From: Fimbriimonadaceae bacterium | GTDB lineage: Bacteria > Armatimonadota > Fimbriimonadia > Fimbriimonadales > Fimbriimonadaceae | DNA: 54,342 bases | Direction of reading: 5' to 3' | NCBI GenBank assembly: GCA_024710805.1 | Contig: JANJUB010000157.1 | Coordinates: 1 to 54,342, forward strand | Shown here: piece by piece, positions 1-54,342 of the stretch | How the letters are laid out: each line of letters starts with the position of its first letter | Position numbering within the stretch: the stretch's first letter is position 1 | Notes under the pieces: generated by a model | Database searches by the model: none | What the model was told of the DNA's origin: nothing | The model's input: the letters and a program-made list of their open reading frames with translations, nothing else | Translations under genes and position numbers: made by a program

Positions 1-1
1 C

Positions 2-1906
2 GTCATGACCGCCGACAGCCGCCATGTGATGATGTGCCGGACCTCGACTGTCTACGGATATGACCTTGATTCGGGACAAGACGTGGCCCGGTTCTTTGTC
101 ATTCCCGGCACCAAGTTCGCGGTCTCGGCGGTGTCGACCTACGGCGAGCAGATGCTCATCGTCGCGAGCGCGACTCAGGTCGGGGTGTATGTGTTCGATG
201 GCTCGGGCTGGGTCATCGCTCAGACCCTTTCGGGCTTCTCCGACATCGCGTCGATCGCTCCTTCGCCGAATGGCCGGTGGCTCTCTGTCACCGACATCGG
301 CAGCGATACGCTGAAGGTGTTCGACCTGCAGACGCTTTCTACCGTCCCTTTAGCGACGCGAAAAGTGATCGATGCTCGCGCCCAAGCCTACAGCCCAAAC
401 TCCGGCATTCTCTACGTGGGCGACGACCTGGGCCAGATCACCCCGGTGAGCACCACGACCTGGAACCTTGGCAGCCACTTCTCGGTGGCGGACGACGTGC
501 GGAGCCTGCTCGTGTCGCCAACCGGCACACACATTTGGGTGGGATTAACCAACCAACTCCAACGCCGACTCGTGAGCGGGACCTTTGAGCTCGGTGTTCC
601 GCTGTCGAGTGCGCCGACGTATGTCGGAAGAGACGCCTTAGGACGGGTCCACTGCAATGGCAGCGCAGCTCGCTCGGTTTACGTGCGTCCCGACGACTCG
701 GTGGATTACGTGCCGGGCCACTACCGAGACATCAACGCACTCGCCGTAGCCCTCTCGGGCACTCAGCTTGCCACCGGCGGAAGCACGGGTGAGCCGATTT
801 TGCGGGTCTGGAATCCGAACGGTAGCGAGCGGTGGTGGCTCGATCCGGACGGAACTCCCATCGAAGCCGTGGCCTACGCACCGACGTCGCTCAGCCTCGC
901 CGTCGCGACCAGCGCCGGTGCCAGCGGAAAGGTGAAGATTTTCAACACCAGCGGAGTGCAGACGAATCCCACGCCCATCACGCAAGCCAATGTGCCCAAG
1001 GCGATCGCCTACAGCACGAGTCTGCCAACCCACGGCCCGGTGGTCGCCTTCGGAAACGGGATCGTCACCCGCCTGTATCGGGTGAACACGAACACGTTCC
1101 TGAACGACCTGGGCAATCATAGCGGTGCCATCACGGCCATCGCATTCTCACGAGACGGAAGCCGCATCGCGACCGGCGGAGCCGATGGCATAGTGAACGT
1201 GTTCAAAGTGGACACGACGGCCACTTGGGGACTGGTGACGAGCTACGCCATGGGTGGCTCGATTCTCGAACTGACATTCGACTCGACGGGGACCTTCCTT
1301 TATGCAGCCTCGACGACGGCCACCAACGGGCTTCGCTCCCTGATCAAGGCTGGGGGCGGCACCGAATCCTGGAATGAGCACCGGGTATTCGACGCCGACA
1401 CTGTGGTGGGCAATGTGCGAGATCTGGCACTCTCACGCGACGGCCGCGTGATCGTCGTGACTGGCGACGCGGCCACGACCTTCCTGCTGGCGGGCTCCTT
1501 TGCCCCGATGCTGACTTGGCTTGTCGATGCTCAGTTCACGGAGATCGAGTTCAGCGCGACGAACCACGACCTGTACGCGGTTCGCGATCGGACGCTTTAC
1601 AGCTTGAGAAACCCGTATCCGACGTTCGTCAGCACGCTGAGCGTGAGTCCGACCAGCGTCAACAAGGGACAGAGCGCGACCCTGACGGTCAACCTCACCA
1701 AGTCGGCGCCAGCGGGCGGAGTTACCGTCCTGCTCTACGACTACACGACCTCGGTTCTGACGCCAGCCAACGTCTACATCCCAGCGGGACAGTACTCGGG
1801 GACTGTACAGTTACTGACGGTCGCCGCGAGTAAGGCAGGCACGTATACAATCACCGCCAAGCTCTTTGGCTCCGCGGTGAACACACAAGTGACGATCAAT
1901 CCGTAG
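2..1906 (+). CDS. WD40-like beta-propeller protein, 5' end cut by window
   Basis: The frame is open to the window edge and the first visible residues already lie inside a propeller blade, so the true N-terminus and any signal peptide are probably upstream. An internal ATG at 5 is possible but less likely. Many repeats of the type 'LAVALSGTQLATGG' and 'IAFSRDGSRIATGGADG' followed by a WD-like strand indicate one or two seven-bladed WD40/YVTN propellers over about the first 530 residues. The last 90 residues, beginning 'LSVSPTSVNKGQSATLTV', look like an Ig-like or calx-beta sandwich. Such proteins are usually secreted or surface-bound and bind partners; no catalytic motif is visible. The stop is 11 bp before a small exported protein gene on the same strand. 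Confidence 0.8.
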   Translation, partial: VMTADSRHVMMCRTSTVYGYDLDSGQDVARFFVIPGTKFAVSAVSTYGEQMLIVASATQVGVYVFDGSGWVIAQTLSGFSDIASIAPSPNGRWLSVTDIGSDTLKVFDLQTLSTVPLATRKVIDARAQAYSPNSGILYVGDDLGQITPVSTTTWNLGSHFSVADDVRSLLVSPTGTHIWVGLTNQLQRRLVSGTFELGVPLSSAPTYVGRDALGRVHCNGSAARSVYVRPDDSVDYVPGHYRDINALAVALSGTQLATGGSTGEPILRVWNPNGSERWWLDPDGTPIEAVAYAPTSLSLAVATSAGASGKVKIFNTSGVQTNPTPITQANVPKAIAYSTSLPTHGPVVAFGNGIVTRLYRVNTNTFLNDLGNHSGAITAIAFSRDGSRIATGGADGIVNVFKVDTTATWGLVTSYAMGGSILELTFDSTGTFLYAASTTATNGLRSLIKAGGGTESWNEHRVFDADTVVGNVRDLALSRDGRVIVVTGDAATTFLLAGSFAPMLTWLVDAQFTEIEFSATNHDLYAVRDRTLYSLRNPYPTFVSTLSVSPTSVNKGQSATLTVNLTKSAPAGGVTVLLYDYTTSVLTPANVYIPAGQYSGTVQLLTVAASKAGTYTITAKLFGSAVNTQVTINP

Positions 1907-1917
1907 GAAGAATAATC

Positions 1918-2343
1918 ATGAAGCGCACAAAACTCACGCTCGCTCTGCTTGGCACATTTGCTCTCGGTGGTATCGCCGCTACCCAGCTTGATCAGCTGAT
2001 CAAGATCGGCGGAGTCGCGGCCGTTGTGAACAACTTCGGCAAGGACATGAACAAAGGCATCAACGGCCTGACCGGCCACAAGGACACTGCCCGGATGAAG
2101 ACCAAGGTTGTGACCATTCTGTCCGTCGGTCTGGGCCGAAGCAGTGCGGTCGGTGCCGCTCAGGTCATGGGCCCCCCCGCGCTGGTCGACAAGGTGGCGG
2201 CAGTTGCTCAGCCCGAGGCTGACCTGCTCGGTGGCACGATCCGGCTGAAGGCGCTCATTCCGGTGAGCAGCAAGGACGTCGTCAAGTCGATCCGCAAGGT
2301 CGACGGCGTGGCGGTCACCGGCATCGTCGACATCAAGCTGTAG
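1918..2343 (+). CDS. Small exported protein of unknown function
   Basis: This is a 141-residue protein that I do not recognise. The N-terminus MKRTKLTLALLGTFALGGIA is a standard signal peptide with a basic n-region and hydrophobic core. The mature part is rich in Ala, Val, Lys and Gly and ends with two similar segments (VSSKDVVKSIRKVDGVAVTGIVDIKL) resembling an alternating strand/helix fold. The ATG at 1918 follows AGGAAG at a good Shine-Dalgarno distance. The 11-bp gap from the upstream propeller gene suggests one operon. The 3' end overlaps a convergent membrane-protein gene by 11 bp. Confidence 0.65.
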   Translation: MKRTKLTLALLGTFALGGIAATQLDQLIKIGGVAAVVNNFGKDMNKGINGLTGHKDTARMKTKVVTILSVGLGRSSAVGAAQVMGPPALVDKVAAVAQPEADLLGGTIRLKALIPVSSKDVVKSIRKVDGVAVTGIVDIKL

Positions 2344-3094
2344 GCAAGTGCCAGGGTGGCAACACCCACTTGCGAATGATCCAGGGGCACACCAGGGCCC
2401 CTAGGAGCCATGCGCCGACCGTGCCCTTGCGGAACTCGTTCTCATCGATCCCGATCTGTTCTTGCGTGACGCGGTCAGGGATAGGTCCAACTTCCATTGA
2501 CTGAAATTCAGCATTTCGGATCGCATTCTCAACCTCGCGCGGAACCAGCGGGGGCACCGAGACTCCGCGCTTGGCCATGTCGCTTTGTACTTGGGTGTGC
2601 TCGTTCAGCATCTGCGTCGTGATGTTCCGAAACCGCTCAGGGATTTCTTCACGCTTGGCCCGGCGGCTGTTTCGGTAGGCGAGCTCGCGTTTCCACCACT
2701 CTGCGGTTACCGCCTTCTGAGCGGGCACCGCGACTTGGGAGTGATACGCGCTGATGATGAGGCCCAGGGCCACGACTTCGGGGATGACGCTGAGAGCAGT
2801 GGGCCACATGGGGAGCTTGAAGGCGGCCGCCTGAAGGGCTCCAATCAGAACCATCGCTCCGGCCATGAGAGCCAACCCAAGCACAAGGAAGACCATCCAC
2901 GTCAGTGCCGCCATGCCCGCGTCCCCGCCCTTGCCACCTGAGAGAACCAGTGTGATTACGCCTCCACCGGCGATCAAGACGAGCATCACGAGAGAGATCT
3001 TGCCCAGCGGACCCACGGCCGCCCAGCAGCGGGCTCGGATCGCGAGCATGACGAGTGCCAAGCCTAAACCGATGAATCCGCCCATGAGGAGCAT
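2333..3094 (-). CDS. Multi-pass membrane protein, unknown
   Basis: The 253-residue protein has about four N-terminal hydrophobic helices (roughly residues 2-20, 33-53, 62-90 and 100-116). A charged segment of about 100 residues with many Arg and Glu follows, then a last hydrophobic segment near residue 230 (WLLGALVCPWII). I do not recognise a family. The start ATG at 3094 lies 6 nt after a TAGAAT hexamer and has no Shine-Dalgarno, so it may be leaderless. It is divergent from the SLC13 transporter at 3137, with only 42 bp between the start codons. Confidence 0.7.
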   Translation of the reverse strand: MLLMGGFIGLGLALVMLAIRARCWAAVGPLGKISLVMLVLIAGGGVITLVLSGGKGGDAGMAALTWMVFLVLGLALMAGAMVLIGALQAAAFKLPMWPTALSVIPEVVALGLIISAYHSQVAVPAQKAVTAEWWKRELAYRNSRRAKREEIPERFRNITTQMLNEHTQVQSDMAKRGVSVPPLVPREVENAIRNAEFQSMEVGPIPDRVTQEQIGIDENEFRKGTVGAWLLGALVCPWIIRKWVLPPWHLPTA

Positions 3095-3100
3095 TGCCGC

Positions 3101-3128
3101 ATTCTAGCCCAGAGAGATTGGCTATGCT
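3101..3128. promoter_or_regulatory. Divergent -10 elements for two start-proximal promoters
   Basis: The 42-bp gap between divergent start codons contains TAGAAT reading on the minus strand (3101-3106), 6 nt before the ATG at 3094. It also contains TATGCT reading on the plus strand (3123-3128), 8 nt before the ATG at 3137. Neither gene has a Shine-Dalgarno. Both spacings would give leaderless transcripts. No convincing -35 hexamer is seen. Confidence 0.4.
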
Positions 3129-3136
3129 AGTGCGCA

Positions 3137-4585
3137 ATGTCGGATGACTCGAAGCTGAGTCGGTTGAAGTGGGGATTACCTCCCGCTGCCGGTCTACTGG
3201 CATGGCTTGCCTTGGGAGGCGTCACCGCCGACCAGCGCATCGTCGGCTGCGTCTTCGCAATCACGGTTGCCCTGTGGATGCTCGAGCTGCTTCCTTACGC
3301 GATGACCGCGCTGCTCAGCACGGCGGCACTGGTGGTGTTCGCGGGGGTTGACGAGAAGAAGGCGTTCGGAGCCTATGGTGACCCGATCATCCCGCTCTTC
3401 ATCGGCAGCTTCATGCTCGCCAAGGCCATGGAACTCTCCAAGCTCAGCGACCGGATCGCGTGGGCGATCCTCGGCCGGAATTGGGCCACTGCCAGCTCGT
3501 CCCGGCTTCTGCTCGCCATGGGCGGGCTGACGTGTCTCATTTCGCTCTTCGTCTCAAACACCGCCACGACCGCCGTGTTTCTACCGATTGGCCTGAGCAT
3601 GCTCAGCGCCATCAAGCGCGCTGACTCCAGCCGTTACCCGGTCGCGATGATGCTCATGCTTACCTGGGGGTCAAGCGTGGCTGTCGGCGTAACCGTCGGC
3701 ACGCCCCCTAATCTCATCGCTTTGGGGATGCTCGAATCCACGGCCAACGTAAAGATCTCGTTCACCCAGTGGATGACCTTCGGGATGCCGATCACGCTCG
3801 CGATGGTCATCGGCAGCTGGCTCGTGCTGCAATGGCGCTACGGACGCCCGCAGTTGGAAACCTCGGAGGCGCGGGCGCTGGCCCAGTCGAGGGCTCGCGA
3901 GATGGGCCGAGTCTCGGTCGCCGAACGGAACACGATCATCGCGTTCTCGGTGGCGATGGCGATGTGGATCGTGCCGGACATGTCGGCGGCGGTTCTAGGC
4001 GCCGATCATCTCGCCGCGAAGTGGATGCAGACGCACATCACCGCTGCGGTGGCGGCGCTCGCCGGAGCGGCGTTGCTGTTCACCTTGCCCGCCTCGGGGA
4101 AGGATCGGTTCACTTGGCGGCAGGCAACGACGATCGACTGGGGGACCATCATCCTCTTCGGCGGCGGCATCGCGCTGGGGCAGGCGATGTTCGCGAGCGG
4201 GCTGGCGAAGACGCTTGGTGAGGCCGCGGCACGGGCTTCCGGGGCAAACACCCTGTGGACGATCACGGCGCTGTGCATCGTGGCCGCGATTCTGCTCAGC
4301 GAACTCGCCAGCAATACCGCCGCGGCAACCACTCTGATTCCGGTCGCCATGGGCTTGGCCGAGGGAGCAGGAGTCTCCCCGGTGGCTCCCGCGCTCGGGG
4401 TGGCGATCGGGGCGAGCTTCGGTTTCATGCTGCCGGTGAGCACCGCGCCGAATGCGATCGTCTACTCGTCGGGGCTGGTGCCCTCGCGCGAGATGCTCAC
4501 GTCCGGGATCCTGATCGATATCATCGGCTTTGTGGTGACACTTCTGGGGCTGTGGCTGATCTTGCCGTGGATGGGGCTGGTATAG
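3137..4585 (+). CDS. SLC13/DASS-family anion:sodium symporter
   Basis: This 482-residue inner-membrane protein has about 11-12 hydrophobic helices. The family (divalent anion:Na+ symporters for succinate, citrate or sulfate) carries two SNT motifs for Na+ and substrate; both are present, SNTATT at residue 140 and SNTAAATT at 392, in the two inverted halves. Also typical are TPPNLIALGML and the C-terminal FMLPVSTAPNAIVYSSG. Length matches the family (450-500). Substrate cannot be assigned; a C4-dicarboxylate is the commonest in bacteria. The start has no Shine-Dalgarno but a TATGCT hexamer 8 nt upstream. It is followed 66 bp later by ribBA, which has its own promoter-like element. Confidence 0.9.
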   Translation: MSDDSKLSRLKWGLPPAAGLLAWLALGGVTADQRIVGCVFAITVALWMLELLPYAMTALLSTAALVVFAGVDEKKAFGAYGDPIIPLFIGSFMLAKAMELSKLSDRIAWAILGRNWATASSSRLLLAMGGLTCLISLFVSNTATTAVFLPIGLSMLSAIKRADSSRYPVAMMLMLTWGSSVAVGVTVGTPPNLIALGMLESTANVKISFTQWMTFGMPITLAMVIGSWLVLQWRYGRPQLETSEARALAQSRAREMGRVSVAERNTIIAFSVAMAMWIVPDMSAAVLGADHLAAKWMQTHITAAVAALAGAALLFTLPASGKDRFTWRQATTIDWGTIILFGGGIALGQAMFASGLAKTLGEAAARASGANTLWTITALCIVAAILLSELASNTAAATTLIPVAMGLAEGAGVSPVAPALGVAIGASFGFMLPVSTAPNAIVYSSGLVPSREMLTSGILIDIIGFVVTLLGLWLILPWMGLV

Positions 4586-4639
4586 GTTCCGATACGGCCC
4601 CCCCCTAGTGCGGAGCCAACGTCCACTCGACCGAAGGCG

Positions 4640-4645
4640 TACAAT
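4640..4645 (+). promoter_or_regulatory. -10 element of ribBA, start-proximal
   Basis: TACAAT lies 6 nt before the GTG start of ribBA, so transcription should begin at or near the start codon. No Shine-Dalgarno is present. An ATG overlapping the GTG is followed at once by TGA and cannot be the start. Confidence 0.45.
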
Positions 4646-4651
4646 TAGCAT

Positions 4652-5863
4652 GTGAGCGTATTTGCCACGATCCCCGAGGCCCTTGAACTCCTTCGCGCTG
4701 GTCGCATGATCATCGTCGTCGATGATCCCGACCGCGAGAATGAGGGCGACCTTGTCGTCGCCGGGCCGCACTGCACCCCCGAGATCATGAACTTCATGAT
4801 CACCCACGGGCGAGGCGTCCCCTTCATTCCCACGACCGAGCAGAGGCTGCAGGAACTCGACATCCCGATGATGACGAAGCACAACACCGCCCGCTACGGG
4901 ACGGCGATGGCGGAGACGGTCGATGCGATCCGGGGTGCGACCACCGGCGTGTCCGCTTCGGACCGTGCGCTCACCGTGCAGGTGTTCTGCGACCCCGAGG
5001 CGAAGCCGAGCGACCTCGGCCGCCCGGGTCACATCATCCCGCTTCGGGCCGAAGAAGGCGGCGTCCTTCGCCGTGCTGGCCACACCGAGGCGATCGTCGA
5101 TCTCATGGACCTCGCCGGCTTCGCCAAGGTGGGCGTAGGGTGCGAGATCATCGGCGACGACGGTGAAATGATGCGTCTCCCCGCCTTGATCGAGTTTGCC
5201 GAGAAGCATGGTTTCAAGATCGTGACCATCGCCGACCTCATCGCTTACCGCCGACGGACCGAGAAACTCGTCGAGCGCGTGGCCGGGCCGATCGACTTTC
5301 CGACCAAGTTTGGGCACTTCAAGTTGTACTGTTACGAGCCGCTCGTCGAGCGAGAGCCGTACATCGCGATCGTCAAGGGCGACGTGTGCACCGAGGAGCC
5401 GGTACTGGTGCGGATGCATTCCAGCTGTCTCACGGGCGACTTGATGGGCTCCCTTCGCTGCGATTGCGGCGACCAACTGGAGATGTCTCTGCGGCGGATC
5501 GAAGAGGCGGGTCGGGGCGTGGTCGTCTACATCGCTCAAGAGGGTCGGGGTATCGGTATCGCGAACAAGCTGCGGGCCTATGAGCTGCAAGATCAGGGCA
5601 TGGACACGGTCGAGGCGAACATCGCGCTGGGCTTCAAGGCCGACCTCCGCGACTACGGACTAGGAGCGCAAGTGCTCGCCGATCTCGGCTTACGACGCCT
5701 TAAGCTGATGACCAACAACCCCAAGAAGATGGCGGGATTGACCGGCTACGGGCTCGAGATCGTCGAGCAGGTGCCGCTGATCGCGGAGTTGATCGAGCCG
5801 CGCGAGAAGTACCTTGAGACGAAGCGCGACAAGATGGGACACCTGCTCCCGGAAGAGAGCTAG
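4652..5863 (+). CDS. ribBA: Bifunctional DHBP synthase / GTP cyclohydrolase II
   Basis: This cytoplasmic 403-residue enzyme makes both precursors of riboflavin. The N-terminal half (about 1-200) converts ribulose 5-phosphate to 3,4-dihydroxy-2-butanone 4-phosphate; DDPDRENEGDLV and RAGHTEAIVDL are its signatures. The C-terminal half (about 205-403) is GTP cyclohydrolase II with zinc ligands C259, C270 and C272, spaced as in the known enzymes, followed by YIAQEGRGIGIANKLRAY and the terminal TNNPKK motif. In the first domain the segment usually written RGL(I/V)C reads RGVPF, so the usual Cys is missing; this may lower or alter activity. The start is GTG. No other rib gene is nearby. The stop overlaps the end of a convergent gene by 4 bp. 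Confidence 0.95.
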   Translation: MSVFATIPEALELLRAGRMIIVVDDPDRENEGDLVVAGPHCTPEIMNFMITHGRGVPFIPTTEQRLQELDIPMMTKHNTARYGTAMAETVDAIRGATTGVSASDRALTVQVFCDPEAKPSDLGRPGHIIPLRAEEGGVLRRAGHTEAIVDLMDLAGFAKVGVGCEIIGDDGEMMRLPALIEFAEKHGFKIVTIADLIAYRRRTEKLVERVAGPIDFPTKFGHFKLYCYEPLVEREPYIAIVKGDVCTEEPVLVRMHSSCLTGDLMGSLRCDCGDQLEMSLRRIEEAGRGVVVYIAQEGRGIGIANKLRAYELQDQGMDTVEANIALGFKADLRDYGLGAQVLADLGLRRLKLMTNNPKKMAGLTGYGLEIVEQVPLIAELIEPREKYLETKRDKMGHLLPEES

Positions 5864-6120
5864 AACTGTTGGACGTGGCTTTCGGCAGCTGAATGCTCGC
5901 GGAGTTGCCGATTCTCCTGGGCGAGACTGTCCAGGGTGATCGCTTGTTGCATGACCAGTTGCTTGAGCTGTTCGACCTCGAGCCGCAGCGGGTCGTCCGT
6001 CCGGGTTCGATTCTCGTGGATGATCTTCGCCATCGTCTGCTGATGCTTGATCAGCATGTACACGATCGGGATGAGCGCGCAGATCACCAGCGCCATCGCG
6101 GCAAGAACTTCGTCGTTCAT
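5860..6120 (-). CDS. Small membrane-anchored coiled-coil protein (copy 3)
   Basis: This 86-residue protein has an N-terminal transmembrane helix (about residues 5-24, ALVICALIPIVYMLI), then HQQTMAKIIHENR, then a heptad-rich coiled coil (LEVEQLKQLVMQQAITLDSLAQENRQL). It is the third gene of a tandem set of related proteins; its ATG overlaps the stop of the second by 4 bp, which implies translational coupling. The shared pattern is a hydrophobic helix, (H)HQ..MA.I, then E...L......QQ.. with Leu and Ile heptads. Function unknown; the design resembles small membrane scaffold proteins such as PspB, but I see no sequence match to call it that. Confidence 0.75.
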   Translation of the reverse strand: MNDEVLAAMALVICALIPIVYMLIKHQQTMAKIIHENRTRTDDPLRLEVEQLKQLVMQQAITLDSLAQENRQLREHSAAESHVQQF

Positions 6121-6392
6121 GAGTTCAACCGCTCGTGGAGGTTCTGCGGTGCGGGCGGTGGGGCCATCAGTTGTCCTTGCTTGGTCAGGAAGTCATCCAT
6201 CTGCAGCGCTTGCTGATTGACGATCTCTTTGAGCTGTTGAACCTCACGGCGCAGTTCTGCGATTTCGTGGACACCGGTCGGGTGGTTCTGACGCATGATC
6301 TCCGCCATGCGCCGTTGGTGTTGGGTCAGGATCGCGACGATGGGAATCATCAGCGCCGTGATCGGAATCATAAGTGCGAAGTAGCCTTCCAT
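6117..6392 (-). CDS. Small membrane-anchored coiled-coil protein (copy 2)
   Basis: This 91-residue paralogue has a transmembrane helix at about residues 5-22 (FALMIPITALMIPIVAIL), then TQHQRRMAEIMRQN and a coiled coil IAELRREVQQLKEIVNQQALQMDDFL. The C-terminus is Pro-rich. It starts 2 bp after the stop of copy 1 and its own stop overlaps the start of copy 3 by 4 bp, so the three are one transcription unit. The juxtamembrane motif HQR+MAEI is nearly identical to copy 1. Confidence 0.78.
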   Translation of the reverse strand: MEGYFALMIPITALMIPIVAILTQHQRRMAEIMRQNHPTGVHEIAELRREVQQLKEIVNQQALQMDDFLTKQGQLMAPPPAPQNLHERLNS

Positions 6393-6394
6393 GT

Positions 6395-6649
6395 CTAGAA
6401 CTGTTTGACGTTGGTCTCGGCCCCGGGGATGCGCAGGGCGTTCAGCGCGTTGTCGACGGCGATCGTTTGCTCGTTGAGCAGCATCCGCATATGAGCGACC
6501 TCCTGTCTTAACCTCTCGACCTCGCCCATCACCTGCGGGGTCGCGCCCTGCCGATGGACGATCTCTGCCATCTTACGCTGGTGATGCGTCAGGATCGCCA
6601 CGATCGGAATCAGCAGTGCCGTGACTGGGATGAGAAACTCGAGTTCCAT
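6395..6649 (-). CDS. Small membrane-anchored coiled-coil protein (copy 1)
   Basis: This is the first gene of the three-gene set, 84 residues. I chose the ATG at 6649 because AGGAG lies 9 nt upstream and the transmembrane helix (LEFLIPVTALLIPIVAIL) then begins at residue 3; a longer open frame upstream has no such support. After THHQRKMAEIVHRQ comes the coiled coil VERLRQEVAHMRMLLNEQTIAVDNAL. The C-terminal NVKQF resembles the HVQQF end of copy 3. A TATAAT at 6669-6674 is placed to drive all three genes. Function unknown. Confidence 0.78.
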   Translation of the reverse strand: MELEFLIPVTALLIPIVAILTHHQRKMAEIVHRQGATPQVMGEVERLRQEVAHMRMLLNEQTIAVDNALNALRIPGAETNVKQF

Positions 6650-6668
6650 CTTTATATCTCCTGCGCAC

Positions 6669-6674
6669 ATTATA
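6669..6674 (-). promoter_or_regulatory. -10 element (TATAAT) of the coiled-coil triplet
   Basis: A perfect TATAAT on the minus strand sits 19 nt before the ATG of the first small gene, with the AGGAG ribosome site in between. This is a conventional leadered promoter, unlike many others in the window. No clear -35 is seen. Confidence 0.5.
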
Positions 6675-6805
6675 GGGAATGGGTTGCAGCGGGAGGTCCC
6701 TTGGTCCCACTCGCGAGCGCGACTGCACGACATTCGGGCGGTTCCGAATTGTGGCCGCCGGATGCCGTTGTGCTGGCGTCGTTGAGGCTCAAGTTGGTTC
6801 AGCGC

Positions 6806-6831
6806 GGGCACGTATCGTCCCGCGGCTACGA
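6806..6831. repeat. Half copy of dispersed palindromic repeat
   Basis: This 26-bp stretch matches the right arm of the inverted repeat at 27422-27447 at 24 of 26 positions (GGGCACGTATC then TCCCG.GGCTACGA). No matching left arm is found in the neighbouring 150 bp, so it appears to be a degraded or half element. It lies in the 196-bp gap between the ATP-grasp gene and the coiled-coil triplet. Confidence 0.6.
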
Positions 6832-6845
6832 AGGTCTCTGGGCCC

Positions 6846-7712
6846 TTACCGCAACGTTTGCTCGGCGATTCGCTCGCGGACAATGTCTGCGAACTCGACG
6901 GCGGCCTCGGGAACGAAGAGAAAGAACAGCTCGGGCTCAATCAGCTCCAACTCCATCAGCCGAGGATGTCCGTCCACGTCGACCAGGTCGATGCGTGCGT
7001 AGAGCGGAGTTTCGGGCAATGCGGCCATGATGCGCTCCGCAGTCTCGGTCTGCGCGGGGGTGGGCTCGACCACGGTGTACTTGCCCCCAAACTCGATCTG
7101 CACGCGGAAGTCTCCGGCTTTGGGCTTCTTCTTCACCGCGTGGCTGAAGAACCCGTCGAAGAAAACGAGCGACGTCTCGCCCTCGACCACGATCCCATCG
7201 ATGTAGGGCTGAATCAAGACGGTGCCTTTCTCGATGAGCCTTTCGAAGTGAGTCTGCGCTCCCGCCGTGTTTTCTGGCAGTTCGAAGACGAGGGTTTCGT
7301 AGGCGCCAGCCGCGACAGTGGGCTTGATGACGATGCTGGACCAGTTCATCGCCTCGGCGGCGACGGCCACATCAATCGGCTCGGTGGCCGCTAGTGAATC
7401 AACAATCGGCACGCCCTTGTCCTGCAACTCCAGCAAATACCTCTTGTCGCAGTTCCAACGAATAAGGGCCGGAGAGTTCCAGATCGTTGCCGATTCCGAC
7501 ACTCGGTCGAGCCAGGCCAAGAACTCGGAGAGCCGCAGGTGGTAGTCCCAGGTGGTTCGAATGAGCACGTGCGACGCGTGTGCCCATTCGAAGGCGGGAT
7601 CATCCCAGGCAACGAGCTTGGCCGGCACTCCGAGTGCCGCGAGCGCATCGAGCAGCGTGAAGTCTTCTTCCGAAAGTTCGAGGGCATTGGTGGAGGTGGC
7701 CAAGACCAACAT
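6846..7712 (-). CDS. ATP-grasp family protein (DcsG/RimK-like)
   Basis: This is a predicted cytoplasmic ATP-dependent carboxylate-amine ligase of 288 residues. ATP-grasp features include SSIVIKPTVAAGAYET (ATP-binding Lys strand and glycine loop), VLIQPYIDGIVVEGETSLVFF, and the metal-binding end RIDLVDVDGHPRLMELELIEP. The ELELIEP..F ending is typical of the DcsG-like group, named for a D-cycloserine pathway ligase, and of stand-alone homologues of unknown substrate. I chose the ATG at 7712 because the family begins near MLVLAT; the longer frame from 7802 adds 30 low-complexity residues. TACGCT lies 7 nt before the start and there is no Shine-Dalgarno. No biosynthetic neighbours are present to suggest a substrate. 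Confidence 0.82.
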   Translation of the reverse strand: MLVLATSTNALELSEEDFTLLDALAALGVPAKLVAWDDPAFEWAHASHVLIRTTWDYHLRLSEFLAWLDRVSESATIWNSPALIRWNCDKRYLLELQDKGVPIVDSLAATEPIDVAVAAEAMNWSSIVIKPTVAAGAYETLVFELPENTAGAQTHFERLIEKGTVLIQPYIDGIVVEGETSLVFFDGFFSHAVKKKPKAGDFRVQIEFGGKYTVVEPTPAQTETAERIMAALPETPLYARIDLVDVDGHPRLMELELIEPELFFLFVPEAAVEFADIVRERIAEQTLR

Positions 7713-7869
7713 GGTCTCTAGCGTACTGCAGGGTTTCGAGCCATTGCCGCCCCCGGCTCCAGGTTCCAAGCTCGAATCCCTCACAATATTGTTCAGATTC
7801 ACCCTAACGCACAGAGAAAGAACCTACAATAATCACTAGTGTGGGGAATGCGCCCTGGGGGTATACGGG

Positions 7870-8070
7870 TTGCCGAACCTAGTCGGAGGACTTGCCGCAC
7901 TCGTTGCGTTGGCAGCGGGCATCCTTCAGCAGGTTGAACCCGTCGCTACTATAGGGCGCGCGGGCCTCGCATTTTTGCTTGGTTGGCTCTTAACTCAAGT
8001 GTGGTACGTGTTCTTTACAGTAAGGGTGGAACGCGGATCAACCGATAAGGGGCCCTCAAGCTCGATGTAG
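7870..8070 (+). CDS. Small two-helix membrane protein upstream of sigma factor
   Basis: This 66-residue protein starts at TTG with GGGGG 8 nt upstream. It has two hydrophobic helices (about residues 5-20 LVGGLAALVALAAGIL and 29-50 IGRAGLAFLLGWLLTQVWYVFF) and a short charged tail. It ends 29 bp before the sigma-28-type gene on the same strand, so the two are probably co-transcribed. Family not recognised; the non-ATG start and small size keep confidence moderate. Confidence 0.5.
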   Translation: MPNLVGGLAALVALAAGILQQVEPVATIGRAGLAFLLGWLLTQVWYVFFTVRVERGSTDKGPSSSM

Positions 8071-8099
8071 CCGCGACGAACCGGAGGAAAGCAGATCAG

Positions 8100-8879
8100 A
8101 TGCCGTTATCAGCCGAACAACTCAAACGGGCTTGGATGGACTTCAAGGTGTACAAGCACGAGTCCGCCCGCGACGACTTGATCAACCACTATTCCTACTT
8201 GGTGAAGATCACGTCCGGACGGTTGGTGACCAGTCTGCCCGGAGGACTCGATCGCGAGGATCTCATCGGCGCCGGCGTCATCGGCCTCGTCAAGAGCGTC
8301 GACCAGTTCGACCCCACCCGCGACGTCAAGTTTGAAACCTACGCCATTGCTTTAATCCGTGGCGCGATCTTAGAGATGCTCCGCGACGAGGACTGGGTTC
8401 CGCGCTCGATCCGCGAGAAGCTGAAGGCGCTGGACCGAACGATGATGAGCCTCGAGACCAAGCTTGGCCGTCCCGCTACCGGGCATGAAGTTGCCGAGAC
8501 CATGGGCCTCACGATCGAAGAGGTCAACGAACTGCTGGTCCGCATGGGCCGCACGAACATCTACTCGCTCGACGACATCCTCTCTACCGGTGACGGCGAT
8601 GATCACGTCCACTTCGTGGAGCTGATCGAAGATGAAACGGCCAATCCGGGAGCCGAAGTTGAGGGTCGCGAGATTCGTCGCATGCTGGCTTCGGGGGTCG
8701 ACCGACTCCCCGAACGCGAGCGGTTGGTGATCGCGCTGTACTATTTCGAGGGTCTCACCTTCAAAGAAATCGGCAAAGTGCTGACGGTCAGCGAATCGCG
8801 GGTGTACCAACTGCACACCCAGGCGATGAACCGGCTGCGCAACTTTATTCAGGCGGAGGGCGGAGTCTCCGCCAAATGA
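8100..8879 (+). CDS. fliA: Sigma-28 family RNA polymerase sigma factor (FliA/WhiG type)
   Basis: This 259-residue alternative sigma factor directs RNA polymerase to a specialised promoter set, in FliA's case late flagellar and chemotaxis genes. Regions run in order: sigma 1.2/2 (about 15-95, with DREDLIGAGVIGLVKSVDQFDPTRDVKFETYAIALIRGAILEMLRDEDWVPRS cores), sigma 3 (about 100-150, LGRPATGHEVAETMGL) and sigma 4 (about 205-252, LPERERLVIALYYFEGLTFKEIGKVLTVSESRVYQLHTQA). The DWVPRS after region 2 is typical of FliA/WhiG. No flagellar genes are in the window, so the regulon is unknown. GGAGG lies upstream of the ATG. I use the symbol as a family name. Confidence 0.9.
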   Translation: MPLSAEQLKRAWMDFKVYKHESARDDLINHYSYLVKITSGRLVTSLPGGLDREDLIGAGVIGLVKSVDQFDPTRDVKFETYAIALIRGAILEMLRDEDWVPRSIREKLKALDRTMMSLETKLGRPATGHEVAETMGLTIEEVNELLVRMGRTNIYSLDDILSTGDGDDHVHFVELIEDETANPGAEVEGREIRRMLASGVDRLPERERLVIALYYFEGLTFKEIGKVLTVSESRVYQLHTQAMNRLRNFIQAEGGVSAK

Positions 8880-9185
8880 CCCTTGGGCGAAATCGAGCGG
8901 GTGCACCGGCTAGGGGCCTTGCCATCGCTGCCACGAGTCGGTGAGGGCCAGCGCGAGCGGGGAAGGCCCGACACTCACCGCGAGCCGCGAGAGGACTCGC
9001 TGGACCTGACCAAGGTCCCGGACGATGAGCAAGAAGACGTTGCTCCGGTTTCTCCCGACCTGGTAGAACCGCCGTATCATCTCGATATCGAAGCCTAGGG
9101 GCACGTTTTGTGCGTCCGAAGCGTTATTCAACGATGCAGCCTGACGCAAGGAAGCGCGGCATCTACTAAAATTACTAGGAACAAT
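8880..9185. other. 306-bp intergenic stretch, possible small minus-strand ORF
   Basis: Between the sigma factor and the SurA-like lipoprotein I see no strong gene, hairpin or repeat. The best candidate is a minus-strand frame at 8910-9080 (56 residues, starting MIRRFYQVGRNRSNVF) whose composition is protein-like, but it has no clear ribosome site and a plus-strand frame also stays open here. I would not call it a gene without conservation. AGGA at the right edge serves the lipoprotein start at 9186. Confidence 0.3.
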
Positions 9186-10247
9186 ATGTTCGGGGGCAAT
9201 CGTTTGAAGACGCACAACACCAGTCTCATGATCGGCGCCATCGCAGGGTTCGCCGCCTGCGGCTTGATCTTTGGAGTCAGCGGCTGCGGCAAAGGCGCAG
9301 ACGTTATCGCCGTCATTAACGGCGAGCCGATTACCGAGAAAGAGTACTACAGCTATCTTGAGTTCAAGCCCGAGGTTCGAGTCGCTACCGCGAACGGAGT
9401 CGCGAGCCTCCGAACCGCGGAGGTTCTCGGCTTCCAAGCCATGCAGGATCTGATCGCGCAGAAGGTCACGATGCAGCTGGCGAAGGACAACAAGATCTAT
9501 CCGACCGAGGACGAGATCAACAAGGAGCTCGAGTTTCTCAAGAAGCTGAATCCCAACTTCCTCACGCAACGCACTGCGATGGGTCTCACGTTCGACATGA
9601 TCCGTCAGAGCATCACCTTGGACCTCATCCAGGAGAAGATGCTCACGAAGGATGTGACCGTCACCCTTGCGGAAGCCGAGAAGTACGTCAAGGATAATCC
9701 GAAGGAGTTCATCGATCCGGCTCGCGTCGACCTCTCTTACATCAAGGTAAGCGACGAGCGAACCAAGACCCAGGTCGATCGAGAACTTTCCAGCGGCACG
9801 AGCTTCACCCAGGTCGCGGTCAACTACTCGGAGGCACCGGATGCGAAAAGCACCAATGGCAAGCTGATCGATCGGCTGTCCGGCGGGGCCCCAAAGACTT
9901 CAGACCTTCCTACTGAAGTCCAGAAGGCGATCGCCAACTTCCAAGGCGGCGAAACGACTGATTGGATTCGGTTCGTCGATGGTTGGGGCAAGTTCTACGT
10001 CCACAAGAAAACGGCCGAAAAGCCGATTACCATGGACGACACCAAGAAGGAAGCCCTGCGCCGGCAGCTCGCCAAGATCAAGGGTGCCCAAGGCAAGGAC
10101 ATCAACCGCCAAGTGCTGACGAAGCTGAAGGACAGCAAAGTCGATGTGAACAAGACCGCATTCCAAGAAATGTGGAAGGCCGCCTACAAGCGGTTCATGG
10201 CCGAGAACAAGCTGGAAGGCTTGACCGGTTCCCGAGACGCCCAGTAG
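9186..10247 (+). CDS. SurA/PrsA-like peptidyl-prolyl isomerase lipoprotein
   Basis: This is a predicted periplasmic lipoprotein chaperone of 353 residues. The signal sequence ends in a lipobox, VSGC, with C34 as the lipidated residue. Mature residues start with the SurA_N-like pattern VIAVINGEPITEKEYYSYLEF, followed by a helical chaperone part, then a parvulin-like segment at about 175-290 (ARVDLSYIKVSDERTK to WGKFYVHKK) and a helical C-terminal tail. The parvulin core is divergent, so isomerase activity is uncertain. The ATG at 9186 is chosen because TAGGA lies just upstream. A paralogue lies at 19350-20300. A strong hairpin follows the gene. Confidence 0.82.
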   Translation: MFGGNRLKTHNTSLMIGAIAGFAACGLIFGVSGCGKGADVIAVINGEPITEKEYYSYLEFKPEVRVATANGVASLRTAEVLGFQAMQDLIAQKVTMQLAKDNKIYPTEDEINKELEFLKKLNPNFLTQRTAMGLTFDMIRQSITLDLIQEKMLTKDVTVTLAEAEKYVKDNPKEFIDPARVDLSYIKVSDERTKTQVDRELSSGTSFTQVAVNYSEAPDAKSTNGKLIDRLSGGAPKTSDLPTEVQKAIANFQGGETTDWIRFVDGWGKFYVHKKTAEKPITMDDTKKEALRRQLAKIKGAQGKDINRQVLTKLKDSKVDVNKTAFQEMWKAAYKRFMAENKLEGLTGSRDAQ

Positions 10248-10269
10248 AGAACGAACTGGCGCGAGTAGA

Positions 10270-10300
10270 ACAGGGCACGAGGTAAAACCTCGTGCCCTGT
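10270..10300 (+). terminator. Hairpin terminator after the SurA-like lipoprotein gene
   Basis: A perfect 14-bp inverted repeat (10270-10283 with 10287-10300) closes on an AAA loop. It begins 22 bp after the stop codon. The T-tract is weak. The core CTCGTGCCC is shared with the hairpin at 28119-28188, so it may also be a member of a repeat family. Confidence 0.65.
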
Positions 10301-10336
10301 TGCCCTGTCACTTCGGTCGCCAAGCCCTCAAACCGG

Positions 10337-10342
10337 TAGAAT
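10337..10342 (+). promoter_or_regulatory. -10 element of P5C dehydrogenase, start-proximal
   Basis: TAGAAT lies exactly 6 nt before the ATG at 10349 and no Shine-Dalgarno is present. The spacing implies a leaderless mRNA. Confidence 0.45.
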
Positions 10343-10348
10343 TCGGGC

Positions 10349-11974
10349 ATGGTTCGCGGAATCTTCAACTACCCCCTTCCCGCCAATGAGCCCGTGCTGA
10401 GCTACGCTCCCGGCTCCCCCGAACGAGCTCGCCAGCAGGCTGCCCTCGCCGAACTCAAAGGCCAGGTCGCCGATGTGCCGATGTTCATCGGTGGTGAGGA
10501 AGTGCGAACCGGAAATCTCGGCGACCTACGCCCACCCCACGAGCACGCCCACCTGTTGGGCCAGTTCCACAAGGGTGACGCCAGCCACGTCCGCAAGGCC
10601 ATCGAAGCCGCGCTGGCTGCCAAGCCGGCATGGGAGGCTATGAGCTGGGAGAACCGCGCGCAAATCTTCCTCAAGGCCGCCGACCTGATCGCCACCAAGT
10701 ACCGCCCGTACATGAACGGCACGACGATGCTCGGCCAGAGCAAGAACGCCTTCCAGGCCGAGATCGACAGCGCCTGCGAGATCATCGACTTTCTGCGCTT
10801 CAATGTCCACTTCCTCGACGAGATCTACCGCCAGCAGCCGGTCAGCTCGCCGGGAATCCACAACCGCATGGAGTACCGTCCACTCGAAGGGTTCGTGCTT
10901 GCGATCACGCCGTTCAACTTCACGGCCATCGCTGGCAACCTGCCGACCGCGCCCGCCATGTGCGGAAACGTGGTCGTCTGGAAGCCCGCCAACACCCAGA
11001 TCTACAGCGCGAACATGATCATGAAGGTGCTCCGCGAGGCGGGTTTGCCCGACGGCGTCATCAACCTCGTGTTCACCGACGGCCCGACCGTAGGCGGGGT
11101 CTGTTTCGCCGATCCGCACTTCGCCGGCGTGCACTTCACCGGCTCGACCGGCACGTTCAATCGGATGTGGCGTTCGATTGCCGAGAACCTCGACAACTAC
11201 CGCTCCTATCCGCGCATCGTGGGCGAGACCGGCGGCAAGGACTTCGTCATGGTGCATCCGTCCGCCGATGTCGACGTGGTGGTGACGGCCCTGCTGCGAG
11301 GCGCCTTCGAGTATCAGGGCCAGAAGTGCTCGGCCGCTTCGCGCGCCTACCTGCCATCGAACCTCGCCGCGCAGATCAAGGAGAAGCTCGTCGCCGGGAT
11401 CAAGACCTTCAAGATGGGTTCGGTCGAGGACTTCTCGAACTTCGTCAACGCGGTCATCGACGAGAAGGCGTTCGACAGCATCGCGAAGTACATCGCCGGC
11501 GCCAAGACCGATCCTAACGCCGAGATCCTCGTCGGTGGCGGCTACGACAAGTCGGTGGGCTACTTCATCGAGCCGACCGTCATCGAAGCCAAGCAGCCCC
11601 GCACGACGACCATGTGCGAGGAGATCTTCGGCCCGGTGCTCACGATCTACGTTTACGACGAGGACAAGTACGAGGAGACGCTCGATATCCTCGACACGAC
11701 GTCGCCGTATGCCCTGACAGGCGCGATCATCTCGCAGGACCGAGCCGCGATCGACACCGCCGTGTGGAAGCTCCGCAACAGCGCGGGCAACTTCTACATC
11801 AACGACAAGCCCACCGGCGCGGTCGTCGGTCAGCAGCCGTTCGGCGGAGCCCGCGTCTCGGGCACCAATGACAAGGCGGGTTCGGCACTGAACCTCTTTC
11901 GCTGGCTCAGCGCCCGAACGATCAAGGAAACGTTCGTGCCGCCGACCGACTATCGCTATCCGTTCTTGGGGTAG
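10349..11974 (+). CDS. pruA: L-glutamate gamma-semialdehyde (P5C) dehydrogenase
   Basis: This 541-residue ALDH-superfamily enzyme oxidises glutamate semialdehyde to glutamate with NAD+, the second step of proline breakdown. The stand-alone length and N-terminus (FNYPLPANEPVLSYAPGSPER) match the ALDH4A1/PruA type rather than the PutA fusion. Catalytic features are the Glu in IVGETGGKDF and the nucleophile Cys in FEYQGQKCSAASR; the NAD-binding FTGSTGTFN and the C-terminal QQPFGGARVSGTNDKAG are also present. No proline dehydrogenase gene lies in the window, so the partner must be elsewhere. A hairpin follows 15 bp after the stop. Confidence 0.93.
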   Translation: MVRGIFNYPLPANEPVLSYAPGSPERARQQAALAELKGQVADVPMFIGGEEVRTGNLGDLRPPHEHAHLLGQFHKGDASHVRKAIEAALAAKPAWEAMSWENRAQIFLKAADLIATKYRPYMNGTTMLGQSKNAFQAEIDSACEIIDFLRFNVHFLDEIYRQQPVSSPGIHNRMEYRPLEGFVLAITPFNFTAIAGNLPTAPAMCGNVVVWKPANTQIYSANMIMKVLREAGLPDGVINLVFTDGPTVGGVCFADPHFAGVHFTGSTGTFNRMWRSIAENLDNYRSYPRIVGETGGKDFVMVHPSADVDVVVTALLRGAFEYQGQKCSAASRAYLPSNLAAQIKEKLVAGIKTFKMGSVEDFSNFVNAVIDEKAFDSIAKYIAGAKTDPNAEILVGGGYDKSVGYFIEPTVIEAKQPRTTTMCEEIFGPVLTIYVYDEDKYEETLDILDTTSPYALTGAIISQDRAAIDTAVWKLRNSAGNFYINDKPTGAVVGQQPFGGARVSGTNDKAGSALNLFRWLSARTIKETFVPPTDYRYPFLG

Positions 11975-11989
11975 TTGCAATGCAGAAAA

Positions 11990-12013
11990 CCCTCTCCTCG
12001 TTAGAGGAGAGGG
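11990..12013. terminator. Hairpin between convergent genes
   Basis: CCCTCTCCTC and GAGGAGAGGG form a perfect 10-bp stem with a GTTA loop. The hairpin lies between the stops of pruA and the convergent S41 peptidase and could end transcription from both sides. Confidence 0.6.
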
Positions 12014-12036
12014 CCAGTGAGCAGAGCGACCTGGAG

Positions 12037-13077
12037 TTAACCCTTCGCCTCTAACTCCTTCACCAGCGCTTCCAAGCTCTTTTTCAGCTCTGGATCCTGC
12101 ACCTTGGTGACGACATTCTTCACCGCGGCGGCGTGGGCGTAGTCCAGCGCCTTTGCGGGATCGACCGCCACGTGGGGCGTGACCCCGGTGCCTTCCCAGT
12201 TGGTCTTCGTGTACGGGTTGATGGCACGGCCGGTGGGGATGAAGCACGAGAAGTGATCGCCCAGCCGAACCACACCGCCAGGATTGGCCCCTCCCCACGT
12301 ATTCGAGCCCACGAGCGTTGCCCGCTTCAATTGCTGCAGGTTGTAGCTGCACTCTTCCGCTCCCGACCCGGTGCGCTTGCTGACCAGCACAAACACGGGT
12401 CGGTCGAGATAGCGTGGGGCAGGTAGCTTCTCCAAGGTCCAGAACTCCTCCGTTCGGTTGCCCTCGCGGAAGTAGATGCTGTTGAGGTGCACCGGCTTTT
12501 CACCGAAGAAGTAGCTGCAGAAGAGCTGAACCCCAGCCGGATGGCCGCCACCGTTGTCGCGTAGATCGATGATCATGGCGTCCGTATTGGAGAGGAACTT
12601 CATCACCCCCTCCACCGGTCGCGCCATGTCCTCCGGACTGCCGAAGAAGTTGAACTTAACGTAACCCACGTTGCCAGGCAGCCGTTCGACCTTTTCAAAG
12701 CCGGAGTTGACGAATCGCGTCTGGAAGGATTGTCGCTCGATTTCCTCCTGCGATGGCTCGCGCGGGTTCTGCCGGGGCGGCAACGGAGTTGCCGAGTAGC
12801 GGAATCGCAGGTGAGCGTCGGTGACATTCGCCTTGAGAATCTCGTTGACCTTCGCTGAGAAGGTGTTGGGGTCGGTGATCTGCTTGTAATCGTCTTTCTT
12901 GCGCCAATCGGCGAGCGCACCCTCGACCTTCTTCGCAATGTCGGGCATCACGTAGCGAGCATTCATTTCACGCACGAGATTGTCCATGACAGAGTCCTTC
13001 GTCGTTTGGTCGAGGTTTGCCACCAGTGCCGAAAAGGGATTCAGCAACAGGGCAGAAATGAGGGTGGTGGTGATCAT
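12037..13077 (-). CDS. S41 family (IRBP/C-terminal processing-like) peptidase
   Basis: This exported serine peptidase has 346 residues. An N-terminal hydrophobic segment (MITTTLISALLLNPFSALVA) with no basic residue probably acts as a signal or anchor. A helical N-terminal domain (about 25-110) is followed by the tail-specific protease fold: VGYVKFNFFG, MIIDLRDNGGGHPAGVQL, then the nucleophile region KRTGSGAEECSYNLQQ with S238 as the likely catalytic Ser, and WGGANPGG. This pattern fits the IRBP-like S41 subgroup without a PDZ domain. The start overlaps the stop of the upstream TetR gene by 4 bp, so TetR and peptidase form one operon and the regulator may control the peptidase. Confidence 0.85.
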   Translation of the reverse strand: MITTTLISALLLNPFSALVANLDQTTKDSVMDNLVREMNARYVMPDIAKKVEGALADWRKKDDYKQITDPNTFSAKVNEILKANVTDAHLRFRYSATPLPPRQNPREPSQEEIERQSFQTRFVNSGFEKVERLPGNVGYVKFNFFGSPEDMARPVEGVMKFLSNTDAMIIDLRDNGGGHPAGVQLFCSYFFGEKPVHLNSIYFREGNRTEEFWTLEKLPAPRYLDRPVFVLVSKRTGSGAEECSYNLQQLKRATLVGSNTWGGANPGGVVRLGDHFSCFIPTGRAINPYTKTNWEGTGVTPHVAVDPAKALDYAHAAAVKNVVTKVQDPELKKSLEALVKELEAKG

Positions 13078-13712
13078 GGTTGGGCTTCCTTGTTGGTTTG
13101 GGATTGGACTCCTCGCAAGAGGAGATCGAGCATCGGAGCCAGTCGCGTGCGAATGCCATCGGGATTGCCGAGTTCGCGAACGCTAAGGCTGTAGGGCAGA
13201 AATGCGTTGGTCGCCAGCAGCATTGCCTCTGCTGTCGATGGTGGGTCGGCGACCGCGAACTGGCCGGTGAGCGTGCCCTCGTGAAGGACCGCCGCGATCA
13301 GGTCGCGTTCGACATTGAAGTAGTGCTGCCGGCGAGTCATGTAAGCAGGCCGGACGACTTCGAACAGTTCGTCGAGACTCTGGTGGTAGGCCTGGACCTG
13401 CTCCACTCGGCCCATCACACGCCGCTCGAGCATCTGGCGCAGTCGCTCTGCCGGATGCGCGGAGGAGTCCGCAAGGCGTTCGAGTTCGGCATGCACCGAC
13501 TCCACAACCCGGCCGATCGACGAGAGTCCGACATCCTCCTTCCCGGAGAAGTAGAGGTAAAGGGTCCGCTTGCTTAGCCGAGCTTCCTTGGCCAGGTCGT
13601 CCATGGTCATCTTGCGAAATCCGTAGCGGGACATGATCCGGTCGCAGGCATCGAGGATCGTCTCTCGGGTCTCAGGCTTGGGGGTTGTTCGGGTTGATGC
13701 GACGGCAGCCAT
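13074..13712 (-). CDS. TetR/AcrR family transcriptional regulator
   Basis: This 212-residue regulator has a helix-turn-helix at about residues 15-60 (ETILDACDRIMSRYGFRKMTMDDLAKEARLSKRTLYLYF spans helices 1-4) and an all-helical ligand/dimer domain. The ATG at 13712 is preferred; a TTG at 13718 is also in frame. TATCAT lies 7 nt upstream of the ATG. Palindromes in the upstream gap (notably 13746-13757) could be its operator. It is co-transcribed with the S41 peptidase and divergent from the phosphate-uptake operon. The ligand is unknown. Confidence 0.9.
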   Translation of the reverse strand: MAAVASTRTTPKPETRETILDACDRIMSRYGFRKMTMDDLAKEARLSKRTLYLYFSGKEDVGLSSIGRVVESVHAELERLADSSAHPAERLRQMLERRVMGRVEQVQAYHQSLDELFEVVRPAYMTRRQHYFNVERDLIAAVLHEGTLTGQFAVADPPSTAEAMLLATNAFLPYSLSVRELGNPDGIRTRLAPMLDLLLRGVQSQTNKEAQP

Positions 13713-13731
13713 GTCCAATATGATACATCAC

Positions 13732-13757
13732 TGCACGAAAAACGTATTGCGTGCAAT
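13732..13757. promoter_or_regulatory. Palindromes upstream of tetR, candidate operator
   Basis: ATTGC-GT-GCAAT (13746-13757) is a perfect 5-bp-arm palindrome, and TGCACG (13732-13737) with CGTGCA (13750-13755) forms an overlapping inverted repeat with a 12-bp spacer. They lie 20-45 bp upstream of the TetR start, where autorepressor sites are common. Binding is inference. Confidence 0.35.
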
Positions 13758-13816
13758 AAGTCATTGGGCCTACGTTGAACCTGCCGGAATGCTGGGCCCT
13801 GGTCTCCTTAACAATC

Positions 13817-13855
13817 TTCACATTCCCATAACCTTCCGTTGAAGATTCCTTAACA
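13817..13855 (+). promoter_or_regulatory. Pho-box-like direct repeats upstream of the porin-pst operon
   Basis: Hexamers TTCACA (13817), ATAACC (13828), GTTGAA (13839, weak) and TTAACA (13850) are spaced by exactly 11 bp; another TTAACA is at 13808, out of phase by 2 bp. Eleven-bp periodic TTAACA-like repeats are the layout of PhoP/PhoB sites in several phyla. The repeats end 36 bp before the porin ATG. Given the downstream phosphate genes this is a plausible PhoB site, but the unit conservation is modest. Confidence 0.4.
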
Positions 13856-13890
13856 TCCCTCCTCCACCATGGCCCGTGGGAGGAGGAACT

Positions 13891-15297
13891 ATGCCCAATC
13901 TTCACAAGAGGTCTTGGCTCATGCTGGCGACGATCGCGCTCGGCGCATCGCTCGTAGGGGCCCAGGATCAAAAGTCAACAGAGATCAAACCCGCTACCAA
14001 GGACAACAAGACTCGGGTCGCGAGCGCCATGGCACCGCGATTGGCCGAGGTGACCAAGCTGCGCGAGCGCGCAAATGCCGTAACCGGCAAGATCGGCGAA
14101 CTTGCCGCCAGCGGCAAACTGAACACGAGCGACGAGACGGTCGCCGCCCTCAAGGAACTGGTTCAGGAGCTCGCCCAAATCAACGAGCACCTGAAGAAGA
14201 TGCAGGACGAGATCGAAGACATCAAGGGATGGATCGAGGGGCAGAACGAGAACCTGCCGATCATCGCTCAGGATATCAGCGACCTCAAGAAGTTCAAGAA
14301 CGGCTCGTATCTGCAGGTCCAGTATTCGGACGCGCAGAACAACGCGGGCACGCCCCGTCCGAACGATGGCTTCAATATGCGCCGCACGCGCTTCAGCCAC
14401 ACCGGCACCATCGACTCGCGAACCAGCTACAAGATGGCGGTCGACTTCAGCTCGGGATCCCAGCGTCTGGGGGCCGAACTCAAGGACGCACAGATCATCT
14501 ACGACATTGAACCCAGCGGTGACAAAGTAGGCACCCAGCTTTTGGCCGGCCAGCAGAACATCCCGTTGGGCTACGAACTCGAGCGCTCGTCGACGGAGCG
14601 CGAGTTCCCCGAGAGAACGGCGTACAACCGGATCATGCTTGCGGGCGAGCGCGGTCGCGGCGTCTACGTCCGACACGGCATCAACGAGAATCTCGTGGTC
14701 CATGCCGGTACGTGGAACAGCCTCACCTACAGCGACCCGCAGCAGGTCGAAGCCAACACATTCCGCAACCTGTCGGGTACGCGTCTGGCCTACCACGCCG
14801 GTTTGAAGTACTCGACGCCAACGTATGAGCTCGGCTTGAGCGGCTTCTTCGGTTACCGAAACGGCATCACCTTCACCCCGACCGGCGGGGCCGCGGTGAC
14901 CACGCCCTCGGGTGATCGTCGGTTCTTCTACATCGATGGCGCCTACATCATCAATCCGCAGTGGACGGTTCGCGGCGAGATGATGATCGGCAACGATCGC
15001 GTTCCCACCTTTAGCGGAAGCGGGGCCAGCCGGCGCACCAACATGCAGTTCGGCACCGTTCGCGGCAATCACCTCCAGGTGAGCTACATGCCCAACTACC
15101 GCAACACGATCAGCGCCCGAGTCGAGTTCTTTGACCCGAACACCGGTGTCAACGACAACACCCAAGCGTGGGGCCTTGCTTGGTCCTACATGTTCAATCC
15201 AGGGATGCGCCTCACGTTCGCCCATGAGGTCTTCAAGGAGCAGGGCGTCGACGTGAAGAACAACCAAACGACCATCCGCCTTCAGGTGCGGTTCTAA
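13891..15297 (+). CDS. Phosphate-type outer-membrane porin (OprO/OprP-like)
   Basis: This is a 468-residue outer-membrane beta-barrel. The start ATG at 13891 follows GGAGGAGGAACT, and the signal peptide (HKRSWLMLATIALGASLVGA) follows. Residues about 40-135 form a coiled coil (TKLRERANAVTGKIGEL, LVQELAQINEHLKKMQDEIEDI). The rest alternates in barrel strands and ends in Phe (RLQVRF), the usual outer-membrane assembly signal. MRRTRFSHTGTID.RTSYKMAVDF is typical of the phosphate-selective porin O/P family. It sits directly upstream of pstSCAB, 11 bp from pstS, which supports a role in phosphate entry. The long N-terminal coiled coil may trimerise the porin or touch peptidoglycan. Confidence 0.85.
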   Translation: MPNLHKRSWLMLATIALGASLVGAQDQKSTEIKPATKDNKTRVASAMAPRLAEVTKLRERANAVTGKIGELAASGKLNTSDETVAALKELVQELAQINEHLKKMQDEIEDIKGWIEGQNENLPIIAQDISDLKKFKNGSYLQVQYSDAQNNAGTPRPNDGFNMRRTRFSHTGTIDSRTSYKMAVDFSSGSQRLGAELKDAQIIYDIEPSGDKVGTQLLAGQQNIPLGYELERSSTEREFPERTAYNRIMLAGERGRGVYVRHGINENLVVHAGTWNSLTYSDPQQVEANTFRNLSGTRLAYHAGLKYSTPTYELGLSGFFGYRNGITFTPTGGAAVTTPSGDRRFFYIDGAYIINPQWTVRGEMMIGNDRVPTFSGSGASRRTNMQFGTVRGNHLQVSYMPNYRNTISARVEFFDPNTGVNDNTQAWGLAWSYMFNPGMRLTFAHEVFKEQGVDVKNNQTTIRLQVRF

Positions 15298-15308
15298 AGG
15301 AGATCATC

Positions 15309-16121
15309 ATGCTCACCACACTCATTGCGGCAACCATGCTGACCGGCCAATCAGGCTCAGTCACGATCAAGGGCTCGGACACGCTGCTGATCATCAATCA
15401 GCGGTGGGCAGAAGCCTACGGCAAGTCGAATCCGAACGTCTCGGTCAGCGTGACGGGCGGCGGCTCCTCTATCGGAATCCGCGCCTTCATCAACCGGGTC
15501 GCTGACATCTGCGCTTCCTCGCGGAAGATGAAGGCGAGCGAAATCGGCAGTGCGAGAAGCAACCGGGCGATTGCCAACGAGATCCCGGTCGCGCTCGATG
15601 GCTTGGCCATTCTCGTCCACGCATCGAATCCGGTGAAGTCGCTGACGATGGACGAACTTCGACGGATCTACATCGGCCAGATCAAGAACTGGAGTGAACT
15701 CGGCGGCTCGAACTCGCCGATCACGGTGTACAGTCGCGACAGCAACTCGGGGACCTATGGCTTCTTCCAGGAGAAGGTGCTTCGCAACCAGAACTGGGGC
15801 CCGCAGGTGCGGTTCCTGCCTTCGACTTCTGAAGAAGTCCGTGAGGTCGCTCGAACGGAAGGTGGCATCGCCTATGGCGGAGTTGCCTACTTCGTGAACA
15901 AGAGGAATACGAAGATCCTGCCGATTGCGCCCACAAAGGGCGCAGAACCCGTTGCGCCGACCGAAGAGATGGTGCGAAGCAAGAAGTATCCCATCTGGCG
16001 ATACCTCTACTACTACACCAACGGCAAGCCGACGGGCGCCACGAAGTCGTTCATCGACTTCTGCCTCTCCAACGAGGGTCAGAGGCTCGTCGAGCAGGTG
16101 GGTTACTACTCCGTTAAGTAG
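15309..16121 (+). CDS. pstS: Phosphate ABC transporter substrate-binding protein PstS
   Basis: This 270-residue periplasmic phosphate-binding protein contains phosphate-contact motifs of the family: IKGSDTLLIINQRWAE, VTGGGSSIGIRAFINR, ADICASSRKMK, and YSRDSNSGTYGFFQEKV. The signal segment is very short (MLTTLIAATMLTGQ) and lacks basic residues. AAAGGAG precedes the start. It is the second gene of the porin-pst operon and delivers phosphate to PstC-PstA. Confidence 0.93.
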   Translation: MLTTLIAATMLTGQSGSVTIKGSDTLLIINQRWAEAYGKSNPNVSVSVTGGGSSIGIRAFINRVADICASSRKMKASEIGSARSNRAIANEIPVALDGLAILVHASNPVKSLTMDELRRIYIGQIKNWSELGGSNSPITVYSRDSNSGTYGFFQEKVLRNQNWGPQVRFLPSTSEEVREVARTEGGIAYGGVAYFVNKRNTKILPIAPTKGAEPVAPTEEMVRSKKYPIWRYLYYYTNGKPTGATKSFIDFCLSNEGQRLVEQVGYYSVK

Positions 16122-16138
16122 CCAATCAGGGCCGGGGC

Positions 16139-17626
16139 ATGCGCTCCGGCCCTACCAACTTCATGAAGAAGGGCCGCGTCATCGACTGGATCATGGAACG
16201 CCTGGTGGCGTTCTGCGGGGTCGCCATCGGCCTCATGGTCGTCGGCATGTTTGCCTATCTTGCGCTCGAATCGCGCTATGCGTTTGATCGCAAGTTCCCG
16301 TATGGCTTTCGGATCGCGGCCCAACCGGTCTCCGCTCCTCGAAGTGAGGCGGTCGAGATGGACCCGAATGCCAGCATCCTGACCTCGCACATGGACGGCA
16401 TGGATGGACTCGACGACAAAGAGTCGATCCCGATGCCGACGCTGGCTGAACTCCAAGGCGTTGCCACTCTCGCAACCGGAAGTCTGGTCGAGGGCGATCT
16501 TAAGAACATCGACCCGCTCATGCTTGCCCGCGACAACTGGCAATCCTGGCACGATGCCGGAGGACAGCGCAAGTTCTTGTTGTTCGCCTTCGCGACTCCC
16601 GAGCACCAGGACAAGTCCTTTGTCCTACGGTGGGAGCCCGATGCGGCCTTTGATGCCGACCTCAGCGTCCACAACCTACGCCTCAAGCTGATCAAGGCAC
16701 CGGTCGGCATCGATGCTCCCGCGGTGGACATCGACCTGCGCGCTCGACCCCGAGGCGAGATTGAGCTGCCCGTGTTCATCGCTCGGAGCGACGACGAGCG
16801 CACCCAAGGCTACGTCTTTGAGCTGGAATCGACTCCCACTGGGATCAGCGCTATCGGTGCGACGCTTCGAGGGTTCTTCAAGACCGAGTGGGCGCCGACC
16901 ACGCAGTATCCGCGCTACGGCCTCATGCCGCTCTTGCTCTCGACCGTCATCATTACCATCCTCGCCATCCTCTTCGCGATTGGGCCTGCGTTGCTCACCG
17001 CGCTCTATCTCAGCGAGTTTGCCCCGCATCGCCTGCGTGAGTGGCTGAAGCCGATCATCGAACTGCTCGCCAGTATTCCGACCGTCGTCCTCGGCTACTT
17101 CGGTCTGATGATCGTCGCTCCAGGCTTGATGGCGACGGTGGGCAAGGCCTTCGGCATGGAGTCCGGCCGCAGCTTACTGACGGCGGCGGTGGTCATGGCG
17201 GTTCTGATTATCCCCACCATCGCATCGATCGCCGAGGACGGGCTTCGCAACATCCCGCGCTCGCTGCGGGACGGAGCCGAGGCCCTCGGCCTGACTTCGA
17301 CGGAGTCGATTCGCCGGGTGATTCTGCCAGCAGCCAGGCCCGCGCTCTATGCCGCGCTGCTTTTGGGCTTTGCCCGCGCCATCGGCGAAACCATGATCGT
17401 ATGGATCCTGTCGGGGGGAACTCCGGCCATGCCCACCGGAGTCGACGCTCTCGTGGCCTCGACTCGCGGAATCGCCGACACCGTGGGTATCGAAATGGCC
17501 AACGTCGAGTTCGAGCAGCCGCACTATGGCCACCTGTTCCTGATCGGTCTCGTGCTGTTTGCCATCACCATCGTCTGCAATCTGCTGGGCCAGCGGCTTG
17601 CGAGGAGGGCGGCATGGCGGTCTTAG
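16139..17626 (+). CDS. pstC: Phosphate ABC transporter permease PstC, with large periplasmic insert
   Basis: This is an inner-membrane permease of 495 residues, about 180 longer than the common PstC. TM1 lies near residues 18-42, then about 210 residues of soluble, probably periplasmic sequence (roughly 45-255), then the usual permease core from about 262. The EAA loop for the ATPase is DGLRNIPRSLRDGAEALGLTSTESIRRVILPAARPAL. Long-insert PstC proteins are known in some phyla; the insert here does not match a domain I recognise. ATG at 16139 is taken; the next Met is at 16163. The 3' end overlaps pstA by 13 bp. Confidence 0.92.
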   Translation: MRSGPTNFMKKGRVIDWIMERLVAFCGVAIGLMVVGMFAYLALESRYAFDRKFPYGFRIAAQPVSAPRSEAVEMDPNASILTSHMDGMDGLDDKESIPMPTLAELQGVATLATGSLVEGDLKNIDPLMLARDNWQSWHDAGGQRKFLLFAFATPEHQDKSFVLRWEPDAAFDADLSVHNLRLKLIKAPVGIDAPAVDIDLRARPRGEIELPVFIARSDDERTQGYVFELESTPTGISAIGATLRGFFKTEWAPTTQYPRYGLMPLLLSTVIITILAILFAIGPALLTALYLSEFAPHRLREWLKPIIELLASIPTVVLGYFGLMIVAPGLMATVGKAFGMESGRSLLTAAVVMAVLIIPTIASIAEDGLRNIPRSLRDGAEALGLTSTESIRRVILPAARPALYAALLLGFARAIGETMIVWILSGGTPAMPTGVDALVASTRGIADTVGIEMANVEFEQPHYGHLFLIGLVLFAITIVCNLLGQRLARRAAWRS

Positions 17627-18525
17627 GGAGCTCGCGTCCGAATCAAGCTGAACTGCACGGGCGCGACGTCCGCAGGCTACGCCATGGCAAGTTCCTGATC
17701 GGTGTGGCGACCACGGTCCACTACTTGGTCGTGGCGATGACCTTGGCGCTCATCGGAACGATCTTGGTCAAGGGACTGCCAGCGATCAGTTGGGAGTTCC
17801 TGACGTCGTATCCGGCAGAGGGGATGACCCAGGGCGGTATCTGGCCGATGCTGCGAGGCTCCATCCTTCTGATGGTAGGGACCCTGGCCCTGACGTTACC
17901 GTTCGGTCTATTGGGCGGAATCTGGCTTGCGGAGTACGCTGGGGACGGCCGGATGGCCCGGACCCTACGGGCATCGATCGCCACGCTTGCTGGCACCCCC
18001 TCGATTATCTTCGGCCTGTTCGGACTCGCCATCTTTGTTTTGAAACTGAAGCTGGGCACCTCGCTGCTGGCCGGCTGGTTCACGCTTGCCCTGTTCTCGA
18101 TCCCGATCGTCGTGCTCACCACCGAGCAGGCGCTTCGTGCTGTGCCGGAGTCCATCGAAGATGGGGCGATCGCCCTCGGGCTCTCCCGATGGCAGACGAT
18201 TTGGAAGGTCATGCTGCCCTCGGCGCTCCCAGGGGTCATGACCGGACTCGTGCTTACCGTCACCCGCGCGGCGGGGGAAGCGCCACCGATCTTGATGACG
18301 GCGGCTATCTACTACTCGACCGAGAAGCTCTCTTTGGGTTGGGAGACCCTCAAGAAGCCGGTCGCCAACTTGCCCTATCACCTCGCCGAAGGGTATCGGC
18401 AGGGTGGAGTTATTCCGGAGAAAATCATATGGGGAACCTGTCTGACGCTCATGCTCTTCGTCTTGACGATCAACTTATTCGCGATCGTCATCCGCACTCG
18501 CGCGAGGAAGAAGGCGGGATGGTAG
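17614..18525 (+). CDS. pstA: Phosphate ABC transporter permease PstA
   Basis: This 303-residue inner-membrane partner of PstC has six hydrophobic segments and the EAA loop TEQALRAVPESIEDGAIALGLSRWQTIWKVMLPSALPG. The start ATG at 17614 is inside the end of pstC, with GAGGAGG placed correctly upstream; a much longer frame in the same phase is an overlap artefact of pstC. The end overlaps pstB by 7 bp. Overlapping starts indicate tight translational coupling of the transporter. Confidence 0.92.
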   Translation: MAVLGSSRPNQAELHGRDVRRLRHGKFLIGVATTVHYLVVAMTLALIGTILVKGLPAISWEFLTSYPAEGMTQGGIWPMLRGSILLMVGTLALTLPFGLLGGIWLAEYAGDGRMARTLRASIATLAGTPSIIFGLFGLAIFVLKLKLGTSLLAGWFTLALFSIPIVVLTTEQALRAVPESIEDGAIALGLSRWQTIWKVMLPSALPGVMTGLVLTVTRAAGEAPPILMTAAIYYSTEKLSLGWETLKKPVANLPYHLAEGYRQGGVIPEKIIWGTCLTLMLFVLTINLFAIVIRTRARKKAGW

Positions 18526-19295
18526 CTGTCGCGAGCCCCGTCAAGCACGCGGTTCGCGCCGAGGACGTGAATCTGTACTACGGCACGAAGCACGCCCTGA
18601 AAGGGGTCAACTTCGCCGCTCCTTCGCGGCAAGTGACCGCGATGATCGGCCCGAGCGGCTGCGGCAAGAGTTCTTTCCTACGCTGCCTCAACCGCATGAA
18701 CGATCGGATTCCCGGGGCGAAGGTAACAGGCAAGTTTGAAGTTGCGGGCATGGATCCCTACGCGAAGAACGCCGACCTCATGCGCTTGCGCCGCGCCGTC
18801 GGCATGCTCTTCCAGAAGCCGAATCCGTTTCCGAGCAGTGTCTTTGAGAACATCGCCTTGGCACCGAGTCTGCACTACGGAATCAAGGGCTCGACCCTCG
18901 AAGGCATGGTTGAAGAAACGCTGAAGCGGGCTGCGCTGTGGGACGAAGTCAAGGACCACCTCCGTCGAAGTGCGCTGGAGCTGTCGGGAGGCCAGCAGCA
19001 GCGGCTTTGCCTGGCGCGGATGCTCGCTGTCGAGCCTGAAATCTTGCTGATGGACGAGCCTTGCAGCGCGCTCGATCCGATCTCGACGGGCAAGATCGAG
19101 GATCTGATTTCGGAACTGTCGAAGGACTACACGGTCCTGATCGTCACCCACAACTTGCAGCAGGCGCACCGCGTCAGCTCGCAACTGGCGTTCTTCATGC
19201 TGGGTGAACTCGTCGAGATGGGCGACACGGAGGCGGTGTTCGAATCGGCCCAATCCGAAGTTACGCGCGACTACCTGAGCGGACGATTTGGATAG
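18519..19295 (+). CDS. pstB: Phosphate ABC transporter ATPase PstB
   Basis: This 258-residue cytoplasmic ATPase powers phosphate uptake by PstSCAB. Walker A is GPSGCGKSS, the Q-loop MLFQKPNPFP, the signature LSGGQQQRLCLAR, Walker B ILLMDEPCSALDP and the switch His in TVLIVTHNLQQAHR. PNPFP after the Q-loop is specific to PstB. It is the last gene of the porin-pstSCAB unit; phoU and phoBR are not in the window. A hairpin follows 16 bp after the stop. Confidence 0.95.
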   Translation: MVAVASPVKHAVRAEDVNLYYGTKHALKGVNFAAPSRQVTAMIGPSGCGKSSFLRCLNRMNDRIPGAKVTGKFEVAGMDPYAKNADLMRLRRAVGMLFQKPNPFPSSVFENIALAPSLHYGIKGSTLEGMVEETLKRAALWDEVKDHLRRSALELSGGQQQRLCLARMLAVEPEILLMDEPCSALDPISTGKIEDLISELSKDYTVLIVTHNLQQAHRVSSQLAFFMLGELVEMGDTEAVFESAQSEVTRDYLSGRFG

Positions 19296-19311
19296 GTTTA
19301 CGCAGCAAAAC

Positions 19312-19339
19312 GGGCATCGATTCGCGAAAACCGATGCCC
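19312..19339. terminator. Bidirectional hairpin terminator after pstB
   Basis: GGGCATCG (19312-19319) pairs with CGATGCCC (19332-19339). The 12-nt loop contains the palindrome TTCGCGAA. It lies between the convergent ends of pstB and the SurA-like gene. Confidence 0.65.
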
Positions 19340-19349
19340 ATTGAGGAAC

Positions 19350-20300
19350 TTACTGTCCGCCGCCGATGAGGGTCTCGACGAACTTGCGGTACGAGTCGCT
19401 GAACGACTTCTCTTTGATATCGATCACCGCGCGCTTTCGGTAGTCCGCCATGTCCTTCGTGAGGTTGTTGGAGATGCGACCCTTGGTCAGCATCTGCTCG
19501 CGACGGATCAATCGGCGCAACCGGGCATCGAGCGCTTGCTTTCGCGGCGCAACGACCGACGTCACCATGAACTTCACCCGAGTGGGGCCGCTCACGACCC
19601 AAGCGCTGGTCTGTCCGGTCTGGACGTTCTCAAGGGCTTTGCGGGCCTGCTCGGATAGCTCGTCCCATGAGCGCATCCCGAAGTCTCCGCCGGTGGACTT
19701 GCTGAGGTCGATGCTGTGCGCTTTGACCACGTCTTCGAACTTCTTGCCCGAGCCTAACTCGGCGTCGACGGCGCGTTGGGCCTCATCGGTGTTGACCACG
19801 AGGATGCGGAGGCCAACCTGCTTGGGGATCGAGAACAGCGATGGGTTGTCGTTGTAGAACTTATCAACCTCGGCGTCGGTGATGGTAATGCCCCGGGTCG
19901 TCAGCCGGAACTGGGCCATCGAGTAGCGGGTCATGGCCGCAAACTCGGCACGGGTTTGGCCCGAGGCAAGCCAGTTCGCCATCACCGTGGGTTCGTCGGT
20001 CTCGACGAGCTTCACTTCGGCCTCGACTTCAGCATCCGTCGGCAGGACACCCCGCTCCTTGGCAAGCTGCAACACCAAGCGCTCGGTGATCATCTGCTCG
20101 ATCGTGAGGAACCCGGGCGGGAACTCGGCGAACGCATTGCCGACCTGCTTGCCCACGCCCGAGAGGAACTCCATGCGGCGGTAATACTCGGCCGCCTTGA
20201 TCTCCTCACCGTTGATGACGGCAATCGTGCGGTTCGAGTCGATTTGGGCCATCGATAGGGCGGCCAAGGCGGTCAAGGCGAAAACGGAAATCTTCCTCAT
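19350..20300 (-). CDS. Periplasmic SurA-like (PpiC-type) peptidyl-prolyl isomerase
   Basis: This 316-residue exported protein is a paralogue of the lipoprotein at 9186. The signal peptide is MRKISVFALTALAALSMAQ, with no lipobox, so it is soluble in the periplasm. The mature start TIAVINGEEIKAAEYYRRMEF matches the SurA_N pattern; the parvulin-like segment (about 165-260) has QVGLRILVVNTDEAQRAV, STGGDFGMRSWDELSEQARKAL and a final strand. GGDFGM..WDELS is close to the canonical parvulin GGDLG.F motif, so this copy is more likely active than the lipoprotein. Start 20300 is chosen because GGAGG lies 8 nt upstream; an ATG 15 nt earlier does not have this. Confidence 0.86.
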   Translation of the reverse strand: MRKISVFALTALAALSMAQIDSNRTIAVINGEEIKAAEYYRRMEFLSGVGKQVGNAFAEFPPGFLTIEQMITERLVLQLAKERGVLPTDAEVEAEVKLVETDEPTVMANWLASGQTRAEFAAMTRYSMAQFRLTTRGITITDAEVDKFYNDNPSLFSIPKQVGLRILVVNTDEAQRAVDAELGSGKKFEDVVKAHSIDLSKSTGGDFGMRSWDELSEQARKALENVQTGQTSAWVVSGPTRVKFMVTSVVAPRKQALDARLRRLIRREQMLTKGRISNNLTKDMADYRKRAVIDIKEKSFSDSYRKFVETLIGGGQ

Positions 20301-20515
20301 CAAACGATCCTCCATGAGCGGCGGGTGTGCCCTTCTCTATAAACGTGGGACGCGCGCACGATGGTGCCGTTCCGGTCTTTCGACCCGGTTTGACTCCGTC
20401 CCGGAGTTGCCGAGCTTACCGCAGGTTATCGGCAAGTTACGGACCTGCCGAAGAACGAGCCCCCTCTACGGGTGGCGACTCGCCGAGGGGGCGATCAAGT
20501 TCACGCGAAAAGTGT

Positions 20516-21082
20516 CTAGCCTTGACGTCGCTTTCTCAGTAGCGCAACAAATCCGAGTCCAACCGCCGCGATCGTTGTCGGTTCGGGCACAACTGCCTCA
20601 AGCACCATGTTATCGACGCGAGGGTCGTCATCACCGTAGCGTTCTCCAGTGAGGAGCAACCGTGCGTTGGTCGTGGTCGCAACAAACTCGTTGCTGAACG
20701 ACAACCACGTAGTGCTGTTCGGGACGTCGTACTCCCACAAGTTACCGTCGATCTCGACGCCAAAGTCCAGCGTTGTGAACGAACCGATATTGCCTCGGCT
20801 GTAGTCTCCCGAGATGCGATAGGTCTGACCGACCGTCAGAACTACGTCTTGGTACAGTTGCGGGTTGATCGAACTGCCGTTCCAGTTCAAGATGTAGCTG
20901 CCGCCAGGATTTCCACCCGTGGCTCGCCATCCGCCAGCGCCATCGTTGTTAACACCCGTCCAACCGTTTCCAAAGCCGCTGTTCGGGACGGAAAGCGAAA
21001 AATCACCGTTGACCAGAAGGTTCTGGGTGGAGGCTCCGGCGGTCATTGCCAATAGCCCCAACGGGATCAACATGCGTTTCAT
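20516..21082 (-). CDS. PEP-CTERM anchored exported protein
   Basis: This 188-residue protein has a signal peptide (MKRMLIPLGLLAMTAGAST) and a C-terminal sorting signal VPEPTTIAAVGLGFVALLRKRR: the PEP motif, a hydrophobic helix and a basic end. In this class an exosortase cleaves the tail and the protein goes to the cell surface or extracellular matrix. The mature region (NLLVNGDFS, then LNWNGSSINPQLYQDVVLTVGQTY, LDFGVEIDG) looks like a carbohydrate-binding jelly roll. CGGGAG precedes the ATG at 21082. No exosortase gene is in the window. The 3' side has a 215-bp gap before the SurA-like gene with no other feature seen. Confidence 0.86.
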   Translation of the reverse strand: MKRMLIPLGLLAMTAGASTQNLLVNGDFSLSVPNSGFGNGWTGVNNDGAGGWRATGGNPGGSYILNWNGSSINPQLYQDVVLTVGQTYRISGDYSRGNIGSFTTLDFGVEIDGNLWEYDVPNSTTWLSFSNEFVATTTNARLLLTGERYGDDDPRVDNMVLEAVVPEPTTIAAVGLGFVALLRKRRQG

Positions 21083-21197
21083 ATTGCACTCCCGAGCTGG
21101 CTGGAATGGCCAGCCCTTGCCCATAGTCTACACCTGCTGCGATCCCCATTTTCCCAGCATTTTTGCGGGGACTCAGGAGTCTCGCCGCGACCCGAAC

Positions 21198-22460
21198 CTA
21201 CTCGTTCAGGAGATGCTCAATGATAGCCACGGCTTCGAGGACGCCCCCTTCAGATCGAAGTCGCTCTCCCAGTTCTTCGGCTCGTGCACGGACCCTCTCG
21301 TCATGGCTCGCCCACTGAACTGCGTCGGCCAGTTTCCGAGCGGTTAGCTTGCGCCGAGGAATCGGCTTTGCACCCACGCCAAGAGTGTAGACTCGCTGCC
21401 CCCATCGAGGCTGATCCAGCATGAACGGGCAGGTGACCGTGGGCTTGCCAAACCGAAGACCTGCGGCTGTGGACCCGGCTCCCCCATGATGCACGACAGC
21501 AGAAACCTGAGGGAAGAGCCAGTCGTGTGGCGCTTCATCGATGACCAGAACGGAGGATGGAACATTGTCGAACTCCATTCCGCCCCATCCTGTCGCTACC
21601 ACTCCGCGAACGTTCGCCGTACGCAAGGCTTCGACGACGACTTGCGCGAGTTGCCGCCGGTTTGTCCCGGCGATACTCCCGAATCCGACGTACACCGGCG
21701 GCTCACCAGCATCGAGGAAGCGGACCAACCGCTCGTCAGGACTCCAGTCTTGGGGTTCCGCAAACCAGAAACCCGTCACGTGTGCCGTGTCGGGCCAGTC
21801 CTTCGGCCGCGGCCAAAGGTGCTGGCTGTAAGCATGAAGCACTTGCGGAGCCTCGGCTCCCTCTTCGCCATGGGCCACAGGAGGCAAACCAAGCGACTCA
21901 CGGCGAAATGCGTTCGTTACTCGGTGAAAGCCTCGGTAACCCGCGTCCACAAGGCGATACGAGAGGCGATTGACGGCCGAACCTAAGCGGAGTTCCGGAA
22001 GGCCGATAGCAGCGAACTCACCAGTGGGAACGACCAACGGAGTTGGGCTGGCAACGACCGCCAGAATGCCAAGCTTCTCGGCAATCGACCTCGCGCCAAT
22101 GCACTTCGGGTGGAAGACGATGGCGTCGGGTCGGCACTGGAGCGCAGCCTGCCAGATATCCTCCTGCATCTGCCGTAGGAAGCTTGGAGCTTGCCTGATC
22201 AGCGTGAACAGCGGCTTGATCGTTGCCCAACGTCCGATGACCCCTGCCTCGATGGCTTGGCTGCCGGCTGGTGACGTCATCATGTCGACGAAGCCATTGC
22301 TCATCGGGGCATAGGCAACGCCATACCCCTTGACGAAGCTTGCGAAGTGCTGCGCCGTACAGAGCACCGCCTCGTGACCAGCCGAGTTAAGACCCTGTGC
22401 CAAGGCAATGTAGGGTTGCACGTCACCTCTTGAGCCGACAGTCGCGACAAGAACTCTCAC
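21198..22460 (-). CDS. Glycosyltransferase family 1 (sterol/macrolide glucosyltransferase-like)
   Basis: This predicted cytoplasmic or membrane-associated transferase moves a sugar from a nucleotide donor to a small hydrophobic acceptor. The N-terminal [24 protein letters not shown] is the hallmark of the GT28/GT1 sterol-glucosyltransferase group; the donor site is [36 protein letters not shown] near the C-terminus. With GTG at 22460 the protein begins exactly where the family begins (420 residues). An in-frame ATG at 22511 would add 17 residues but overlaps a TCTAAT promoter-like hexamer. It is divergent from aconitase. The acceptor is unknown; no lipid or polyketide genes adjoin it. Confidence 0.85.
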
Positions 22461-22549
22461 CTGGGGGATTTTGGCTCCTCGCCGAAAGGGGACTGGGGCT
22501 TCTGGCGGCATTAGACGGAGATGCCCTGCGGTATCCTCAACCTAACACA

Positions 22550-25215
<2,666 letters not shown>

Positions 25216-25216
<1 letters not shown>

Positions 25217-26115
25217 TGGCGAAGACCACTCTGCTTGCCACATGGCGCGAGCCTGGCCAGGTTGCGATCAACGCGGCCTGGCAACGACGCGCGTCCGGAG
25301 GATCTCTGCGCGATGCGCTGGAGTCTGGACTTGCCGCTTCTGAGCTCGACCCGACGTTGGTGGCCATCGGCCTCGGGGCACTGCCCAACGCGGATGGCGA
25401 AGTCGAGCTCGATGCCTCGATGATGGACGGGCACGACCTAGAAGCGGGTGCGGTTTGCGGCGTCCGCGGCATCGTCCCCGTGATCTCAGTCGCACGGAAG
25501 GTGCTGGAAGAGACCCCCCATGTCATGCTGGCGGGCGAACAGGCCCGGCGGTTCGCGCTGAGCAAGGGCTTCGAGGTCCGCAACCTGATGACCGCCGACA
25601 ACGTGCGGTGGTACGAGGAGTGGCGCGACAAGCCGCGCGAGGGCACCGAGGAATACGTCCACGCGCTCTCCGATAAGGAGCACCACGGCGACACGGTGAC
25701 GGTGTTGGGTTGGGAAGCTCCTTCGCATGTAGTCGCGGCCTCGTCGACGAGTGGATTGGCTTGGAAGATGCCGGGGCGAATCGGCGACTCGCCCATCGTC
25801 GGTGCGGGCATCTATGCCGATGACGAAGTCGGATGCGCAGGCGCGACGGGCTGGGGCGAAGAGCTCTGGAAGGCGGCTGCGTCCTTCCGCACGGTCGAGC
25901 ACATGCGGGGCGGGATGTCGGCTCAGGAAGCGTGCGACGCGACGATTCGGCAGATGATCCGGCGGCAGCCCAAGTCGACCGAGATGATGTGCGTCGTGCT
26001 CGCGATGTCGAACTCGGGCGAGTTCGGGGCGTCGTGCACGACGGGCGAGTTCCCGTTTTGGATCTGCCAGGACGGCGAGATCGAGATGCGATTGTTCGGC
26101 GTGCCCTCGATTTGA
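25216..26115 (+). CDS. N4-(beta-N-acetylglucosaminyl)-L-asparaginase (glycosylasparaginase)
   Basis: This Ntn-hydrolase has 299 residues and cleaves itself before T160 to make alpha and beta chains; the new N-terminal Thr is the nucleophile. The site reads HHGDTVTVLG (usually HDT(I/V)G), followed by the conserved STSG...KMPGRIGDSPIVGAGIYAD and GCAGATGWGE. Substrates in the family include glycoasparagines and beta-aspartyl compounds. There is no N-terminal signal peptide, so it acts in the cytoplasm, perhaps on beta-aspartyl peptides. It is translationally coupled to aconitase (1-bp overlap), an unusual pairing with no obvious pathway link. Confidence 0.88.
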
Positions 26116-26184
26116 GCTATGCCAGTTTAGCGGCCCGGTTTTAGTCAAAGGGATCCTGGTATTTTTACTAGTTGCATTGAAGGA

Positions 26185-26214
26185 GGGGGGGGGGTAATGT
26201 CGCATCAATCATGA
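26185..26214 (+). promoter_or_regulatory. Ten-G tract and five-codon leader ORF before the dockerin-like gene
   Basis: AGGA runs into ten consecutive G (26185-26194). An ATG at 26197 opens MSHQS, whose TGA overlaps the main ATG at 26211 by 4 bp. The tract therefore lies in the ribosome-binding region, and length change could alter translation. Confidence 0.45.
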
Positions 26215-27353
26215 AGTTGCTGCTGATAGCGATGATTACGGTCACGGTCGTACCTCGTTGGGAACCATCAGGTTGGGTAACAGCCGCGATTGACGGTCAG
26301 AGCTATGTTAAGGCGTCGGGGCATTCACTGCCAAACGACACTCAGTCCCAGGGTGGACAGAGACAGTGGTTATCTTCAGTTGAGTCCGACGGGATAACGA
26401 CCAAGGTCCAGGCTAAGTCCATTTCGCAAAGGAAAGGGAATCAGACTCCTGCTGTCGCAGGAGATACAAAGGGGACAGTCTTTGTCGGATTCACATACGT
26501 TAACTCTACTGCCTTGCAGAACACGATGCGCGTCGCTTTTGAAGAGCGGCTCGGACCAGCAGCGAGCGCCCAATCAGATCGAAACTTGGCCAAAGCTAGC
26601 GGTCATGGACAATCTTCGGAGTTTGCCTCGGGACGAGCAGCAGCACAGATGCCCGGTTCGTCGTTTGACGAGAAGGCCCCAACGCCCAAGACGCTTCGAT
26701 ATTCTTCTGCCATCACCTCATCCTGGGTGAATGAGTCGAATGGAGAAAAATCCTGGTCTTTCGCCATAGGTCGTTCGCACGGTGCAACCAGCTATGCCAA
26801 TGCTAATGGGAGCGGGGGCGGCAACCTGACTGTCGCCATTGGCAAAGGCTATCCGTGGTCGACCATCAAGCCGATTGGGATTCGCTCTACAAGTATTACG
26901 TCGACCGAAACCTATGCTGGGAGTACAAACGCTTTTGGAAGGCTGTTCCTTGATTTCTACACCCAGTATGGTGCCCCGGTGAATCTATATTGCACCGACG
27001 TGGTGAGCGGAGCGGCTGAGTTCTGGGTCGATGACGCGGCAGGGACCTATCACACCTACGTGCATGCCAAGGGTGCTCTGCGTAAGAAGCTCACGGTGTC
27101 ATGGGATCCTGCCTCGGGACTGTCCGGACTCGACCTCAATGTGAAGTACGGCGACCTCAACGGCGACAACTATGTCTCGCAAGCAGAAGTTGACTTCGTT
27201 TTTGCCTCGATTGGAAGCACCAGCGGAACTCTGGCCTGGTGGGACGTATCTGGGTTTGCGCCAATGGACTGCGACTTCAACCAAGATGGGACAGTCTCGA
27301 TGGCTGACTACCTGTTGGCTTCGCCGAATGCTGGCGTGACCGGCGACTTCTGA
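26211..27353 (+). CDS. Exported protein with dockerin-like EF-hand tail
   Basis: This 380-residue protein has a short hydrophobic start (MKLLLIAMITVTVVP) that may act as a signal. The middle is Ser/Gly/Thr-rich without a recognisable domain and contains a strand-rich part near 220-300 (FGRLFLDFYTQYGAPVNLYC). The last 65 residues hold two calcium-loop motifs, GDLNGDNYVSQAEVDFV and CDFNQDGTVSMADYLL, the pattern of a type I dockerin. In non-cellulosomal bacteria such tails occur on secreted proteins without a known cohesin. Base composition in the first half is visibly lower in GC than the neighbours. No cohesin is seen in the window. Confidence 0.78.
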   Translation: MKLLLIAMITVTVVPRWEPSGWVTAAIDGQSYVKASGHSLPNDTQSQGGQRQWLSSVESDGITTKVQAKSISQRKGNQTPAVAGDTKGTVFVGFTYVNSTALQNTMRVAFEERLGPAASAQSDRNLAKASGHGQSSEFASGRAAAQMPGSSFDEKAPTPKTLRYSSAITSSWVNESNGEKSWSFAIGRSHGATSYANANGSGGGNLTVAIGKGYPWSTIKPIGIRSTSITSTETYAGSTNAFGRLFLDFYTQYGAPVNLYCTDVVSGAAEFWVDDAAGTYHTYVHAKGALRKKLTVSWDPASGLSGLDLNVKYGDLNGDNYVSQAEVDFVFASIGSTSGTLAWWDVSGFAPMDCDFNQDGTVSMADYLLASPNAGVTGDF

Positions 27354-27371
27354 GGTGGATAGAGCCCGTTT

Positions 27372-27445
27372 GTAGCCGGTGGATGATACGTGCCACCGGA
27401 AGGGCGAGGTTTTGCCTCCACGGGCACGTATCATCCCGTGGCTAC
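27372..27445. repeat. Long palindromic repeat, family with 6806 and 28119
   Basis: The left arm 27372-27394 and right arm 27423-27445 are complementary at 20 of 23 positions (GTAGCC, then GGATGATACGTGCC). The 28-nt loop contains a small GAGG/CCTC hairpin. It lies 18 bp after the dockerin-like gene and may act as a terminator or as an extragenic palindrome. The right arm recurs at 6806-6831. Confidence 0.7.
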
Positions 27446-27492
27446 GATTGTGAGCGTCCTAACGTCTGACAACCCTTCGCGCCCCAATCGCG

Positions 27493-27498
27493 TAATCT
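27493..27498 (+). promoter_or_regulatory. -10 element, start-proximal
   Basis: TAATCT lies 7 nt before the ATG at 27506. This placement favours 27506 over the ATG at 27500 as the real start. Confidence 0.35.
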
Positions 27499-27505
27499 AA
27501 TGGCG

Positions 27506-28105
27506 ATGCCGAATCTCGAGCCCGAGCTGCTGTCCGACGTGTTGCGCCGGGCGCAGGAAATCCAGTCTGCGCAGGTCCTCGAGCAGGATGAACTTGAGGA
27601 GTACATCGTTGCCGCGGAGGAAGCGGGCATCTCCCGCGAGGCGACGCTCCAAGCCCTGCGCGAGCGGCTCGGTTTTCCGACGCACGTGCCCGCCCCCGGT
27701 GAGTACGTGTTCGCCCGTTCGGCCGACCGCCACTTCTATATGGCCAAGTTGGAGGGCGTTGCGGACCAGAAGGCGACCGTGAAGTTTCTCAATGGCGGCA
27801 CCGCCACCCTGCCCGTTTCGGATCTCCGAGAAGTGTCTTTTACGCCGGGCCAACGGCTGAACTACTTTTCCCCCAGCATGAACATGTGGGTCAGCCAGCC
27901 GGTCGTCCACTTTAACCGCGACGCGCTCACGGTCACGTTCAACTATTGGGGCACCGTAGAGACGGTGTCGGTCGATAAGGTGCGCCTGCTGAACAATACG
28001 CCGCTTTCGATCACCGACCAAGCCAAGCTGCGAATCGGCATGGTTTGGACGGCTCTCGGCGCAGGGGTTTTGGGCTTCGCGCTCGGCTGGTTCCTGCGCC
28101 GCTAG
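27506..28105 (+). CDS. C-tail-anchored protein of unknown function
   Basis: This 199-residue protein has a short helical N-terminal domain (about 1-55, LLSDVLRRAQEIQ, EYIVAAEEAGISREATLQALRERLG) that looks like a small three-helix SHOCT/UBA-type element. Two small beta-barrel (SH3/Tudor-like) segments follow (about 62-160: GEYVFARSADRHFYMAKLEGV, ATVKFLNGGTATLPVSDL, TVTFNYWGTVETV). One transmembrane helix ends the chain (MVWTALGAGVLGFALGWFLRR). Most of it should face the cytoplasm. I do not recognise a named family. A strong hairpin follows the gene. Confidence 0.72.
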   Translation: MPNLEPELLSDVLRRAQEIQSAQVLEQDELEEYIVAAEEAGISREATLQALRERLGFPTHVPAPGEYVFARSADRHFYMAKLEGVADQKATVKFLNGGTATLPVSDLREVSFTPGQRLNYFSPSMNMWVSQPVVHFNRDALTVTFNYWGTVETVSVDKVRLLNNTPLSITDQAKLRIGMVWTALGAGVLGFALGWFLRR

Positions 28106-28118
28106 ACGCCCAAAACAG

Positions 28119-28188
28119 GTTGTAGGCGAGGGATGCGTCGTGCCCTCGCCAAGGGGAGTGAGGGCACGACGCATCCCTCACCCACAAC
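28119..28188. terminator. Large hairpin between convergent genes, repeat-family member
   Basis: Arms 28119-28147 and 28160-28188 match at 27 of 29 positions around a 12-nt loop. The hairpin fills the gap between the convergent ends of the anchored protein and transketolase and probably stops both. Its core (GTAG.C...GGATG..-CGTGCC) resembles the palindrome at 27372. Confidence 0.7.
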
Positions 28189-28198
28189 TGCGCAGCCC

Positions 28199-30169
28199 TT
28201 ACATCAACGACTTCGCCGCGGCCACGACGGCTTCGGCGGTGATCCCCAACTCCCGGAAGTTCACATCCCCCGGAGCGGACGCCCCAAAGCGATCGAGTCC
28301 CACGTGCGACTGCGCATAACGACCCCAGCCAAACGTCGAAGCGGCCTCCACACTCACGGTCGGAACACCCTTCGGCAGCACAGACTCACGGTACTCCGCA
28401 TCTTGACGCTCGAACAACAGCCAGCTTGGCAAGCTCACGACACGAGCGCGAACCTCCAATGCATCGGCGGCGGCAAGCGCGAGCTGGAGTTCGCTCCCCG
28501 TTCCGACGAGGATCACTTCCGGATTCTCAACATCGCGCAGAACGTAGCCGCCCCGCTCGGCGGGATGCGAGCCATCGAAGGCCGGCGTGATGCAGGGCAG
28601 GGCTTGCCGCGTGAGGATCAGCGCTGTGGGGGTGTGCTTCGATTCCAACGCGACCTTCCACGCCGCTGCCGTTTCATGTCCGTCCGCCGGTCGGAACACG
28701 TTGAGGTTGGGAATCGCGCGCAAACCGGCGATCTGCTCGACGGGCTGGTGAGTCGGTCCGTCTTCGCCGAGGCCGATCGAGTCGTGGGTGAACACGAAAA
28801 TCGAGGGCGTCTCCATGAGCGCAGCCAGGCGAACCGAAGGCTTGCAGTAGTCGCTGAAGATAAGGAACGTGCCGCCGAATCCACGGGCCGCGCCGTGAAG
28901 CGTGATGCCGTTTACCGCCGCCATCATCGCGTGCTCGCGGACGCCGTAGTGAATCGTTCGGCCGGCGCGGTTCGTGGCCGAGAAGACGCCTCCGTCCTTC
29001 TGGACCACGTTGACGTTGCCGGTCAAGTCGGCGCCGCCGCCCAGAAAGCCGGTCAGATGGGGACCCACCGCATTGACCATGACGCCGCTGGCGGCGCGGG
29101 TGGCGAGTTTGTCGGAAAGCGCCGGCAATGCGGCGACGGCTTCGCTCACATCGCCTGCCAACGCCTTGTGGAGCCGCTCGGATTCGTCAGGATATGCCTG
29201 AGCGTAGCGGCTGAGCATGTCAATCCAGCTCGACTCCGCGACGCCGCCGTCGGTAATCGCGCCACGATAGAAGCTGACGGCTTCGTCGGGCGTGTAGAAC
29301 TCCTCTTCCGGTAGGCCGAGATTCTGCTTGGTCAGCCGGACCTCGTCGACACCCAGCGGCTCTCCGTGGGCTTTGCTCGTGTCGGCGCGATTCGGGCTGC
29401 CGAATCCGATGATCGTGCGTGCCCGGATGAGTGTCGGGCGCTCTGTGTTCGCCTTAGCTTCGGTTAAGCATCGATCCACCGCGTCGATGTCCATGCCGTC
29501 GCACGCGAGCACCTGCCAACCCAGGGCCTCGAACTTCTTCGTGACATCTTCCGTGTACGCGAGGTCGGTGCGACCGTCGATGGTGATGTTGTTGTCGTCG
29601 TAGAGGAAGATCAGCTTGCCCAGTCGCAGGTGGCCGGCAAGGGAACAGGCTTCCTGAGCGACCCCTTCCATCAGGTCGCCGTCCGAGCAGATGCCGTAGG
29701 TGTAGTGATCGACGATGGGGAAGTCGGGTCGATTGAAGACGGCGGCGAGGTGGGCTTCCGCGATCGCCATGCCTACGGCCGTGGAGATCCCTTGGCCGAG
29801 CGGGCCGGTCGCCATCTCTACTCCCGAGGTGGCTACGTTCTCAGGGTGGCCCGGAGTTCGGCTGCCAAACTGTCGGAACTGCTTCAAGTCGTTGAGCGAG
29901 AGGTCGTACCCGGTCAGATGCAGCAGGGCGTACAGGAGCATCGAACCATGGCCAGCGGACAGGATGAACCGGTCGCGATTGAACCACTTGGGGTTGCGGG
30001 GATTGTGCCTGAGGTGGCGTGTCCACAATGCGTGGGCCATCGGCGCCGCGCCCATCGGCATTCCGGGATGCCCCGAGTTGGCCTTCTGAACCGCATCGAT
30101 CGCGAGCCCTCGAATCACGTTGATGCAGCGGGTTTCGAGATGAAGATCGGGGGGAGCAGATGCGGCCAT
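28199..30169 (-). CDS. tkt: Transketolase
   Basis: This 656-residue thiamine-diphosphate enzyme of the pentose phosphate pathway transfers two-carbon ketol units. Visible features are the N-terminal [31 protein letters not shown], the ThDP/Mg motif GDGDLMEG-type segment ([14 protein letters not shown]...[10 protein letters not shown]), the middle-domain [15 protein letters not shown] and [22 protein letters not shown], and the C-terminal domain. Start 30169 gives the usual N-terminus; upstream codons read through a region unlike the family. TACCCT lies 10 nt before the ATG. It is divergent from tRNA-Ser. Confidence 0.95.
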
Positions 30170-30273
30170 GGCGTCGTCTAGGGTACCCCCGCTGGAAACA
30201 GAGAGCAGACATCGACGCGACCAACAAAGTAGGCTCGTACCCGCGAGAAATGGCGGTTTCGCGCCGATCATGT

Positions 30274-30279
30274 TATACT
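30274..30279 (+). promoter_or_regulatory. -10 element (TATACT) of tRNA-Ser
   Basis: TATACT ends 12 nt before the mature tRNA 5' end. The -35 region is not clear. Confidence 0.45.
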
Positions 30280-30291
30280 ACGTCTCGGCGC

Positions 30292-30381
30292 GGAGAGATG
30301 GCTGAGTGGACGAAAGCGCCCGCCTGCTAAGTGGGTAAGAGAGAAATCTCTTCTCGGGTTCGAATCCCGATCTCTCCGCCA
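30292..30381 (+). tRNA. tRNA-Ser (anticodon GCU)
   Basis: The acceptor stem GGAGAGA (30292-30298) pairs with TCTCTCC (30371-30377). The anticodon stem is CCCGC/GTGGG with loop CTGCTAA, giving anticodon GCT (decodes AGC/AGU). A long variable arm (GAGAGAAATCTCTTC), as in class II tRNAs, and a T arm with TTCGAAT follow. G73 and a genome-encoded CCA are present. The lytic transglycosylase starts 34 bp later. Confidence 0.96.
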
Positions 30382-30415
30382 GTTATTGCTTTTTGGGGCC
30401 GGGACGACGAGATAA

Positions 30416-31426
30416 ATGAAGCGGATTCTCGGATTGGCACTGGCGATGGTTATCGCGGCGAGCGGCTTTACGCAGTCACTCGACGACTACTTGAAGGTGC
30501 GTCGCGCCTCTAAGATCTCGGCGCCGGCAAACTCGGTTGCGCTCAACGCTCTCGTCGGCACGAAGTCTTTCGAGATCATCGGCACTGTTCAGGGCGTCGT
30601 TGGATCCGGCGACCTCACGAACATCATTTTTCAACTCGCCGACGGCGAGACTTTGCGCATCGTCACGCGAAGCGCACCTGACTGGCTGACCGCCAGCGAG
30701 ATGGACGTTCGGTTGCTGATCAAGGCCACCCGCGAGCACGAGAACGGCGAACTGTCCGCGTTCTTGCTTGGCGCCGCCACCGACGCGCAGATCGCTCCAC
30801 TTGAGGCCGCCGAGCGCAGTCGCAACGCTCAGAAGACCTCGTCGCCCAAATCGGGCAGTTCGACCTCGGGACTGCGCGGTTCCATCAGCCGGGGCGGAAC
30901 CAAGCTGACCAGCCGCTCGACGATCGCGCCGCGCGTCGTGCCCGCCGAGGAAGCGGTCATCGCCTACGCCAGCTTCATCAAGAACCGCAACAAGCGGCTG
31001 AGCGATGCCGAAGCGACGAAGATCGCCCACGGCGTCATCGCCTTCAGCATCCAGTACGGGGTCGATGCCCGGCTCGTCATGGCGATTCTGATCGCGGAGA
31101 GCGGCTTCAATCCGAATGCGACGTCTCGCTCGGGTGCGATGGGGCTGGGGCAGCTGATGCCGGCCACCGCGCAGAGCCTGGGCGTTTCCAATCCCTACGA
31201 CACAACCGAGAATCTGTACGGCACGGTCCGAACGATCCGCGGCCATTTGGAGCGCTACCACAAGCAGACCGGAGGCGATCCCTTCGAGGCGCTGATTCTC
31301 TCGCTGGCCGCCTACAACGCCGGCAGCGGCGCGGTCCGCAAACACGGCGGCGTTCCCCCTTATCGCGAGACCCAGAACTACGTTCGCAAAGTGGTCGACG
31401 TGTATCGGCAACTCACCGGCCAGTAA
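30416..31426 (+). CDS. Lytic transglycosylase (SLT domain) with N-terminal OB-like domain
   Basis: This 336-residue exported peptidoglycan lyase cleaves MurNAc-GlcNAc bonds to 1,6-anhydro products. The signal peptide is MKRILGLALAMVIAASGFTQ. Residues about 40-125 form a small beta domain (FEIIGTVQGVVGSGDLTNIIFQL) that may be OB-like, then a low-complexity Ser/Arg linker. The SLT domain is at about 195-330: catalytic E228 in ILIAESGFNPNATSRSGAMGLGQLMP, then SLAAYNAGSGAV and YRETQNYVRKV. The arrangement is that of family 1 Slt/MltC-like soluble enzymes. It lies just after tRNA-Ser. Confidence 0.92.
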   Translation: MKRILGLALAMVIAASGFTQSLDDYLKVRRASKISAPANSVALNALVGTKSFEIIGTVQGVVGSGDLTNIIFQLADGETLRIVTRSAPDWLTASEMDVRLLIKATREHENGELSAFLLGAATDAQIAPLEAAERSRNAQKTSSPKSGSSTSGLRGSISRGGTKLTSRSTIAPRVVPAEEAVIAYASFIKNRNKRLSDAEATKIAHGVIAFSIQYGVDARLVMAILIAESGFNPNATSRSGAMGLGQLMPATAQSLGVSNPYDTTENLYGTVRTIRGHLERYHKQTGGDPFEALILSLAAYNAGSGAVRKHGGVPPYRETQNYVRKVVDVYRQLTGQ

Positions 31427-31471
31427 GTCCAGTGTGGACAGGGAAGTGACGTGCCCTACAACAACACCAAC

Positions 31472-31500
31472 TTGGGCCGTACGTTTCCCCGCGCTATACT
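31472..31500 (+). promoter_or_regulatory. Promoter of YciI-family gene, start-proximal
   Basis: TTGGGC (31472-31477), a 17-bp spacer and TATACT (31495-31500) form a good housekeeping promoter. The -10 ends 6 nt before the GTG start, so the mRNA should be leaderless. This is the clearest example of the pattern in the window. Confidence 0.6.
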
Positions 31501-31506
31501 CCGCTC

Positions 31507-31806
31507 GTGCACTACCTGCTCATCTACGACTTGGCCAGTGACTATCTCGAGCGGAGAGGGCCGCTGCGCCATGAGCATTTGCGGCAAGCCAGAGAGGCCG
31601 TCGCCCGCGGCGAGCTGGTGCTGGGGGGCGCGCTCGCCGATCCGGCGGATCAGGCGTATCTCCTGTTTCAAGGGGATTCTCCAGAGGCCGCCGAGGAGTT
31701 TGCCCGCAACGATGTGTACGTTACGGAGGGTCTCGTGAGGCACTGGAAAGTTCGCGAGTGGACTACCGTTGTCGGCGATCAAGCGGCGGCTCCACCCAAG
31801 GTTTAA
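31507..31806 (+). CDS. YciI family protein
   Basis: This 99-residue ferredoxin-like alpha/beta protein starts MHYLLIYDLASDYLERRGPLRHEHL and carries the family's His region and GALADPADQAYLLFQG strand, followed by ARNDVYVTEGLV in place of the usual DPYV. YciI-like proteins are small cytoplasmic proteins; some are dehalogenase-like enzymes but most have no known role. The start is GTG. It lies 56 bp before tpiA. Confidence 0.88.
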   Translation: MHYLLIYDLASDYLERRGPLRHEHLRQAREAVARGELVLGGALADPADQAYLLFQGDSPEAAEEFARNDVYVTEGLVRHWKVREWTTVVGDQAAAPPKV

Positions 31807-31862
31807 CCATCCGGTCGCCAAGTTGCCCAGGTTGCGCGGTAAAGTGAGGCAAGAGGGCAATC

Positions 31863-32666
31863 ATGCGCACGAAACTTGTCGTCGGCAACTGGAAAATGCA
31901 CAAGACGCTCGCAGAAGCGGTGGCGACGGTTGAGGCATCGTTGCGCTGGGTGGATGCCCGTAAGGACGTTGATGTGGCGATCTGCCCGCCGTTCACCGCG
32001 CTGTCCAAGGTGCGCGAACTGTTGCGCCACACCCACATTCAAGTTGGCGCACAGGACGTTTTTTGGAAGGATGCGGGTGCCTTTACGGGACAGGTCAGCC
32101 CGGCGATGCTCAGCGATATCGGTTGCGCGTACTGCATCGTAGGTCACTCGGAGACCCGCGGTCGCTTTGGCAAGCTCGAGGTGGCGGAGTCCAGCCTGGG
32201 CTACTTCGCGGAATCCGACCACACGATCAATCTCAAGATTCGCGCGCTGCTGTTCCAGTCCATCAACCCCATCCTATGTGTCGGAGAGACGGAGGCCGAG
32301 CGCCAAGCGGGTCAGACCGAGGCGGTCATCCGCAACCAGCTTGCTTCTGCGCTCGAGGGTATCGATCCCTCCGAGATGTACTTCTTCTCGGTGGCCTATG
32401 AACCGGTGTGGGCGATTGGCACCGGCAATACGTGCGATGCCGCCGAAGCTAACCGAGTGTGCGGTTTCATTCGTCAGGTGATCAGCGATTTGAACGATCC
32501 CGATGTCGCTCAGAACATCCGAATCCTCTACGGCGGCAGCGTCAAACCCGATAATGCCGACGAGCTATTCCGGCAACCGGAAATCGACGGCGGCCTGGTC
32601 GGCGGGGCGAGCCTCGACCCCCACAGCTTTAGCCGGATCGTGATGGCCGCGGGATCGAACGCTTAG
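31863..32666 (+). CDS. tpiA: Triosephosphate isomerase
   Basis: This 267-residue glycolytic enzyme interconverts dihydroxyacetone phosphate and glyceraldehyde 3-phosphate. Catalytic residues are K11 (GNWKMHK), H95 (VGHSE) and E180 (AYEPVWAIGTG); the phosphate loop ILYGGSVKPDN is also present. After GHSE the usual RR..F is replaced by TRGRFGKLEVAESSLGYF, an insertion of about 12 residues in loop 4, which explains the extra length. AAGAGGG precedes the ATG. The end overlaps the convergent deaminase gene by 38 bp. Confidence 0.95.
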   Translation: MRTKLVVGNWKMHKTLAEAVATVEASLRWVDARKDVDVAICPPFTALSKVRELLRHTHIQVGAQDVFWKDAGAFTGQVSPAMLSDIGCAYCIVGHSETRGRFGKLEVAESSLGYFAESDHTINLKIRALLFQSINPILCVGETEAERQAGQTEAVIRNQLASALEGIDPSEMYFFSVAYEPVWAIGTGNTCDAAEANRVCGFIRQVISDLNDPDVAQNIRILYGGSVKPDNADELFRQPEIDGGLVGGASLDPHSFSRIVMAAGSNA

Positions 32667-33633
32667 CCTCCTCGTCGAGAAAGGCGGCTTCGATCGCGGT
32701 TTCGTTCAGGCGTAGGATCGTTGATTCGTCCCACTGGAACGCCTCTGCACACCGGATCCATTCATCGGTCAGCGTGGTGCCGAACATCGGCGGATCATCG
32801 GAGTTCACCGTCACCGCGACGCTGGCTTCCATGAGTTTGGGCAGCGGATGCTGGCTAAGCAGCGGCACGACCCCAAGGCACACGTTGCTGGTCGGGCAGA
32901 CTTCGAGGACCACCCTCTCGTCGCGCAGCCGTGTTATCAGGTCGGGGTCTTCGATGCTGCGGATTCCATGGCCGATCCGATGAGCACCGGTGATGTCGAG
33001 CGTCTCCGCGACCGACCACGCGCCTTCGGTCTCACCCGCATGGGCCGTCACGGGAATACCGAGTCGTTGCGCTTCCGCGAACACCTCGCGGTAGATGACA
33101 GTGCCGCGGCTCTCGAATCCGGCGATGCCAAGGGCGCACACGCCCTGCCCAAGCGATTCGGCGACCCAGTGCATGACCTGCATGGCGCGCTCCGGGCGGT
33201 CGCCTCGCACGATGTCGAGGACGAACTGGACATCGACGCCCAACTCTGTCTTGCCCCAGGCCCGGGCGCGCTGCAGCGCGCCTAGCTGCTCGGCAAAGGG
33301 GATGCCGCACCGGGTCTCGACGGTCGAGGCCGTATAAGTGGCCTCGGTGTACACGATGTTCTGTTCGGCCTGGCCTCTGATGAACTCGCGCAGCACGAAC
33401 TCCAGATCTTCGACGGTGCGCACGCACTCGGTGACCTTGATGTACACCTCGACGAAGTGGGCGAAGTCGCGGAACTCGTACCAGTGCTTTAGCCCTTCGA
33501 GATCGGTTGCGGGGAGGGAAATGCCGTGCTTCTCTGCCAAGCGCAAGACCGTCTCGGGACGGATGGAGCCCTCGACGTGGACGTGAAGTTCGACTTTGGG
33601 CAGTTGACGGATCCACTCGGCGGAAACGGACAT
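32629..33633 (-). CDS. add: Adenosine deaminase family protein
   Basis: This 334-residue metal-dependent TIM-barrel deaminase has zinc ligands and catalytic residues in ELHVHVEGS (HxH), TAHAGET (His, Glu), HRIGHGI and NSDDPPMFGT. All key residues are present, so it should be active. The family covers adenosine deaminase, adenine deaminase and aminodeoxyfutalosine deaminase; the sequence does not decide among them. ATG 33633 fits the family start; CATACT lies 5 nt upstream. Its 3' end overlaps tpiA by 38 bp on the opposite strand. Confidence 0.88.
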   Translation of the reverse strand: MSVSAEWIRQLPKVELHVHVEGSIRPETVLRLAEKHGISLPATDLEGLKHWYEFRDFAHFVEVYIKVTECVRTVEDLEFVLREFIRGQAEQNIVYTEATYTASTVETRCGIPFAEQLGALQRARAWGKTELGVDVQFVLDIVRGDRPERAMQVMHWVAESLGQGVCALGIAGFESRGTVIYREVFAEAQRLGIPVTAHAGETEGAWSVAETLDITGAHRIGHGIRSIEDPDLITRLRDERVVLEVCPTSNVCLGVVPLLSQHPLPKLMEASVAVTVNSDDPPMFGTTLTDEWIRCAEAFQWDESTILRLNETAIEAAFLDEEAKRSIPRPSRSG

Positions 33634-33684
33634 GCTTGAGTATGGCGCAGGGGACGGCTCGGGTTGGCGCGGGGTAACTGGTGC

Positions 33685-33738
33685 CCCCACTCCTCCCCGT
33701 TGCAGGAGGACCTTCGCGCTTGCGCGAAGAGGTGGGGT
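33685..33738. repeat. Dispersed hairpin repeat, copy 1
   Basis: The outer arms CCCCAC (33685-33690) and GTGGGG (33732-33737) enclose CTTCGCGC-TT-GCGCGAAG (33712-33729), a perfect 8-bp hairpin, and TTGCAGG. A second copy at 37351-37399 keeps the hairpin with one swapped base pair. It lies in the gap between the deaminase and the small membrane-protein gene. Confidence 0.7.
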
Positions 33739-33741
33739 CGC

Positions 33742-34122
33742 CTAGTCTTTCGGCAGCCGAACCCACGCGAAGGCATAGAAAACGAGCGCGATGGAAAGCC
33801 CAAAGTCGACGACCGAAAGTGGGGTTCGAAAGAAGAGCTGGGCCCAAGTCAGCAGTCCCCAAACATCGAAGAACGCCTCCACCAGCACGAGCCAGATGAG
33901 CCATGGCACCCGGCGGAACGGGCCGAGGACCACCAACGCCGGAACCCCGAGCGTGAGAACCGCCGAACCGACCGTCCACAGAAGGACCACGCCGATCTCT
34001 CCCGGAGATAGCTGGACTCTGGCCCATGACGGCGAAATGAGACTATAGAGCAGGATGGCGAACTTCATCGCCGTGAGCACGAGGAAGATGCGGCGGATCC
34101 GTCGGCCGGCCCAAGTCTCCAT
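33742..34122 (-). CDS. Small integral membrane protein, unknown
   Basis: This 126-residue protein has four hydrophobic helices (about residues 12-31, 42-66, 72-90 and 100-121). The ATG at 34122 is preferred over a TTG one codon earlier. It begins 4 bp after the stop of the exported protein gene at 34127, so the two are an operon. No family recognised. Confidence 0.7.
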   Translation of the reverse strand: METWAGRRIRRIFLVLTAMKFAILLYSLISPSWARVQLSPGEIGVVLLWTVGSAVLTLGVPALVVLGPFRRVPWLIWLVLVEAFFDVWGLLTWAQLFFRTPLSVVDFGLSIALVFYAFAWVRLPKD

Positions 34123-34126
34123 CAAC

Positions 34127-34924
34127 TCACGGCTTCAGCGAGACCGTCACTGTCGTTTTCAGCTTCCGCTCGGATTTTGCCTCGCTGCCAATCTCGACCA
34201 CCTGGCTCACCGCGTCCGCAACGACCTTGGACTTCACCACCACGCCCTGCTTGACGTCGAACTGAACTTCGCCCTCCCCGGTCACGGTCGTCGTGACTTT
34301 CGCGAACGCGTCTTCGGGCTTGGTCACCACGTTCTTCGCTTCGTCTTCCAAGGTCTCGTAAGCCTGGTTCAGCTTCAGAGTCAAGAAGAGCGTTTCGCCC
34401 TCCTGCCGCTTCAGCGTAACCGTGTAGCTGACCTTGCTGTCGCCGAACTTCTTGTCGAAGCTGAACGACTTCTCAGGTTCGAGCGGCCCCTCCGGAAACT
34501 CGATCGGCAAGTACGTGATATCTGGGAATCGCTTCGCATCCAACCCAGGCAGGCGGATCGGCAGCGAGACGTCAGGCGCGTCCGTCTTGACGATCTTGCC
34601 TTGCGGGGTGTGCGAGAGAACGTTCTTCGGGAAGAAAGGCCGAACGTTGTCCACGGTGAAGGGAAGCGGCGCTCCGTTGAACTTGACCTCCAACTCGGTG
34701 AGATCGCTTTCCGCACGCGGATTCCTTTCCTCGTCGGGGCCGAGACTCTTCACCACCATGCCGATCTTCACGTCGAACACGCCCTCTTGGCCGCCTAGCA
34801 CGGGCACAAAACCGTCGAACTCCACCTGCACTTGGTATTGCAGCGGGTTCTCAGGAAGCCGGTACGTGATGGGTTCGGCGGGCGCGAACGAAAGGAGGGC
34901 AAGAGCCGAGGCAAGTCCGAGCAT
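34127..34924 (-). CDS. Exported protein of unknown function
   Basis: This 265-residue protein has a signal-like start MLGLASALALLSFAPAEP with no basic residue. The mature part is strand-rich and repetitive in charge (YQVQVEFDGFVPVLGGQEGVFDVKIGMVVKSLG; VSYTVTLKRQEGETLFLTLKL; ATTTVTGEGEVQFDVKQGVVVKS), suggesting a periplasmic beta-sandwich of the type that forms repeated sheets. I do not recognise a named domain. It is divergent from the DUF4139 gene, 67 bp between starts, and heads an operon with a small membrane protein. Confidence 0.7.
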   Translation of the reverse strand: MLGLASALALLSFAPAEPITYRLPENPLQYQVQVEFDGFVPVLGGQEGVFDVKIGMVVKSLGPDEERNPRAESDLTELEVKFNGAPLPFTVDNVRPFFPKNVLSHTPQGKIVKTDAPDVSLPIRLPGLDAKRFPDITYLPIEFPEGPLEPEKSFSFDKKFGDSKVSYTVTLKRQEGETLFLTLKLNQAYETLEDEAKNVVTKPEDAFAKVTTTVTGEGEVQFDVKQGVVVKSKVVADAVSQVVEIGSEAKSERKLKTTVTVSLKP

Positions 34925-34991
34925 GATTGATTAGTGTGACGCACGATTCGGAATGCGCGTTTCGATTGCGCCGCCCCAACGTCCTAAGAGC

Positions 34992-36416
34992 ATGATGCTC
35001 ACTTCACTCGCTTTTGCTGCCTTGGCCCAAGCCGTTGCGTCGGGCAATGGTCCCGAAGTCACCGTTTACAACCAAGGCTTTGGCCTCGTCAAAGAACTCC
35101 GGTCTCTGTCGCTGCGGGCCGGCCGTCAGTCAGTCGCCGTCGAGGATGTTGCCGCGATGATCGAGACCAACTCGGTGGCGATCCGTTCGCTCGGCCGCGC
35201 CGACGCGTTCGAAGTGCTCGAGCAAAACTACCAATACGACCTGATCAGCGTTCAAGCGATTCTCAACAAGGCGGTAGGCAAGGAAGTCCGCTTCCACCGT
35301 GTGCTGCCGAACGGACAACGTGAGGTGGTCGTCGGAACCCTGCTCTCCTCGCCCACCGCGATCGTGGGCAACGCGAACGGCGGCCAGAATCAGACGTACA
35401 ACGGCATGGTGATCCGCACCGCCGAGGGGCGAATTTTGCTCAACCCCAGCGGCGAAATCGAAGTCACGTCGCTCCCTGAAGGACTGATCTCCAAGCCGAC
35501 GCTTCTCTGGGAACTTCAGGCCGCCGCGGCCGGAACGGTTCCGATCGAACTCAGTTATCTCACCCAGGGCATCAGTTGGAAGGCCGACTACGTGCTCCAG
35601 CTGGACGGCATCAGCACGGCGGACCTACGCGGTTGGGTGACGATGACGAATAACAGCGGAGCCACGTACAAGGATGCGAGGCTGAAGCTCTTGGCCGGCG
35701 ACGTCGAGCGCGCGCGGCCCGAAGTGATGACGGATATGATGAAGGCTCGCGGAGCCGGTGCAGCCGGCGGCGGCGGATTCCAAGAGGAGTCGCTCTTCGA
35801 GTACCACCTGTACACGCTCCAGCGGCCGGCCACGATCCGCGACCGGGAGATCAAGCAGCTCTCGTTGCTGGATGCGAGCGGGCTCAAGTACACCAAGAAG
35901 CTGATCGTTGACTCGATGGCACCCTACCGGGGCTGGTATCCCCAAGAAGGCGCAGTCGGCGTGGGTGACGTGAAGCCTCTGGTCAAGGTGGAGTTCGTCA
36001 ACTCCGAAGCAAACAAGCTCGGTATGCCGTTGCCGAAGGGCACGGTCAAGGTGTATCAACGCGACAAGAGCGGCAGTGTGCAGATGCTCGGCGAAGACAA
36101 CATCGACCACACGCCGAAGGATGAGAGAATCAGCTTGACCGTCGGCCGCAGCTTCGACGTCCGCGCCACGCGTACGCGAACGAACTTCAGGCGCATCGCC
36201 GCCAACCAAACCGAGGAGTCGTTCTCGATCGAGGTGCGCAACCGCAAGGACGTGCCCGAGACGGTCCACGTGATGGAGCGCCACTGGAGCGACTGGAAGA
36301 TCAGCTCCGAATCGATGCCATTCACCAAGCTTGACGCCAACACGATCGAGTTCAAGGTGGACCTCAAGGCGGGCGAGACCAAGACCATCACCTACACGGT
36401 GAATACGAAGTGGTGA
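34992..36416 (+). CDS. DUF4139 domain-containing exported protein
   Basis: This 474-residue protein starts at ATG 34992 with AAGAG upstream, and its signal-like stretch MMLTSLAFAALAQAVAS lacks basic residues. The mature N-terminus EVTVYNQGFGLVKELRSLSL matches the DUF4140/DUF4139 family start; later PIELSYLTQGISWKADYVLQL, the NNSGATYKDARLKLLAGDV segment and the C-terminal VEVRNRKDVPETVHVMERHWSDWKI with GETKTITYTV fit DUF4139. These are periplasmic or surface beta-rich proteins of unknown role. It lies upstream of the lone sdhB gene. Confidence 0.88.
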   Translation: MMLTSLAFAALAQAVASGNGPEVTVYNQGFGLVKELRSLSLRAGRQSVAVEDVAAMIETNSVAIRSLGRADAFEVLEQNYQYDLISVQAILNKAVGKEVRFHRVLPNGQREVVVGTLLSSPTAIVGNANGGQNQTYNGMVIRTAEGRILLNPSGEIEVTSLPEGLISKPTLLWELQAAAAGTVPIELSYLTQGISWKADYVLQLDGISTADLRGWVTMTNNSGATYKDARLKLLAGDVERARPEVMTDMMKARGAGAAGGGGFQEESLFEYHLYTLQRPATIRDREIKQLSLLDASGLKYTKKLIVDSMAPYRGWYPQEGAVGVGDVKPLVKVEFVNSEANKLGMPLPKGTVKVYQRDKSGSVQMLGEDNIDHTPKDERISLTVGRSFDVRATRTRTNFRRIAANQTEESFSIEVRNRKDVPETVHVMERHWSDWKISSESMPFTKLDANTIEFKVDLKAGETKTITYTVNTKW

Positions 36417-36451
36417 GGACGCAAACCAGACCCGAAAACACGTAAACTCAG

Positions 36452-37231
36452 GTGAGCATGTCAACGTTCACGAAGATCCGCCTGCGGATTCGCCGACAGG
36501 CCGCGAAGGATGCGCCAGTCACGTGGGAGACGTTCGAGATTCCGTTCCGCGAGAAGCTGAACGTGATCTCGGCCCTGATGGAGATCCGCAAGGATCCGCG
36601 GACGGTCGATGGGAAACCCACGAAGCCGCCGGCGTGGGAAGCGGCGTGCCTCGAAGAAGTGTGCGGCTCGTGCACGATGAACGTGAACGGCATGATCCGC
36701 CAGGCATGTACCGCGTTGATCGAAGACGTCGGCCAGCCGAACGGCGATGTGTTCGAAGTCACCCTCGAGCCGATGACCAAGTTTCCGCTGGTTCGGGATC
36801 TGATCGTCGACCGCTCGAAGATGTTCGAGAATCTGAAGAAGATCAAGGGCTGGGTGCCGATCGATGGCTCGTACGACCTTGGCATGGCACCCCCGCAGGA
36901 CGACCAGATTCGGCAGATGCGCTATGCGCTGTCTCGCTGTATGACCTGCGGCTGCTGCCAAGAGGCGTGCCCGCAGGTGAATGACAAGTCCGAGTTCGTT
37001 GGCCCGGCCGCGGTCGCTCAGGCGCTGCTGTTCAACCTCCATCCCATCGGCAAAACGATGGAGAACGAGCGGCTGGAATACCTCTCATCTGAGGAAGGCA
37101 TCACGGGCTGCGGCAACGCCCAGAACTGCGTGAAGGTGTGCCCCAAGGGCGTGCCGCTTACCCAGGCGATCGCTCAGATCAACCGCGATACGACGATGTA
37201 CCGCTTGAAGAAGTGGGTGGGATTAGTCTAG
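36452..37231 (+). CDS. sdhB: Succinate dehydrogenase / fumarate reductase iron-sulfur subunit
   Basis: This 259-residue electron-transfer subunit of complex II has a [2Fe-2S] ferredoxin domain (about 1-115, CLEEVCGSCTMNVNG and a later Cys) and a bacterial-ferredoxin domain with CMTCGCCQEACP and CGNAQNCVKVCPKG carrying the [4Fe-4S] and [3Fe-4S] clusters. Length and Cys pattern resemble the Bacillus/Geobacter type (non-classical, CMTCGCC). The start is GTG 36452; ATG 36458 is the alternative and lies 9 nt after TAAACT. Genes for the flavoprotein (SdhA) and membrane anchor (SdhC) are not next to it, so it is a separated subunit. Confidence 0.92.
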   Translation: MSMSTFTKIRLRIRRQAAKDAPVTWETFEIPFREKLNVISALMEIRKDPRTVDGKPTKPPAWEAACLEEVCGSCTMNVNGMIRQACTALIEDVGQPNGDVFEVTLEPMTKFPLVRDLIVDRSKMFENLKKIKGWVPIDGSYDLGMAPPQDDQIRQMRYALSRCMTCGCCQEACPQVNDKSEFVGPAAVAQALLFNLHPIGKTMENERLEYLSSEEGITGCGNAQNCVKVCPKGVPLTQAIAQINRDTTMYRLKKWVGLV

Positions 37232-37323
37232 GAAGCACCCACCTCAGTTCGAGATTGCGCTGATCGATAGCTAAGACATGAGCGCGCGGATTCACCCCAT
37301 CCCTGTTCGCTGGCGCCCACAGT

Positions 37324-37399
37324 CCTTCCCCTGCAAAGGGAAGGTTCGGATCCTCCACTTGCAGGGGAGGAAGTTCGCGCTTGCGCGAACAGGTGGGGT
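37324..37399. repeat. Dispersed hairpin repeat, copy 2, with adjacent hairpin
   Basis: CCTTCCC (37324-37330) and GGGAAGG (37338-37344) form one perfect hairpin. From about 37351, CTCCACTTGCAGG.. leads to GTTCGCGC-TT-GCGCGAAC (37373-37390) and AGGTGGGGT, matching copy 1 at 33685-33738. The stem's end pair changes from C-G to G-C between copies, which keeps the fold. The element may act as a terminator between the convergent sdhB and pilin genes. Confidence 0.7.
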
Positions 37400-37424
37400 G
37401 GTCTCGGTGACCGAAGCTTAGGTC

Positions 37425-38003
37425 TCAGAGACGGTGGGCCTTGAGCGCAAACTCTTGCGACCACAAGGCGGTATTCGTGTCGAACCACCCGACATAGCCG
37501 TCGAGGCGAACCCCCAGATCGAGGACTTCCTCGCCGACTTGGCGGACCGGATTCCCCTCGCCGTCTAAGGCGAACCACTCTTTCATGACCCCCGTTCGCT
37601 TGCAGAAGAAGAAGGCACTGACGATCGGATCCACCTTGATGTCAAACGGGTACTTCGCAGGGTAGCGAGCTTCACCTCTGAGGAAACCGATGTTCCTCAT
37701 GTAGTTGTAATTCAGGTTTCCGGAACCACAACCAGGAAGTCGCTCCTTGACGCGGGTTGGCTCGATGGGTGCTTCGGGAAACTGTGCCTTCACAGCCCGC
37801 AACGAGATGGGATACCCATCGTCGTGGTCCTCCATATACAGGTTGATTGCGGTGCACAACTGCTGGAGTTCGGCACGGACGTGGGCTTCCAACCCGCGCT
37901 CCTTCGATGGGCGAAGAGCGAAAACCAGAATCGCCAGTAGCGTCCCCACGATTGCCGTCACGACGAGAATCTCAACGAGCGTGATTGCTCTCGACTTGTT
38001 CAC
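37425..38003 (-). CDS. Type II secretion/type IV pilin-like protein (pseudopilin)
   Basis: This 192-residue protein has a prepilin N-terminus SRA-ITLVEILVVTAIVGTLLAI, with the conserved Glu at position 5 of the mature chain; Ala stands where Gly usually precedes the cleavage site. The C-terminal part is globular. The GTG at 38003 is preceded by AAGGAG at 5 nt, which decides it over a longer frame. It is a lone gene: no prepilin peptidase or assembly ATPase is nearby. Such DUF1559-like or GspG-like single pilins are frequent in this kind of genome. Confidence 0.82.
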   Translation of the reverse strand: MNKSRAITLVEILVVTAIVGTLLAILVFALRPSKERGLEAHVRAELQQLCTAINLYMEDHDDGYPISLRAVKAQFPEAPIEPTRVKERLPGCGSGNLNYNYMRNIGFLRGEARYPAKYPFDIKVDPIVSAFFFCKRTGVMKEWFALDGEGNPVRQVGEEVLDLGVRLDGYVGWFDTNTALWSQEFALKAHRL

Positions 38004-38150
38004 TTGTTCTCCTTGCCGACACTGAGTGTTGCCGACGGTCTGCCTTCGGACGAGCTCCGGCGTCATTCCTGTAGGTACAGGATATCATGGGATCCTCCGA
38101 AATGAGCAGGATGTTCTTGAGGCAGGGGACATGAAACAGCCATGGACTCG

Positions 38151-38178
38151 TTGACGTCAAAATGAGTCAGAGTAAACT
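38151..38178 (+). promoter_or_regulatory. Promoter upstream of DsbD alpha-like gene
   Basis: TTGACG (38151-38156), a 16-bp spacer and TAAACT (38173-38178) form a promoter-like pair. The transcript would start near 38185 and carry a leader of about 65 nt before the ATG at 38250. Confidence 0.4.
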
Positions 38179-38249
38179 CCGGCTGGTACGCCCGCCAAGA
38201 TGCCTGTCTATGTCTCGATTGGCGCATGGACGCTGCTCAGAACGGTTAG

Positions 38250-38684
38250 ATGAACATGACGACACTCCTCGCACTCGCTGTAATGGCCGTCCAAGAGCCG
38301 GCCGAGTTCAAGATCGAACTCCCGAAGATGGTCAAGCCCGGTGCGGTGGTTAAAGCGAAAGCCCACGTAACCTTCGTCGATGGCTGGCATGGCTATCAGA
38401 ATCCGCCGTCCGATCCTTACCAGAACCCGGTGACACTGAAGCTGGACACCAAGGGCTATAAGCTCACGAAGGTGACCTACCCGAAGGGCGTCATGAAGGA
38501 CTTCGGCGGCACGCCGACCGCGGTGTACGAAGGCACTGTGACGATCTTGTTCGAGTTTGTCGCTCCGAAGAAAGTGGGCTCGCATCCCCTGGCGTTCACG
38601 GTCGACTACCAGCAGTGCAACGATTCGACCTGCCTGCCGCCCGCCGATACCAAGGCCAAGGCCACGTTGGTCGTCAAGAAGTGA
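38250..38684 (+). CDS. Exported DsbD alpha-like (disulfide corrector) domain protein
   Basis: This 144-residue single-domain protein has signal-like [17 protein letters not shown] and an immunoglobulin-like fold with [27 protein letters not shown] and ending [23 protein letters not shown]. The C-x5-C pair after YQ matches the N-terminal domain of DsbD (pfam DsbC/DsbD_N), which passes electrons from the cell to periplasmic thiol proteins. Here the membrane and thioredoxin domains of DsbD are absent, so it must work with a separate partner or have another role. Its stop overlaps kdsA's GTG by 4 bp. Confidence 0.82.
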
Positions 38685-39493
38685 CGACGTTCCACGCAGG
38701 AGACGTGGAGTTCGGGGGGGACCGCCTCGCGATCATCGCTGGCCCCTGCCTTGCCGAGTCGCGCGATCTCTGCTTTGAAGTTGCCGAGGGCGTTAAGGCC
38801 CTGTGCGCAAAGTACGGCTTCGGCTATGTGTTCAAGGCTTCGTTTGACAAAGCCAACCGCACGTCGGTGAACACCACGCGCGGCGCAGGGATGGAAGCCG
38901 GTCTCGCCATCTTGTCCGAGATCAAAGATCGGCTCGGTCTACCGGTCACGACCGACGTCCACCTCCCCGATCAGGCGGCTCCCGTAGCCGACGTGTGCGA
39001 CATTCTGCAGGTCCCCGCATTCCTTTGCCGCCAGAGCGACCTGCTCGAAGCTTGCGCTCAGACCGGCCGTCCGGTGAATGTGAAGAAGGGTCAGTTCCTT
39101 GCGCCGTGGGATGCCAAGAACATCGTCGACAAGCTGCAGTCGTTCGACGCCAAGGGTGTCATGCTGACTGAGCGAGGCACATCGTTCGGTTACAACGCGC
39201 TTGTGGTCGATATGCCCGGCTTGGAAGTCATGCGCAGCTTCGGGGTGCCGGTGTGCTTCGATGCCACCCACTCTGCCCAGCGCCCCGGCGGTCAAGGAGC
39301 GTCGTCCGGCGGCAATCGCGACAGCATTCCCGCGCTCACCCGAGCCGCGGTTGCGGTCGGCGTCGATGCGCTGTTCCTCGAGATCCACCCCAACCCCGCG
39401 CAGGCGCTGTCCGACTCCGCAACCCAGTGGCCGCTCGACCGCGCTGAAGAGCTGTTCGAGCAGATCGCCCGCATCCGCACCGCAACGCGATAG
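38681..39493 (+). CDS. kdsA: 3-deoxy-8-phosphooctulonate synthase (KDO-8-P synthase)
   Basis: This 270-residue TIM-barrel enzyme joins arabinose 5-phosphate and phosphoenolpyruvate to make KDO-8-P for lipopolysaccharide. Motifs: [79 protein letters not shown] and [13 protein letters not shown]. The Cys in IAGPC marks the metal-dependent class, while the class-defining later position is not resolved here. The start is GTG at 38681, coupled to the upstream stop. Presence of this gene implies an outer membrane with KDO-containing LPS. Confidence 0.94.
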
Positions 39494-39494
39494 A

Positions 39495-40520
39495 ATGCAG
39501 GCTATGGAGGTTCCGCCCGCGCGCGTCTGGACCCGCCGCGGCGTCGTGGCGGCCCTGGTCGGCTTCGTGGCGCTGATGGCGATCCTCCACATGGGGATCG
39601 GCACGATCTACCTGACTCCCCTCCAGATTCTCGAATCGCTCTTTCAGCGCGACGACTCGATGCACAGCCACGTTGTCTGGGCACTCCGTCTGCCGAGAGT
39701 TCTCGCTTGTATCTGCGCGGGTGCGCTGTTGGGGATGACGGGGGCGGCTTTTCAGGCGCTGTTCCGCAACCCGCTGGCCGACCCCTACGTGGTCGGCGTT
39801 TCCTCCGGCGCGGCGGTTGGCGGCGCGCTCGGGATTGTTCTCGGGGTCGGCGCGGGGTGGACAGGTTGGCTGCTCGGGCTCGGTCCACTCGTGATGGGTA
39901 CGGCGGGAGGCTTGGGAGCCTTAGCCCTCGTTGTCAGCCTCAGCATTCGACGCGGCATCCTCGACCCCAACGCGCTCCTTCTGACGGGTGTGGTGCTGAG
40001 TGCCTTGCTGTCGTCGGTGTTGTCGCTCATTCTGTTGTGGAGCGGGTACGACACCAATGTGGTGTTGGGGTGGCTGCTCGGGCACATGTCTCCCGCCCAC
40101 TGGAACCGCGTGACGACGATGGGGACGGTGCTGTTGATCACGGCCCCGCTGATGCTGAGCTTCGGCAAGCAGTTGAACGTGCTGGCGATCGGCGACGAGA
40201 CCGCCCAACGCTTGGGGGTCGATCCGCATCGCAACCGCCCGCTCATCTTGCTCATTGGTTCGGTCATGGTCGCGGTGACGGTGGGTTCGATTGGGATTGT
40301 CGGCTTCCTCGGGCTGGTCGCGCCACACATCTCGCGACGGTTGCTCGGCGTGGACTGGCGGTACTCGATGCTCGGTGCAGGGCTGGTGGGCTCGGCGTTG
40401 TTGTGCGGTGCGGACTTGCTCGCCCAGCGTATCGTCGCCAATGCGGAAGTGCCGGTGGGCATCGTTACGGCAGTCATTGGTGCGCCCTTCCTCATCGCGC
40501 TCATGCGCCGCAAGGACTGA
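39495..40520 (+). CDS. FecCD/BtuC-family ABC transporter permease
   Basis: This 341-residue membrane permease has about 9-10 helices. Family features are LRLPRVLACICAGALLGMTGAAFQALFRNPLADPYVVGVSSGAAVGG, LLGHMSPAHW, and the ATPase-contact segment GSIGIVGFLGLVAPHISRRLLG. It imports iron-siderophore, heme or cobalamin with a separate binding protein and ATPase. Neither partner gene is adjacent, so the system is split or this permease is shared. ATG 39495 is used; 39504 is possible. It begins 1 bp after the kdsA stop. Confidence 0.9.
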   Translation: MQAMEVPPARVWTRRGVVAALVGFVALMAILHMGIGTIYLTPLQILESLFQRDDSMHSHVVWALRLPRVLACICAGALLGMTGAAFQALFRNPLADPYVVGVSSGAAVGGALGIVLGVGAGWTGWLLGLGPLVMGTAGGLGALALVVSLSIRRGILDPNALLLTGVVLSALLSSVLSLILLWSGYDTNVVLGWLLGHMSPAHWNRVTTMGTVLLITAPLMLSFGKQLNVLAIGDETAQRLGVDPHRNRPLILLIGSVMVAVTVGSIGIVGFLGLVAPHISRRLLGVDWRYSMLGAGLVGSALLCGADLLAQRIVANAEVPVGIVTAVIGAPFLIALMRRKD

Positions 40521-40586
40521 CGTCCTGATTTGTGCGGGGTCGCTAAATCACCCGTGTGCCCCCTACCGTCACGCGAAAACCGTCGC

Positions 40587-40592
40587 TATACT
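40587..40592 (+). promoter_or_regulatory. -10 element (TATACT) before LVIVD-repeat protein
   Basis: TATACT lies 21 nt before the ATG at 40614 and fits a conventional promoter with a short leader. Confidence 0.35.
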
Positions 40593-40613
40593 GAAGTCGG
40601 CTCGGGGTCCCTT

Positions 40614-42152
40614 ATGAGAAAGCTGCTCGTCTGCGCGTTGGTTGTGCTGTCTGGATTGTCCCTCGCTCAATACCCTCGAAACGGGGTTCGCTTGCTCAGC
40701 CACGTAGACCTTGACCAGTTCCCGGGTTCGCCGACTTCAGGAGCGGCCATCTACGGCTACACCTCGCCCTCGGGCCGGGAGTACGCGACGATGGGAGTTC
40801 GGAACGGCACGGCTATCGTCGAAGTCACGAACCCTTCCGTCCCGATCATCCGTGCGCACATCCCGGGTCCAAGCAGTCTCTGGCACGAGAATGTGGTGCT
40901 AGGCGACTTCTGCTACTCGGTGACGGAAGGGGGCGGAGGCATTCAGATCATCGATCTGCGCAACATCGACCTCGGTGTAGCCACGCTCGTTGCTACGTAC
41001 GCGGGAAACGGTCTCGACAACGTCCACACAATCCAAGCCGACCCGACCACCAACCGCCTGTTTGTCAATGGTTCGAACCGTGGCTTCGTGGTCCTGGATG
41101 CCACCAATCCCACCGCGCTCGTCGAGATCGGCCGCTGGACCACCAAGTACGTTCACGATTGCGTGATCCGCAACTATACCAGTGGCCCTTATGCGGGCAA
41201 GCAGATCGGCTTCTTCTTCTGTGGGGTTTCCGGCCTCTACATTGTGGACATCTCCAATCCGGGAACGATGGTCGATCGGGGATCCCTCAACTACTATCCG
41301 CAAGCCCAGGTGAACTTCTATTGCCACAGTGGCGCTTTGACTCCTGATGGCCGCTACCTGATGTTGAACGACGAGCTCGATGAATACCGAAGCTTGACGT
41401 CTTCCTGCACGACCCTCGTGGTGGATGTGGCCAATCTCGACGCGCCGACGGTGGCTCAGCGGTTCACCAGCGGTATCAATACCATCGACCACAACTCTCA
41501 TCTGCGCAACGGCTTCCTCTACCTCTCGGCCTACAAGGCGGGGATGCGGGTTTACAACGCCGCAAACCCTCTCGCTCTGAGCGAAGTCGGCTTTTTCGAT
41601 TCCTACCCGGCGAGCACGAACTCGAACTCGTTTGATGGCAACTGGGGGGTTTACGCAGGATTCGCCAGCGGCAATGTCGTCATCTCAGACATCAACTCCG
41701 GGCTGTTCGTTCTGGACGCGAGCGAAGCGATTGGCGGGGGAGCTCCTCTCACCGGCTTGGTCTCGGCGTATGGCACGGTCGTGGGCACGATTGCCGACCT
41801 CCGGTACGCAGATGATCGGCGCCTGCAGATCACGCGGACGGGTCGCTACGATTTCACGGTGCTCGCTGAAACCTCGAAGTCCACTCGAAACCTCGTCGAC
41901 CTTTCCGTCAAGGGCAAGGGCACCGGCCGGTTCGATGTCCTGCTGAAGAACAAGACCACCGGCCAGTTCGATCTGGTTGGGGCCCTGGGTCTTACGCAGC
42001 TGGAGCGAACGGTGAACTTCCCGAACCTCGCCGCCGCCAACTACATCACGAGTTCTGGACAGATCGAGGTGCGCCTAAGGTCCCAGGGCAACCCTGCGGC
42101 GAGCGCCGTAGTATTAGACTTGGACATGGTGCGTGCCACCTTCCACAACTAG
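40614..42152 (+). CDS. Exported LVIVD-repeat/choice-of-anchor-B type protein
   Basis: This 512-residue secreted protein has a signal peptide (MRKLLVCALVVLSGLSLAQ) and a beta-propeller of LVIVD-type repeats (ATMGVRNGTAIVEVTNPSVP, GGIQIIDLRNIDL, GFVVLDATNPTALVEIGRW, GLYIVDISNPGTMVD, GMRVYNAANPLALSEVGFF). The pattern matches the choice-of-anchor-B family seen on surface proteins. The last 100 residues form a strand-rich domain (TIADLRYADDRRLQITRTG, DLSVKGKGTGRFDVLL). No catalytic motif is visible. Confidence 0.82.
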   Translation: MRKLLVCALVVLSGLSLAQYPRNGVRLLSHVDLDQFPGSPTSGAAIYGYTSPSGREYATMGVRNGTAIVEVTNPSVPIIRAHIPGPSSLWHENVVLGDFCYSVTEGGGGIQIIDLRNIDLGVATLVATYAGNGLDNVHTIQADPTTNRLFVNGSNRGFVVLDATNPTALVEIGRWTTKYVHDCVIRNYTSGPYAGKQIGFFFCGVSGLYIVDISNPGTMVDRGSLNYYPQAQVNFYCHSGALTPDGRYLMLNDELDEYRSLTSSCTTLVVDVANLDAPTVAQRFTSGINTIDHNSHLRNGFLYLSAYKAGMRVYNAANPLALSEVGFFDSYPASTNSNSFDGNWGVYAGFASGNVVISDINSGLFVLDASEAIGGGAPLTGLVSAYGTVVGTIADLRYADDRRLQITRTGRYDFTVLAETSKSTRNLVDLSVKGKGTGRFDVLLKNKTTGQFDLVGALGLTQLERTVNFPNLAAANYITSSGQIEVRLRSQGNPAASAVVLDLDMVRATFHN

Positions 42153-42154
42153 AC

Positions 42155-44305
42155 ATGAGCATCTCGGCGATCGTTAGCCTCTTTCTGATTGGACAGAGTC
42201 CGCTCCCGGACACGCCAGTCACCTTCTCGACCGGAGGTGCGACGGCTGCCGCCACAGTTGCCGCACTTGCCAAGGAGGCGAATGTGTCCTTGGCGGTCTC
42301 GGCAGCGATGCGTGGTGAGATCCTCGTGATTCATGCCGACCAGGTGCCTCTTGGCGAACTGCTGAAACGTGTGGCGACCGTTACGGAGGGTACTTGGGAG
42401 TCGTCCGGCAACAGCTGGACCTTGATTCCCAATCGTGCCGCCCGCGAGACCGCGCGGGCAAAGCGTCGAACCGAGCGGATGAAGAAGCTGCGGGCGGAAA
42501 TCGCGCGTCAGTTGAAGCCGCCGACCAAGCCCGATCAAATCACGGAAGTTGCTCTCCCATCGTTCGCTTTCGGCGGCAGCAGCATGCGCGTGGCCCAACT
42601 GGTCAGCCCGCTCGATCTGGCTACGCTGGCGGACCTGCCCGAGTCGGGCCGCATCGTCTACTCGTCTGCACCCACTCGAATGCAGCGTGCCTTTACTCCC
42701 AATGCCCGGCTGATCCAGGACATGATTGCTGAGCACAACAAGTCGGCGAAGGCCCAAGGAGAGCAGGTCGTTGGCGACAACGACGCCGATACGGAGCGGG
42801 CGATGGCGTGGATGAGGCGAATGGGACTGGATCGGCGCGCGAAGGTCATCACCGAGCCGCCGGCCAAGGTTCTTCTGGCGGTGCAAAACGGCGGCATGCT
42901 GGGTGACGCCATGATCCAGGCTCAGGTCAAAGTGTACGATCGCGAGGGCAACGTCTTGCTGACCGAGTCGTCGACCTTCATGATCGAGGATGTTCTCGGC
43001 AGCTTCGGCGGCGACGATGAGCCCGAAGAAAACCCGAAGCCGGCTCCCAAGGACGACAGTCCGAAGATCGAGCTGACTCCGATCGGACGTGAGTTTTCCA
43101 AGATGATGGTCGGCATGAGTCAGGCCTTCATGGGTTCGCCGGTTAAGCCGTCGGATGAACTGAAGCGTGTCGCCAGCCGTCCGCAGGAGTATGAGCCGCT
43201 TGGGTTCCTCGTTGGGGATTATCTGATTCAAGCGGTCAAGTACCGCAAGCAAACTCTGGTCGCTAACCTTCCGGACGATGCGGTCGAGAACTCAGACGCG
43301 CTGAACGAAAGCACGACGATCAACCAGTTCCTGAAGCGGCTCGAGACCCGTTCGCAGTTCGTCGAGACGACCGAGGCTGGCTTCTGGACGCTTGCGCCAG
43401 CGGACGGCGAGCGCTCACGAGCGGATCGCGTCGATCGGGTGGCGCTGGGGGCCTTGTTGGCAAGCGCCGACCCTGGTGGCTCGATTCCGCTCGTTAAGAT
43501 GGCCGAGTTTGCCGCCCGGTCGCCGAAGTTCGGGATGCGCAATCCGCTGCCGATGTTCGCGGCGCTCCTGGTCGCGCCGAGCATCCTTCGCATGGGCCTC
43601 GAACCGAAGGGCTGGGATGCCCTCGCGTTGTACGGTTCCTTGGCCCCCGCCCAGCGGATGGACTTGGAACGAGGCTCGAGGATTCCCTTCGCAACCATGA
43701 CGCCCGCCCAGTTGGTTTTCGCGAACCGAATGGTGTACGGAGCCGATCCTCAAATCCAAACGACTCCGGACGCATTTGGTGAAGGCGATCTCGGTGGCTT
43801 CATGGGAATGATGATGCAGGGTTTCATGTCCGGTGGCGGGGATAAGGACTTCCGCGAGGAACCGACCGAAGTCGCCCCCAATGGTCTGCAAAACGCGGGC
43901 TTCTTGAGTGCCAAGGTCGCCAACGACTATGTCTTCCAGCCGCAGGGCGCAAATCCGCTGCTGAGCATGATGGGGATGGCCGGTGCCGAAGAAGTCGCGA
44001 TGATGACAATGTTCAAGGATGCGGCGGGGGCCGAGGTCGGGGCCTTCATGCCCGATCTGAAGGAGTTCAAGCTGGGCACGCGAAAGACGATTCGCTTGAG
44101 CCTTCAGCTTGCCCCGGAGGCTGCCGTTCGCAATACGCTTAACGACGACCGGCTGCCCGCCGACGCGCCTACCTACACGCTGGACAACGCCCCGGCCGAA
44201 GTCAAGGCACGTCTCGACAAGGCGCGGGAGGCCCTCAAAAAGCTCGATATCCCGTTCCTGGATCCCGGTATCTTCCAGCGACGCTCAGTCCCGCCGAGTT
44301 CCTGA
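42155..44305 (+). CDS. Exported protein of unknown function with STN-like N-terminus
   Basis: This 716-residue protein has a signal-like MSISAIVSLFLIGQ without basic residues. Residues about 25-90 (TAAATVAALAKEANVSLAVSAAMRGEILVIHADQVPLGELLKRVA) resemble a secretin/TonB short N-terminal (STN) domain. The rest is strand and helix with a charged linker near 290-310 and a Met- and Gly-rich stretch near 550-610 (GGFMGMMMQGFMSGGGD, SMMGMAG). Function unknown. It starts 2 bp after the LVIVD gene stop and is probably its operon partner. Confidence 0.72.
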   Translation: MSISAIVSLFLIGQSPLPDTPVTFSTGGATAAATVAALAKEANVSLAVSAAMRGEILVIHADQVPLGELLKRVATVTEGTWESSGNSWTLIPNRAARETARAKRRTERMKKLRAEIARQLKPPTKPDQITEVALPSFAFGGSSMRVAQLVSPLDLATLADLPESGRIVYSSAPTRMQRAFTPNARLIQDMIAEHNKSAKAQGEQVVGDNDADTERAMAWMRRMGLDRRAKVITEPPAKVLLAVQNGGMLGDAMIQAQVKVYDREGNVLLTESSTFMIEDVLGSFGGDDEPEENPKPAPKDDSPKIELTPIGREFSKMMVGMSQAFMGSPVKPSDELKRVASRPQEYEPLGFLVGDYLIQAVKYRKQTLVANLPDDAVENSDALNESTTINQFLKRLETRSQFVETTEAGFWTLAPADGERSRADRVDRVALGALLASADPGGSIPLVKMAEFAARSPKFGMRNPLPMFAALLVAPSILRMGLEPKGWDALALYGSLAPAQRMDLERGSRIPFATMTPAQLVFANRMVYGADPQIQTTPDAFGEGDLGGFMGMMMQGFMSGGGDKDFREEPTEVAPNGLQNAGFLSAKVANDYVFQPQGANPLLSMMGMAGAEEVAMMTMFKDAAGAEVGAFMPDLKEFKLGTRKTIRLSLQLAPEAAVRNTLNDDRLPADAPTYTLDNAPAEVKARLDKAREALKKLDIPFLDPGIFQRRSVPPSS

Positions 44306-44320
44306 TCCCTGCTACGCATA

Positions 44321-44368
44321 CGGTGCTGTTCGGAGTAGGAACGAGGAACAGGTGTCCAAAAGGCACCG
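44321..44368 (+). promoter_or_regulatory. Structured leader with alternative hairpins
   Basis: CGGTGC (44321-44326) can pair with GCACCG (44363-44368), enclosing CTGTTC/GAACAG (44326-44331 with 44346-44351). A mutually exclusive hairpin GGTG-T-CC (44351-44357) with GGCACC (44362-44367) is also possible. The layout before an ATG at 44380 could be regulatory, but I cannot assign it to a known riboswitch class. Confidence 0.3.
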
Positions 44369-44379
44369 GGGAAACGCCT

Positions 44380-45141
44380 ATGAAGAGCAAAACGCTTGGT
44401 TTGGGATTGATGGCGGGCATGCTCGCACTTTCGGCTTCGGCTCGCTCCGAAGAGCTATTGGAGCGGATCGCCGTTGCGGTCCTCGCCGACAAGTTCGGTA
44501 TCGATACGCGTGAGGTTGTCGTGCTGCAGCAGCAGACTCGACTGCCCGTGTATGAACTATCCCCGATCCTCGAAGGTTCCTATTACTTCAGGCAGCGCCC
44601 AACCACCGTGTGGCAGATGCGCGAGCAGGGCCTCGGATGGGGCCAGATTGCACAACGCGTGGGCATGCATCCGGGAACATTTAACAAGTTGCGGAAGCAG
44701 GGTGCCTTCGATCGGGATCGATTCTGGGCGATGTCTTATCGAGAGCGCTTCGGAGTACCGGAGACTCAGATAACGGTCGTGCGCCAGCGCGGCGGAACGC
44801 TCGAAGATGTGCTTGCTGCGATTGTGATCGGCAAGCTCACCAACAAGCCCCCTCAGGACGTCTACGCTCGCTACCAGACCGAGCGGTCGTGGGCCACGGT
44901 CGCATCGATCCAGAATGTCCGGATCGAGCAGTGGCAGAAGGTCAGCGTACCGACCAAAGTTCACTACACCCTGGCCTCCTCCAACGTCAAGACCAAGTCC
45001 GACTCCAAAGTCAAGGTAACAACCGGCTCGGGCAAGAGCAAGGACATGGACAAGGGGAAGGGCAATGGCAACGGCAATGGCAACTCAAAGAGCCAAGGCC
45101 AAGGCCAGGGTAAGGGTAAAGGCAAAGGCAAGGGCGGCTAG
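44380..45141 (+). CDS. Exported protein with internal repeat and Lys/Gly/Gln/Asn tail
   Basis: This 253-residue protein has a signal peptide (MKSKTLGLGLMAGMLALSASA). Two related segments follow, at about 25-110 (ADKFGIDTREVVVLQQQTRL ... EQGLGWGQIAQRVGMHPGTFNKL) and about 125-185 (ERFGVPETQITVVRQRGGTLEDVLAAIVIGKLTN). The GLGWGQIA.RVG part looks like a small helical unit. The C-terminal 50 residues are low complexity: KGKGNGNGNGNSKSQGQGQGK and then alternating Lys-Gly. This tail is strongly basic and probably binds polyanions. Function unknown. Confidence 0.72.
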   Translation: MKSKTLGLGLMAGMLALSASARSEELLERIAVAVLADKFGIDTREVVVLQQQTRLPVYELSPILEGSYYFRQRPTTVWQMREQGLGWGQIAQRVGMHPGTFNKLRKQGAFDRDRFWAMSYRERFGVPETQITVVRQRGGTLEDVLAAIVIGKLTNKPPQDVYARYQTERSWATVASIQNVRIEQWQKVSVPTKVHYTLASSNVKTKSDSKVKVTTGSGKSKDMDKGKGNGNGNGNSKSQGQGQGKGKGKGKGG

Positions 45142-45254
45142 TCCCGCTTGATCGATGATGTCTGAGAGGGGTCGTGATTCGTCGCGACCCCTTTCCGTTG
45201 ATGACCGACGGCGACCCCAAAGTGCATGCTCGCTACCGGGTAGCCTCAAGTGGC

Positions 45255-46028
45255 GTGAAGGTCGCAACTTACAACGTCAACTCGATCCGCTTGCGGGCGC
45301 CGATCGTTCAGGAATGGCTTGCCGAGCACGAGCCGGATGTCATGGTGGTCCAAGAGACCAAGTGCGAGGACAGCAAGTTCCCCTTGGCTGACTTCGAGGA
45401 GATCGGCTACCACTGCACCATCCACGGCCAAAAAGGGTTCAACGGAGTCGCCATCCTCAGCCGCGAGCCGCTTCAGCGAGTTTCGCTGGGATTGGGCGAT
45501 CCGCTCTTTCCCGAGGACTGCCGCGTGATGATCGGGGAGGTCGATGGGGTCGCGATCATCAACACCTATGTGCCAAACGGGACCCTGGTCGGCAGCGACA
45601 AATGGGACTACAAGCTTCGCTGGCTAGAGCGATTCCGCACGATGATCGCCGAGCGATTCCGCCCGTCCGACCCTGTGATCTGGATGGGGGACATCAACAT
45701 TGCGCCGACGCCTGATGACGTCTACGATTCGCGAAAAGTGTACGGCAAGGTCGGCCACCACCCCGACGAGTTCAGCCGCTTGGATGCGATTCTGGATTGG
45801 GGTTGGTGCGACTGCTTCCGCCGGTTTACGCAGGGGCCGGGGCACTACACCTACTTCGACTACGTGATCACCACCTCCGTCCAGCGAAATCAGGGTTGGC
45901 GGATCGACCACATCTATGCGTCCGAAGGACTTGCCGGAGCGTGTACCGCGTGCCAGATCGACCTCGAGCCTCGTCGTATGGATAAGCCCTCCGATCACAC
46001 CGTGGTCTGGGCGGAGTTCGACCGATGA
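45255..46028 (+). CDS. xth: Exodeoxyribonuclease III
   Basis: This 257-residue DNA-repair nuclease of the EEP superfamily cuts at abasic sites and trims 3' ends. Motifs: NVNSIRLRAP, QETKCED (metal Glu), GFNGVAILSRE, NTYVPNG, WMGDINIAPTPDDVYD, WRIDHIYAS and SDHTVVWAEF (catalytic His). The GTG at 45255 is where the family begins; TAGCCT lies 8 nt upstream. In-frame ATGs at 45174 and 45201 would add 27 or 18 residues. It overlaps the amidase gene by 4 bp. Confidence 0.92.
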   Translation: MKVATYNVNSIRLRAPIVQEWLAEHEPDVMVVQETKCEDSKFPLADFEEIGYHCTIHGQKGFNGVAILSREPLQRVSLGLGDPLFPEDCRVMIGEVDGVAIINTYVPNGTLVGSDKWDYKLRWLERFRTMIAERFRPSDPVIWMGDINIAPTPDDVYDSRKVYGKVGHHPDEFSRLDAILDWGWCDCFRRFTQGPGHYTYFDYVITTSVQRNQGWRIDHIYASEGLAGACTACQIDLEPRRMDKPSDHTVVWAEFDR

Positions 46029-46588
46029 TGCTCCTCCTTGCTTCCGGATTCTTGATCGGCCCTGACGCCATGCCTACCCGATGGCAAGACCCGGGTTACA
46101 ACCGCCTGCTGTGGATTCAAGGGCCGCATTGCGACCAGCGCGAGGGCCAGGTCATCGACACGATCGTGTTGCACGCGACGGTCAACGAGAGTCTCGAGAG
46201 CACCACAAGGTGGTTCATGAATCCGGAGGCGCGCGTGAGTGCCCACTTCACCGTAGGCAAGGACGGCAGCATCGTGCAGCACGTGTCGACCTTCGACCGG
46301 GCTTGGCACGCCGGAGTCAGCCGCGACGTAGAAGGTCGCGAGCGCGTCAATAACTTCAGCATCGGCATCGAGATCGTCAACCGTAACGACGGAATCGAGC
46401 CGTTTACGGAGCCCCAGTACCGCGTGGTCGACAATCTCGTCGGGATGCTGAAACGGCGATTCCCGACGGTCCGCTACATCACCAGCCACGAGTATGTGGC
46501 CCAGCCGAAGGGGCGAAAATCGGATCCCAAGGGATTCGATTGGGAACGACTTCGCCACTGGGAACCGAACATCAAACTAGTACCATGA
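46025..46588 (+). CDS. N-acetylmuramoyl-L-alanine amidase (Amidase_2)
   Basis: This 187-residue zinc amidase cleaves the bond between MurNAc and the stem peptide. Zinc ligands are expected in TIVLHATVN (His), SHEYV (His) and RKSDP (Asp); HFTVGKDGSIVQHV and HAGVSR are typical. The signal-like start MMLLLASGFLIGPDA lacks basic residues; export is inferred. It sits between xth and a GHL10 hydrolase with 4-bp overlaps on both sides, so the three are one operon. Confidence 0.9.
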   Translation: MMLLLASGFLIGPDAMPTRWQDPGYNRLLWIQGPHCDQREGQVIDTIVLHATVNESLESTTRWFMNPEARVSAHFTVGKDGSIVQHVSTFDRAWHAGVSRDVEGRERVNNFSIGIEIVNRNDGIEPFTEPQYRVVDNLVGMLKRRFPTVRYITSHEYVAQPKGRKSDPKGFDWERLRHWEPNIKLVP

Positions 46589-48063
46589 GTTTGCTTGCGT
46601 TAGGCCTTGCTGGAGTCGCGATGTTGAGCCAAGATGCCGCGGCGTTGCCGCCAGCGCTTCGCCGCGAGTTTCGCGCGGCATGGGTGGCAACCGTCGACAA
46701 TATCGACTGGCCCTCAAAGCGTGGACTCCCGACCGACAAGGCGATCGCCGAGCTCAAGCATATCCTCGATACGGCAAAGCGGCTGAACTTCAACGCCGTG
46801 GTGCTGCAGGTGCGGCCATCCGCCGACGCGCTGTATCCGAGTCAGTTGGAGCCATGGTCGGAGTACCTCACCGGGCAGCAGGGTAAACCGCCCGAGCCGT
46901 ATTGGGATCCGCTGGCCTACGCCGTTCAAGAGGCGCACAAGCGCGGCCTTGAGCTTCACTGCTGGTTCAATCCCTATCGGGCGTGGCATCCGGCGGCAAA
47001 GGGCACCCCCGCCCGCAACTATGTCGGCACCACGCATCGCCATGCCGTGCGCAACTACGGCCGCTACCAGTGGATGGACCCAGCCGAAACCGACACCCAG
47101 CAGCGCACCATCGAGGTCATGATGGATGTTGCTCGTCGCTACGACATCGACGGTGTACACATCGACGACTACTTCTACCCCTACAAGGAGCGCGACAACC
47201 AAGGACGTGCGATCGATTTTCCCGACAAAGGGAGCTTCGAGCGCTACCGTGCGGAAGGCGGAGCTTTGGATCGTGATGACTGGCGCCGTGAGCAGGTCAA
47301 CCAGTTTGTAGAGCGGTTCTATCGTCAGCTCAAGACCGAGCGCCCGTGGGTGAAGTTCGGCATCAGCCCCTTCGGCATCTACCGTCCGGGAGTCCCTGAG
47401 GGGATCAAAGCCGGGGTTGACCAGTATGCCGACCTGTACGCCGACGTGCTGAAGTGGTGGCACGAGGGTTGGCTCGACTATCTCAGCCCGCAGCTGTATT
47501 GGCCGATCGGCCAGACGCCGCAAAGCTACCCCAAGCTCCTCGAATACTGGCGAGACGAGAATAAGCAGAAACGCCACTTGTGGATCGGCAACTACTCGGG
47601 CCGCCTCGACTCTGCGAACGGCAACTGGAACACTAGCGAACTGCTGAATCAGATTCGATTGACCCGTGAGAAGGGGGCGGGAGGCAATGTGTTCTTTAGC
47701 ATGAAGACGTTTCTGCGGGATTGGAAAGGCATCAATTCGGCTTTGCTTCGGGGCTTGTATGCCGCCCCCGCATTGGTACCGGCTTCGCCGTGGCTCGATG
47801 AAGAGCCTCCCGCAGCTCCGAGCCTGATCGAACGCAAGCCGGTTGGGGCATCGATCGAAGCCACTTGGACCACGGAGGGAGAGCCGATCCGGTTCTACTT
47901 GGTGCAAGTGCGTCGCGCGGGCCAGTGGCGCACCGAACAGATCAGCGGCAACGCAATGGTGCGACTCACGCAGGTGGATAAGATCGAGGGCGTCGCGGTG
48001 ACGGCGATCGACCGGGTAGGCAATGCAAGTCCGCCGCTCTTGTTTGACGTGGCAGGTCGATGA
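46585..48063 (+). CDS. GHL10 glycoside hydrolase (DigH/YngK-like)
   Basis: This 492-residue exported hydrolase has an N-terminal hydrophobic segment (MSLLALGLAGVAMLSQDA) and the GHL10/DUF187 TIM barrel: EFRAAWVATVDNIDWPSKRGL, NFNAVVLQVRPSADALYPSQLEPWS, LHCWFNPYRAW, DGVHIDDYFYPY (candidate acid residues Asp), GISPFGIYRPG, WLDYLSPQLYWPI. A C-terminal fibronectin-like segment ends the chain. E. coli DigH of this family cuts denuded (peptide-free) peptidoglycan strands. The preceding amidase makes such strands, so the two gene products should act in sequence. Confidence 0.9.
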   Translation: MSLLALGLAGVAMLSQDAAALPPALRREFRAAWVATVDNIDWPSKRGLPTDKAIAELKHILDTAKRLNFNAVVLQVRPSADALYPSQLEPWSEYLTGQQGKPPEPYWDPLAYAVQEAHKRGLELHCWFNPYRAWHPAAKGTPARNYVGTTHRHAVRNYGRYQWMDPAETDTQQRTIEVMMDVARRYDIDGVHIDDYFYPYKERDNQGRAIDFPDKGSFERYRAEGGALDRDDWRREQVNQFVERFYRQLKTERPWVKFGISPFGIYRPGVPEGIKAGVDQYADLYADVLKWWHEGWLDYLSPQLYWPIGQTPQSYPKLLEYWRDENKQKRHLWIGNYSGRLDSANGNWNTSELLNQIRLTREKGAGGNVFFSMKTFLRDWKGINSALLRGLYAAPALVPASPWLDEEPPAAPSLIERKPVGASIEATWTTEGEPIRFYLVQVRRAGQWRTEQISGNAMVRLTQVDKIEGVAVTAIDRVGNASPPLLFDVAGR

Positions 48064-48070
48064 AGTAGGG

Positions 48071-48143
48071 TGGGCCCGGTGGGGATCGAACCCACGACCA
48101 AGCGGTTATGAGCCGCCCGCTCTAACCCCTGAGCTACGGGCCC
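48071..48143 (-). tRNA. tRNA-Ile2 (CAU anticodon, lysidine type)
   Basis: On the minus strand the acceptor stem GGGCCCG pairs with CGGGCCC; the D arm is GCTCAG..GTTAGAGC, and the anticodon arm has CGGCTCATAACCG with CAT. This anticodon-arm sequence is characteristic of the minor Ile tRNA whose C34 is modified to lysidine by TilS, rather than Met tRNAs. The CCA is not encoded. Confidence 0.88.
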
Positions 48144-48187
48144 GAATGGATGCTTTTGCACCCCGGGGCAGGATACCCGTCGTACCG

Positions 48188-48961
48188 TCAGGCCGCGTCT
48201 GAGTGGTTCAGAGCAAAGTCGGACAGCGCGCCTCGCAGCGAGTCTTGGAGCGATGCGAGAGGGCCGCGGAGGGGCCCGCATTCAAAACCTTGGAGTTCAA
48301 GCGCGGCCTTCACGACCCTTGCACTTCCCGCGTGGCGAAGCGGTTCGGGGAGCCAGTGGGCGAGGGCATCGGGATACAGTCGCCACGGGGCCAGGGTAAC
48401 GATCGGACTGATGCGCGCCTCATTGAGGGAAAACTGGTCGGAGTGGGTGCCTTCGGGATAGAACGCTGCGATCCCCGAGACGGACGCGGTCTGCATTACG
48501 GTCGGTAGAGCATTTAGGCGTTCCCGGAGAGCGGCGGTGATGCGGCGAGTAGGATCGACAACCGCGACGGGTAGCGATGCGTGGTGGGCGACGAACGAGA
48601 TGAACTGAAAGACCTCGTCATCGGTGAACTCCCCGAAGGGAGGTGGCGAGACAACCAGCAGATTGGCGCCCGTGCGAGCCGCGTGCTGAGCGAGATCCAG
48701 CGTGGGACTCGTCGCAAAGCAGGTGGCGTGGACAATCACCGGGTGGCCCTCGGCCATGCGAACGGTGAGCTCGAGCATATGTTTGCGCTCGGCAAGCGAG
48801 AGGGTGCTGAACTCGCCTACCGTCGTGCCGACAACGAACCCCTGCACCCCTTCGTCAAGGAAGTGGCGGATCAGCCGCCCGAGACGCACTTCGCTGATCG
48901 ACGAGGTGTCGTCAGTAAAGGGCGTCGGTAACGGCGCAAACAGCCCGACGAGGTTGCGCAT
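48188..48961 (-). CDS. DapA/NAL-superfamily protein lacking the Schiff-base Lys
   Basis: This 257-residue TIM-barrel relative of dihydrodipicolinate synthase starts LVGLFAPLPTPFTDD, with VVGTTVGEFSTLSLAER matching the GTTGE substrate loop (one residue longer) and HHASLPVAVVDPTRR in the place of LYNVP. The active Tyr aligns with V134 and the catalytic Lys with Q157 (PTVMQTASV), so class I aldolase chemistry should be lost. It may be a degenerate enzyme with a new role. GATAAT lies 6 nt before the ATG, yet the gene follows dnaE2 by only 43 bp and may also be read from the imuB promoter. Confidence 0.8.
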   Translation of the reverse strand: MRNLVGLFAPLPTPFTDDTSSISEVRLGRLIRHFLDEGVQGFVVGTTVGEFSTLSLAERKHMLELTVRMAEGHPVIVHATCFATSPTLDLAQHAARTGANLLVVSPPPFGEFTDDEVFQFISFVAHHASLPVAVVDPTRRITAALRERLNALPTVMQTASVSGIAAFYPEGTHSDQFSLNEARISPIVTLAPWRLYPDALAHWLPEPLRHAGSARVVKAALELQGFECGPLRGPLASLQDSLRGALSDFALNHSDAA

Positions 48962-49004
48962 GTTTGGATTATCGGCGGGCGTTTGAGAATCTGAACCGCA
49001 CACA

Positions 49005-52000
49005 TCAACCAACGCAGAATCCGTTTGGACGATCTGGCAGTTTCGCTTGGGTCGGACGATAAGGAAACACCCGGTCAGCGAGGAATGCGACGTGCTCATC
49101 GCGATGCTGGGCGTGGCCGACGATGGTGACAAACGGGCTGCATACGATCGAGTGTCCATCCTGCCGATACACCCGATCGAAGCACGTGACGTTGAGCAAT
49201 CCGGTCTCGTCCTCAAGGTCGAAGAACACGACTCTTTTCCCGCTTGGGGTTGGGGGAAATCGCAGCCTTATCGGATTGCCGACCACGAATGCCGCGGTGC
49301 CATCGGGCAGACGGCGGGCATCAGCGGTCGTAAGCCCGCCCTTCCGCAGGACGCGTTCGCGTTCGTAAGCCATGAGGTGCTGGTCGACGTCAAGCCCCAA
49401 GGTCGCCCGTTGGTAAAGGGCTTTCTCGATGTCCGAGAAGTCGGGCAGATCTTCACGCAGGGTGGGCTCGGCGTAGCTGAGGGGTAGTCCTCCGATCGGA
49501 CGCACTAATCGGGTGTATTCAATGGCATCGGGGATTGCCCACAGCAATGCGCGGCGGTGCTGATGAAGAGAATCGAAAGCTCCGCAAAGGATGAGTTGCT
49601 CGAGCTCATCGCGCTCGGGTTGAATCCGGGCGACAAAGTCGAAGAACGACGTGAACCTGCGCCGCTTGGTCATCGATCCAGTTGCCGTGCGCTCCATCAC
49701 GGCGACCGCGTTGCTCGATCCGGTTGAGACGTCCGGTTGCTCGGGCTCTTGTGGGGTGAGCGAAGCCTCGACGATTCTCATTTTTAACTCTTCGGAGAGA
49801 CCGTCGATCTGGTTCAGCCCCACCCGTAGGCCACCGTTGGGAACCCAAAGCCCTGAGGCAAGAACGTCTTCGACCTGAAACCCAAGCTCGCTTTCATTCA
49901 CGTCCGGGGTCAGGATCTTGACCCCTCGGCTACGAGCCTCATTGACCAAGGTGCAAGGGCCATAGTAGCCCGCAGGTTGGGCATCGAGCAGCGCTGCGAA
50001 GTATTCCGAGGGGTAGTTCTGCTGACAGTAAACGGAGCGGATCGAGACCTCGGCAAACGCAAGCGCGTGCCCTTGTGCAAACCCGTACCCTTTGAACCCT
50101 GCGACAAGATCGATGACCTCATCGGCGACCGGTTCGGAGTAGCTCCGCTCCCGAATCCGCCGTCTCAGATCGTCGCGAATGGCGTCGCCGTATTCCTCCC
50201 TCCGCCGCTTGTGAATCTGTTCTCGCAGGTCTTCGGCTTCACCCGAGGTGCATCCCGCGAAAGTCTGCAGCAGTTGATCGATCTGTTCTTGGAAGACGAC
50301 GATGCCGTAAGTGAGTCCAAGAATTTCTTCCAGGTGGGGGTGAGAGAAGCTGTAGGGCTTACCCCGACGGCGGGCGATCATTTCGTTGAGCTTCACCGCA
50401 CCACCCACTCCTGGCCGGATTCCCGCCTGGACGAGGCTGGCTTCGTGCAGATTGTTGGTGCGGATGCGCTGATGGGCTTGGCGCATCGCGGGCGAGGCGG
50501 ACTGGGGAATGCCAATCAGTTCTCCCGAACGCATCGCTTCATAGGTGTGGGGATCATCAACCGGGACGACGTTAACGTTGAAATCCGGACTGCGAAGGCG
50601 GATGCGCCGCTCGGTGCCCGAAAGCACATCCTGTCCACGGAGACACAGGATGTCGAACTTGTCGAAGTAATGCTTCGCGCTTCGTTTATCCCACTGGATG
50701 ATGCGGATCGGTACGCCGTCGGCCTCGCCTCCGGAGTCCATCACCGGAACCGTCATCGCAAGCGGTTCCTGCGAGATGACCACCCCCGACGAGTGCGCAC
50801 GAATGTTGCGCGGAAGATCCATCATGCGTTCGGCTAGCGTCATGATCCAGTGCAACCGCTCCATCGGGATGTTGCTCTCTCGCAGCTCGGGCCGAGATTC
50901 AATCGCATGGGCAAGACGATCCGGGGCGATGCCGGCATGAATGCGTTTGCTGAGGAAGCCTAATAAAGAGTTCGGCAATCCGAACACTTTGCCGACTTCA
51001 CGGATGATGCCGCGGGTACAGAACGCTCCAATCGCCGAGACCGTTGCAACCCGTTCGTTGCCGTATCTCTTCACCAGATACTGTCGGATATCCTCCCGTC
51101 GGTGCGCTTCAAAGTCAATATCGATGTCGGGACGCTTGCTGCCGTCCTCAGGCAAGAATCGGTCGAAATGAAGTCGGTGGGAGTAGGCATCGATTCTCGA
51201 TAACCCCAGGCAGTAGGCAACCACCGAGTCCACGACTGAGCCTCTTCCGCTGAACAGGATGTCCTGTTCCTCCGCCCACCGGCAGGCATCCCAAATCGTG
51301 AGGAAGTGGCTGGCGAACTTGAGACGCTGAATCCGGTCGATTTCCCGAGCGATCCGCTTGCGGAGAGGATGGGTAATTTTCGGATACCGAATGAACGCCC
51401 CGGCCTCAACGATCTCGGTCAGTGCGTGGTTAGGGTCGTCGTAAAGCGGAGGTAGAGAAGTGCGCCCGGGCAGGACGTCGTCATCGCAACAGTTCGCGAG
51501 ATCGATCGTTGCCTGAATCCACTCCGGATGGTCGGAAAAGAGGTGAATAAGCTCCGCGCTCGTGCGAAGGTGCCGCTCCGCATTGAGCGGCCGCTCCGGA
51601 TGAGTCTCATACGCGGGCTGTCCTGGGAAGCGCAGTGGCTTGCGTCCGATGACCTCTTCGATGCCGCAGAGGGTGTCGATGCACACGATGACGTCCTGCA
51701 CCGGGGCGTGTTCGGGGCGAGCGTGGGTGACCAGCCCACCAGCAATACATCGCACCCCGCGTGAACTCGCCAAATCGGCGAGCCGGCGGTTCAACGAGAT
51801 CTCCCAAGGATGGAACGTCCGCTCGATCTCGACGCGCACCTGATGCTCGCCAAACACACTGACCAGCCGATCGAGGGTCGTTGACGCCTGGTCATCCTTC
51901 CCACGCAACAAGGGCATGACCAGCGGCCCGACATGTCCCCCGGTGAGGCAAAACAGATCCACGGCGTGCTGTTCGAGCAGCGTCCAAGAAGCCATCGGAA

Positions 52001-52592
52001 AGCCGCGTGGTTGGTTCAGATGACAAGCCGTGATGAGTTCTGAGAGGTGTCGGTATCCGCGACGGCTGCGCGCGATCAAGACGATCCGCCCGCCGGTCTC
52101 AAGTTCGATTTCCGCTCCGATCAAGGGTTTGATGCCCGCACGGCGACACGCATGAGCGAACTCGATCGCACCAACCAGCGAGTGTCGGTCGGTGATCGCC
52201 ATCGCCGGGCAGCCGACCATCGCCCCAAAGGCCACCGCTTCCTCGGGCAGCATCGTTCCGCGGCCAAAACTGTATCCCGAGAGCACGTGCAGCGGCACAT
52301 ACGGCTGTGCAACCGTGCGGCGGTTCCAGGTGACCTTCTTTGGTTCGGGGATGCCGTAGGAAAGCCGAACCAGCGCCATCTTCTCCTCTCGTCGTTTCTG
52401 GATGCGCAGGCTCCAGTCCTCGCTGTGGTCGGTGTCCTCGGGCTGTTGTCCCAGAGTAGGCAAGATGAGTGGGCCGAGGTCCGAGATGCTCTCGCGGCGG
52501 ATTCCGCGGGTATCTACGGTGTGCGCGTACTCGCGATAAGGCTCGCCGTTCCACCATTCGCCCAGTTCGCGCCAACGAGCAAGATCGCTCAT
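49005..52592 (-). CDS. dnaE2: Error-prone DNA polymerase DnaE2 with N-terminal extension
   Basis: This 1195-residue C-family polymerase does translesion synthesis with ImuB. After an extension of about 95 residues come the PHP domain (YVPLHVLSGYSFGRG to about 330), the palm with SGRGSVVDSVVAYCLGL and the catalytic Asp pair in PDIDIDFE (about 488-495), KFDILCL with the third Asp, the fingers GIRPGVGG ... HPHLEEILGLTYGIVVFQEQ, and a C-terminal OB domain. The DnaE2 assignment rests on the short fingers, ImuB pairing and lack of a tau-binding tail. Residues 5-35 (ARWRELGEWWNGEPYREYAHTVD) look like the DUF6504 family found beside imuB in other phyla. The start overlaps the imuB stop by 4 bp. Confidence 0.93.
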   Translation of the reverse strand: MSDLARWRELGEWWNGEPYREYAHTVDTRGIRRESISDLGPLILPTLGQQPEDTDHSEDWSLRIQKRREEKMALVRLSYGIPEPKKVTWNRRTVAQPYVPLHVLSGYSFGRGTMLPEEAVAFGAMVGCPAMAITDRHSLVGAIEFAHACRRAGIKPLIGAEIELETGGRIVLIARSRRGYRHLSELITACHLNQPRGFPMASWTLLEQHAVDLFCLTGGHVGPLVMPLLRGKDDQASTTLDRLVSVFGEHQVRVEIERTFHPWEISLNRRLADLASSRGVRCIAGGLVTHARPEHAPVQDVIVCIDTLCGIEEVIGRKPLRFPGQPAYETHPERPLNAERHLRTSAELIHLFSDHPEWIQATIDLANCCDDDVLPGRTSLPPLYDDPNHALTEIVEAGAFIRYPKITHPLRKRIAREIDRIQRLKFASHFLTIWDACRWAEEQDILFSGRGSVVDSVVAYCLGLSRIDAYSHRLHFDRFLPEDGSKRPDIDIDFEAHRREDIRQYLVKRYGNERVATVSAIGAFCTRGIIREVGKVFGLPNSLLGFLSKRIHAGIAPDRLAHAIESRPELRESNIPMERLHWIMTLAERMMDLPRNIRAHSSGVVISQEPLAMTVPVMDSGGEADGVPIRIIQWDKRSAKHYFDKFDILCLRGQDVLSGTERRIRLRSPDFNVNVVPVDDPHTYEAMRSGELIGIPQSASPAMRQAHQRIRTNNLHEASLVQAGIRPGVGGAVKLNEMIARRRGKPYSFSHPHLEEILGLTYGIVVFQEQIDQLLQTFAGCTSGEAEDLREQIHKRRREEYGDAIRDDLRRRIRERSYSEPVADEVIDLVAGFKGYGFAQGHALAFAEVSIRSVYCQQNYPSEYFAALLDAQPAGYYGPCTLVNEARSRGVKILTPDVNESELGFQVEDVLASGLWVPNGGLRVGLNQIDGLSEELKMRIVEASLTPQEPEQPDVSTGSSNAVAVMERTATGSMTKRRRFTSFFDFVARIQPERDELEQLILCGAFDSLHQHRRALLWAIPDAIEYTRLVRPIGGLPLSYAEPTLREDLPDFSDIEKALYQRATLGLDVDQHLMAYERERVLRKGGLTTADARRLPDGTAAFVVGNPIRLRFPPTPSGKRVVFFDLEDETGLLNVTCFDRVYRQDGHSIVCSPFVTIVGHAQHRDEHVAFLADRVFPYRPTQAKLPDRPNGFCVG

Positions 52593-53701
52593 CCTGTCCC
52601 CCCTTGCCAGGCACGCAGCACGTGAACTCGGCGGGGAACTTGGACTTCGGAGGCGCAACAGATCGCGCGATCCCCAAACACGGTCTTCAGCCGATGGATC
52701 GCATCTTCTGCCGCATCTTGGTCGCGAGGGTCGACGATCGAAAACTGCGTGAAGTGGGAGCTTTCTTCCGTGAGCAGCTCAACAACCAGCCCGATCAGGG
52801 GCTCGACGGGGCGGATCTCTCGGATAAGGACGAAGTGAATCTGCGTAGCGGTGCGAAGTGGCTTTGGAGTGACAACCTCGAGCTTCTCACCATTCACCCA
52901 TGCATGGATGATTCTGGAGCGTCGGTCCTGATTCGCCAGCCCACGCGCGAGTTCCATCGCGACTTCCCGCAGCAGCCGTTCCAGCATGGCTTGGTCATCG
53001 ATCCCGTCAGGAATCTCGCGGCATGCGCGCACGGTGGGTGGCCCGTCGTTTGGTCGAAGCTCGTCGCTGAGCTGTCCAATCGCCGCCAAGTGAATCGATC
53101 TGCCCAGCTCGCCGAACTGGTTCTTGAGCGTGTCCAACGATAGAACCTGCACATCGCGGATCGTACGGCATCCGAGGAAGCCGAGCCGGTACGTCAACTC
53201 CGTGGCAAAGGGAAGTGCCCGCACGTGCAGGGGAGCGAGCATCCGTTCGGGTCGAACCACCCAGTCCGCATGGATTCCCCCATGCCTCGCTGCCAACTGA
53301 GCCAGCCACATCGCGCGTCCAATGCCCATCCGATGCGGCTTGGGGATGGCGTCTTGAATCGCGGCAAGCAGGGAATAGGGGTCGGGATGGGCTCCGAGAT
53401 CGAGCGAGATGGCGTTAGGCGCGTGGACCTCGATGCGTTCGGTGAAGCGTCGTAAGGGCTGGGTCCATGCTTGCCGCGCTGCTTCCCATTGCAACAAGGG
53501 CTCGGTGGCAACAAACGTGGCCCCCTGTGCGAGGGTTTTCGCCTCAACCAGACTGAAACCAACCGCGATACCCATCCCTCTCGCCTGCTCGCACACTTCG
53601 ACAACGCGCTTGCCATCGTGGACGATGACTGCGCCGTCAGGGCGTTTTGGGAGAGAGTCCCGATAGAACCGACTGAGGTGGACATACGCAAAATAGTGCA
53701 T
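52589..53701 (-). CDS. imuB: ImuB-like catalytically inactive Y-family polymerase
   Basis: This 370-residue protein has a Y-family fold: FAYVHLSRF in place of the catalytic D-x-D..F strand, RGMGIAVGFSLVEAKTLA (fingers), and NAISLDLGA where active enzymes have SIDE. Both metal sites are lost, as in ImuB, which serves as an adaptor between DnaE2, the clamp and ImuA/RecA. QFSIVD (319-324), followed by AIHRLKTVFG, sits where ImuB proteins have a clamp-binding QLSLFD-like motif, but it is degenerate. It is the first gene of the imuB-dnaE2 pair; imuA is not in the window. Start ATG 53701 has TATAAT 11 nt upstream. Confidence 0.87.
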   Translation of the reverse strand: MHYFAYVHLSRFYRDSLPKRPDGAVIVHDGKRVVEVCEQARGMGIAVGFSLVEAKTLAQGATFVATEPLLQWEAARQAWTQPLRRFTERIEVHAPNAISLDLGAHPDPYSLLAAIQDAIPKPHRMGIGRAMWLAQLAARHGGIHADWVVRPERMLAPLHVRALPFATELTYRLGFLGCRTIRDVQVLSLDTLKNQFGELGRSIHLAAIGQLSDELRPNDGPPTVRACREIPDGIDDQAMLERLLREVAMELARGLANQDRRSRIIHAWVNGEKLEVVTPKPLRTATQIHFVLIREIRPVEPLIGLVVELLTEESSHFTQFSIVDPRDQDAAEDAIHRLKTVFGDRAICCASEVQVPRRVHVLRAWQGGTG

Positions 53702-53712
53702 ATATGTCTACT

Positions 53713-53746
53713 ATTATAGGCGACATTTACGAGATCTGGACAGATC
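53713..53746 (-). promoter_or_regulatory. imuB promoter with palindromic operator
   Basis: A perfect TATAAT (53713-53718, minus strand) is flanked by ATGTC/GACAT arms (53704-53708 with 53722-53726). The palindrome GATCTG-N2-CAGATC (53733-53746) overlaps the expected -35 position. This is the expected layout for an SOS-type repressor site, but the sequence is not a known LexA box; regulation is inference. Confidence 0.5.
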
Positions 53747-53931
53747 ATGATTTCGCGCATACTGCCGCCCTCCGCCGGTAGCTAAGCTCTCACCACCCAT
53801 CGACGTGCCGGTCCCAGGTCTCATCGCAATGCGGTCGTGGTGCGCGCTCTCCCTGCGCCTACCGGAGGAACGATCGCCGCATGAGCCTGGGGTCGGCACC
53901 GGCGCGCTAAGGCTAAAATGGTGCGACACCC

Positions 53932-54342
53932 ATGCTGTCCATGTTGCTGACCACCGTGATCGCCCAAACCGCCGCTCCTGCTCCGCTCATGCCGATTCCA
54001 AGTCCGCGCCAACTCGCGTGGCACCGGCTCGAGACGTATGCCTTCGTCCATTTCGGCCCCAACACATTCTCGGGCAAGGAGTGGGGCGAGGGTCGCGAAG
54101 ACCCCAAGAGCTTCGCTCCGACCGTGCTCGACGTCGAGCAGTGGGTGAAGGCATTCAAAGCAGGCGGCATGAAGATGGTGATTCTCACCGCCAAGCACCA
54201 CGCCGGCTACTGCCTTTGGCCCAGCAAGTACAGCACCCACACCGTCGCCCAACCCGACCACACGCGCGACATCCTCCGCGAACTCAGCAACGCCTGCCGC
54301 AAGCATGGACTCAAACTCGGCGTCTATCTTTCGCCTTGGGAT
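53932..54342 (+). CDS. Alpha-L-fucosidase (GH29), 3' end cut by window
   Basis: This is the first 137 residues of a GH29 fucosidase that removes L-fucose from glycans. A signal-like [12 protein letters not shown] precedes [66 protein letters not shown] and [14 protein letters not shown], all strongly family-like (HFG, AKHHxGF positions). The nucleophile Asp lies beyond the window. TAAAAT lies 12 nt before the ATG. The gene is divergent from imuB, with a 230-bp gap that holds the imuB promoter and no other gene I can see. Confidence 0.92.

Follow-up and report, generated by a model that had tools for sequence, protein, structure and literature searches.

What is the stretch of about 94 residues that precedes the polymerase in the DnaE2 of this Fimbriimonadaceae bacterium, and what could it do there? 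The gene lies on contig JANJUB010000157.1 of assembly GCA_024710805.1, analysed over its 54,342 nucleotides (the window). Whether these residues belong to the protein, from which domain they derive, and how they relate to mutasomes, the complexes in which DnaE2 works with the Y-family protein ImuB, are taken up in turn.

The dnaE2 frame and the conservation of its extension

DnaE2 is a C-family error-prone polymerase with an N-terminal fusion (Table 1). Its best and nearest NCBIfam match is PRK05672 (595 bits, below the curated 939), and in a tree it stands apart from DnaE1. Pfam places the start of the PHP domain at residue 101 and the PRK05672 model begins at residue 95, so that the length ahead of the polymerase agrees with the roughly 95 residues counted in a first-pass annotation of this DNA. 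The coordinates given there are likewise correct, the strand being minus. Residues 6-21 read RWRELGEWWNGEPYRE.

The extension is real coding sequence. In comparison with a same-genus relative, dN/dS is 0.030/0.635 for residues 1-94 and 0.029/0.581 for the remaining dnaE2, and codon differences within residues 1-71 comprise 16 synonymous and 4 nonsynonymous changes. Every one of 58 compared dnaE2 genes, which come from two families of the source's order, Fimbriimonadales, carries it; a further one is truncated by a contig end. A profile of residues 1-50 finds matches, almost always single, in 73 of 85 Fimbriimonadaceae genomes; full-length matches open the dnaE2 frame, apart from a few on contig ends or in split frames, and one extra weak match in genome G004 resembles noise. 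W13, W14 and E21 are invariant (51/51 sequences), and the stretch from residue 43 to the PHP domain is very variable in length, from a few tens to several hundred residues. Matches of the extension to plasmids by tblastn were chance matches only.

GTDB records that hold the fusion are named Armatimonadetes, Fimbriimonadales, Fimbriimonadaceae, Fimbriimonas, Chthonomonas and Chthonomonadaceae, with one mislabelled. The closest relative (L157, JADZEW010000023.1), with a DnaE2 about 95% identical, was deposited as 'Methanoregulaceae archaeon isolate SJ84'; as a bacterial operon lies in a record labelled archaeon, the record is probably mislabelled or a mixed MAG. In Armatimonadetes bacterium Uphvl-Ar1 (L194, CP021423.1) the extension, in a frame of 281 aa, and the remaining DnaE2 are in different frames, which is a frameshift or sequencing error.

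Table 1. Features of the imuB-dnaE2 region, in positions of the window.
Feature	Position	Strand	Description or basis
dnaE2	49005..52592	minus	1195 aa, ATG 52592, stop 49005; PF07733, PF17657, PF02811, PF14579
PHP domain, residues 101-258	51819..52292	minus	first histidine motif degenerate (PLHVLS)
Linker, residues 43-94	52311..52466	minus	mostly predicted disordered; without DUF6504 match
Conserved linker block EDW.LR.RK.RDEKV..ACG (Fimbriimonadaceae), residues 56-80	52353..52427	minus	holds Met72
DUF6504/ImuB-C core, residues 1-42	52467..52592	minus	HHalign, hmmsearch, AlphaFold
W13-W14 of GxWW motif	52551..52556	minus	invariant 51/51
Shine-Dalgarno-like AAGGGGGG	52598..52605	minus	5 nt ahead of long dnaE2 ATG
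imuB	52589..53701	minus	370 aa, inactive Y-family polymerase (predicted), no C-terminal ImuB-C domain
RecA-NT motif, ImuB residues 329-352	52646..52717	minus	HHalign 95%, E 3.2e-8
Clamp-binding-like motif TQFSIV in ImuB	52733..52750	minus	sequence reading only
Palindromic operator-like element over imuB start (ATAGTAGACATATATGCACTAT)	53693..53714	minus	upstream-region comparison

Kinship of residues 1-42 with DUF6504

Taken alone, residues 1-103 of the window sequence match no Pfam or NCBIfam model, and the check set beforehand, residues 1-95 against Pfam, likewise returns nothing. The Pfam profile of DUF6504, PF20114 (curated cut-off 24.2 bits), leaves the window sequence without a match, reaches 16 bits on one relative, the best tried, and finds nothing in a scan of 41 near relatives. 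Profile-profile comparison gives a different picture. HHalign aligns the extension with dnaE2-adjacent DUF6504 over 40 columns (columns 36-75 of 86) at 97-98% and E-values of 3e-11 to 5e-13, the score of 58.4 standing against a maximum of 19.1 among 150 column-shuffled controls. The WW-type subset of DUF6504 was first chosen by the motif W..G.WW, and the test was therefore repeated on a set chosen by its gene neighbours and with GxWW masked; masking lowers the HHalign score to 32.1 and leaves the register unchanged, GxWW-keeping shuffles reaching at most 25.9. A WW-type profile in hmmsearch matches 58 of 58 extensions, that of the window with E 3.2e-5 and 22.8 bits, where none of 11,658 decoys exceeds 13.9. 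Once GxWW is masked, most individual sequences score no better than noise (median 6.2 bits), and the single-sequence signal thus leans heavily on this motif, which is invariant in 16/16 WW-type DUF6504, a set chosen by it. A profile of all DUF6504 subfamilies is weak and does not match the window extension; the match is confined to the WW-type subfamily that is linked to dnaE2.

AlphaFold predictions, made from independent alignments of which neither included members of the other set, give strand, turn, strand and strand in both proteins over the aligned part. In DnaE2 1-400 strands are predicted at residues 2-9, 19-26 and 32-40 with a WW turn at 13-15 (pLDDT 89-96). A separate DUF6504 is modelled with seven strands, of which 29-42, 53-60 and 65-71, with a turn at 46-48 (W46-W47), correspond in order and spacing; its strands 4-10, 13-15, 21-26 and 75-82 are missing from the extension. 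Judged from these comparisons of sequence, residues 1-42 share ancestry with the central part of DUF6504. About half of the domain is present, with strands 1-3 and the final one lacking, so that the extension amounts to a fused core and falls short of a complete DUF6504: the FxWRGR strands and the closing W..D strand of the full domain of about 85 residues are absent. The likeness first proposed for residues 5-35 is thus borne out by profile-profile comparison, predicted structure and gene position, and is narrowed to the central half of the domain, in residues 1-42. Among candidates tried, linker block 2 was rejected as a part of DUF6504 (HHalign probability 0.2%), and a search of the PDB for relatives of ImuB-C returned nothing beyond weak hits to Nup358 (E 0.0085 or worse), which are taken as chance.

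Beyond the core, linker pLDDT is below 50 at residues 47-52 and 58-94, and a helix at 66-76 is weak in the model. The pTM of the DnaE2 1-400 model is 0.83, while the approximately 306 ordered polymerase residues alone would give 306/400 = 0.77; this arithmetic, which is not a measured interface, gives a hint of the extension lying against the PHP domain. The first PHP histidine motif reads HLHVHS in relatives with a separate DUF6504 and PLHVLS or similar in the fused clade, and on account of this degeneration the PHP site of the fused clade is probably inactive.

Two rival readings set this kinship aside. If translation began at Met72 the extension would lie outside the protein, and an AGGAG 3 nt ahead of that codon would suit such a start; it is given scarcely any credence here, as purifying selection acts on residues 1-71 in the dnaE2 frame, the extension is found in every relative compared, and the long start has its own Shine-Dalgarno-like sequence and a 4-bp overlap with imuB (ATGA). 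Met72 lies inside the conserved RK.RDEKV block, at a site that is Val in most relatives, and for this and the protein-level selection translation from Met72 alone is very unlikely, although, given the AGGAG, a minor short product may arise there. The earlier argument that the overlap favours the long form agrees with the selection on residues 1-71. Convergence on a WREAGEWW motif, with no kinship to DUF6504, would account for the empty single-sequence Pfam scan and for the loss of single-sequence score on masking, but it would leave unexplained the 40-column profile match that keeps its register with GxWW masked, the identical strand order predicted independently, and the same operon position in relatives, and is regarded as highly improbable.

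Operon composition and the places of DUF6504

In the upstream gene, H and S replace the first two catalytic Asp and the SxDE site is degenerate; among 49 ImuB rows, Asp is outside the six commonest residues at the first catalytic site. ImuB is accordingly predicted to be a catalytically inactive Y-family protein. Its RecA-NT motif scores 30.7 in HHalign against at most 12.1 for shuffles, and in relatives the clamp-like Q motif takes the forms QSDLF, QKSLL and QRTLE. With the NF033429 model, the only match to ImuA in the source genome (96% complete) is one below the cut-off, which is RecA, and neither a separate ImuB-C gene nor a full DUF6504 was found in that genome. The canonical ImuA-ImuB-DnaE2 arrangement, with ImuA present and ImuB-C on ImuB, is thus not that of this locus; the extension does stand where DUF6504 is expected, beside a Y-family gene and dnaE2.

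The ImuB proteins of the order share a conserved tail, PRR..vLraWrdatGW, just ahead of the dnaE2 start (52589-52640; in the window, PRRVHVLRAWQGGTG). Although it looked like a second DUF6504 relic, this tail is not claimed as one, since PolY proteins encoded upstream of separate DUF6504 genes share its RR..mL part. In most upstream regions compared, the imuB start codon is overlapped or closely preceded by a palindrome, usually partial, of consensus ATAGTAGAC-N4-GTCTACTAT, a candidate SOS (LexA) operator of the order. Ahead of lexA in the source genome (L251), AGTAGAC and GTCTAC flank a -10-like TATAAT.

Within the phylum, 14 of 16 DUF6504 genes with W..G.WW immediately precede dnaE2 and share its orientation, against 0 of 31 without the motif within the available flanking DNA. 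Close to two non-WW genes (L080, L086) the opposite strand carries a dnaE-like gene. In other Armatimonadota (genomes G096, G093, G248, G221 and others) DUF6504 stands as its own gene between those for PolY and DnaE2, and in some (G141, G142 and relatives) it forms the C-terminus of ImuB. Separate DUF6504 genes upstream of dnaE2 also occur in Bacillota, Actinomycetota and Alicyclobacillus, in a scan that was motif-seeded and DnaE2-filtered, so that this association is partly by selection. The domain had at first been described as stand-alone next to imuB in other phyla; that holds, and the same phylum has stand-alone copies too. In a quick DnaE2 tree (LG+G4) the fused forms group as a single clade (SH-aLRT 100) nested among lineages that show the two other states; the nearest sister of this clade, at support 86, is not firm. 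PF20114 falls just below its cut-off on the C-terminus of alphaproteobacterial ImuB (4.7e-5, 7.9e-5) and matches that of Armatimonadota ImuB at 4.4e-5, and from these profile matches DUF6504 is equated with ImuB-C.

A proposed mutasome and its likeness to known systems

ImuB-C is already part of DnaE2 mutasomes (PMC3765255, PMC6511836, PMC12926913), and published models place it on the DnaE2 PHP domain in the ImuA-ImuB-DnaE2 complex (PMC12926913). The link of DUF6504 to the mutasome is hence not new. The fusion, which the first-pass annotation presented as a Rosetta-stone link, is independent support for it and not the first, because ImuB-C already belongs to the published complex. In the papers searched, neither the name DUF6504 nor a report of a DnaE2/ImuB-C fusion was found, and the main text of PMC12926913 has no such fusion and no Armatimonadota.

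The locus probably encodes a DnaE2-inactive PolY-RecA mutasome without ImuA, in which DnaE2 carries a truncated ImuB-C coupling piece fused at its N-terminus. The homology, the truncation, the gene order and the single fused clade are established, and on them a course of events may be built. An ancestral operon would have held inactive PolY, separate ImuB-C and dnaE2, in this order, and the ImuB-C gene would have merged into dnaE2 in the ancestor of the order's DnaE2. Strands 1-3 and the final strand of the merged domain would then have disappeared, leaving the strand/WW-turn/strand/strand core and a flexible linker. By analogy with the ImuA-ImuB-DnaE2 models, the core would sit on the adjacent PHP domain and give the inactive Y-family subunit a fixed surface to dock on. 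ImuA being missing, that subunit could bring RecA through its RecA-NT motif, and it could bring the sliding clamp through its Q motif. The result would be a three-part mutasome of DnaE2 with its ImuB-C core, inactive PolY and RecA, the coupling subunit being covalent on the polymerase. We infer the PHP contact, the coupling to ImuB and RecA, and the role of the extension in mutagenesis.

A homologous relic that only stabilises or shields the PHP domain, with no coupling to the Y-family subunit or RecA, is a less probable reading that still deserves weight. Only three strands of DUF6504 remain, and with half of the domain missing a kept function is not required; the PHP histidine motif, moreover, is degenerate in the fused clade and kept in relatives with a separate DUF6504. 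Yet a relic would hardly be expected to hold W13, W14 and E21 invariant, to share GxWW with dnaE2-linked DUF6504, or to keep an ImuB with RecA-NT in its operon. More speculative, and rather improbable, is a split-domain lock between polymerase and scaffold, in which the three-strand core would be the minimal DnaE2-binding ImuB-C and a PolY strand (e.g. from the tail vLraWrdatGW) would complete the half-barrel.

The fusion bears on ImuB-C, the least characterised module of DnaE2 mutasomes, for which the PHP domain of DnaE2 has been proposed as partner on the strength of AlphaFold models. That nature has joined the core to DnaE2 beside the PHP domain is independent support for that interface and makes the contact testable, narrowing it to a likely 40 or so residues with an invariant WW. 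Since the domain occurs in three states within a single phylum, as a gene of its own, on ImuB and on DnaE2, the evolutionary route is visible and testable as well.

In composition the locus equals the DnaE2-iPolY-ImuB-C-RecA systems (PMC12926913), except that ImuB-C is here on DnaE2. It shares with the systems of standalone ImuB-C, as in Kyrpidia tusciae (PMC6511836), the homologous core, GxWW, the place between inactive PolY and dnaE2, the lack of ImuA and the RecA-NT on PolY; it differs in having the central three strands only, a linker of about 50 residues to DnaE2 and no separate gene. The ImuA-ImuB-DnaE2 systems of Proteobacteria and Actinobacteria likewise have an inactive Y-family subunit beside DnaE2 and the domain at the same operon place, whereas here the domain is on DnaE2, not ImuB, and no ImuA is found above the cut-off. 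The ImuB-DUF6504 fusions of Armatimonadota (G141, G142; L127, L126) have phylum and operon order in common with it, but carry the domain at the ImuB C-terminus, and their DnaE2 starts at the PHP domain. The Bacteroidetes DnaE1 with an N-terminal DnaQ exonuclease (PMC3919608) also links an accessory subunit to the N-terminus of PHP; there the domain is unrelated and its function is proofreading.
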